Of a stretch of DNA of 38,166 bases, positions 1 through 38,166 are shown in pieces. Numbering within the stretch: the first letter of the stretch is position 1; every line of letters begins with the position of its first letter. The DNA comes from Candidatus Nanopelagicales bacterium. GTDB lineage: Bacteria; Actinomycetota; Actinomycetes; S36-B12. The stretch spans positions 1 to 38,166 of the forward strand of contig JAFMHB010000014.1 in the NCBI GenBank assembly GCA_017854795.1. Reading direction: 5' to 3'. A program made the position numbers and the translations under genes. Under the pieces are notes generated by a model. It searched no databases and was not told where the DNA came from. It saw only the letters and a list, made by a program, of their open reading frames with translations.

Positions 1-42
1 GGCGGCATGGGTGACGGCGGCGGCATGGGTGACGGCGGCGGC
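1..42 (+). repeat. Short in-frame tandem repeat encoding Gly-Gly-Met-Gly-Asp-Gly units
   Basis: An 18-base unit (ATGGGTGACGGCGGCGGC) occurs twice at 7-24 and 25-42, and bases 1-6 are the end of another copy. It encodes MGDGGG repeats inside a surface protein. The array runs off the left edge, so its real copy number is unknown. Confidence 0.75.
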
Positions 43-924
43 AAGAACTCTGGCACGGTCACGCTAGTTGCCGGTCAATCGACTTCGATCGAAAACATTC
101 CAGGAAACAAAACATGCTCAGTAACCGAGGAAGCACCCGAGGAGATTGAAAACTTCACTTGGGGAGATCCAACTTATGAACCGGAGTCCGTGCAAATCAA
201 GTTCAATGAAAAAAAGATCACGGTTACGAACACTATTACTCGCGACCGCGGATCATTGAAAATCATGAAGGAACTCGCCCAAGGGTCAACAGCTTTCGAA
301 GGCGACTTCACAATTGACTATTCCTGCGGACCCGCACCTGAGTTGGAGGGTGCAATCGTTGAAGGTGATGTGACCATCCCTGCAGGCGATTTTGAAGTGG
401 TCAAGATTCCTACCGGTTACACGTGTGTTGTAACTGAGACCGCTTTTCCTTCAGTTCCTGGTTTTGCTTGGACGACACCCTTGATTGCAGGTTCTCCAAC
501 TGATGCGATTGTCGGAGGCGAGGGTGAAGCAAGAGAAGTCACGGTATTGAATCAACTCACTGCAGTACCACCGCCCCCTCCACCTGCTCCAGCACCTGAA
601 CCAGTTCCTGTAGTTGAAGCTGTCACTCCACCAGCAACGGGAACCGAACCTGAAGTCACTCCTGTCCTTCCTGAGACACCTGTGGCACCAGCTCCCGGGA
701 CAGGCGCAGCACCGACAACACCTGTGACGTCGGTTGAACCAGCTCCAGGAACAGGGGTACCCACTTCGGTTAACGCAGGTGAGGGACCAGCTCCCAGCAA
801 CGGGATCTCAATCGCAATGTGGCTCCTAATGATCGCTGCAATCAGCGCCGCAGTTACATGGGGATTAACGCGCTGGACTGATACAGAAGGTGAGACTCAC
901 ATGCACAAGGTTCACATGGATTAA
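1..924 (+). CDS. DUF5979-type cell-surface protein, C-terminal part (5' end outside window)
   Basis: The reading frame is open from base 1, so only the last 307 residues are present; the ATG at 7 lies in a repeat and is not a credible start. Visible order: a Gly-rich MGDGGG repeat, the end of one DUF5979-like beta-sandwich repeat, one complete repeat (about residues 82-185, with conserved features such as FTIDYSCG and IPTGYTC), a Pro/Ala/Thr-rich stalk (about 188-262), then a single membrane helix (about 268-290) with a short tail ending HMHKVHMD. The last 100 residues closely match the end of the next gene, so the two are tandem paralogues. It should be anchored at the cell envelope with the repeats outside. 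There is no LPXTG; LPETP occurs in the stalk but far from the helix. Family assignment comes from repeat similarity by eye; function (adhesion or surface layer) is inference. Confidence 0.8.
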   Translation, partial: GGMGDGGGMGDGGGKNSGTVTLVAGQSTSIENIPGNKTCSVTEEAPEEIENFTWGDPTYEPESVQIKFNEKKITVTNTITRDRGSLKIMKELAQGSTAFEGDFTIDYSCGPAPELEGAIVEGDVTIPAGDFEVVKIPTGYTCVVTETAFPSVPGFAWTTPLIAGSPTDAIVGGEGEAREVTVLNQLTAVPPPPPPAPAPEPVPVVEAVTPPATGTEPEVTPVLPETPVAPAPGTGAAPTTPVTSVEPAPGTGVPTSVNAGEGPAPSNGISIAMWLLMIAAISAAVTWGLTRWTDTEGETHMHKVHMD

Positions 925-968
925 CTAATAGAAAGTACATCGCAAGGCATTAGCGATGGAGAAAAACA

Positions 969-1016
969 TTGAGCCGGTCGTCGCCCTACCTAGGGCCGAC
1001 CGGCTCAATCTTTTGC
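969..1016 (+). terminator. Strong hairpin terminator after the first surface protein gene
   Basis: TTGAGCCGGTCG at 969-980 pairs with CGACCGGCTCAA at 997-1008. The inner arms CCCTA and TAGGG extend the stem, and a short T-rich stretch (TCTTTT) follows. It lies 45 bases after the stop at 924, so the second surface gene probably has its own promoter in 1017-1153. Confidence 0.75.
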
Positions 1017-1153
1017 GCTCACGTGACCAAACATGTCCGTTCAGTCATTTTTGTTTGACCATTCTTGATCAACGATGAACGTGTGTTGTCATGAATATTT
1101 ACTCCACGAAACGAAATTGCATCCGCAAAATAATCGTTCGAATAGGGGAAATC

Positions 1154-4100
1154 ATGAACGTCTCTCGGAAGACTCGAATCGCTGCACGCCAGATCACCGC
1201 ATTCACAACTGCATTTGTGCTGTTGACTGGAATGGTCACTGGCGCGACCGCATCCTTCGCCGACACCGAGCAACCGACAAGTATCACTGAGTCCCCTGCT
1301 GTCGAATCGGAACCACAATCTGAGTCCCCCGAAGTCGAGTCGGACCCCCAAATTGAAGTGCCCGAGGATGAATCCGCATCCCCTGAAGAAAAACCTGAAA
1401 CCGACTCCCAGTCGCCTGACGCTTCAGAAGAGAATCCCGACGCTGCAGAAGAAAATGAAGTGCTTACTACCGATGAGCAGGATTCAGGATTCGGGCCTAG
1501 CTCACAAATTGAAGAAGGCGCTGAGGTCGAGACTCAGATGGTTCAACTCGCATCACCCCAAATTACTGTTGCGAAAACAAGCTACTCGCCCGGTGAGTCG
1601 GTTACCGCTGAAGGTTCCGGTTGGAATCCGAACAGCGAAGTGGAGTTCACTCTAAGTGAATCAAAGGATGGCAAAAAAGCTGAGAAATTGGATTCCCAGA
1701 AGGGGACATCGAGCGATAGTGGATCGGTTGCTGTCACCCTTACGTTGCCCAAAGATTTTATTGGATCATTTCAAATCGATGCAAAGTTTGATGCAAAGAA
1801 GAAGAGCGATGATCAGTCAGCCTCGATCCAAGGGCTCGAAGTAATTTCGTTATCAAAATTGATTCTCACTTCCGACTCACCCGAATACAAACCAGGCAGC
1901 ACCGTGAAATTGGCTGGCGAGGGCTGGGACGGTACTAAGAGGAACGTCAAGATTCAAGTTACCGACAAAGAAGAAAAAGGAAAAGACTTACTTGATGGAC
2001 AAGGATTTGCCAACGTAGACGCCGATGGGAATCTAACTTTTTCCTTCCCACTTCCTGCAGACATTTCTGAATTTGAAGTCACGGCTACAGAGGTTGATGA
2101 TTCCTCTCGACAGGCAACCGTTTTCTTCACCCAGGAATTAGCAGCTGTAGCTGGAACCATCACGGTCAGGAAAGCTGGCATTCGAACAGGTAACACCACA
2201 GCTAACGGCCTAGAAGGAGCGGAGTTTGAAGCTTTCAACGTGGGAAGCAATACAGACACCTCAATTCCTTCAGGTGCCTCGCCAGTTGCCACCTGCACCA
2301 CAGATGTCACAGGTAATTGCGATTTGAGCCTCCCGAGCATCAGTGGCTCTTCCGACAACTTTGTGGTCAAGGAAAAGTCCGCTCCCAGCGGTTGGGTGTT
2401 ATTGGAAAAGTTCAGCACTGGTGATTACCGGGTCAATGTGACAGTGGCCACTGGCGCCACGGTCCAGGTACCTTCTAGTTCACGACGCTGGGCAAATGCG
2501 AAAGATAATCCGCCGTTGCCAGATATATGCGGGCTCAACATCGCACTGCTTTTTGACGAGTCAAACTCGATTAATGACACTGAGTGGGGGCAGATGAAAG
2601 ATGCGGCTAAGTCTTTCGTCGATGCCCTCACGGGGACTCCTTCTCGGGTAGCCATATTCAGTTTCGCTTCCTCAGCTCCCGCAGGAACCACTAGACCGTT
2701 GGCGTCCGTCAGGTCCGTAGCGGATGCAACCACATTAAAGAACACCATTAGCGCGATGTCGCAGCAAGGTGGTGGAACAAACTGGGATGCCGGCCTCTAT
2801 CAGATCGCCCAAAGTTCAGAGAATTATGACGCCGTCCTATTCCTTACTGACGGCAATCCCACTTTCTACGGCAATCCCACTCTCGGATCAGGAAGTTCGA
2901 CGTTACCGCAATACGTCGAAGAAGCCGTTCATTCCGCAAACGCAGTAAAAGCCAAAAGTAACGGGAATGGTGGTGGCACCCGGATCATCGGTGTCGGCAT
3001 TGGTATCGGCGGCACCTCAGCGTTGAACCTTGCCGCAACAACTGGCCCAATTGATGGGTCTGACTACTACACCACGGATTTCGACAATCTTGGCCAAGTT
3101 TTGAAGGACGTTGCTACCAAGTTGTGTGGTGGGACCATTACAGTTGAGAAGCAAATCGGCACGGCCTTTCCCGGCAGCTCAAACTCCGAGTCGAATGGCT
3201 GGCCATTTGCTGGAGTTATCAACTCTGGTGGCGGCGTCATCGATCCGACGTCCGGCAGCACAGTCAACTCAAACGGATTTGATGGACTGCTCCAATTTAA
3301 ATTGTCCGGCGGAACTTGGCCCAAGAACGTCACAGTCACAGAAACTGGCAATGCTCCTGGTCTCGGTGACTTCACTTTCGTTGATGCCAAATGTTCAATT
3401 AACGGCACGAATATAGGAACGCTCAACCAAGCAAATAGGTCAATCACTTTTAGTATGGAACTTGAGGATTCAGCAACCTGTATTTTCTTAAACTCACCCG
3501 ATACTGGAACGATCGAATTATCTAAGGTCTGGACGGGTCAAGGGGGTCAAACAACTCTCCAGATTGGCTCCGCTGCTAACACCTCCAACATCGCTCAAGT
3601 TCAGACCGGAGTCAATGGAGCTGCGCCCCTAACAACTGGCGAAAAGACAGTTCGCGTTGGCACCTTTTACCTATCCGAAGTGGGTGGTCTCGACGAATAC
3701 ACCCAGTCCCTACAGTGCACCTCAAGTGGTTCACCTATCACCACTACTCCAGAAGGTGGAGTACTCGTGGGTAAAGGAAAGGATGTGAAGTGTGTTTTCA
3801 CAAACACCTTTAAAACGGGAACACTGACGATTGAAAAGACCATCAATGCTCCTGCAAGTGCAACTCTCCCAACTTCTTATGCAGTCTCTTATAACTGCGG
3901 GGCCGGATTCACTGGCAACACAACAATCAGTCCGACTAGTTCAGCATTGATCTCAGGAATTCCCAGCGGCAGGACTTGTTCCGTAGCTGAAGATGCGCTC
4001 ACACCAATTCCCGGTTACACATGGGGCACTCCTGCTATTACTCCGGCATCTGTGTCGATTCCGAATTCAGGAAATGCCACGATTACTGTCGCCAACAATT

Positions 4101-4759
4101 TGACCCGTGATCTGGGTTCCTTAGCTATCACGAAAACCCTCGCCGAGGGTTCCGTAGCGTTCACCGATGATTTCACTATCGACTACGCATGCACACCAGC
4201 AAGCGGAGATGAAGCAAGCAAAACGGGGAGCGTCACCATCGCTGCCGGGGAAACAGGAACCATCACCGCGATCCCCACCGGATTCAGCTGCACCATCACC
4301 GAGGACACCCTTCCCACAGCACCCACGGGATTCACCTGGTCAACACCGGTCATCACCGGATCACCCGCACTCATCACCAAAGGTGAAACCACCCCCACCA
4401 GCGTGGAAAACAACCTGACGGCCAACCCGACGCCTCCTCCCCCAATTCCTCCTACGCAAACTCCCGAACCTGTTGTGGCAGTTGAAGTTGCCGTACCACC
4501 CGCTGCGGGGGTTGTGCCTGAGACACCTCCAACTGAGCCAGAGCTACCTATTACGCCAGCGCCAGGAACCGGTGTTGCCCCACCATCGGGCGTACCGACC
4601 GCCGTAAATGCTGGTGACGGACCGACATCCAATGACGGTTTCATGTTGATCATCTGGCTCCTATTGATTGCGACAATCAGCACCGCGGTTACATGGGGAC
4701 TAACTCGCTGGATCGATCCCGAGGAATCGGATCGCGCGGACAAGGTTCACTTCCAGTGA
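1154..4759 (+). CDS. Large multidomain surface protein: vWA, SpaA-like and DUF5979 repeats, C-terminal membrane anchor
   Basis: 1201 residues. The ATG at 1154 is chosen because AGGGG lies at 1144-1148 and it gives a normal signal peptide (basic start, hydrophobic core near residues 15-33, AxA-like site near TASFA); an in-frame ATG at 1091 would add 21 residues without a visible ribosome site. Order: signal peptide; acidic Pro/Glu/Ser linker (about 39-104); two Ig-like modules (about 136-327); a SpaA/Cna-B-like domain (about 334-446); a vWA domain (about 458-660) with MIDAS motif DESNS; an intervening beta region; two DUF5979 repeats (about 889-1090); a Pro-rich stalk; and one membrane helix (about 1163-1184) with a short tail. 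vWA plus Cna-B-like domains are typical of pilus-tip or adhesin proteins of Gram-positives, so adhesion is a reasonable inference. No LPXTG is present although a sortase gene lies downstream. It is the paralogue of the preceding gene. Confidence 0.88.
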   Translation: MNVSRKTRIAARQITAFTTAFVLLTGMVTGATASFADTEQPTSITESPAVESEPQSESPEVESDPQIEVPEDESASPEEKPETDSQSPDASEENPDAAEENEVLTTDEQDSGFGPSSQIEEGAEVETQMVQLASPQITVAKTSYSPGESVTAEGSGWNPNSEVEFTLSESKDGKKAEKLDSQKGTSSDSGSVAVTLTLPKDFIGSFQIDAKFDAKKKSDDQSASIQGLEVISLSKLILTSDSPEYKPGSTVKLAGEGWDGTKRNVKIQVTDKEEKGKDLLDGQGFANVDADGNLTFSFPLPADISEFEVTATEVDDSSRQATVFFTQELAAVAGTITVRKAGIRTGNTTANGLEGAEFEAFNVGSNTDTSIPSGASPVATCTTDVTGNCDLSLPSISGSSDNFVVKEKSAPSGWVLLEKFSTGDYRVNVTVATGATVQVPSSSRRWANAKDNPPLPDICGLNIALLFDESNSINDTEWGQMKDAAKSFVDALTGTPSRVAIFSFASSAPAGTTRPLASVRSVADATTLKNTISAMSQQGGGTNWDAGLYQIAQSSENYDAVLFLTDGNPTFYGNPTLGSGSSTLPQYVEEAVHSANAVKAKSNGNGGGTRIIGVGIGIGGTSALNLAATTGPIDGSDYYTTDFDNLGQVLKDVATKLCGGTITVEKQIGTAFPGSSNSESNGWPFAGVINSGGGVIDPTSGSTVNSNGFDGLLQFKLSGGTWPKNVTVTETGNAPGLGDFTFVDAKCSINGTNIGTLNQANRSITFSMELEDSATCIFLNSPDTGTIELSKVWTGQGGQTTLQIGSAANTSNIAQVQTGVNGAAPLTTGEKTVRVGTFYLSEVGGLDEYTQSLQCTSSGSPITTTPEGGVLVGKGKDVKCVFTNTFKTGTLTIEKTINAPASATLPTSYAVSYNCGAGFTGNTTISPTSSALISGIPSGRTCSVAEDALTPIPGYTWGTPAITPASVSIPNSGNATITVANNLTRDLGSLAITKTLAEGSVAFTDDFTIDYACTPASGDEASKTGSVTIAAGETGTITAIPTGFSCTITEDTLPTAPTGFTWSTPVITGSPALITKGETTPTSVENNLTANPTPPPPIPPTQTPEPVVAVEVAVPPAAGVVPETPPTEPELPITPAPGTGVAPPSGVPTAVNAGDGPTSNDGFMLIIWLLLIATISTAVTWGLTRWIDPEESDRADKVHFQ

Positions 4760-4784
4760 CTCGGGATCCGAACCAACTACGTGA

Positions 4785-4802
4785 ATTGAGCCCGCGCTCA
4801 AT
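4785..4802 (+). terminator. Short hairpin after the large surface protein gene
   Basis: ATTGAGC at 4785-4791 and GCTCAAT at 4796-4802 form a 7-bp stem with a CCGC loop, 25 bases past the stop codon. No T-run follows, so termination is only suggested. The rest of 4803-5008 holds no credible gene; it probably carries the promoter of the regulator. Confidence 0.4.
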
Positions 4803-5008
4803 GACTGGATTAGTTGGGTCCTCGTTGATTTCCGAGGGGAGAACCCTTGATCTAGCAATTGACTGGGTGCCGTCTGTCCCAAATATCCTGATATTTCAAC
4901 CATCCCAAGAACTATTGACCACGATTTTCCCGTTTCAATCCGGAATCACGGATTTCTCAGTTTTACCATTGAATAGCAATGTCAATAAAGAAAGAACGAG
5001 GGGGAGAA

Positions 5009-5875
5009 ATGGAAAGTAACATTAAGGAATTAGCGGACGGGCAGGTACATTCTGCTCTCCGACAGCCAAGTGTTGAGTCATTTGCGGCCGAGCCGTTGGT
5101 GACCTTCCTGCAGTATCTGCTCAATCTGCCATCCCGATCGGAGATTATCCAGCACTTGGTTCTGCATACATTTTCGAAATTTGAGGCTTGGGGAGCGTGC
5201 ATTGTCCTCAACCAAGAATATGGAGTTCTGGAAACTGCAGGTCAGTACGGATTAGGCCCAGGTTATAAATCGTCTTTGGATGGTCTACGAAGCAGTATCG
5301 CGCTGCAGGTTGAAATAGAACACAAACTGGAAATAGGGAGCACTTCAAGTTACAAGTCTCCATTGGGGCACTCAATCGTTGGGAGTCTGTTCACACCACA
5401 CAATTTCCTTGGATTCATCCAAGTATTTCTCCCCGAATCCAGTGACCATGCAGCGACGCACGACTACATGAGGGCTGTTTGCCTACCGATGAGTCTTATT
5501 GAAGAACTGCATAAGAAGGAATTAGATGTCAGTCATTTTCCCAATACCCACCCATATGCCAATGGCTTTCATCAAAATTCCTATCACGCAGTGCCGAATC
5601 CCAATGGGTTAAAGACCAATAATGCTGAAAGCACTATGTCAGGGTCACCCAATCTCACATCACGCCAGCTCCGAGTCTTGGAATTGATGTCAATAGGTAA
5701 AACGAACGTCGCTATCGCTGAAATAATTGGGTACAGCGAGTCAACTGTTCGACAAGAAACGATGGCCATCTATCGAGTACTTGGTGTTCATGATCGAAAT
5801 GAAGCATGCAAAGTCGCCTACGAACTCGGAATAATCAAGATCTGGCCAGCTCATCTACCGGATCAGGCTTCTTAG
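5009..5875 (+). CDS. LuxR-family transcriptional regulator with GAF-like N-terminal region
   Basis: 288 residues. The start at 5009 follows GAGGGGGAG at 4999-5006; an in-frame ATG at 4979 would add ten residues that themselves encode this ribosome site, so it is disfavoured. The C-terminus (about 214-275) is a LuxR/NarL helix-turn-helix: it opens LTSRQLRVLELMSIGKTN and has the recognition-helix pattern YSESTVRQ. The N-terminal 170 residues look like a GAF-type sensor (the segment around FEAWGACIVLNQEYG and the following GQYGL), with no response-regulator phospho-acceptor recognised. It sits between the surface protein and sortase genes and is 8 bases from the sortase, so it probably controls this locus. 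The ligand is unknown. Confidence 0.85.
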   Translation: MESNIKELADGQVHSALRQPSVESFAAEPLVTFLQYLLNLPSRSEIIQHLVLHTFSKFEAWGACIVLNQEYGVLETAGQYGLGPGYKSSLDGLRSSIALQVEIEHKLEIGSTSSYKSPLGHSIVGSLFTPHNFLGFIQVFLPESSDHAATHDYMRAVCLPMSLIEELHKKELDVSHFPNTHPYANGFHQNSYHAVPNPNGLKTNNAESTMSGSPNLTSRQLRVLELMSIGKTNVAIAEIIGYSESTVRQETMAIYRVLGVHDRNEACKVAYELGIIKIWPAHLPDQAS

Positions 5876-5883
5876 AGGTCACC

Positions 5884-6546
5884 ATGACCAGGCACAAAGC
5901 CATCAGCACGTTGGCAATTTTCCTGTCAACCGCTTTCATTTCGGCGATGTGTATTGTGTTGTTCCAACAGTTGACAGGTAATCAATCGTGGAATGCCAAT
6001 GCCCCTCAGCCCCAAGTTGAAAACCCTGATTTCTCGCTGGGGGGCGGCACGGACGAATGGTCGCACGATTCATTTCCCTTGGACACCTTGAGTGACACGG
6101 CACCACTGCGGATAAAGATTCCTGAGTTGGGTGTCGATAGCAAGGTTGTTCCGGTGGGTATCAATCCTGATCAATCAATGGAGATCCCGTCTAACATCTT
6201 CAATATTGGTTGGTATGAACCAGGCCCATCCCCTGGAGATCCCATTGGCTCTGCGGTATTGGCTGGTCACCGTGATGGAGCCGAAGCCGGCAGAGGCGCC
6301 TTTTATAACCTTGGCGAACTTGATCGTGGTGACGTGATCAAGCTTTCCACGAAAACCAAAAAAATGAAATTTTCGGTTATGCGGACGGAAATATTAGACA
6401 AAGACTCGTTTGCATTGCGTTCGCAGGAGATTTTTGCGTCCGATGGCCCCGGAGTTCTCACCCTCATCACGTGTGGAGGTGACTACGACAGGAGTCGTGG
6501 GGGCTACCAAGCAAACGTAATTGTCACCGCAAAAATGTCAGGCTAG
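5884..6546 (+). CDS. Class F-like sortase
   Basis: 220 residues. The ATG at 5884 is preceded by AGAGG (5874-5878), which overlaps the stop of the regulator, so the two are probably co-transcribed. An N-terminal membrane helix (about residues 9-28) places the enzyme outside the membrane. The catalytic triad is visible: His129 in LAGHRDG, Cys197 in LITCGG and Arg205 in DRSRGGY. The short compact catalytic domain and the LITCGG.YD pattern fit the actinobacterial class F/E group. Sortases cut a C-terminal sorting signal and join the protein to the cell wall or to another protein. The natural substrates should be the two upstream surface proteins, yet neither has LPXTG. Stop codons of this gene and the opposite-strand protease overlap within CTAG (6543-6546). 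Confidence 0.9.
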   Translation: MTRHKAISTLAIFLSTAFISAMCIVLFQQLTGNQSWNANAPQPQVENPDFSLGGGTDEWSHDSFPLDTLSDTAPLRIKIPELGVDSKVVPVGINPDQSMEIPSNIFNIGWYEPGPSPGDPIGSAVLAGHRDGAEAGRGAFYNLGELDRGDVIKLSTKTKKMKFSVMRTEILDKDSFALRSQEIFASDGPGVLTLITCGGDYDRSRGGYQANVIVTAKMSG

Positions 6547-7277
6547 TCAGTAGTGAACGACTCGGTTGCGCAAGCACGTGAGAGTGATTTAACACCGTTG
6601 ATATCGCCCGCACCGAGTGCAACATTTCCTATGACCAGCGGATGCATGATGTTTGCTTCATTGCTTGCATGACCCAGACCTAAAACGTGACCTATTTCGT
6701 GCAGGTACAAGCTTCGAACCAACTTGGGTGAGGATTTTCCGTACTTATCCATAAACTCTTGTTTGATAATTATGGCTCCAGATTGAATTGTTTTCTGGAC
6801 TGGATCAACGCTCGAAGGTAGGCCAAATCCGTAGACCAGCCCCGTGAACAATTTCGACTCAGAACCTGCAACGTAATCGAAATAAATATGACGCGGTGCG
6901 GACGTGTTGCGATTCTTTGGGGTTAGTGTGAAGTCAGTGTCAGAGTAAAAAGTCTCCATTGGACCCGTGAACTCGAATTTCACAAGGGTGTACTTGCTCC
7001 ATTGATCCAGCGCCCATTGAATTCTCTTTTGCTCGCGTAATGATTCCCTGCCGGAAAGTGAACTGGAGTCAAAGGACCATGTGGCCGGGGTAACACAACT
7101 TTCCCAACCTGCACCAACGTACGAGTCGCGCTTGCCCTCAAAAAAGGAACCGAAATCCGATTGCACGCTTATTCCCGATGATTTTTCCACCGCATGTGCA
7201 GTCGGGATAGCAATTACATTGATGGATAGCAGGACTAGAAGAAAGGGCAGAACCGCGATCCGTTTAAAGAAACTCAC
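6543..7277 (-). CDS. Secreted matrixin-like zinc metalloprotease
   Basis: 244 residues with a GTG start. It has an N-terminal signal peptide (basic start, hydrophobic core about 8-25, cleavage near AHA). The zinc site HEIGHVLGLGH places ligands at His193, His197 and His203 with catalytic Glu194, and a Met-turn (NIMHP, Met211) follows, which is the metzincin/matrixin (M10) pattern. Two Cys residues (Cys61 and one near the C-terminus) may form a disulfide. It should be exported and cleave extracellular protein. It is divergent from the trypsin-like gene across a region with three operator-like palindromes, and convergent with the sortase gene, so it may process the surface proteins or environmental protein. 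Substrate is not known. Confidence 0.87.
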   Translation of the reverse strand: MSFFKRIAVLPFLLVLLSINVIAIPTAHAVEKSSGISVQSDFGSFFEGKRDSYVGAGWESCVTPATWSFDSSSLSGRESLREQKRIQWALDQWSKYTLVKFEFTGPMETFYSDTDFTLTPKNRNTSAPRHIYFDYVAGSESKLFTGLVYGFGLPSSVDPVQKTIQSGAIIIKQEFMDKYGKSSPKLVRSLYLHEIGHVLGLGHASNEANIMHPLVIGNVALGAGDINGVKSLSRACATESFTTD

Positions 7278-7290
7278 ACTTCTATTGTCA

Positions 7291-7360
7291 ATGACCGGTC
7301 ATAAACAAGCAAATGTACGGTCTACGAATCCATGACCGGTCATGAACATTGTCCGGTCAA
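7291..7360. promoter_or_regulatory. Three operator-like palindromes between divergent protease genes
   Basis: The perfect 12-bp palindrome ATGACCGGTCAT occurs at 7291-7302 and 7332-7343, 41 bases apart (about four helical turns). A degenerate third copy, TTGTCCGGTCAA, at 7349-7360 matches 9 of 12 bases. All lie in the 190-base gap between the divergent zinc protease and trypsin-like protease genes. The arrangement is typical of a repressor or activator binding cooperatively; the LuxR-type regulator at 5009 is the nearest candidate, but nothing in the sequence proves it. No strong sigma-70 promoter was obvious. Confidence 0.65.
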
Positions 7361-7467
7361 ATTGCGGCTCGAATTGCGATATCGGCCATATTTTGGCGGC
7401 ACCGCCTAACAAAAAATGCACTTGAATCGGCTTACTTCACACCCCACTGGGTAGTTGCACGAAGTCA

Positions 7468-8907
7468 ATGGCGGATCCATATTTCGCCCTAAATTTTTCA
7501 TCGCAAATATGCAGCACTTACTATCAGAGGGTGAAATTGTCCTTTTCCATGCTGGGCGCACTGGTAATCACTTCGGTGATCCTGATTCCGATTACTGGTG
7601 TTAGTGCCAGCACAGATTCGATTTCTCCCCGTATTTACGGTGGAACTTCAGCCGCAGGTAGCCCCGGTGTGGCTGCTGTCGCCATTTTTGATGGCACCTC
7701 GTGGAGCAAAAGTTGCAGTGCCGTCGTGTGGAAACCGCGAGTTTTGCTCACCGCCGCACACTGTGTGACCATGGAAGGCAGCGCCATGCGAGTCCCTGAA
7801 TTGGCAATTTTCCCACCAGGCGCAGCGGCTGTTCAGTACAGCGACGCTGGTCCTCAGGGTGCCAGCCCTGCCAACGTGATTGGGATTTGGACTCCCAGCG
7901 CCTACGTGAATGCCTCGACCCGTGTGGAACCAGATGACTTTGCCGTGCTGCTCCTTGACCAAGATCTTGGCCCCAGCATGTATTCCCGGTTGGCGACCAG
8001 TGCAGAGATGTCTCGTTGGGCGGCAAACCTCTACCCCTCCACGATCATGGGTTACGGATTGAAAAGCCCCACTGAGCGTGACGTATTTCCCCTTCAGGCA
8101 AGTGTCCCCATTGACACCTATGATCCAAAGTCGGTTTACGGGCCCGTGTTCTCCATTGGTCAAAATGCATCCGTCGGTGTGTGTAGCGGTGACAGCGGTG
8201 GTCCCACCTACGCCTCTAATCCTGCCGGTGAGAATTTGGTACTGGGTGTTAACTCCGGCTCTGCCGGTGGATGCGTCGCTGGGTTCGTCGGCAGCTACTT
8301 GATGGTTGGTTTCAGTGCAATCGACTACCTTGAATTGGTTAACCAAGCTCTCACTGGCGCCGGTTACCCGACTATTCCCTCGGCACCAACAAATATTTCA
8401 TTAACCGCAATTAACAACTCCGTTGTGGTCAATTGGCAAGCGCCCACTGTCTCACCGCAAAGCGTTGTCGGCTACGACGTCCTTGATGCTGTAGGAACCC
8501 TCGCTTGCACCTCAACAACTCTTACCTGCACGGTGCCGAATCTGCCCGACGGCGAGCACAGTTTCACGGTCCGCCCTCGTAACACCGAAGGTGAAGGTAA
8601 CGCTCAGCCTGCGACCCTCACGAGCACAACGGCCGCCCCTACCCAAATGGCCCCGCCTCGGGCGAATAGGAACAAAATCAGATTCACCACTTTGGCGGGC
8701 ACCACGTCCGCTGTGGTTGAGCAGTACCGCGTAATCGACGTTAAGGGAAAGCGGATCTGCACAATTAAGGCGTTCAATCCGGTGGCGAAGGCCTTGAGTT
8801 GTCCAACGCCCAAAAGAGTCGGCGTCTACCGATTCCGGGTCCTAGCCGTGACACAAATGGGACAAACCCCACCTTCGGGTTTGAGTGGAAAAGTGCGAGT
8901 TTTATAA
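7468..8907 (+). CDS. Secreted trypsin-like serine protease with C-terminal FN3 domain
   Basis: 479 residues from the ATG at 7468. The start is uncertain: GTG at 7531 or TTG at 7537 (six bases after AGAGG) would give a shorter, more usual signal peptide. Chymotrypsin-family (S1) triad: His98 in LLTAAHC, Asp157 in DDFAVLLLD, Ser243 in CSGDSGGP. The mature domain begins RIYGG, so the protein looks like a zymogen activated by cleavage after that Arg. A fibronectin type III domain (about residues 303-390) and a beta-rich C-terminal stretch follow, probably for binding polymers or surfaces. No membrane anchor is seen at the C-terminus. Its divergence from the zinc protease suggests joint control. 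Confidence 0.88.
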   Translation: MADPYFALNFSSQICSTYYQRVKLSFSMLGALVITSVILIPITGVSASTDSISPRIYGGTSAAGSPGVAAVAIFDGTSWSKSCSAVVWKPRVLLTAAHCVTMEGSAMRVPELAIFPPGAAAVQYSDAGPQGASPANVIGIWTPSAYVNASTRVEPDDFAVLLLDQDLGPSMYSRLATSAEMSRWAANLYPSTIMGYGLKSPTERDVFPLQASVPIDTYDPKSVYGPVFSIGQNASVGVCSGDSGGPTYASNPAGENLVLGVNSGSAGGCVAGFVGSYLMVGFSAIDYLELVNQALTGAGYPTIPSAPTNISLTAINNSVVVNWQAPTVSPQSVVGYDVLDAVGTLACTSTTLTCTVPNLPDGEHSFTVRPRNTEGEGNAQPATLTSTTAAPTQMAPPRANRNKIRFTTLAGTTSAVVEQYRVIDVKGKRICTIKAFNPVAKALSCPTPKRVGVYRFRVLAVTQMGQTPPSGLSGKVRVL

Positions 8908-8961
8908 CGAAATTCGTTTGTTAATCTACATTTCACCACGAATTCCGATATCCGATAACAT

Positions 8962-9021
8962 TTATATAACGGCAATGTCGTACAGTTGTCCCACCGGACA
9001 CCCCGGGAATGCAATACAACT
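8962..9021 (+). promoter_or_regulatory. Possible promoter and folded leader before the small gene
   Basis: TATAAC at 8965-8970 could be a -10 element; no good -35 is seen. Downstream, AGTTGT (8984-8989) can pair with ACAACT (9016-9021), enclosing a CCGG/CCGG mini-stem, immediately before the ribosome site AGAAGGA of the small gene. Weak evidence by eye only. Confidence 0.3.
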
Positions 9022-9038
9022 AGAAGGACGTGAATGTT

Positions 9039-9188
9039 ATGCAGAGCTTTGGAAGAGTTCTCAGCCAGATTTTCAACCCAAGCCCGACTCGATCATTTCA
9101 ACAAGAGTGGGACTTTCAACGCTCACAGGCAATGAGCCCATCACACCGTGACGAAATTGATGCAATCTTTCGCCGCCACGAAGGCTGA
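9039..9188 (+). CDS. Small hypothetical protein, 49 residues
   Basis: This short frame starts at ATG 9039, ten bases after AGAAGGA (9022-9028), and stops with TGA at 9186-9188. A clear terminator follows at 9222. The peptide begins MQSFGRVLSQIFNP and ends DEIDAIFRRHEG; it is soluble, charged, rich in Arg, Gln and Ser, and has no membrane segment or signal peptide. The ribosome site, isolated position and own terminator argue it is real. I do not recognise the family. A GTG at 9030 in the same frame is less likely because it abuts the ribosome site. Confidence 0.55.
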   Translation: MQSFGRVLSQIFNPSPTRSFQQEWDFQRSQAMSPSHRDEIDAIFRRHEG

Positions 9189-9221
9189 GAAAGACTTGAT
9201 CGGTACCGAGCAGGCTTAAAG

Positions 9222-9252
9222 AAACTCGCAGAGGAGGCTTTGCGAGTTTTTT
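9222..9252 (+). terminator. Rho-independent terminator
   Basis: AAACTCGCA (9222-9230) pairs with TGCGAGTTT (9241-9249) around a 10-base loop, and the T-run continues to 9252. It ends the small gene on the plus strand. Because A residues precede the stem, it may also help terminate the GMC oxidoreductase gene coming from the other side. Confidence 0.88.
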
Positions 9253-9263
9253 CATTCCGTGGA

Positions 9264-10967
9264 TCAGCCTCTCAACTCCGTTTTCTCAATCCGATACGCC
9301 GCTGGGGCATGCTCGGGTACATACGGATTCTTCGGCGCAATTGGTGAGATTTTTTTGTATTGCGAACCCAGTGCGGGGCGGGTATCCGCCTCACCCCGAT
9401 TGGGCCACAGGGACATTGCTCGCTCGGCTTGAGCCGTGATTGTCAAAGAAGGATTGACTCCCAGGTTTGCCGTGATGGCTGAGCCGTCAACAATATGGAG
9501 TCCCGCGTATCCGTACACGCGGTGATAGCCGTCAACTACGCCATGGCTTGCATTACTGCCAATCACGCATCCTCCAACAAAGTGCGCCGTCAATGCTGCA
9601 TCAAAGTTTTCGAACACACTGCTACCCGGTCGTCCGTCGATAATCGCTGCGGCGCGCTCAACAACTTCCTGAGCAACCGGAATGTAGGTCGGCGCAGGAG
9701 TTGACTCAGAGGACACCGTGCCAAGTGACCAGCGTCCCAATCGGTTCCGCTTTCCTTTGAGGGTCAATGAATTGTCGACGGTTTGCATCACGAGTGAGAT
9801 CACGCTTCGCTCACTCCACGACTTCACATTCAAGGCGATAGCAACATCTTTGGGGTTCCTAATCATTTCTCTGATCCAGACCGACCATCGTTTCCTGCCG
9901 TCCTCCGGCCTGGTCATGATTGTTTGCAGGAGTCCCATTGAGTTGGAGCCTTTTCCGTATCGAACGGGCTCGACGTGGGTCTGCGGATCAGGGAAGAAAC
10001 TGGAGGTGATTGCCACGCCTTCGGTGAAGTCAGTTCTCGTCGTCTTTGCAACCGCGCCAAGAATTGACTCAGAGTTCGTACGCGAGAGCTTCCCCAGTGC
10101 CGGCGAGAGATTCGGAAGGATGCCTTCGTCTTTCATGTGGTGTAACAGCTTTTGCGTGTTGTAAGTTCCGGCCGCGAAGATGACGTCATTCGCCGTGTAA
10201 CAACTTTCATCCTTCGTGCCCGTTTTACGAATTGTGATTCGGTATCCGCCTGCTTGCATGGGTTCAACCTTGGTCACAGTTGACATCGGCATCACATTTG
10301 CACCGGCGGCTTCTGCCAATCCGAGGTAATTCTTTGGCAGAGTGTTCTTTGCGTTGTAGCGGCACCCGGTCATGCACTCGCCACACTCAATGCACCCTGT
10401 TCGAGTAGGTCCCACTCCCCCAAAATATGGATCTGCCGATTTCTTTCCATGGCCTTCGCCAAAGAAAACTCCCACGGGTGTGAGTGTGAAGGTGCTACCA
10501 ACTCCCATGTCTTCGGCGATCTCTTTCATGACAACGTCCGAGGGAGTCATAGTGGGGTTTTGGGTTACCCCCAACATTCGTTTGGCTTGGTCGTAGAACG
10601 GCGCCAATTCACTTTTCCAATCGGTGATCTCGCCCCACTGCGGGTCTTGGAAGAAAGTATCTCCGGGAACATAGAGGGTGTTCGCGTACACCAAACTGCC
10701 GCCGCCTACACCAGCACCGGCGAGAATCGCAACGCCTTTGAGCACGTGGATTCTTTGTATTCCGAAGAATCCTAGCTCGGGAGCCCAGAGGAAATTTTTA
10801 AGGTCCCATGAATTCTTGGCATAATTCGCTTCGGTGAAACGACGACCTGCTTCAAAGACCGCGACCGAATATCCCTTTTCCGTAAGTCGCAGTGCAGAGA
10901 CCGAGCCACCAAATCCAGATCCAATGATTGCGACATCAAAGTCGGTGCTTAACCCGTTTCCTTCCAC
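9264..10967 (-). CDS. GMC-family FAD-dependent oxidoreductase, ChoD-like
   Basis: 567 residues from GTG at 10967 (TTG at 10985 is an alternative). The frame stays open to 11102, but that extension crosses the antisense side of the TPP riboswitch and is not protein-like. The FAD-binding Rossmann motif GSGFGG lies at about residues 16-21, followed by a glycine-rich GAGVGGGS segment and, near the C-terminus, the conserved HFVGGCVIGS and NPSLTITAQAERAMS stretches. CIECGECMTGC (Cys192, 195, 198, 202) is a CxxCxxCxxxC pattern known in the ChoD-like branch. The family oxidises alcohols or sterol-like substrates; ChoD is the mycobacterial relative. Substrate here is unknown. No partner gene is adjacent on the same strand. 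Confidence 0.85.
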   Translation of the reverse strand: MEGNGLSTDFDVAIIGSGFGGSVSALRLTEKGYSVAVFEAGRRFTEANYAKNSWDLKNFLWAPELGFFGIQRIHVLKGVAILAGAGVGGGSLVYANTLYVPGDTFFQDPQWGEITDWKSELAPFYDQAKRMLGVTQNPTMTPSDVVMKEIAEDMGVGSTFTLTPVGVFFGEGHGKKSADPYFGGVGPTRTGCIECGECMTGCRYNAKNTLPKNYLGLAEAAGANVMPMSTVTKVEPMQAGGYRITIRKTGTKDESCYTANDVIFAAGTYNTQKLLHHMKDEGILPNLSPALGKLSRTNSESILGAVAKTTRTDFTEGVAITSSFFPDPQTHVEPVRYGKGSNSMGLLQTIMTRPEDGRKRWSVWIREMIRNPKDVAIALNVKSWSERSVISLVMQTVDNSLTLKGKRNRLGRWSLGTVSSESTPAPTYIPVAQEVVERAAAIIDGRPGSSVFENFDAALTAHFVGGCVIGSNASHGVVDGYHRVYGYAGLHIVDGSAITANLGVNPSLTITAQAERAMSLWPNRGEADTRPALGSQYKKISPIAPKNPYVPEHAPAAYRIEKTELRG

Positions 10968-11040
10968 GACAAAACCATAGAACAAATTCGTCTTCGTTGC
11001 TCTCAATTCACCCAAAGCAACACCTAGTGCTAGCCTTGAG

Positions 11041-11138
11041 AAACCTTGGGGAGCTCGCAGGATCAGCGGGCTGAGAGGGCAGTTGCCACTGCTTACCCAC
11101 AAAACCTGATCTGGGTAATGCCAGCGCGAGGGAGTGGA
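11041..11138 (+). promoter_or_regulatory. TPP riboswitch (THI element)
   Basis: The conserved core is plain: GGGGAGC at about 11048-11054, CTGAGAGG at 11071-11078, ACCTGAT at 11104-11110 and CTGGGTAATGCCAGCG at 11111-11126, then GAGGGAG. These match the two TPP-sensing arms. The outer P1 stem is not clear by eye, so the ends are approximate. The element lies directly before a thiamine-type ABC transporter operon. The 3' conserved GAGGGAG (11128-11134) also serves as the ribosome site for the ATG at 11140, so TPP binding should block translation directly. No separate terminator hairpin is visible. Confidence 0.93.
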
Positions 11139-11139
11139 A

Positions 11140-12192
11140 ATGTTTCGTTTTATTGTTGTCGTCGTATCGGGCGCAATTGCCCTAAGCGCCTGTTCAAGTT
11201 CGCCTGAATCAGCTCCCAGACAGGTCGATGACCCTCAGGTGCAAACAGTGCAAATGATTACGCACGAATCCTTTGTGCTCTCGCCTTCATTCACCTCTGA
11301 GCTACTAAAACAAGGTATTGATCTACAAATCACCTCAACGGGAGATGCAGGAACGCTTACCGCGAGTTCAATTTTGGCTGCGGGTGCACCCACCGCCGAC
11401 TTGCTGTTTGGAGTTGATAACACCTTGGCGGCTCGCGCCACCAGCGAAGGAGTTTTTGACTCTTATACCTCCCCTGAACTAGCAAATGTCCTGCCGGAGT
11501 TCACCCAAGACACCCAGGGCGGATACCTCACGCCGATTGATTTCGGTGACGTGTGTATCAACAGTGATGACACTTGGTTTGAACAGAACAATGTGGCGAT
11601 TCCTACAACCCTTGAGCAACTGCCTGAAATCGCGAACCTGCTCGTGGTTGAGGATCCCGCAACGTCTTCGCCTGGACTTGCATTCCTTCTTGCAACCGTC
11701 GCACGATTTGGCGAGAGTTGGCCCGCTTATTGGGAAGCACTACGCGATGGCGGTGTGGCCGTTGCAGGTTCATGGACCGACGCGTATTACTCGCAGTTCA
11801 CTCCTTCCGGTGGGGGTCGCCCGCTCGTGGTTTCTTATGCAACCAGTCCTGCGGCTGAAATCGTGTTCGCTGAAGATGCCACCGTGACCGAACCAACAAC
11901 CTCCGTGCTTGTGGACTCCTGCTATCGGCAGGTGGAGTACGCGGGTGTGTTGGCTGGCGCTGAAAACCCAGTTGGGGCTCAAAAGGTCATTGATGCATTA
12001 CTCTCTCGCAAGGTACAAGAGGACATTCCTTTAAACATGTTTGTCTACCCGGTTCGGGTCGATGCAACCTTGCCTTCCGTCTTCACCGATTTCACGCCGG
12101 TGATTCCTACAAGCTCTTCACTGCCTCCCGAACAAGTCAATGAAGAGCTCTCTTCATTACTTGACACTTGGGGAACGGTGATGAACCGCTGA
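11140..12192 (+). CDS. thiB: Thiamine ABC transporter substrate-binding lipoprotein
   Basis: 350 residues. The ATG at 11140 is preferred over GTG 11134 because GAGGGAG ends five bases before it. A lipoprotein signal peptide ends LSAC with lipid-modified Cys18. The rest resembles the ThiB/TbpA family of periplasmic-type binding proteins (segments such as TADLLFGVDNTLA and TPIDFGDVCIN). It should be tethered outside the membrane and deliver thiamine or a phosphate ester to the permease. The TPP riboswitch just upstream and the permease and ATPase genes downstream strongly support the substrate. The symbol is assigned by context and family. Confidence 0.88.
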   Translation: MFRFIVVVVSGAIALSACSSSPESAPRQVDDPQVQTVQMITHESFVLSPSFTSELLKQGIDLQITSTGDAGTLTASSILAAGAPTADLLFGVDNTLAARATSEGVFDSYTSPELANVLPEFTQDTQGGYLTPIDFGDVCINSDDTWFEQNNVAIPTTLEQLPEIANLLVVEDPATSSPGLAFLLATVARFGESWPAYWEALRDGGVAVAGSWTDAYYSQFTPSGGGRPLVVSYATSPAAEIVFAEDATVTEPTTSVLVDSCYRQVEYAGVLAGAENPVGAQKVIDALLSRKVQEDIPLNMFVYPVRVDATLPSVFTDFTPVIPTSSSLPPEQVNEELSSLLDTWGTVMNR

Positions 12193-12197
12193 TCAGC

Positions 12198-13766
12198 GTG
12201 CTGAGCCAGCATTTACCTCGCAGCCTTAAATGGCTGTGGATACTTCCTGCAATTCTATTGTTCACATTCCTGATTTATCCGCTCTCTAAACTCGCGGCAA
12301 CGGCCTGGAGTACCGAGACACTCGGCGAACTGACGAGTTTAACTCTGTGGCGGGTAGCGCTTCTTGCAGGCGTTCAAGCACTCCTTAGCGTAGGGCTCTC
12401 ACTGCTGATCGGGATTCCCATCGCTCGAGTTTTATTTACCTATGAGTTTCTTGGCCGAGGATTCATACTCGCCCTGGTCACGGTTCCTTTCGTTTTACCG
12501 ACCGTCGTCGTGGCTCTTGGCTTCAGATCCTTATTCGGTGACGCAATTCCTAACGGATTGTTACTCGTCGTGATTGCCCACGCCTACATCAATATTGCCG
12601 TTGTTGTTCGCCTCGTCGGGGCCCAGTGGTCCACGCTCGATCCACGCATGGAAGTCACCGCCGCAACGTTGGGCGCTAAGCCGCTCCGTGTTTTCATGAC
12701 AATCACACTGCCTGCATTGCGAAACTCAATTGTGCTGGCGGCGAGCGTAGTATTCATTTTCTCCTTTAGTTCACTTGGCATTGTTGTCGTGTTGGGTGAT
12801 GGCTCGAGTACCCGAACACTCGAGCAGGTCCTGCTTCGTTCAACCTCGGTGCTTCTTGATTTCCCAGCGGCCCTGGCGGCGGCCATCCTGCAACTAGTTG
12901 TTGTCAGTTTGGTTTTCTTGATTTCCGCCCGAATAAGTCGTGATGAACCTAGGGCAAAAGTTGCCCTAGAGCGCGCCAAAATTAGTGGACGTAAGGCCAT
13001 ATTCGTGGTTGCACTCACTTGCCTCGTTGCCGTGGCACTCGTTCTTAGCCCGATTGCGAGCATTCTTTGGTCATCAGTCTCAAGTTCTGGGGGCGTTACC
13101 TTGCAATGGTGGAGTGAGTTGGCCAGTACCCAAAACACGCGAATCGGGTCACCGATTGCAGCGCTGGGCAGATCAATTGGCTTGGCATTGGCCACTGCCG
13201 TGATCGCAGCTATTTTGGGTGGGGCAATAGCAATCGCCGTTATGAGCAAAAAAGGATTCGTTGTCACGCTGGCATTAATTCCATTAGGTGTTTCAGCTGT
13301 GACGTTGGGGTTGGGGATCCTGCTTGCGTTCTCACGCGGGGCATTTGACCTGCGCGGCACCGGTGCGTTGATCCCGATCACTCACGCTCTGATCGCAGTG
13401 CCGATTGTGGTTGCTGTGGCAACTCCCAGCTTGCGCAATGTTGACCCCCGCAGGTATTTCGTCGCACTGAGTCTAGGTGCTGCTCCACTACGAGCTTGGT
13501 GGACAGCGTTTGGCACGGTCTTTAGTGGCGTCATGTTGGCCGCTGGCGGATTAGCTGCAGCGGTTTCACTGGGTGAGTTTGGTGCCGCAACACTGCTATC
13601 GCGTACCGACTCACCCACGGTGCCGGTACAGATCGCTCGACTGTTAAGTAAGCCGGGTGAGTCAGCATTCGCAACAGCCGCGGTACTCAGTGTGATTCTA
13701 GTAATTATCACTATGACCCTACTTCTGATTGTTGACCGAATCGAGTCACGAAAGGTACTCACATGA
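12198..13766 (+). CDS. thiP: Thiamine ABC transporter permease (fused two-domain type)
   Basis: 522 residues from GTG 12198, five bases after the stop of the binding protein; TTG 12168 overlaps that gene and is an alternative, and neither has a good ribosome site, so coupling is likely. About twelve hydrophobic helices form two tandem permease halves. Each half carries an EAA-like cytoplasmic loop: the first around VTAATLGAKPLRVFMTITLP, the second around ALSLGAAPLRAWWTAFGTVF. Such fused permeases are typical of ThiP and the related iron transporters; the riboswitch decides for thiamine. It overlaps the ATPase gene by four bases (ATGA). Confidence 0.88.
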   Translation: MLSQHLPRSLKWLWILPAILLFTFLIYPLSKLAATAWSTETLGELTSLTLWRVALLAGVQALLSVGLSLLIGIPIARVLFTYEFLGRGFILALVTVPFVLPTVVVALGFRSLFGDAIPNGLLLVVIAHAYINIAVVVRLVGAQWSTLDPRMEVTAATLGAKPLRVFMTITLPALRNSIVLAASVVFIFSFSSLGIVVVLGDGSSTRTLEQVLLRSTSVLLDFPAALAAAILQLVVVSLVFLISARISRDEPRAKVALERAKISGRKAIFVVALTCLVAVALVLSPIASILWSSVSSSGGVTLQWWSELASTQNTRIGSPIAALGRSIGLALATAVIAAILGGAIAIAVMSKKGFVVTLALIPLGVSAVTLGLGILLAFSRGAFDLRGTGALIPITHALIAVPIVVAVATPSLRNVDPRRYFVALSLGAAPLRAWWTAFGTVFSGVMLAAGGLAAAVSLGEFGAATLLSRTDSPTVPVQIARLLSKPGESAFATAAVLSVILVIITMTLLLIVDRIESRKVLT

Positions 13767-14389
13767 CCACCTCGATTTTGCACGCACATGATTTGGTGAT
13801 CGGCTACGAAAAAGCCTTGGCCCCGCCCTTGAATTTCTCTGTTAGACCTGGCGAGATCGTGGTCGTTGTTGGTGAAAGTGGATGCGGGAAGTCAACTCTG
13901 TTAAGCACTTTAGCTGGAGTGACCCCAACGCTGAGCGGGGATATTTTTCTTGGCGACAAAGACCTGAGCGGCGTGCCCATTCACAAACGCAATATTGGGT
14001 TGGTATTTCAAGACCCACTTCTCTTCCCACATCTATCTTTGATCGACAACATCGGTTATTCACTTCGGGCCAGCGGTGCCTCAAAAAATGCCGCACGCAT
14101 CCGTGCCACTGAACTTTTGGAATGGGTCGGCCTGAGCGAGATCGCTGGCCAAAAAACCTGGCAACTCTCGGGTGGTCAAGCAGGTCGGGTTGCTTTGGCC
14201 CGGGCGATCGCGGCGAAACCGGCCGTCCTGCTGCTCGACGAGCCCTACAGCGCCCTCGACACAGCAACCCGGTTGCGCCTGCTAGCCGATGTCAAGACAT
14301 TGGTCACGAGCGAGGGAATCCCAACTATTCACGTCACCCATGACCACAGGGAAGCCGATTTGCTGGCCACACGCACCTTGACCTGGTAA
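13763..14389 (+). CDS. thiQ: Thiamine ABC transporter ATPase
   Basis: 208 residues, short as usual for ThiQ. Walker A is GESGCGKST, the Q-loop lies around VFQDPLLFPHLS, the signature is LSGGQAGRVALARA, Walker B is AVLLLDEP, and the switch His is in VTHD. It powers the permease encoded directly upstream and overlaps it by four bases, so synthesis is coupled. The signature has AG in place of the usual QR after LSGGQ, which is a minor deviation. It should be repressed with the whole operon when TPP is abundant. Confidence 0.88.
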   Translation: MTTSILHAHDLVIGYEKALAPPLNFSVRPGEIVVVVGESGCGKSTLLSTLAGVTPTLSGDIFLGDKDLSGVPIHKRNIGLVFQDPLLFPHLSLIDNIGYSLRASGASKNAARIRATELLEWVGLSEIAGQKTWQLSGGQAGRVALARAIAAKPAVLLLDEPYSALDTATRLRLLADVKTLVTSEGIPTIHVTHDHREADLLATRTLTW

Positions 14390-14414
14390 TCACTCGCCCT
14401 GCGATACTCAAGGG

Positions 14415-15497
14415 GTGAGCTCACCTCGTTTTGACCGCGCTCGGGTAATCCGACTCAAACGTTTTAAACCCACAACCTACATTCGGTTGGCCGTTCTCAC
14501 CTCGTTTGCAGCCTTCTTCGCCTATTTGGTGAGCGAAGCGATTCCTTATGCATCCCCGGTTCCGGCCGCAATCACAGCCGTTGTTGCGACGCGAGTTACT
14601 TTCCACCACGCAGCAAAGGAAACGTCCATCCAGTTATTGGGTGCACTCATTGGGGCAGCCGTCGCGCTTCTCATTGTTTCCGTGATCGGTAGCGGTGCCA
14701 TTGTCATTCTGCTACTGGTTGCCCTGAGTTTTGTTATGGCGCGAGTAATGCAGTACAGCAATCCACAGGAGTCACCACTGGTCGCTGCGAGTTTGGCGGT
14801 AACGGTTATTTTGGTGGTTGGTTCGCACCTAACAACCGAGTTGGCGTTAGAACGATTCACCGGTGTGGCCATCGGCGCACTGTTCGCTTTAGTCGCATCT
14901 TTTCTCGCATCACCAACGCGCGACACTCAAAAACTCGCTGCTGGTTTAAATGCCGTGCAAGTTCAATTGGCGGAAGTGCTCGCCCGAATCGCAACTGACC
15001 TGCGAGGTGAGCCATCCAAGGATGACGCAAGCGCGTGGCATGACCAGGCGGTTGAGTTACGCAATAGAGTTCTTGGACTCGCCGCGCAATATGAAGACTT
15101 GGCAAAACATTCACGCTGGAGTCCACGTATTAATAGTGTTGACTTGGAATCGCTGAAAGAACTGCTCAGGGCCAATCAGGTGATGAGTGCTCGAGTTCTT
15201 AACATTGCGAATGATCTTCGCAGCGCAACACGGTCAAATATGAGTAGTCAAATCCCCCAGGCGGCACTTTCACCACTCGCCGACTTACTCGAGTTGGCGG
15301 CCGGGAACCTTGCAACGGATGACCCAACTCAAAGTATCGGCATGACCGCCGCTCACCAGGCAGTGCGTGGAGCTGACATGACGGCACAAATTGCCTTAAT
15401 CGGCGGAATCGTCTCCCACGTAAATCAGATTAATAAAGCATCAGTTCACGAAACCGATGACACTTCGACTTTGCAGGTCACGAATGAGACAGATTAG
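14415..15497 (+). CDS. FUSC / aromatic acid exporter-like membrane protein
   Basis: 360 residues from GTG 14415, 25 bases after the thiamine ATPase gene; AAGGG runs right up to the start, so the exact start is soft. After a basic N-terminus come about six hydrophobic helices (residues 25-165), matching the FUSC/ArAE N-terminal membrane region with conserved Pro and Gly (VPAAITAVVATRV). The C-terminal half is soluble and helical. The family is linked to efflux of aromatic acids or to envelope function, and many members are uncharacterised. It may be read with the thiamine operon, but no functional link is obvious. Its stop overlaps the stop of the peroxiredoxin gene on the other strand. Confidence 0.7.
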   Translation: MSSPRFDRARVIRLKRFKPTTYIRLAVLTSFAAFFAYLVSEAIPYASPVPAAITAVVATRVTFHHAAKETSIQLLGALIGAAVALLIVSVIGSGAIVILLLVALSFVMARVMQYSNPQESPLVAASLAVTVILVVGSHLTTELALERFTGVAIGALFALVASFLASPTRDTQKLAAGLNAVQVQLAEVLARIATDLRGEPSKDDASAWHDQAVELRNRVLGLAAQYEDLAKHSRWSPRINSVDLESLKELLRANQVMSARVLNIANDLRSATRSNMSSQIPQAALSPLADLLELAAGNLATDDPTQSIGMTAAHQAVRGADMTAQIALIGGIVSHVNQINKASVHETDDTSTLQVTNETD

Positions 15498-15955
15498 GAA
15501 AGTTCGGCCAAAGCTGCTGCGTAGTCATCTGCATTGCGCTCTTCCCCAGGGCCGTTAACAACCGACCAGCGGATGATTCCTTCTTTGTCAATGACATAGG
15601 CGGCCCGGGTCGCGAAGCCATTATTTTCCAAGAAGGCTCCGTATTCTTTGGAGACCGCACCGTGGGGATAAAAATCGCTGAGCAGATTGTGAGTGAACTT
15701 CTCCTGTTCGGAGAAAACCTTCAAGCTTGGGACCGGGTCGCAGGAGATGCTCAACACTTCAGTGTCATCATTAATAAAATCGGCGCGACGGTCACGAATT
15801 GTGCACAGTTCACCCGTGCAGATTCCGGTGAAAGCGAATGGATAGAACATGACAACCACGTTTTTCTTGCCGTGGAAATCTGAGAGGGAAACACTCTCAC
15901 CGAATTGATTGGACAGGGTGAATTCTGGGGCGCGATCGCCAATACCTAAGGACAT
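15494..15955 (-). CDS. Peroxiredoxin (AhpE/Bcp type)
   Basis: 153 residues from ATG at 15955; the longer open frame to 16129 runs into the DUF3052 gene and is rejected. The thioredoxin-fold peroxiredoxin motif is FYPFAFTGICTGEL, with the peroxidatic Cys after FTGI and a second Cys four residues later (ICTGELC). Conserved Arg and the region AAYVIDKEGIIRW complete the family pattern. It reduces peroxides in the cytoplasm using thiol donors. It starts ten bases after the DUF3052 gene ends, so they form one operon; the same neighbourhood next to aceE is common in actinobacteria. Confidence 0.9.
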   Translation of the reverse strand: MSLGIGDRAPEFTLSNQFGESVSLSDFHGKKNVVVMFYPFAFTGICTGELCTIRDRRADFINDDTEVLSISCDPVPSLKVFSEQEKFTHNLLSDFYPHGAVSKEYGAFLENNGFATRAAYVIDKEGIIRWSVVNGPGEERNADDYAAALAELS

Positions 15956-15965
15956 GGGGGGAAGA

Positions 15966-16382
15966 CTAACGCTTAGCGCGCGGTGCCACCAGTCGAGTCC
16001 CCTGCCAATTCTCGCCGGCACTGATCGTGCTCGTTTGACGCAGACCTGCAGTTTGGGCTGCATCGGTGATGTCTTCAGGTTCAATATGCCCCTCGCGACC
16101 AGGCTTCGGGGTAAGTAGCCAAACAACACCCTGGTCCGCTAGTGGACTGATTGCATCAACGAGTGCGTCAGTGAGGTCACCGTCGTCATCGCGGAACCAC
16201 AACAGCGAGGCGTCAACAACCTCATCAAAATCCAGACCGACAAGGTCGGAACCGATGATTTCCACGACAGCCCCGCGCAAATCTGAGTCGCAGTCGGTGT
16301 CAAAACCAACTTCTTGAACTATCTGGCCCGCCGTAAATGAAAGCCGGGTGGCCCGTTCCAGGGCTTGGGATGAAACGCTCAC
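15966..16382 (-). CDS. DUF3052 family protein
   Basis: 138 residues, GTG start at 16382. It matches the actinobacterial DUF3052 family: an N-terminal helix, a region rich in acidic residues (SLLWFRDDDGDL), and WLLTPKPGREGHIEPEDI, with a C-terminal TSTISAGENWQGTRLVAP motif. Function is unknown. It is acidic, cytoplasmic, and lies between the peroxiredoxin and a divergent aceE, a conserved actinobacterial arrangement. Confidence 0.85.
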   Translation of the reverse strand: MSVSSQALERATRLSFTAGQIVQEVGFDTDCDSDLRGAVVEIIGSDLVGLDFDEVVDASLLWFRDDDGDLTDALVDAISPLADQGVVWLLTPKPGREGHIEPEDITDAAQTAGLRQTSTISAGENWQGTRLVAPRAKR

Positions 16383-16529
16383 GGGGCTAGTTCACCCAAA
16401 TCGGAGCCATTTGGCAAGTGGATTGGATAAAGATCTAACAACTTGTTCGTCACAAAGGTCACCCCGACAGCCTAGCTAAACCCGGCGATGTCGACGGTAT
16501 CTACCTCAGAGGCGAATGAGTGTGAAAGT

Positions 16530-16543
16530 TTCCCATACGGGAA
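16530..16543. promoter_or_regulatory. Inverted repeat upstream of aceE
   Basis: TTCCC and GGGAA flank an ATAC spacer about 95 bases before the aceE start, in the 255-base divergent gap (16383-16637). This could be an operator for aceE or the DUF3052 operon. No known regulator can be named. The rest of the gap has no recognisable gene. Confidence 0.35.
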
Positions 16544-16637
16544 GATAGGACCACGGCAGAACGGGCACTACTCGTCTTGCCGCACGACTCCGATCACTAG
16601 CAGCGATCCTGCAAGTGAGAACTGAAAGGCGATTGCC

Positions 16638-19370
16638 ATGCCAAATCCCCGATCACCACTCCTCGCAGGTGGGCTCCCAACGCAGTACGTTGACGTTGAC
16701 CCAGCCGAAACCAAAGAATGGCTCGAGTCATTTGACGGTCTCGTTGAATCCGGTGGTAACTACCGGGCTCGTTTTCTTATGTTGGAACTGCTACGTCGAG
16801 CGGCGGAAAACAATGTTGGAGTACCCAGCCTTCGCAGCACCGACTACATCAACTCAATTGCCCCCGATAATGAACCTTGGTTCCCCGGCGATGAATTCGT
16901 AGAGCGCCGGATCCGCGCCATGATCCGCTGGAATGCGGCAATCATGGTTCACCGCGCTCAACGCCCGGGGGTTTCCGTAGGTGGACATATTTCTACCTAT
17001 GCCAGTTCTGCAACCCTGTACGAAGTTGGTTTCAACCACTTCTTCAAAGGTCCCGACCACGCTGAGGGCGCTGACCAAATCTTTTACCAAGGTCACGCCT
17101 CCCCCGGTATTTATGCTCGGGCATTCGTTGAAGGTCGCCTGACCGAGACGCAAATGGATGGATTCCGTCAGGAACTTTCCCATCCTGGTGGCGGTCTCCC
17201 TTCGTACCCGCATCCCCGCTTGATGCCCGCGTTCTGGCAGTTCCCGACAGTTTCCATGGGAATCGGACCGCTGAACGCAATTTACCAAGCCCGCTTTAAT
17301 AAATACCTGCACAATCGTGGATTTGCCGATACATCCGGCCAAAAAGTGTGGGCCTTTCTCGGTGACGGTGAAATGGACGAGGTCGAGGCCGTGGGCGCAA
17401 TTAGTCTTGCCGCCCGCGAGGAACTGGACAACCTCATCTTTGTCGTGAACTGCAATCTGCAAAGACTCGACGGACCTGTTCGGGGTAACGGCAAGATCAT
17501 TCAAGAACTTGAATCACTCTTTCGTGGTGCTGGTTGGAATGTGCTCAAGGTTGTATGGGGTCGCCAATGGGATGAACTCCTCGCCGCTGATCGCGACGGC
17601 GCTTTGGTGAACCTGATGAACACCACCCATGACGGTGACTTCCAAACCTACAAGGCAAATGACGGCGGATACATTCGCGAGAACTTCTTCGGTCGCGATC
17701 CACGCACCGCGAAGCTCGTTCAAGGTTGGTCTGACGACGATATCTGGAATCTTTCCCGCGGTGGCCACGACTATCGCAAGATGTACGCGGCATACAAGTC
17801 GGCAACTGAGACAAAGGGTCAACCAACTGTTGTACTCGCTAAAACTATTAAGGGCTGGACTCTCGGCTCAAGTTTTGAGGCGCGCAACTCAACCCATCAA
17901 ATGAAAAAACTCTCACTCGAAGACCTCAAGGACTTCCGTGACCGGTTACACATTCCCATCTCAGATGCACAATTGGAAGTCGATCCCTATCTCCCTCCCT
18001 ACTACAATCCAGGGCTCAAAGACGAAAATCTCCAATACATGATGGAGCGACGTCGTCAACTGGGCGGTTCGCTCCCCCAACGCCGCGAAAAGTCACGGCC
18101 ACTGGTGTTGCCTGGTGACAAGGTCTACGACGTGATGAAGCGTGGTTCCGGTAACCAAGCAATTGCCACCACCATGGCTTTCGTTCGGCTTTTTAAAGAT
18201 CTCATTAAAGATGAAAACATCGGTGCTCGTTTCGTTCCGATCATTCCCGACGAGGCTCGGACTTTCGGGATTGATTCACTTTTCCCAACAGCCAAGATTT
18301 ATTCACCGCACGGTCAACAATACGAATCGGTTGACAGTGAATTGCTGTTGTCCTACAAGGAAGCAACCGACGGCCAGATCCTGCATGAAGGGATCAACGA
18401 AGCAGGTTCGGTCGCTTCGTTCACCGCAGCTGGTTCGTCCTACTCAACACACGACGAACCCATGATCCCGGTTTATGTCTTCTACTCAATGTTTGGTTTC
18501 CAGCGAACAGGTGATGCTTTCTGGGCGGCCGGGGATCAGATGGTGCGCGGGTTTGTCCTTGGCGCAACCGCAGGACGCACGACACTTAACGGTGAGGGTC
18601 TACAACATGAAGACGGTCACTCGGTTCTGTTGGCAAGTACCAACCCTGCTGTTGTTTCCTACGATCCTGCATATGGCTACGAGCTAGGCCACATTATTAA
18701 AGATGGTCTTCGCCGAATGTACGGCGAAGACTCGGAAAATGTCTACTACTACCTCACGATTTACAACGAGCCATACATTCAGCCGGCCGAACCGGAGAAC
18801 GTTGACGTTGACGGGATCCTCAAAGGCATATACCTGCTCAACGAATCCACCGAAGTTGGGCATAAGGCTCAGATTTTGGCGAGCGGTGTTGGGGTCCCAT
18901 GGGCACTCAAGGCCCAAGAACTTCTGCTCGAGGATTGGGGGGTCAGTGCAGATGTTTGGTCGGTGACCTCGTGGAATGAACTGCGTCGTGACGGCTTGGC
19001 AGTTGACCGTCACAACCTGCTTTACCCCGAGGCGGAGCCCCAGCAGGCCTATGTCACGAAGCGGCTTGAGCACACTAGTGGTCCGGTAATTGCTGTTTCC
19101 GACTACATGCGCACCGTACAAGACCAAATCGCGCCCTGGGTCCCTAATGATTTTTCGAGTTTGGGCACCGATGGCTGGGGGCTCTCTGACACTCGAGGCG
19201 CCCTGCGTCGACACTTCTTGGTTGATGCGGAATCGATCACCGTTCAAACTCTGGCATCTCTCGCAGCATCGGGTAAGATTGAAAAATCAATTGTTGCGCA
19301 AGCGATTAACAAGTATCAATTACTTGATCCTGCTGCGGCAGACGCAGGAAATACGGAGGGTTCAGGCTGA
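16638..19370 (+). CDS. aceE: Pyruvate dehydrogenase E1 component, homodimeric type
   Basis: 910 residues, the usual length for the single-chain E1. The start ATG follows AAAGG at 16624-16628. It has the transketolase-like thiamine diphosphate site GDGEMDE with a following [16 protein letters not shown] stretch, [10 protein letters not shown], the His-rich [20 protein letters not shown] segment, and in the second half [10 protein letters not shown] and [10 protein letters not shown]. It decarboxylates pyruvate and passes the acetyl group to lipoyl-E2, giving acetyl-CoA. E2 and E3 are not in the window. The cofactor is TPP, whose precursor importer lies upstream under TPP control. Confidence 0.97.
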
Positions 19371-19372
19371 GC

Positions 19373-20515
19373 ATGAGCAAAGATCCCAAACGTTTTTTGC
19401 GTTACTTGGAAGCCGAGCGTAAAGCATCTTTGCTCTACCGTTCACTAGCAGAAACCGTAACCGGGGATCGCGCCGAAGCATTAATTGAGCTGGCTGACAT
19501 CGAAGATGCTCATGCCGAGCACTGGTTGGAAAAGCTAACCGAATACGGCGTTGACATTCCACCCCCACCGACAGCACTTGACCCAGCGGATCAAAAACTT
19601 GTCAACATGGCGCGCGCAACAGGTCTCAACAGTGTTCTTGGAACACTGGAGGAAAATGAAGGCGCCGACGCAGGAATGTACGACGATGAACCCGAAGCAT
19701 TAGATTCAATGCCGGTGGACGAACGTGAACATGCAGAAGTCTTTCGCAGCATGATGCAAGGCTCTCCGATTCCCACGATCACATCGCGTGCAGAGATGTC
19801 GCAAAAAGGTACTGAGCCTTGGCACAGAGTTGACACATCTGGTTCTGCTCGCGCCACCGTCTTTGGTGCTTCCGATGGACTGGTTTCCAACACCGCACTC
19901 GTCATGGGTTTCGCCGGGGCAAGTTTGAACGGTACCCTTGACAACAGCACGGTTCTTTTTGCCGGGCTAGCCGGTCTCCTCGCAGGGTCTTTCTCCATGG
20001 CAGCCGGTGAGTATGTCAGCGTGGCCAGCCAACGTGACCTTTTCCGCCGTGAAATCGAACTAGAAGCTATCGAGTTGCGAGACAAGCCTGAGGAAGAAGC
20101 AAAAGAACTTGAACTTATTTACCGGGCTAAGGGACTCGATAGAGTCCAAGCAAAAGCAGTCTCGGATAAAATCATGTCCGATCCCAAAATGGCCTTGGAC
20201 ACCTTGGCACGTGAAGAATTAGGACTGAACCCCGATGAACTCGGTTCACCTGTCAAAGTCGCCATCTCGAGTTTCATCGCATTTGCCATCGGTGCAAGTG
20301 TTGCCGTAGTGCCCTATATCTTCCTGCAAGGGTCTGCAGCATTCTTCACAGCAATCGCCGCAGCAGTAATTGCACTGTGCGTTGTTGGTGGCCTTGTTGG
20401 AAAGTTCTCGGGCCGAGGAATCGTCTTCAGTGCAATGCGTCAATTGATGTGGGGTGCTGGCGCTGCCGGAGTCACCTACATTGTTGGTGCAATTATCGGT
20501 GTTAACACAGGCTAG
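19373..20515 (+). CDS. Ferritin-like domain fused to VIT1/CCC1-type metal transporter
   Basis: 380 residues starting two bases after aceE stops; GGAGGG at 19357-19362 is the ribosome site. Residues 1-140 are a ferritin/rubrerythrin-like helical region with repeated Glu and His (EAERKASLLYRSL, DIEDAHAEHW, EREHAEVFR) that could bind iron. Residues about 160-380 are a VIT1/CCC1 membrane domain (ATVFGASDGLVSNTALVMGF, then AAGEYVSVASQRDL), with roughly five helices. The fusion is known (MbfA-like) and exports or stores iron or manganese. Tight spacing suggests co-transcription with aceE, though roles differ. Confidence 0.85.
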   Translation: MSKDPKRFLRYLEAERKASLLYRSLAETVTGDRAEALIELADIEDAHAEHWLEKLTEYGVDIPPPPTALDPADQKLVNMARATGLNSVLGTLEENEGADAGMYDDEPEALDSMPVDEREHAEVFRSMMQGSPIPTITSRAEMSQKGTEPWHRVDTSGSARATVFGASDGLVSNTALVMGFAGASLNGTLDNSTVLFAGLAGLLAGSFSMAAGEYVSVASQRDLFRREIELEAIELRDKPEEEAKELELIYRAKGLDRVQAKAVSDKIMSDPKMALDTLAREELGLNPDELGSPVKVAISSFIAFAIGASVAVVPYIFLQGSAAFFTAIAAAVIALCVVGGLVGKFSGRGIVFSAMRQLMWGAGAAGVTYIVGAIIGVNTG

Positions 20516-20528
20516 TGAGCCATTTGTA

Positions 20529-21692
20529 ATGGAGGATCTCGATTCCTTGATCACCCGCATGCAGGCTGCGTCAGGGGACCTGGGAACACTTGCTGTAAAG
20601 CGAATGGAAATTTTTCCCTGGTACCGCGAACTCAGCGCCGATCAGCGGGCTTGGGTTGCCGTGGTTGCCCAAGCGGGCATCGGTGCCTTCATGAACTGGT
20701 ACTCCATTTGGGCAAAGTCACCCGACACCACGGTGCCAAAACTCACCACTGATGTATTCGGGGCAGCACCACGCGAACTTGCCCGGGTAATTTCCCTTGA
20801 ACAAACAGTTGAATTGGTGCGCACCACAATTGACGCGGTGGAAAGCCAACTCGATACATTCTTAACGGGCGATGATCTGGCCCATGCCCGTATAGCAACC
20901 CTGCAGTACTCCCGGGAGGTCGCATTTAGTGCCGCCGAGGTGTACGCGCGCGCCGCAGAGGCACGGGGGGCCTGGGACGCCCGCCTTGAAGCACTGATTC
21001 TTGATGCCCTGATTCGAAGTGATGTCGACAGCGAAATTCTCAGCCGGATTGCAGCCCTTGGCTGGTCCCAAGATCGACCGGCACTTGTCTTGGCCGGATC
21101 CCCACCGGATTCAGACAATCAAGAATCACTTTCAGTGATGCGCCGGGCAGCCAGAAGTCATTCCCTGGAGCTACTCACCGGAATTCATGGCCCGGTAATG
21201 CTCGTAATTATCGGTGGCGCTGGCCTTGATCCACACGCATCCCACCGGCTGATGACCCCCTACTTCGGCACCGGCCCCGTTGTTGTCACCGAGTCCGTGA
21301 ACGGATTGGCAGAGCTAGGAGTCGCCGCCCGAATGTGCGTTTCCGGAGTGGCAGCGGCGCGGGCATGGCCACATGCTCCGCGTCCAGTGTTCGCCGGGGA
21401 ACTCCTCGCCGAACGTGCACTCATGGGCGAGGTCAATGCCCGCTCGCAGATCATCGAAAATATTTTCAACCCACTCAATGCTGACCCCACTCTGCGGGAC
21501 ACCGCCGAAAGCTACCTAGAGAACGGGCAGTCCCTTGAGGCCAGCGCCAGGGCTCTTTTTGTCCACGCGAACACGATTCGCTACCGGATTAAGGGAATAA
21601 GTGAGTTGATCGGTTACGACCTCGCCGATCCACGTGATGCCTTTACCGTCCGGCTGGCTCTGGTTCTCGGCCGAATTAACCAAAATATGTAG
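20529..21692 (+). CDS. fasR: PucR-family transcriptional regulator of fatty acid synthesis, FasR-like
   Basis: 387 residues from ATG 20529; longer upstream readings overlap the VIT1 gene and are rejected. The C-terminal PucR helix-turn-helix is clear: YLENGQSLEASARALFVHAN, then TIRYRIKGISELIGYDL. The N-terminal part matches actinobacterial FasR, the activator of the fabD-fabH-acpP-fabF operon in Streptomyces. It lies directly upstream of that operon with a small inverted repeat between them, so it very likely controls it. FasR proteins sense fatty-acid intermediates. Name given by family and position. Confidence 0.85.
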   Translation: MEDLDSLITRMQAASGDLGTLAVKRMEIFPWYRELSADQRAWVAVVAQAGIGAFMNWYSIWAKSPDTTVPKLTTDVFGAAPRELARVISLEQTVELVRTTIDAVESQLDTFLTGDDLAHARIATLQYSREVAFSAAEVYARAAEARGAWDARLEALILDALIRSDVDSEILSRIAALGWSQDRPALVLAGSPPDSDNQESLSVMRRAARSHSLELLTGIHGPVMLVIIGGAGLDPHASHRLMTPYFGTGPVVVTESVNGLAELGVAARMCVSGVAAARAWPHAPRPVFAGELLAERALMGEVNARSQIIENIFNPLNADPTLRDTAESYLENGQSLEASARALFVHANTIRYRIKGISELIGYDLADPRDAFTVRLALVLGRINQNM

Positions 21693-21696
21693 GGTA

Positions 21697-21713
21697 TTGT
21701 AGGTTTCCTACAA
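21697..21713. promoter_or_regulatory. Candidate operator before fabD
   Basis: TTGTAGG and CCTACAA form a 7-bp inverted repeat around TTT. It begins five bases after the regulator stop and 67 bases before fabD. There is no T-run, so an operator for the PucR-type regulator fits better than a terminator. A related half-site, GTAGGGT, lies just before it at 21689-21695. Confidence 0.5.
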
Positions 21714-21779
21714 AGATCAGGGTCAAATCTTGGCGCCTAGGCGCTCAGAGTTAGCGGTTATCTACGTAAAGGTAGGAAT

Positions 21780-22964
21780 GTGCTTGTTGTTGTTGCGCCC
21801 GGTCAGGGCACCCAGACTCCCGGATTTCTCACCCCTTGGCTCGACGTCCCCGGCGTCGCAGAGCGCCTTAATTGGCTCTCACTCGTAAGTGGGGTGGATC
21901 TGCTCACACATGGGACCACCTCTGACGCAGACACAATCCGCGACACCGCGGTCGCCCAGCCACTCATTGTTGGCGCCGGACTGGTCACCCTTTTGAGCCT
22001 GTTCCCCCACCCCTCGGCGGCATTTGCATCCATTGGTGCAGGCGCCGGACACTCCGTTGGCGAAATCACAGCGGCCGTTGGCGCAGGCGTGCTCACGGCA
22101 GAGCAAGCCATGGTCTTCGTTCGCGAGCGCGGCAAGGCAATGGCTAAAGCCTCTGCAGTTACCGCGACCGGCATGGCGGCTGTCCTTGGTGGGAGTCAAG
22201 AAGATGTTATTGCTGCGGCAACCGAAGCCGGATTGACCTGCGCCAACATAAATGGGGCTGGTCAAATCGTCGTTGCAGGGACAACTGCGCAACTTGAAAG
22301 CTTCGTGGCACCCGAGGGTGCACGAGTTCGAGCCTTAGAAGTTGCAGGTGCGTTTCACACCGAACACATGGCAAGTGCCAGTGCAACGCTGGGCCGGATC
22401 GGCAACGCAATGAGCACCCATGATCCCCGGATTCGTTTAATTTCCAACGCTGACGGCCAAGTTGTCCACGACGGTCGCGCCGTTGTTCGTCGTTTAGTTT
22501 CCCAAGTTGCCCAACCAGTTCGTTGGGACCTCTGCATGCAAACCATGATCGACCTTGGCGTAACCGCGATGATTGAAATCCCACCCGCGGGAACGCTGAC
22601 GAACCTAGCCAAGCGGGTAATGCCCGACGTCGAGATCCTTGCACTCAAAACACCCGATGACCTCCCCGCCGCATGGAAGTTGATCGAAAAACACGGGGTT
22701 AAGTCAACAATTGAAACCAGTCCCACTTGGCGTCTAATAATTTCACCCGCGAAGGGGATCTTCACTGCAGCGAACATCACTTTCGCCGAAGGTGATTCAC
22801 TCCAACCCAACGTCCACATTGGCTCAATCCAAACTTCACGGGAACTTATTCCGATTCATGCACCCCACGGTGGCGTAGTGATTGAGTGGCTCGCCCAAAA
22901 CGGTGATCCAGTTTCCCCCGGCGCTCCTTTGCTTCGCTTACACCCCACGGCACAGCCCGCCTAA
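21780..22964 (+). CDS. fabD: Malonyl-CoA:ACP transacylase with biotinyl-like C-terminal extension
   Basis: 394 residues from GTG 21780, after AGGTAGGA. The acyltransferase fold has GAGHSVGE (active-site Ser in GHSVG), and GAFHTEHM with the catalytic His. It moves malonyl groups from CoA to ACP. Usual FabD is about 300-320 residues; here an extra segment (about 318-394) resembles a biotinyl/lipoyl barrel-sandwich domain: SPAKGIF, a turn, then APHGGVVIEWLAQNGDPVSP. At the place of the biotin-bearing MKM the sequence reads SRE, so it cannot carry biotin. Its job is unknown, perhaps docking with the acyl-CoA carboxylase. It is first in the fabD-fabH-acpP-fabF operon. Confidence 0.92.
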   Translation: MLVVVAPGQGTQTPGFLTPWLDVPGVAERLNWLSLVSGVDLLTHGTTSDADTIRDTAVAQPLIVGAGLVTLLSLFPHPSAAFASIGAGAGHSVGEITAAVGAGVLTAEQAMVFVRERGKAMAKASAVTATGMAAVLGGSQEDVIAAATEAGLTCANINGAGQIVVAGTTAQLESFVAPEGARVRALEVAGAFHTEHMASASATLGRIGNAMSTHDPRIRLISNADGQVVHDGRAVVRRLVSQVAQPVRWDLCMQTMIDLGVTAMIEIPPAGTLTNLAKRVMPDVEILALKTPDDLPAAWKLIEKHGVKSTIETSPTWRLIISPAKGIFTAANITFAEGDSLQPNVHIGSIQTSRELIPIHAPHGGVVIEWLAQNGDPVSPGAPLLRLHPTAQPA

Positions 22965-23012
22965 CAATCCACCGAACAGCCAACTGGACACCCCCACCAA
23001 CAGAGGAAGAAA

Positions 23013-24014
23013 ATGCCAACGCTTCTCACTGCATCCGGCGCCAAGCATGCACGCATCTATTCGGTGGGCAGCTACCGTCCCCGGCGCGTAGTAACTAATG
23101 CTGAAGTGTGTGAACTCATCGATTCATCAGATGAATGGATTCGTGAGCGATCGGGGATCACCGAACGGCGCTGGGCCGGCGAAGGTGAATCCGTTGTTTT
23201 TATGGCTGCCGAGGCCGCAAAAATTGCCATTGAGCGAGCGGGTATTTCTGCATCTGATGTTGGACTGATCATGCTGGCAACCGTTTCCCACCCCTATGCA
23301 TTCCCGTCTGCCGCTGTTGAGGTTGGTGACCTCATTGGCGCTCGTGGCGCCCCCGCTTTTGACCTGTCTGCAGCATGTGCAGGCTTCTGTTTTGGAGTCG
23401 GACTGGCTGCCGATCTCATCCGTGGCGGTAGCGCCAAGTTCATTCTGGTAATTGGCGTCGAACGCCTCACCGATTATGTCGACAAGCACGATCGGGGAAC
23501 CGCATTTATTTTTGCTGACGGCGCCGGAGCTGTTGTCATTGGTCCTTCCGAGACCGCCGGTATTGGGCCAACCGTGTGGGGTGGCGACGGAAGCCAAAAA
23601 GATGCAATTACCGTGAGTGCATCCTTGACGGATTACCGTGACGGGATCGTCAGCGAGTACCCCACCGCCGTCATGGCCGGTCAACAAGTTTTCCGCTGGG
23701 CTGTGGGAGAAATGCCGAAGGCGATCAACCAAGCCCTTGAAATTGCGGGAATCACGGCCCAAGATCTAGACGTATTCATCCCCCACCAAGCCAATAATCG
23801 AATCACTGACGCCCTTGTTCGCGCCCTTGATCTCCCTGAGAACGTAAAGGTCGCCCGGGACATCATCACCACTGGCAATACCTCCGCCGCGTCGGTACCT
23901 TTGGCCATGGATGCCATGTTGCAGAGTGGTGAAGCAAAATCGGGTGACACGGCGCTCATCATTGGATTCGGATCGGGCCTTGTTCACGCAGCGCAGGTTG
24001 TTACGCTCCCCTAG
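23013..24014 (+). CDS. fabH: Beta-ketoacyl-ACP synthase III
   Basis: 333 residues; ATG preceded by GAGGAAG. The catalytic Cys lies in LSAACAGFCFG, with His in FIPHQANNR and Asn in TTGNTSAASVP, the FabH triad. It starts fatty acid synthesis by condensing an acyl-CoA primer with malonyl-ACP. In actinobacteria it often prefers branched primers from branched-chain amino acids, which links it to the degradation cluster near the window's right end; this is inference. It lies 48 bases after fabD. Confidence 0.97.
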   Translation: MPTLLTASGAKHARIYSVGSYRPRRVVTNAEVCELIDSSDEWIRERSGITERRWAGEGESVVFMAAEAAKIAIERAGISASDVGLIMLATVSHPYAFPSAAVEVGDLIGARGAPAFDLSAACAGFCFGVGLAADLIRGGSAKFILVIGVERLTDYVDKHDRGTAFIFADGAGAVVIGPSETAGIGPTVWGGDGSQKDAITVSASLTDYRDGIVSEYPTAVMAGQQVFRWAVGEMPKAINQALEIAGITAQDLDVFIPHQANNRITDALVRALDLPENVKVARDIITTGNTSAASVPLAMDAMLQSGEAKSGDTALIIGFGSGLVHAAQVVTLP

Positions 24015-24065
24015 GTTTCCGCGCAACAACGCGGGATAACAACACTCCACAATGAAAGGTACGAA

Positions 24066-24305
24066 ATGAGCCAGGAAGAAGTATTAAGCGGTCTTGCCGT
24101 GATCGTCAACGAAGTTGCCGGTGTTCCCGTTGATCAGATCACAATGGAAAAGAAGTTCGTTGATGACCTAGATGTTGACTCACTCTCGATGGTGGAAGTT
24201 GTCATGGCGGCCGAAGACAAATGGGGCGTGAAAATCCCTGACGCTGATGCAAAGAACCTCGTCACCGTCGGTGATGCAGTGTCTTACATTGAGGCAAACT
24301 CCTAA
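24066..24305 (+). CDS. acpP: Acyl carrier protein
   Basis: 79 residues, highly acidic. The phosphopantetheine attachment Ser39 is in DVDSLSM. It carries growing acyl chains between FabD, FabH and FabF. It lies 51 bases after fabH and 157 bases before fabF, a gap that holds two hairpins. Confidence 0.97.
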   Translation: MSQEEVLSGLAVIVNEVAGVPVDQITMEKKFVDDLDVDSLSMVEVVMAAEDKWGVKIPDADAKNLVTVGDAVSYIEANS

Positions 24306-24346
24306 ATCGAAGCCAACCGCCCAACATATTGACAGTTGATGTTGAT

Positions 24347-24412
24347 AGTTGCGCAAAGCAACTTGGTGTGGCCAGTGTCGATGGAGTCAATGGACTTTTC
24401 ACTGACACTGGC
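24347..24412 (+). promoter_or_regulatory. Two hairpins in the acpP-fabF gap
   Basis: First, AGTTGC (24347-24352) pairs with GCAACT (24358-24363) around GCAAA. Second, GCCAGTGTC (24371-24379) pairs with GACACTGGC (24404-24412), with a small inner AGTC/GACT stem. No T-run follows. They may stabilise the acpP message or attenuate fabF, which would help make more ACP than FabF. Function is inferred. Confidence 0.5.
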
Positions 24413-24462
24413 ACCCACTAATCAACGCATCGAAGTACGCACTTACTAATTTGGAGGATTAC

Positions 24463-25695
24463 ATGTCCCGCGAAGTTGTAGTGACCGGCATGGGGATGAC
24501 CACCCCTGTAGGTGGCGACGTCGAATCGAACTGGGAAGCAATCCTCGCTGGTCGACCCGGAATCACCTTGATTGACGAACCGTGGGTTGAAGACCACACC
24601 GCGAAAATCGCCGGAATTTTAGCCGTCGATCCGCTGACGATTCTTGAAAAACACGAAACCCGCCGAATGGACCGTTCCCAGCAGTCAGCATTAATCGCTG
24701 CACGGGAAGCGTGGAACAACGCGGGTTCCCCCGAAGTTGATCCGGAGCGCCTTGGCACTGTTATCGCAACGGGTATCGGAGGCATCACTTCACTGCTTGC
24801 CTCCTATGATCTTCTGCTTGACCGCGGACCTTCCCGAATCTCGCCGCACATGGTGACCATGATCATGCCTAATGGCCCTGCCGCAATTGTTGGTTTGGAA
24901 TTCGGCGCTCGGGCGGGAGTTCACACCCCCGTAAGTGCCTGCTCATCCGGTGCCGAAGCGATTTCCTATGCCGCCCGGATGATCCAAACCGGCCGAGCTG
25001 ACGTCGTGATTGCTGGTGGAGCCGAAGCGGCAATTCACCCGATCACAATGGCGGGCTTTGCAGCAATGCGCGCACTGTCCACGCGAAATGAAGATCCGCA
25101 GGCTGCTTCACGTCCCTACGACATTGATCGGGACGGCTTTGTCATGGGTGAGGGTGCTGGAATTCTCATCCTTGAATCCGAGGAGCATGCCCGATCACGT
25201 GGGGCCAAAATTCTTGGACGCTACGCGGGCGCCGGGCTAACCAGCGACGGACACCATATTGCTCAACCTGATCCCGAGGGTGCCGGCGCAGCGCGGGCAA
25301 TAACCTTCGCGCTTGACGAAGCAAGCCTCACCCCCGCCGATATTGCTCACGTGAACGCACATGCGACTTCAACACCGCAGGGTGACATTGCCGAGGCAAC
25401 CGCGATCAGGCGGGCACTGGGCAGTGCCACAGACACTGTTTATGTTGCGGGAACAAAATCCATGACCGGCCACCTGCTAGGTGGTGCGGGTGCAATCGAG
25501 TCGATTTACAGCATCCTCGCACTACGAGACCGAAAAGCACCACCCACCGCGAACTTGGACAACATTGATCCCGAAATTAATCTCAACGTGGGTAATAACG
25601 GTCCGGTTGACCTGCCACAGGGTGATATCGCTGTGCTTAATAATTCATTCGGTTTTGGTGGCCATGACGTCGCCGTAATTTTCAGGAGTGTCTAA
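24463..25695 (+). CDS. fabF: Beta-ketoacyl-ACP synthase II
   Basis: 410 residues; ATG 24463 follows GGAGG (24453-24457). The catalytic Cys is in VSACSSGAEA, and the two His in NAHATSTPQGD and KSMTGHLLGGAG, the FabF Cys-His-His set. It elongates acyl-ACP with malonyl-ACP. It is last of the fab genes and is followed two bases later by the carboxyltransferase start. Confidence 0.97.
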   Translation: MSREVVVTGMGMTTPVGGDVESNWEAILAGRPGITLIDEPWVEDHTAKIAGILAVDPLTILEKHETRRMDRSQQSALIAAREAWNNAGSPEVDPERLGTVIATGIGGITSLLASYDLLLDRGPSRISPHMVTMIMPNGPAAIVGLEFGARAGVHTPVSACSSGAEAISYAARMIQTGRADVVIAGGAEAAIHPITMAGFAAMRALSTRNEDPQAASRPYDIDRDGFVMGEGAGILILESEEHARSRGAKILGRYAGAGLTSDGHHIAQPDPEGAGAARAITFALDEASLTPADIAHVNAHATSTPQGDIAEATAIRRALGSATDTVYVAGTKSMTGHLLGGAGAIESIYSILALRDRKAPPTANLDNIDPEINLNVGNNGPVDLPQGDIAVLNNSFGFGGHDVAVIFRSV

Positions 25696-25696
25696 C

Positions 25697-27100
25697 ATGA
25701 CCACAGCGACGGAAGAAACCCAGCTTGATCCACGTTCGCCGCTGGTAAGACTCGCGAAGTTTTTTGACAACGGCGAATTTGTCACGATAACTCCAATCGA
25801 TGACAGCGGTGTTCTCTCAGCGGTAGGTACTGCCCGCGGAGTGCACTGCGTTGCATTCTGCACCGATCCAACCGTGCAAGGTGGAGCAATGGGCTCAGTT
25901 GGTTGTCGAGCTATTGTCACCGCTTACGACCGTGCGCTGGCCGACTCAGCTCCTATCGTTGGCATTTGGCATTCAGGTGGTGCACGCCTGCGTGAAGGTG
26001 TTGCCAGTCTCGACGGTGTCGGTCGCACTTTCCTTTCGATGACCCAGGCAAGTGGCAAGGTTCCCCAAATCTCTATTGTGCTAGGCCCAGCAGCGGGAGG
26101 TGCGGCCTACGGCCCTGCGTTAACCGACATAGTGGTTCTTGGCCCAGCCGGTCGAATTTTTGTTACCGGACCTGAAGTGGTGCGATCCGTGACCGGCGAA
26201 GACGTTGACATGGACCGTTTGGGGGGACCTGAGCCCCATGGCCGTCGCAGCGGTGTTGTTCATATCACCACTGACAGTGAAGACGATGCAATCGAAACGG
26301 GGATCAAACTGGTCAAGCTCCTAGGTCACCAAGGCTCACTTGACCTCAACAGCGTTGACGATCGAGATCTCGGCGCGCTCCTCCCTGAATCATCACGCCG
26401 CGCCTATGACGTACATCCACTGGTGGAAGCTTTCGTTGATCTGGACTCATTCGTTGAACTTCACACGAAATGGTCCCCCAACATTGTTGTTGGCCTTGGT
26501 CGACTTGGTGGCCGAACTGTCGGTGTAGTGGCCAATAACCCCTTGCGACTTGGTGGCTGTCTTGACTCTTCCAGCGCCGAGAAAGCATCACGATTTGTCC
26601 GCATGTGTGACGCCTTCGGTGTACCACTGGTGGTCCTCGTTGACGTACCGGGTTATCTTCCAGGGCTTGGGCAAGAGTGGGAAGGCGTTGTGCGTCGCGG
26701 TGCAAAGCTTTTGCACGCGTTTGCCGAATGTGTGACCCCTCGAGTCACCGTTGTTACTCGTAAGGCCTACGGAGGGGCCTTCGTGGCCATGAACTCATCC
26801 TCCCTGGGCGCAACTAAAGTAATCGCCTGGCCTAATGCCGAAGTAGCCGTCATGGGCTCGGTCGCCGCCATCCGCATTTTGCATCGACGCCGTCTAGCCG
26901 ACGTTCCCGAAGATAGCCGGGAACAGGTTGAACTCGAACTCGCAGCCGAACATGAGGTGATCTCCGGTGGGATTAAACGAGCCGTGGACCTGGGTGTAGT
27001 TGATTGCGTTGTTGACCCAAAACTCACCAGACGAGCCGTAGCTGAAGTTCTCCTGGAGACTCCGGGTGCCCGCGGTGCACACGGCAATATCCCATTGTAA
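25697..27100 (+). CDS. accD: Acyl-CoA carboxylase carboxyltransferase subunit
   Basis: 467 residues from ATG 25697, preceded by CAGGAG (25683-25688). It has the two-lobed carboxyltransferase (ACCT/MCCB) pattern, with glycine-rich oxyanion segments GPAAGGAAYGPALTD in the first half and DVPGYLPGLGQEWEGVVRRG in the second, then RKAYGGAFVAMNS. It transfers carboxyl from biotin to acetyl-CoA (or another acyl-CoA), giving malonyl-CoA for FabD. No biotin-carrying subunit is next to it; the alpha chain at 29579 belongs to another pair by position. Actinobacteria often place this gene directly after fabF. Confidence 0.88.
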   Translation: MTTATEETQLDPRSPLVRLAKFFDNGEFVTITPIDDSGVLSAVGTARGVHCVAFCTDPTVQGGAMGSVGCRAIVTAYDRALADSAPIVGIWHSGGARLREGVASLDGVGRTFLSMTQASGKVPQISIVLGPAAGGAAYGPALTDIVVLGPAGRIFVTGPEVVRSVTGEDVDMDRLGGPEPHGRRSGVVHITTDSEDDAIETGIKLVKLLGHQGSLDLNSVDDRDLGALLPESSRRAYDVHPLVEAFVDLDSFVELHTKWSPNIVVGLGRLGGRTVGVVANNPLRLGGCLDSSSAEKASRFVRMCDAFGVPLVVLVDVPGYLPGLGQEWEGVVRRGAKLLHAFAECVTPRVTVVTRKAYGGAFVAMNSSSLGATKVIAWPNAEVAVMGSVAAIRILHRRRLADVPEDSREQVELELAAEHEVISGGIKRAVDLGVVDCVVDPKLTRRAVAEVLLETPGARGAHGNIPL

Positions 27101-27124
27101 AAAACGCGCCTGTTTGTTGGTGCG
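27099..27124 (-). terminator. Terminator of the DUF3145 gene
   Basis: Read on the minus strand, CGCACC and GGCGCG (one wobble pair) form a stem around AACAAACA, followed directly by six T (complement of 27099-27104). The T-run overlaps the stop of the convergent carboxyltransferase gene. On the plus strand no T-run follows. Confidence 0.65.
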
Positions 27125-27127
27125 GGC

Positions 27128-27661
27128 TTAGGAAACGTTGTGTAGCACCCGAATGTTTGGGTCGCTGTGGGCTATCCGGAATGCTTCAAGTTCCTCATCC
27201 CAGGGTTGCCCGATCAGCCGTCGAATGTCCTCGGTCACAGACTCTCCCGTTGCTGTTGATTGCACAAGCAGACTGCGTAAGCGATCTTCATGCACCATAA
27301 CGTCGCCATGAACACCGATGCTCGCTCGAAATAGCCCAAGTTCAGGTGTCGCGGCAAAACGCTCACCTTCATGACCGGCACTGGGATCCTCGGTTACTTC
27401 GTACCTCACCTGACCAAAAGCCAGCAGTGAACTTGCAATTCGAGCACCCATACCTTGTTTCCCGGCCCAAATTATTTGACTGCGAAGTTGACCAGGAACA
27501 ACTAGCTGTGGCATCCATTCCATGGGAACGTCCGTGCCCAGCACCTTAGCTAGTGCCCACTCAAGGTGGGGGGCGATTGGATTTGGGCACGAGTGAATGA
27601 AAACCACGCCGCGACTCGGAGTGGATTCAGATCCATCCCGCGAATAACTCACTGCTGACAT
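27128..27661 (-). CDS. DUF3145 family protein
   Basis: 177 residues; ATG preceded on its strand by GAGGAGGT. It matches the actinobacterial DUF3145 family: GVVFIHSCPNPIAPHLEWAL at the N-terminus, then VRYEVTEDPS, GLFRASIGVHGDVMVHEDRL and GQPWDEELEAFR. No membrane segment or signal peptide. Function is unknown, but the family is regularly found after the fab cluster, so a role linked to lipid synthesis is possible. Confidence 0.88.
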   Translation of the reverse strand: MSAVSYSRDGSESTPSRGVVFIHSCPNPIAPHLEWALAKVLGTDVPMEWMPQLVVPGQLRSQIIWAGKQGMGARIASSLLAFGQVRYEVTEDPSAGHEGERFAATPELGLFRASIGVHGDVMVHEDRLRSLLVQSTATGESVTEDIRRLIGQPWDEELEAFRIAHSDPNIRVLHNVS

Positions 27662-27949
27662 GTTGACCTCCTCGTTGTGATTGACGCCTTCCCCAGCGAT
27701 TTCACAATCAGGTCAAAACTTATTCAGATCAGCAACTGCTATGACTAACCTAGTGTAACCCAGCACAGCCACATCCCCAGCATTGACTGGAATTCGGACA
27801 CATGCATACTTCTAGGATTCGGAGTCCTCAATATTGTGTGATTACAATCATATGCGCCGAGGTCGCCGAACGGATCGAACTCCACCCGGGGCACTTCGAC
27901 GTGCGACTATAGTTATGAGGGTTTGAGGGGAACGTCAAGTATGCAGTCC
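27662..27949. other. Divergent intergenic region with a near-perfect inverted repeat
   Basis: No gene was found. The promoters of the DUF3145 gene (minus) and the carboxylase operon (plus) should lie here; a possible -10 (TACACT on the minus strand) is near 27755. AGGATTCGGAGTCCT at 27814-27828 is a 15-base near-perfect inverted repeat, and ATTGT/ACAAT flank a spacer just after it. Neither can be tied to a regulator. Confidence 0.35.
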
Positions 27950-27963
27950 ACACGATCGTTAGG
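27950..27963. promoter_or_regulatory. Probable TetR operator before the carboxylase operon
   Basis: The right half CGATCGTTAG is identical to the palindrome at 32556, while the left half is imperfect (CACA in place of CTAA). It ends nine bases before the ATG at 27972, where a bound repressor would block expression. Confidence 0.6.
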
Positions 27964-27971
27964 TAGGTGAC

Positions 27972-29579
27972 ATGCCGGTTATCACGTCTGCGGTCGACCC
28001 AACCTCGGACGCCTTTGCCCGCAACGCGAACAGTATGCGCGGACTTGTCGAAGACTTGCGAGCGCACTTAGCAACAGTTTCTCTCGGAGGGCCGGAAAGC
28101 AGCCGCCTGCGTCATGTTGAGCGCGGAAAACTTCTCACTCGCGATCGCATCGATGCCCTTCTCGACCATGGCTCACCCTTTCTCGAACTCTCCCCTCTGG
28201 CTGCCCTCGGCCTATATGGTGACGAAGCACCTGCTGCGGGCATAGTCACCGGTGTCGGACGCGTACACGGTCGTGAAGTCGTTGTTGTTGCCAATGACCC
28301 AACGGTAAAGGGCGGGACTTACTACCCGATGACGGTTAAGAAGCACCTTCGGGCTCAGGAGGTTGCTTTACATAACTGCCTACCCTGCATTTATTTGGTT
28401 GATTCGGGGGGCGCATTCCTTCCCCTCCAAGATGAGGTCTTCCCAGATCGGGAACACTTCGGCCGTATCTTTTTCAACCAAGCCATCATGTCGGCCCGAA
28501 GCATTCCCCAGATCGCTGCAGTTCTCGGCTCATGCACCGCGGGCGGGGCATACGTGCCCGCGATGAGCGATGAATGCGTGATCGTGCGAAACCAAGGAAC
28601 CATTTTCCTCGGAGGTCCACCCTTGGTGAAGGCCGCGACCGGCGAAGTAGTGACCCCCGAGGAATTAGGAGGTGGGGACCTCCACTCGCGCGTATCAGGT
28701 GTGACCGATCACCTTGCAGAAAACGATAATCATGCTTTGCTCATCGTTCGAGACATTGTCGCCACCCTTCCGCCCTCAGCAAAGGCAGAATGGAGCGTAA
28801 GCGGGAGTCGCGAACCACTTTTCCCCGCTGAGGACCTTTACGGCATCGTCCCCGATGACGCGCGCACCCCCTATGACGTACACGAAATCATCGCGCGAAT
28901 AGTTGATGGCAGTGAGTTCACCGAGTTCAAGTCAGAGTACGGGGAAACAATCGTCACAGGTTTTGCCCGAATCCATGGAAACCAAGTAGGCATCATTGCC
29001 AACAACGGTGTACTGTTTTCAGAGTCAGCCATGAAAGCGGCTCACTTCATCGAATTGTGTGATCGACGCAAGACCCCGCTTATCTTCCTGCAGAATATTT
29101 CCGGATTCATGGTAGGTCGCGAATACGAAGCCGGTGGTATCGCGAAGCATGGGGCCAAAATGGTCGCGGCGGTGGCCTGCGCACGCGTACCCAAATTTAC
29201 CGTCGTTATCGGCGGCTCATACGGAGCGGGTAACTATTCAATGTGCGGACGCGCATATTCACCACGGTTCATGTGGATGTGGCCCAACTCGCGCATTTCC
29301 GTAATGGGTGGTGAGCAGGCCGCCAACGTCCTTGCCACCGTCAAACGGGATCAAGCCGATTCGCGAACACAAGAATGGGCGCAAGAAGACGAAATCGAGT
29401 TCAAAAATGGGGTCCGCGAGAAATATGAATCTCAAGGAAGCCCTTACTATGCGTCAGCTCGACTCTGGGATGACGGCATGATCGACCCGGCGGATACCCG
29501 CCGAGTTTTGGGCCTAGCCATCGCGGCTTCCGCGAATGCGCCCCTTGAGCCCATTTCCTACGGCGTCTTTCGGATGTGA
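27972..29579 (+). CDS. liuB: Methylcrotonyl-CoA carboxylase beta subunit (carboxyltransferase)
   Basis: 535 residues. The MCC-beta pattern is good: an N-terminal [20 protein letters not shown], then STCTAGG-like [36 protein letters not shown] and the C-terminal [17 protein letters not shown] with [13 protein letters not shown]. It carboxylates 3-methylcrotonyl-CoA in leucine breakdown. It overlaps the alpha subunit gene through TGATG, and HMG-CoA lyase follows, as in the Streptomyces accD1-accA1-hmgL locus. A propionyl-CoA carboxylase is the main alternative but fits the neighbours less well. Confidence 0.9.
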
Positions 29580-31573
29580 TGATGTTTACCAAAGTCCTCG
29601 TGGCCAACCGTGGAGAAATAGCGGTGCGGATTATGCGCACGCTCAGAGACATGAACGTCTCATCGGTTGCTGTATTTAGCGAAGCCGATAGAAATGCTGA
29701 ACATGTTGCAGTCGCCGACGAGTCCGTCCTGATCGGACCAGCGGATGCTGCTCGCAGTTACCTCGACATTTCACGCGTTATCAAGGCTGCCCAGCACACG
29801 GGTGCCCAAGCGATCCACCCCGGTTACGGTTTTCTCTCGGAGAACGCAGACTTTGCGACCGCTTGTGCGGCAGCCGGAATCGTATTTATAGGACCTTCAG
29901 CCCAGACCATCGCCTCAATGGGCGATAAAATTGAGGCCAAGCGGGCAGTTCTGGCTCTCGGGCTGCCCGTGGTCCCAGGATTCAGTGAAGCAGGGGCCGA
30001 CGACACACGTTTGATCGAAGAGGCCAAGAACGTCGGTTTGCCGCTCATCATTAAGCCTTCGGCCGGCGGTGGTGGCAAGGGTATGCGAGTCGTCTATTCA
30101 CTCAACGAACTCCCCGCGGCTTTAGTGTCGGCTCGAAGGGAAGCTATGTCCTCCTTTGGTGACGACTCGCTGCTGTTGGAAAGATTTATTGAAACGGCAC
30201 GACACATTGAAGTTCAGGTCATCGGAGATACATTTGGAACGGTAATCAACGCAAGCGATCGAGACTGCTCACTCCAACGCCGGCACCAAAAAGTTGTGGA
30301 GGAAGCCCCAGCCCCCAACCTCCCGGACAACGTGCGCGCATCAATGCTCAACGCTGCCGTCGAAATAGCACGCTCTGTCAGTTACACGGGCGTCGGCACT
30401 GTGGAGTTCGTCGTTGATGCGCTGAATCCGCTCGACCACTTCTTTTTAGAGATGAACACTCGCCTTCAAGTAGAACACCCTGTAACTGAGATGGTCACGG
30501 GACTTGATCTCGTGGAACTGCAGTTGCGAATTTCGGCGGGTGAGCCACTGCCAATCACGCAGAGCGATGTGCGAGTCACCGGTCATGCTGTGGAGGTTCG
30601 GGTGTATGCCGAAGACGGCAATCACAACTTCATGCCGTCATCTGGCCGGCTAGTCCAATACTCGGTACCTGACAACGTGCGCGTCGACTCAGGCGTCCGC
30701 CAAGACGACGTGATCGGGACCAACTATGACCCGTTGCTTTTCAAGGTCATCGCGCACGCCGATACTCGCGATGAAGCCTTCATTCGCATGGACACAGCGC
30801 TACAGAATTGTGTTGTGCTCGGAGTTGCCAACAACATCTCAGTACTCCGAGCTCTCGTCCAAGATTCGCAGGTTCGCTCTGCGGATCTGAACACTGGACT
30901 CATAGAGTCCCTGGGCTTGGGTCAAACCCCCGTTCACCCGGGCCACCATGAAATTATCGGTGCCGCTCTTGTTCTCACCAATTCACTTACTCCAATTCGC
31001 CCAACCACAGCATGGGCGATCGCTGACGGTTGGCGGGTGGGACAGCACGCGGAAACTTCTTGGACGTTGATCTCCGGCCCCGACTTCCGTACACATGTTG
31101 CTATTTCATCCGACGGGTCCAGTTTTTGGGCCAGTGTTGACGGTGGCAAGCCTGTGCATTGCTCGATCATGCCGCGTCCACCTCGGAAGGACTGCTTCTC
31201 CGTAGTGGTTGATGAATTCGCCAAAGAAGTCACAGTTGTGCTTGATGGCAGCCGAGTTTTGGTCGGTACCGCCGGCTCCTCATGGGAACTAAACCGCGCT
31301 AGTGAAGGTACTCACGATGACTTCACCAGCGGTGAGCGATCTCTGGACCATGTGCGTTCACCGATGCCCGGTACGGTCGTGGTTGTCGAAGTCAAAGTTG
31401 GCGAAACGGTGACAAAGGGTACCGTATTGGCCGTAGTGGAAGCAATGAAAATGGAGTATTCACTGACCGCACCACATGACGGTATTGTCGTCGCAATCAC
31501 AGCTCAGGTGGGGAGCTCTGTCGCCAAAGATGCAGTTTTGGCGGAAGTCAGCCCAAAAAAGATGGACCCGTGA
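29579..31573 (+). CDS. liuD: Methylcrotonyl-CoA carboxylase alpha subunit (biotin carboxylase and biotin carrier)
   Basis: 664 residues from ATG 29579, overlapping the beta stop (TGATG); ATG 29582 is equally possible. The N-terminal part is biotin carboxylase: VLVANRGEIAVRIMR, the ATP-grasp loop SAGGGGKGMR, and FLEMNTRLQVEHPVTE. A poorly conserved middle domain follows. The C-terminal biotin carrier has the target Lys624 in VVEAMKMEY. It carboxylates its own biotin with ATP and bicarbonate, then passes it to the beta subunit. It overlaps the next gene by four bases (GTGA). Confidence 0.93.
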   Translation: MMFTKVLVANRGEIAVRIMRTLRDMNVSSVAVFSEADRNAEHVAVADESVLIGPADAARSYLDISRVIKAAQHTGAQAIHPGYGFLSENADFATACAAAGIVFIGPSAQTIASMGDKIEAKRAVLALGLPVVPGFSEAGADDTRLIEEAKNVGLPLIIKPSAGGGGKGMRVVYSLNELPAALVSARREAMSSFGDDSLLLERFIETARHIEVQVIGDTFGTVINASDRDCSLQRRHQKVVEEAPAPNLPDNVRASMLNAAVEIARSVSYTGVGTVEFVVDALNPLDHFFLEMNTRLQVEHPVTEMVTGLDLVELQLRISAGEPLPITQSDVRVTGHAVEVRVYAEDGNHNFMPSSGRLVQYSVPDNVRVDSGVRQDDVIGTNYDPLLFKVIAHADTRDEAFIRMDTALQNCVVLGVANNISVLRALVQDSQVRSADLNTGLIESLGLGQTPVHPGHHEIIGAALVLTNSLTPIRPTTAWAIADGWRVGQHAETSWTLISGPDFRTHVAISSDGSSFWASVDGGKPVHCSIMPRPPRKDCFSVVVDEFAKEVTVVLDGSRVLVGTAGSSWELNRASEGTHDDFTSGERSLDHVRSPMPGTVVVVEVKVGETVTKGTVLAVVEAMKMEYSLTAPHDGIVVAITAQVGSSVAKDAVLAEVSPKKMDP

Positions 31574-32505
31574 GTCCCGTGCACCGTCCATCACGTGTCT
31601 CGATGGACAATCTGCCCGACCGGGTTCGGATCTGGGAAGTCGGCCCCAGAGACGGATTACAGAACGAAGCCTCAATTATCGAAACCGCAACCAAGATTGA
31701 ATTTATAAACCGCCTAACGGATTCAGGACTACCCGTGGTGGAAGCGACTAGTTTTGTTCGGGCTGACCGAATCCCCCAGTTAGCCGATGGCGCCGAGGTG
31801 ATGGCAGGTATTTCGCGCCGTGCAGGAACTCGGTACCCGGTACTCGTGCCCAACGTTAAAGGTCTCGAAGCGGCAGTGACAGCGGATGCAAAAGATATCG
31901 CGGTTTTTGCGAGTGCAACGGAGACGTTTGCTCAGCGCAACCTCGGCAGGTCTCGCTCAAATCAAATGGAGATGTTCGCCCCTGTATTGGATCGTGCCTG
32001 TGTTGATCAAATCCCTGTCCGAGGTTATGTTTCTATGTGTTTTGGTGATCCTTGGGAAGGATTTGTGGACCCGTCACGGGTCGTAGATGTTTGCGTTGAA
32101 CTCGTCGAGAGAGGATGCAGTGACGTGAGCCTGGGTGACACCATCGGTGTTGCTACACCCGGCCAAGTCCGGCAGCTCATTAACATGCTTGTGGCTGCGG
32201 GAATTGGCGTAGAACGGATTGGCGTGCATTTTCACGATACCTACGGACAGGCATTGTCCAACACTTTAGCGGCCCTACAGAGCGGGGTCTGGACCGTGGA
32301 CGCATCCGCAGGAGGTATCGGCGGCTGCCCATACGCTATATCGGCCACTGGCAACTTAGCAACCGAAGACCTGGTCTGGATGCTCGATGGGCTCGGTATC
32401 GATACCGGAGTAGATCTCGACAAACTCATCACGACATCGCTGTGGCTAGCGGAATATCTCGGTAGACCTGTGCAGTCACGCGTGGGACGCGCGCTATCGA
32501 AGTAG
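31570..32505 (+). CDS. liuE: Hydroxymethylglutaryl-CoA lyase
   Basis: 311 residues from GTG 31570, overlapping the alpha subunit stop; ATG 31603 is possible. TIM-barrel signatures: WEVGPRDGLQNE near the start (catalytic Arg-Asp), the metal-binding GVHFHDTYGQ, and GGIGGCPYAISATGN with the active-site Cys. It splits HMG-CoA to acetoacetate and acetyl-CoA, the last step of leucine degradation. Last gene of the first plus-strand unit. Confidence 0.95.
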   Translation: MSPVHRPSRVSMDNLPDRVRIWEVGPRDGLQNEASIIETATKIEFINRLTDSGLPVVEATSFVRADRIPQLADGAEVMAGISRRAGTRYPVLVPNVKGLEAAVTADAKDIAVFASATETFAQRNLGRSRSNQMEMFAPVLDRACVDQIPVRGYVSMCFGDPWEGFVDPSRVVDVCVELVERGCSDVSLGDTIGVATPGQVRQLINMLVAAGIGVERIGVHFHDTYGQALSNTLAALQSGVWTVDASAGGIGGCPYAISATGNLATEDLVWMLDGLGIDTGVDLDKLITTSLWLAEYLGRPVQSRVGRALSK

Positions 32506-32528
32506 TGCGGATTCCGTTTGCGCATAAG

Positions 32529-32571
32529 TCGACATCGTCGAGAACACCCTGCTACACTAACGATCGTTAGT
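32529..32571 (+). promoter_or_regulatory. Candidate promoter overlapped by a TetR-type palindrome
   Basis: TCGACA (32529-32534) and TACACT (32553-32558) are spaced by 18 bases as -35 and -10 elements. The perfect 16-bp palindrome ACTAACGATCGTTAGT at 32556-32571 overlaps the -10 and likely start point. This is a good repressor layout; the TetR gene at 33816 is in the operon it would control. Confidence 0.75.
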
Positions 32572-32620
32572 TAAAGTCTTTCCTGTTACCAACAACACGT
32601 CCAAGCCCCAAGGAGACATC

Positions 32621-33832
32621 GTGGAATTCGCATATAGCGCCAAAGTCGAGGCACTTCGGGAGCAGGTCACAGATTTCGTTAACAACACGGTTATTCCACT
32701 TGAGCCGGTCTATCAGTCTCAGAAACCTGAAATTGGTCCCTGGGACACCCCTCAGATCATTGAAGATCTCAAGAACCAGGCAAGAGCCCTTGGCCTGTGG
32801 AACCTGTTCCTGCCCGGTGATCGTGGCGCGGGACTAACAAATCTTGAATATGCACCACTCGCTGAGATTTCCGGCCGAAGCCCTTGGATGGCACCGGAAG
32901 CAATGAACTGCTCCGCGCCAGATACCGGCAATATGGAAATTCTCCATCACTTTGCAACCCCTGAGGTACGCGAACTATGGCTACCGCAGCTTTTAGATGG
33001 CAAGATCCGCTCCGTTTACTCAATGACGGAGCCAGCCGTGGCCAGTTCCGATGCGAACAACATCAGCCTGAGAATCACCGAGGAGGGGGAAGGCTTCCGG
33101 GTTAAGGGCCGCAAGTGGTGGTCCAGTGGCGCCATGAGCCCTCACTGCAAGGTTGGCATCGTTATGGGACTCTCTGATCCAGATGGTGAGCGTCACAAGC
33201 GGCACTCAATGATTGTCGTTCCCTTGGATACCCCTGGCGTCAATATTCTCCGATCTACCAGTGTCTTTGGGTTTAGCGATAGCGGCCATGGTGGTCACGC
33301 AGAAATTGAATATGACTGCTGGGTTCCGCGCGACCATCTTCTTGGCGAACTCCACAGCGGCTTTGCGATAGGCCAGGCGCGTCTGGGCCCAGGGCGCATC
33401 CATCACGCAATGCGACTGATCGGTATGGCCGAGCGCGCATTCGACATTATGTGTGATCGTGCCCACAATCGATTCCCATTTGGAAAGGCAATCGCCGAAC
33501 AGGGTGTCTTCCAGGACTGGGTCGCAGAAGCCCGCATCCGAATTGAGCAGGTTCGTTTACTCGTGCTCAAGACGGCTTGGTTAATGGACACGGTCGGTAA
33601 CCGTGGTGCTGCTGTTGAAATCTCTGCCATCAAGGTTGCCGCCCCACACATGGCCCAGTGGGTCATCGATCGGGCAATTGAGACGTGCGGGGGAGCAGGA
33701 GTAAGCCAGGACTATCCACTCGCGGAGCTCTACGCCCAGTCCCGCATGCTCAGTATCGCCGACGGACCAGACGAAGTTCACAAGATGAAGATTGCACGAC
33801 ACGAGCTTCGTCGGTATGCACCCGGTTCCTGA
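32621..33832 (+). CDS. Acyl-CoA dehydrogenase, ACAD10/11-like
   Basis: 403 residues from GTG 32621 after AAGGAG. It follows the acyl-CoA dehydrogenase fold: N-terminal helices, a middle beta domain (VYSMTEPAVASSDANN for the FAD/substrate pocket, KWWSSGAMSPHC), and a C-terminal helical domain ending SIADGPDEVHKMKIARHEL. The ADGPDEVH pattern and length resemble ACAD10/11-type enzymes rather than short-chain ones. It oxidises an acyl-CoA to the enoyl-CoA using FAD and an electron-transfer flavoprotein. Substrate is not clear. The TetR gene starts 17 bases before its stop. Confidence 0.87.
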   Translation: MEFAYSAKVEALREQVTDFVNNTVIPLEPVYQSQKPEIGPWDTPQIIEDLKNQARALGLWNLFLPGDRGAGLTNLEYAPLAEISGRSPWMAPEAMNCSAPDTGNMEILHHFATPEVRELWLPQLLDGKIRSVYSMTEPAVASSDANNISLRITEEGEGFRVKGRKWWSSGAMSPHCKVGIVMGLSDPDGERHKRHSMIVVPLDTPGVNILRSTSVFGFSDSGHGGHAEIEYDCWVPRDHLLGELHSGFAIGQARLGPGRIHHAMRLIGMAERAFDIMCDRAHNRFPFGKAIAEQGVFQDWVAEARIRIEQVRLLVLKTAWLMDTVGNRGAAVEISAIKVAAPHMAQWVIDRAIETCGGAGVSQDYPLAELYAQSRMLSIADGPDEVHKMKIARHELRRYAPGS

Positions 33833-34436
33833 AGCGGCGATCTCAGCCACCGCCGACGAAATTCGCGAGGCAGCGCTTGAACAATTTGCTCGAGATGGTT
33901 ACAGCTCTACCAGCATGCGTGACATTGCCAGTAGCGTTGGCATCAAGGCAGCCAGTCTGTACAACCACTTCGGGTCCAAGGAAGCAATTCTCTGGGATCT
34001 CACGCTTACGGCTTTCGAGGAATTACTGCGGTGTCGAGATTTGGCGATAGCTAATTTGCCAGATAATCCGACTCCACAAGATCGGCTTGCCTGCCTTGTC
34101 ACTTCTCACGTGGCATTTCACGCCCGCAACAGCAATCAAGCGCTTCTGGTAAACAGCCAACTCGCGGCCCTATCAAAAACGCACTATCGCAAAGCTGTTG
34201 CCATGCGTGCACAGTACGAGGCCACAATGCGCGAAGTGATCGATGAAGGCATCACCAAAGGTGTTTTCACAACCATAGATGCGCGGGTAACTACTTTTGC
34301 CATTCTGCAAATGGGAATGGCGGTCTCTGGCTGGTTCCGACCTGAAGGGCCCTTAACCGTCTCGGATCTGTGCGCTATTTACGTTGACCTCGCTGCGAAA
34401 ATGCTCACCCCACTCCCCCTCAAACGCAAGGAATAG
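33816..34436 (+). CDS. TetR-family transcriptional regulator
   Basis: 206 residues from ATG 33816, which overlaps the end of the dehydrogenase gene by 17 bases; the longer TTG reading is unlikely. The N-terminal helix-turn-helix is clear (ALEQFARDGYSSTSMRDIAS, then VGIKAASLYNHFGSKEAIL). The C-terminal ligand domain is helical and resembles TetR proteins that sense acyl-CoA. It is likely the repressor of this cluster, binding the CTAACGATCGTTAG-type sites at 27950 and 32556; a similar TetR gene sits in the Streptomyces leucine locus. Confidence 0.88.
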   Translation: MHPVPEAAISATADEIREAALEQFARDGYSSTSMRDIASSVGIKAASLYNHFGSKEAILWDLTLTAFEELLRCRDLAIANLPDNPTPQDRLACLVTSHVAFHARNSNQALLVNSQLAALSKTHYRKAVAMRAQYEATMREVIDEGITKGVFTTIDARVTTFAILQMGMAVSGWFRPEGPLTVSDLCAIYVDLAAKMLTPLPLKRKE

Positions 34437-34449
34437 AGGAATAAAAACA

Positions 34450-35145
34450 ATGAAACACGATCTGCCACAAGCCGTTCTATTCGACTGGGACGGAACGCTC
34501 ATTGATAGCGGCGACATTCTTCTCCAGTGCTGGCATTCAGTGACAAAAGAGGTGTTGGGTGCACCATTTCCGATCACAGAGGCAGATCGCCGAAAATTTC
34601 TGTCCATGCGCGGAGCAGACAGCTTCCCTTTACTCAGCGATGATCTAGAGGTAGTCGCGAGGCTGAACCGTGGGTTCACCGAGGCCTACCTCACACTGGC
34701 ATCCATCCATGTCCGTCCACAGACGTACAGTCACACTTTGCTGCACACATTGCGATCACACGGAGTGAAGGTGGGCTTGGTAACGTCGAAATCGAGACAG
34801 CGTTTGGAATGTGACCTTGACGTCTGTTGCATGAATGATCTCGTCGATGTCATCGTGACAGGAGACGATGTCACTACCGCCAAACCTGACCCTGAAGGGG
34901 TCAACGCAGCAATGTCAACCTTGGGAGCGAGCACAGAAACAACTTGGATGGTGGGAGATGGCCCCGTCGATGTGCTGGCGGGTAAAGCCGGTGGTCTTCG
35001 GACGGCCGGGATCAGCCACGGACTTCACTCCCATGAAGAACTACTCGGTGTCACACCCGATGTTCTGGTCACAGACCTCGGTGAATTGGCCGCGATCTGG
35101 GGACTCGACCTCCCACAAACATCGGACAACTCCCAGCGCCCATGA
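34450..35145 (+). CDS. HAD-family hydrolase, phosphoglycolate phosphatase-like
   Basis: 231 residues from ATG 34450, 13 bases after the TetR gene; AGAGGAA is the ribosome site. HAD motifs: I, DWDGTLIDSGD; II, VTSKSR; III, KPDPEG; IV, VGDGPVDVLAGKAGG. The Asp-x-Asp pattern fits a phosphatase, with a small helical cap. It is in the middle of an acyl-CoA operon, where no phosphorylated intermediate is expected, so a housekeeping or repair role is possible. Substrate unknown. Confidence 0.85.
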   Translation: MKHDLPQAVLFDWDGTLIDSGDILLQCWHSVTKEVLGAPFPITEADRRKFLSMRGADSFPLLSDDLEVVARLNRGFTEAYLTLASIHVRPQTYSHTLLHTLRSHGVKVGLVTSKSRQRLECDLDVCCMNDLVDVIVTGDDVTTAKPDPEGVNAAMSTLGASTETTWMVGDGPVDVLAGKAGGLRTAGISHGLHSHEELLGVTPDVLVTDLGELAAIWGLDLPQTSDNSQRP

Positions 35146-35213
35146 CATTTCGTGGCTAGAATCAGAGCGCTAGACATTCATTTTGCACATCCGGGGTCAC
35201 GTGGAGGAAAAAC

Positions 35214-36356
35214 ATGCTGAACGCGGAATTGCGCATATTTCAGCAGATGGTCCGCTCATTTGCCAATGACGTTGTGGCGCCTGTCATCGGAGATCATTAC
35301 GAGGCGCGGACCTTCCCCTACGAGATCGTTTCTCAGATGGGTGACTTGGGACTCTTTGGCCTCCCATTCCCCGAAGAATACGGTGGCTCCGGCGGAGACT
35401 ATTTCACCCTGTGTATTGCCATAGAAGAACTCGCGCGCGTTGATTCTTCGGTCGCGATAACCCTGGAAGCTGCCGTTTCACTCGGTGCCATGCCAATCTA
35501 TCGGTTCGGAACGAAGGAGCAGAAAGAAAAGTACCTGCCCTCAATGTGCAGTGGTCAAATGCTGGGTGCATTTGGTTTAACCGAATCCGGGGCTGGTTCT
35601 GACGCCGGCGGAACTAAAACAACAGCAGTTCGATCCGAGGGTGATTGGGTCATCAATGGCTCAAAAGCTTTTATTACCAACTCCGGAACTAACATCACCG
35701 GACTCATAACGGTAAATGCGGTAACGGGAACGCGACCTGATGGCACTAAAGAGATTTCGTCGATCATCGTTCCTTCCGGCACACGCGGCCTCACTGTCGG
35801 CCCGTCCTACTCCAAGGTGGGGTGGAATGCCTCCGATACGCATGAGTTGGCCTTTGATGATGTGCGGGTTCCTCTCGAGAATTTAGTCGGCGCAGAGGGG
35901 CGCGGGTATGCGCAGTTCCTGAGCATCCTTGACGAAGGTCGTATCGCAATTTCTGCGCTGGCGGTCGGTTTGGCCCAAGGTTGTTTGGATGAGTCGATCA
36001 AATACGCCAACACCCGCATGGCATTCGGTCGCACAATAGGCACTAACCAGGCAATCGCATTCAAACTTGCCGACATGGAGGTTCGCACTTACACCGCGCG
36101 CCTTGCCTACTACGACGCTGCTGCTCGGATGCTGCGTGGTGAAGATTTCAAAAGACAAGCCGCAGTCGCAAAACTTTATTCATCAGACATTGCCGTTACA
36201 AACGCGAGAGAAGCAACGCAAATCCATGGAGGCTATGGATTTATGAACGAATACCCTGTCTCACGGATGTGGCGGGACTCCAAGATCCTGGAGATCGGTG
36301 AGGGCACCAGCGAGGTTCAGAGAATGCTGATAGCCAGGGATCTCGGTGTTAATTAG
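35214..36356 (+). CDS. acdH: Acyl-CoA dehydrogenase, AcdH-like (branched-chain acyl-CoA)
   Basis: 380 residues; ATG follows GGAGGAAA. It has GAFGLTESGAGSDAGGTKT (FAD and substrate pocket), ILDEGRIAISALAVGLAQG and a C-terminal QIHGGYGFMNEYPVSRMWRD with the catalytic Glu in GEGTSEVQR. The sequence strongly resembles Streptomyces AcdH, which handles isovaleryl-, isobutyryl- and related CoAs. Isovaleryl-CoA to methylcrotonyl-CoA would feed the carboxylase encoded upstream. It is 68 bases after the phosphatase gene. Confidence 0.92.
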   Translation: MLNAELRIFQQMVRSFANDVVAPVIGDHYEARTFPYEIVSQMGDLGLFGLPFPEEYGGSGGDYFTLCIAIEELARVDSSVAITLEAAVSLGAMPIYRFGTKEQKEKYLPSMCSGQMLGAFGLTESGAGSDAGGTKTTAVRSEGDWVINGSKAFITNSGTNITGLITVNAVTGTRPDGTKEISSIIVPSGTRGLTVGPSYSKVGWNASDTHELAFDDVRVPLENLVGAEGRGYAQFLSILDEGRIAISALAVGLAQGCLDESIKYANTRMAFGRTIGTNQAIAFKLADMEVRTYTARLAYYDAAARMLRGEDFKRQAAVAKLYSSDIAVTNAREATQIHGGYGFMNEYPVSRMWRDSKILEIGEGTSEVQRMLIARDLGVN

Positions 36357-36396
36357 GCCTGGTTGTCCGATGTTCGGATGGTTCGCACGACCATTG

Positions 36397-36846
36397 TCAC
36401 AACATCAGAATCACGGTTTCGGCGACGCAGGCTGGCTTCGCTTCCCCCTCGATCTCAATCACAAACGACATGGTGACTTGGGTGCCTGCCGGCACGAGAG
36501 CGACACCCACAATCGAAACGACAGCTCGTATTCTCGAATTCACTCCAACCGGACTCGGAAATCGCACTTTGTTTATTCCGTAATTGATCATCGGCCGGCC
36601 GGTGTCAAATGCAAACACCTCGTGACCCAACGCGACCACCAACGACAAAGTCAAATACCCGTGCGCAATTGTCCTGCCAAATGGGCCATTCGCGCAACGT
36701 TCGGCGTCGACATGGATCCACTGCTGATCCCCCGTCGCATTGGCGAAAGCATCGATGCGCGCCTGGTCAATCGTGAGCCACTCGCTACTTCCCAACGGCT
36801 CACCAATCGCGGCGGTGATCTCTTCTGCACTAGTAAATGTGCGCAT
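36397..36846 (-). CDS. MaoC-like hot-dog fold hydratase
   Basis: 149 residues from ATG 36846, after AAGGAG on its strand; the open frame to 36990 overlaps the next gene and is rejected. The (R)-specific hydratase motif is present: FANATGDQQWIHVD, then GPFGRTIAHGYLTLSL (catalytic Asp and His). Such enzymes add water to trans-enoyl-CoA giving the (R)-3-hydroxyacyl-CoA. It is divergent from the enoyl-CoA hydratase gene, with an 80-base shared control region containing TTCGATCGAA at 36865-36874. Confidence 0.9.
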   Translation of the reverse strand: MRTFTSAEEITAAIGEPLGSSEWLTIDQARIDAFANATGDQQWIHVDAERCANGPFGRTIAHGYLTLSLVVALGHEVFAFDTGRPMINYGINKVRFPSPVGVNSRIRAVVSIVGVALVPAGTQVTMSFVIEIEGEAKPACVAETVILML

Positions 36847-36926
36847 ATTGCCGGTCTCCTTAGATTCGATCGAAGTCAGAATCCTAGCCTTAGCAATGTT
36901 CAAACCAATGTCAAAAGGAGTTTTAA

Positions 36927-37751
36927 GTGACGCAGCCATCAGAAGATACTGCTCCATCAGTGACTTATACAGTGACTGACGCAATTGCAACCCTGACTCT
37001 CGATCGCCCTGACCTACGCAACCGGCTCAGCCCACAGGCCATGGCAATGACTTGCAGTTTCGTTGAACAGGCCGTTGCAGACCCTGCCGTGCGAGTTATC
37101 GTTTTTACGGGCACAGGCAACACCTTTTGCTCAGGAGCAGACCTCTCGGCTGCAACCTCTACCGATTCATCGCAATGCAACTTCACCAACTCGGGTCCGA
37201 CTGAATTGGTGAAGTTGTTAAAGGCAATCATGGACTGTCCAAAGGTGACAATCGCCCGAGTACAAGGCCACGTTGCGGCTGGGGGAAACGGAATCGTGGC
37301 TTCATGCGACATCGCGATTGCGGTGAATGAAGCGAAATTCGCTTTCAGCGAGGTGCGTCTCGGGCTGGCGCCTGCCGTTATCTCTGTCCCCTGCCTTGCG
37401 GTCATGAACCGACGTGATGCACAGGAACTACTACTCACTGGCGACCGGGTAGACGCTGCCCGCGCACTACGCGCCGGACTTCTCACATCTGTTGTGGTGC
37501 CAGAGAAATTAGACGACGAGGTCAGTAGGTACGCCTCGATGCTCGTCCTCGCTGGCCCAGAAGCGGTGGGTCACACAAAAGAACTACTTCGTCGGGTCCC
37601 CACATTGCCCCGGGACGAAGGTTTCGAGTGGGTGAGTGTACTTTCCGCGGAAGTTTTTGCTTCTCCCGAAGGACAAGAGGGCATGTCTGCATACCTCAAT
37701 AAGCGTTCACCACTGTGGATTCAAGGAGCACTCGAAAATGAAGGAGAATAA
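36927..37751 (+). CDS. liuC: Enoyl-CoA hydratase, probable methylglutaconyl-CoA hydratase
   Basis: 274 residues from GTG 36927, six bases after AAAAGGAG. Crotonase fold with GNTFCSGADLSAA and the oxyanion region GHVAAGGNGIVASCD. FAFSEVRLGLAPAVIS matches the LiuC/AUH-type group and keeps one catalytic Glu (SEV); the first Glu of ordinary crotonase is replaced by Gly in AGGNG. It would hydrate 3-methylglutaconyl-CoA to HMG-CoA, bridging MCC and the lyase. An ordinary enoyl-CoA hydratase is the alternative. Confidence 0.82.
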   Translation: MTQPSEDTAPSVTYTVTDAIATLTLDRPDLRNRLSPQAMAMTCSFVEQAVADPAVRVIVFTGTGNTFCSGADLSAATSTDSSQCNFTNSGPTELVKLLKAIMDCPKVTIARVQGHVAAGGNGIVASCDIAIAVNEAKFAFSEVRLGLAPAVISVPCLAVMNRRDAQELLLTGDRVDAARALRAGLLTSVVVPEKLDDEVSRYASMLVLAGPEAVGHTKELLRRVPTLPRDEGFEWVSVLSAEVFASPEGQEGMSAYLNKRSPLWIQGALENEGE

Positions 37752-37753
37752 TC

Positions 37754-38166
37754 ATGACAATCGCCACACGCGAGTTGTTTGTTTTGGAAGCCGAGTTGTC
37801 TCCGCCCCAGATGATGGAGAACACTCCATATGGTAAACGCAAGATCGTTCCAGTAGCTGGCGGAACTTTTACTGGTGAGCGCCTCAAGGGGGTGATCATG
37901 CCCTCAGGTGGACACGACTGGGCCATGACACGATCCGATGGCGCATTGATTCTTGACGTCCGGCTAGTTTTGGAAACTGATGACGGCGAGCACATACTCA
38001 TGACTTACAAGGGCATCCGCACCGGAGACCCTGCTGTACTCGCGCGCATTGCATCGGGAGAATACGTTGACCCGGCCCAGTACTATTTTCGAATCGTTCC
38101 ATCTTTCGAAACGGGTTCCAAAAAATACGAGTGGTTGAACTCCATCGTGTGCATTGGATTCGGAGA
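37754..38166 (+). CDS. DUF3237 family protein (3' end outside window)
   Basis: At least 137 residues are visible with no stop before the window edge. The ATG at 37754 has AAGGAG (37741-37746) seven bases upstream, overlapping the end of the hydratase gene. The sequence fits DUF3237: KIVPVAGGTFTGERLKGVI, HDWAMTRSDGALILDVRLVL, MTYKGIRTG and YYFRIVPSFETGSKKYEWLN. It is a beta-barrel protein without signal peptide. Function is unknown; its tight coupling to the hydratase suggests a part in acyl-CoA or aromatic metabolism. Confidence 0.85.
   Translation, partial: MTIATRELFVLEAELSPPQMMENTPYGKRKIVPVAGGTFTGERLKGVIMPSGGHDWAMTRSDGALILDVRLVLETDDGEHILMTYKGIRTGDPAVLARIASGEYVDPAQYYFRIVPSFETGSKKYEWLNSIVCIGFG

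Follow-up and report, generated by a model that had tools for sequence, protein, structure and literature searches.

Which signal, if any, does a sortase read when the surface proteins encoded beside it end in the layout of a sorting signal and carry no LPXTG? The question is raised by a gene cluster in the window, the name used here for the whole stretch of DNA that was analyzed, which spans bases 1 to 38,166 of contig C17 (G000:C17) of a 2.36 Mb genome. The sortase of this cluster is class F-like; the physiological role of class F enzymes has been described as unknown, and a 2026 study of Actinoplanes missouriensis, whose four class F genes were all deleted, observed no phenotype and restricted its substrate search to LPXTG-type and LAXTG patterns (PMC13251363). 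A sequence-only reading of the window had suggested either that residues of VNAG type are the recognition site of the sortase or that the proteins simply stay in the membrane. We consider it highly probable that P-x-x-V-N-A-G-x-G is the sorting signal of the two surface proteins, read by the class F-like sortase of the cluster for transfer to the cell wall. The case is built from the motif and its layout, its association with class F sortases in neighborhoods and in genomes, its covariation with the enzyme tree, and the family match of the sortase.

The Surface-Protein Cluster

The genes of the cluster are arranged in the order protein 1, protein 2, LuxR-type regulator, sortase, and convergent matrixin. 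Surface protein 1 (1–924, + strand; 305 aa from the first ATG at 7) is an open reading frame with Pfam DUF5979 repeats, a Pro-rich stalk and a predicted Ala-type sorting signal; it is truncated at the N-terminus because the contig begins at window base 1, and the possibility of a frameshifted gene was rejected, the protein being cut by the contig start alone. Surface protein 2 (1091–4759, + strand; 1222 aa) has a signal peptide, a VWA domain, DUF5979 repeats, a Pro-rich stalk and a predicted Ala-type sorting signal. The succession of stalk, motif, helix and tail described in the sequence-only reading was borne out in both proteins. The motif is PTSVNAGEGP in protein 1 (760–789, + strand; tail profile match, E 2.6e-13) and PTAVNAGDGP in protein 2 (4595–4624, + strand; E 2.1e-14), with cleavage proposed between Ala and Gly in each; it is followed by one hydrophobic C-terminal helix recognized by translation and hydropathy (ISIAMWLLMIAAISAAVTWGL at 805–867 and FMLIIWLLLIATISTAVTWGL at 4640–4702, both + strand) and then by 18–19 residues. 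As had also been stated, no LPXTG precedes the helix; indeed, L[PA]x[TSA]G (LPXTG/LAXTG) is absent from the entire length of both proteins. Over their final 56 codons the two genes have diverged at 38 codon positions (14 synonymous, 24 not) with the motif retained, so neither end is a fresh copy of the other. The post-helix tails of both proteins begin with one Arg and are then rather acidic overall, in contrast to the basic tails of most relatives' proteins, and this acidity counts against the reading preferred here.

The sequence-only reading had placed the sortase next to both proteins. It does lie downstream of them, but beyond the interval 742–4700 quoted for the group and separated from protein 2 by the LuxR-type gene (5009–5875, + strand; Pfam GerE; start after a GGGGGAG site), a separation that counts against the proposed pairing. 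The helix-turn-helix sequence of this regulator, STVRQETMAIYR, also occurs at related class F loci (L059, L079), and the protein may be devoted to regulating the surface cluster. Elsewhere, in several genera, genes for an ECF-like sigma factor and an anti-sigma-like protein come after the pair of a DUF4397 protein and a class F sortase (L066, L065, L076, L003). The secreted matrixin (M10) metalloprotease (6543–7277, − strand; Pfam Peptidase_M10) is convergent with the sortase, and seven loci of this family (the window, L059, L062, L068, L075, L077, and L274) have a matrixin (HExGHxxGxxH) as neighbor of the class F sortase. This recurrent pairing may reflect a common function of the two enzymes at the cell surface; we know of no established link between them.

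The Sortase and Its Active Site

The sortase gene lies in an open frame from 5806 on the + strand and is best started at 5884, preceded by AGAGGT (5884–6546); the product has one N-terminal helix and matches Pfam Sortase and NF033748. The class F-like assignment of the sequence-only reading held, in that NF033748 is the top-scoring sortase class (E 5.2e-36), though at 123.6 bits the enzyme scores below the curated cut-off of 166, which counts against the reading preferred here; the term class F-like is used because class F scores best; the enzyme falls in a clade beside members above the cut-off. An AlphaFold model built from 8 sequences has a mean pLDDT of 62 and is weak around His155 and the active site; with this weak model, Foldseek retrieved PDB sortases at E about 1e-8, the best of them from classes A, C, D, and E.

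Active-site residues, numbered from 5806, were compared across 125 class F loci drawn from relatives and from 48 genomes that represent about 30 families. The sequence-only reading had reported an intact His-Cys-Arg. His155 (6268–6270, + strand) and Cys223 (6472–6474, + strand) are indeed kept, being conserved in 121 and 122 of the 125 sortases, respectively; the Arg did not stand, as its column is occupied by Asn237 (6514–6516, + strand) and R229 and R231 fall in variable columns (33/125 and 16/125). Asn fills the Asn237 column, which corresponds in the HMMER alignment to the catalytic Arg of class A, in 119 of the 125 enzymes (aligned segments DRIIV in class A vs. DNVVV in class F), and no column near the domain end of these 125 sortases holds a conserved Arg. 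His-Cys-Arg, with the catalytic Arg in strand β8, has been stated for all sortases (PMC13257024). In a related class F enzyme encoded by a Planococcus plasmid, that column is occupied by Arg (Y-EERLVV), and the neighbor of this enzyme ends in MPETGMGG, which is nearer to LPXTG. Since a published model has the Arg of the sortase facing the carbonyl of P3 (PMC5148588), Asn in this column may be linked to a P3 residue other than Pro; the link is not strict, because at a Rhodococcus plasmid locus an Asn enzyme accompanies HPETGAGG.

Tails in Class F Neighborhoods

A first peptide-pattern scan of genome contigs yielded 7 loci only. The neighborhoods of the 125 class F loci were compared at the level of open reading frames, because codon-based gene calling had missed several low-GC neighbors; frames were taken as tail-shaped if they ended in a C-terminal helix with positive residues, and as adjoining if they lay within 1.2 kb on the same strand. 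The pattern [VI]x[TA]Gx[GSA], which was refined on part of the data in which it was counted, occurred in 59 of 109 adjoining tail-shaped frames, vs. 3/61 on the same strand and 3/77 on the opposite strand beyond 3 kb (6/138 together; Fisher p about 8e-20); two of the three distant same-strand matches are protein 1 of the window and a tandem paralogue in L059. The frame that bears the motif is almost always the gene directly upstream of the sortase. At the gene level, the strict motif was found in 31 of 53 adjacent genes vs. 1.7 expected from shuffling, and an LPXTG-like motif in 1 of the 53 vs. 2.4 expected, no commoner than chance. The exact PTxVNAG form recurs as PTAVNAGDGSS (L067) and PTSVNAGNSG (L208). 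The VNAG residues represent one version of a proposed general signal, (P/G)-x-x-V-x-(T/A)-G-x-G.

The 38 motif-bearing neighbors form 14 BLAST clusters, with DUF4397, CHRD or no Pfam domain; as these clusters are unrelated, it is the tail and not the body that the neighbors have in common. Four named plasmid loci, opened after the other tests, all had a related tail on the gene just upstream (4/4). Two of these four tails have Pro rather than Val at P3, which counts against the general signal, as does the existence of some class F loci that have no recognizable partner. In L079 and L145 the upstream frame stops directly past the motif (SIPAGGGAAEVIR and GGVATGGGTVVP, respectively) with no helix; these neighbors may reflect either assembly frame errors or signals that lack a helix.

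The Tail and Class F Sortases Across Genomes

The only other sortase in the genome of the window (on C20) is also of class F, 34% identical over the alignment, and lies directly downstream of a DUF4397 protein that ends in GGVPAGGG, a helix and RLNRSRA. A profile of 20 tails, used because single-tail BLAST across relatives gave only weak chance matches, found exactly three strong tails in this genome, all at its two sortase loci. A third own-genome match, at C37, was rejected on reading, as no surface-protein tail is present there.

The check proposed in the sequence-only reading, whether tail and class F sortase occur together, was strongly positive, and the two adjoin at dozens of loci in many families. 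Near relatives of the genome include Candidatus Nanopelagicales and other uncultured Actinomycetes. Among 57 relatives, the tail (E < 1e-5) was detected in 19 of the 19 genomes with a full class F sortase and in 1 of the 38 without; the positives are partly built in, because the profile drew on several of these genomes, and the 37 negatives are not. The one exception (G015) has a class F fragment, LISCGGYYDKNNGGYQDNVVV, that runs off the contig end. Class F enzymes are present in 176 of 297 sampled Actinomycetes genomes. Of the 297, the Ala-type profile matched 18, 16 of them class F positive; the others are G015 and G321. The match in G321 stops 11 bases short of a contig end, so that any sortase downstream of it would be lost, and none was found elsewhere in that genome. 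In two genomes outside the profile (G206, G230), Ala-type matches stand directly before class F sortases. Orphan Ala-type tails were also seen away from any sortase (L276, L275, L277, L278, L273), only in class F genomes; they are likely further substrates, served in trans.

Thr and Ala Forms on the Sortase Tree

A tree was built from 79 sortases with an assigned signal. A branch with a value of 99 splits a Thr clade (V(D/E)TG-type; Thr in 31 of 39) from an Ala clade (V(P/N/A)AG-type; Ala in 36 of 40), and the window sortase falls in the Ala clade. The P1 residue requires 6 changes on this tree vs. 24.6 with shuffled labels (0 of 500 shuffles as low), a covariation that supports recognition and does not prove it, because related rows inflate clustering and the signals were partly assigned by eye. 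The DUF4397 cluster holds both Thr and Ala forms, each matching the clade of its enzyme.

These results bear on whether the proteins are processed at all. If they were not, the helix would be a permanent membrane anchor and the motif a product of the common ancestry of two tandem paralogues; the window proteins are paralogues, with DUF5979 repeats and tail in common, and their post-helix tails are not very basic. Yet in many families ectodomains with no relation to one another carry the motif next to a class F sortase, and the P1 residue of the motif tracks the enzyme tree. We regard this explanation, the second possibility of the sequence-only reading, as improbable, as it fails to explain the adjacency, the co-occurrence in genomes or the covariation. 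Those same three lines of evidence lend good support to the other possibility, that VNAG is a candidate sortase recognition site.

A further question is whether the sortase reads the signal or is a mere neighbor, the reader being another enzyme such as an intramembrane sorting protease, rhomboid-like or otherwise. In other bacteria, rhombosortases recognize Gly-rich signals ahead of a helix, and this precedent gives the idea its appeal; against it, the tail is constantly accompanied by a class F sortase, in neighborhoods and in genomes, and the P1 residue covaries with that sortase, so that we hold another enzyme to be quite improbable. Least probable of all is that the PAPGTG stalk repeats are the true sorting motif, with VNAG as a linker: PAPGTG does stand near the C-terminus of both window proteins, its APGTG resembles LPXTG, and sortases cut T|G, but it sits farther from the helix than VNAG and is not seen in the relatives' tails listed, in which VxAGxG was.

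Proposed Mechanism and Implications

Judged from sequence, the PTxVNAGxG tag is probably a cutting and anchoring signal for class F sortases that replaces LPXTG. In the proposed scheme, P-x-x-V-N-A-G-x-G would be followed by a helix that halts in the membrane and by the short tail; Cys223 of the sortase (5884–6546) would attack the Ala carbonyl of V-N-A|G, the cut being expected between Ala and Gly by analogy with LPXT|G; the helix would be released and the surface protein passed to an amine of the cell wall. Asn237 would take the place of the usual catalytic Arg. The window pattern would be the Ala type, and V-(D/E)-T-G the Thr type, of a general signal for class F enzymes, V-x-(T/A)-G-x-G.

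More broadly, we lean toward the view that actinobacterial class F enzymes form a distinct specificity system, one that reads V-x-(T/A)-G-x-G, in which the choice of Thr or Ala is set by the enzyme clade, Asn replaces a supposedly universal catalytic Arg, and the Ala half (VNAG/VPAG) appears uncatalogued. If V-x-(T/A)-G-x-G is the class F signal, searches with LPXTG and LAXTG patterns have missed substrates. Class F substrates could then mostly be read from the neighboring gene, which would give a testable list for many class F enzymes, could supply a new orthogonal sortase tag, and would put to the test whether a sortase can function without its Arg.

Comparison with Known Sorting Systems

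The nearest known system is that of NF033748 and NF058571 ("GVDTG sorting domain," NCBIfam). Thr-type tails beside class F sortases match NF058571 above its cut-off, so the Thr half of the signal is already catalogued, and GVDTG tails are carried by the gene adjoining a class F sortase in, e.g., G322, G270, and G104. No paper that connects VXTG or GVDTG with class F enzymes was found in the openly accessible literature covered; one Gardnerella paper contains the words "sortase" and "VXTG." The window shares with this system the enzyme family, the V-x-x-G-x-G frame and the position ahead of the helix. It differs in belonging to the Ala-type clade (VNAG/VPAG), in a conserved Pro three residues ahead of Val, in an enzyme under the NF033748 cut-off, and in tails that give no GVDTG match: none of ten Ala-type proteins, both window proteins included, matches NF058571 even at E 10, and filing the window tails under GVDTG_CTERM was rejected on that ground. 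The Ala half (VNAG/VPAG) appears to be a new form of this recently catalogued signal.

Class E, represented by Streptomyces SrtE1 (LAXTG; PMC5148588), is likewise an actinobacterial system with a changed P3 followed by helix and tail. Its signal, however, has Leu at P4 and Thr at P1 and its enzyme keeps Arg329 in the active site (PMC5148588), whereas the window has Ser, Ala or Gly at P4, Val at P3, Ala at P1 and Asn in the Arg column. Within class F itself, the Cutibacterium acnes enzyme is reported to read LPXTG (PMC13257024, citing Di Girolamo, 2019), a report that counts against the reading preferred here. With class A and LPXTG, the window enzyme shares the sortase fold, His and Cys, and cleavage is expected before Gly in both; the window differs in having proteins that lack LPXTG and an enzyme with Asn rather than Arg. 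Relative to LPXTG, the window signal changes P3 from Pro to Val and P1 from Thr to Ala, keeps Gly at P1′ and adds a downstream Gly.
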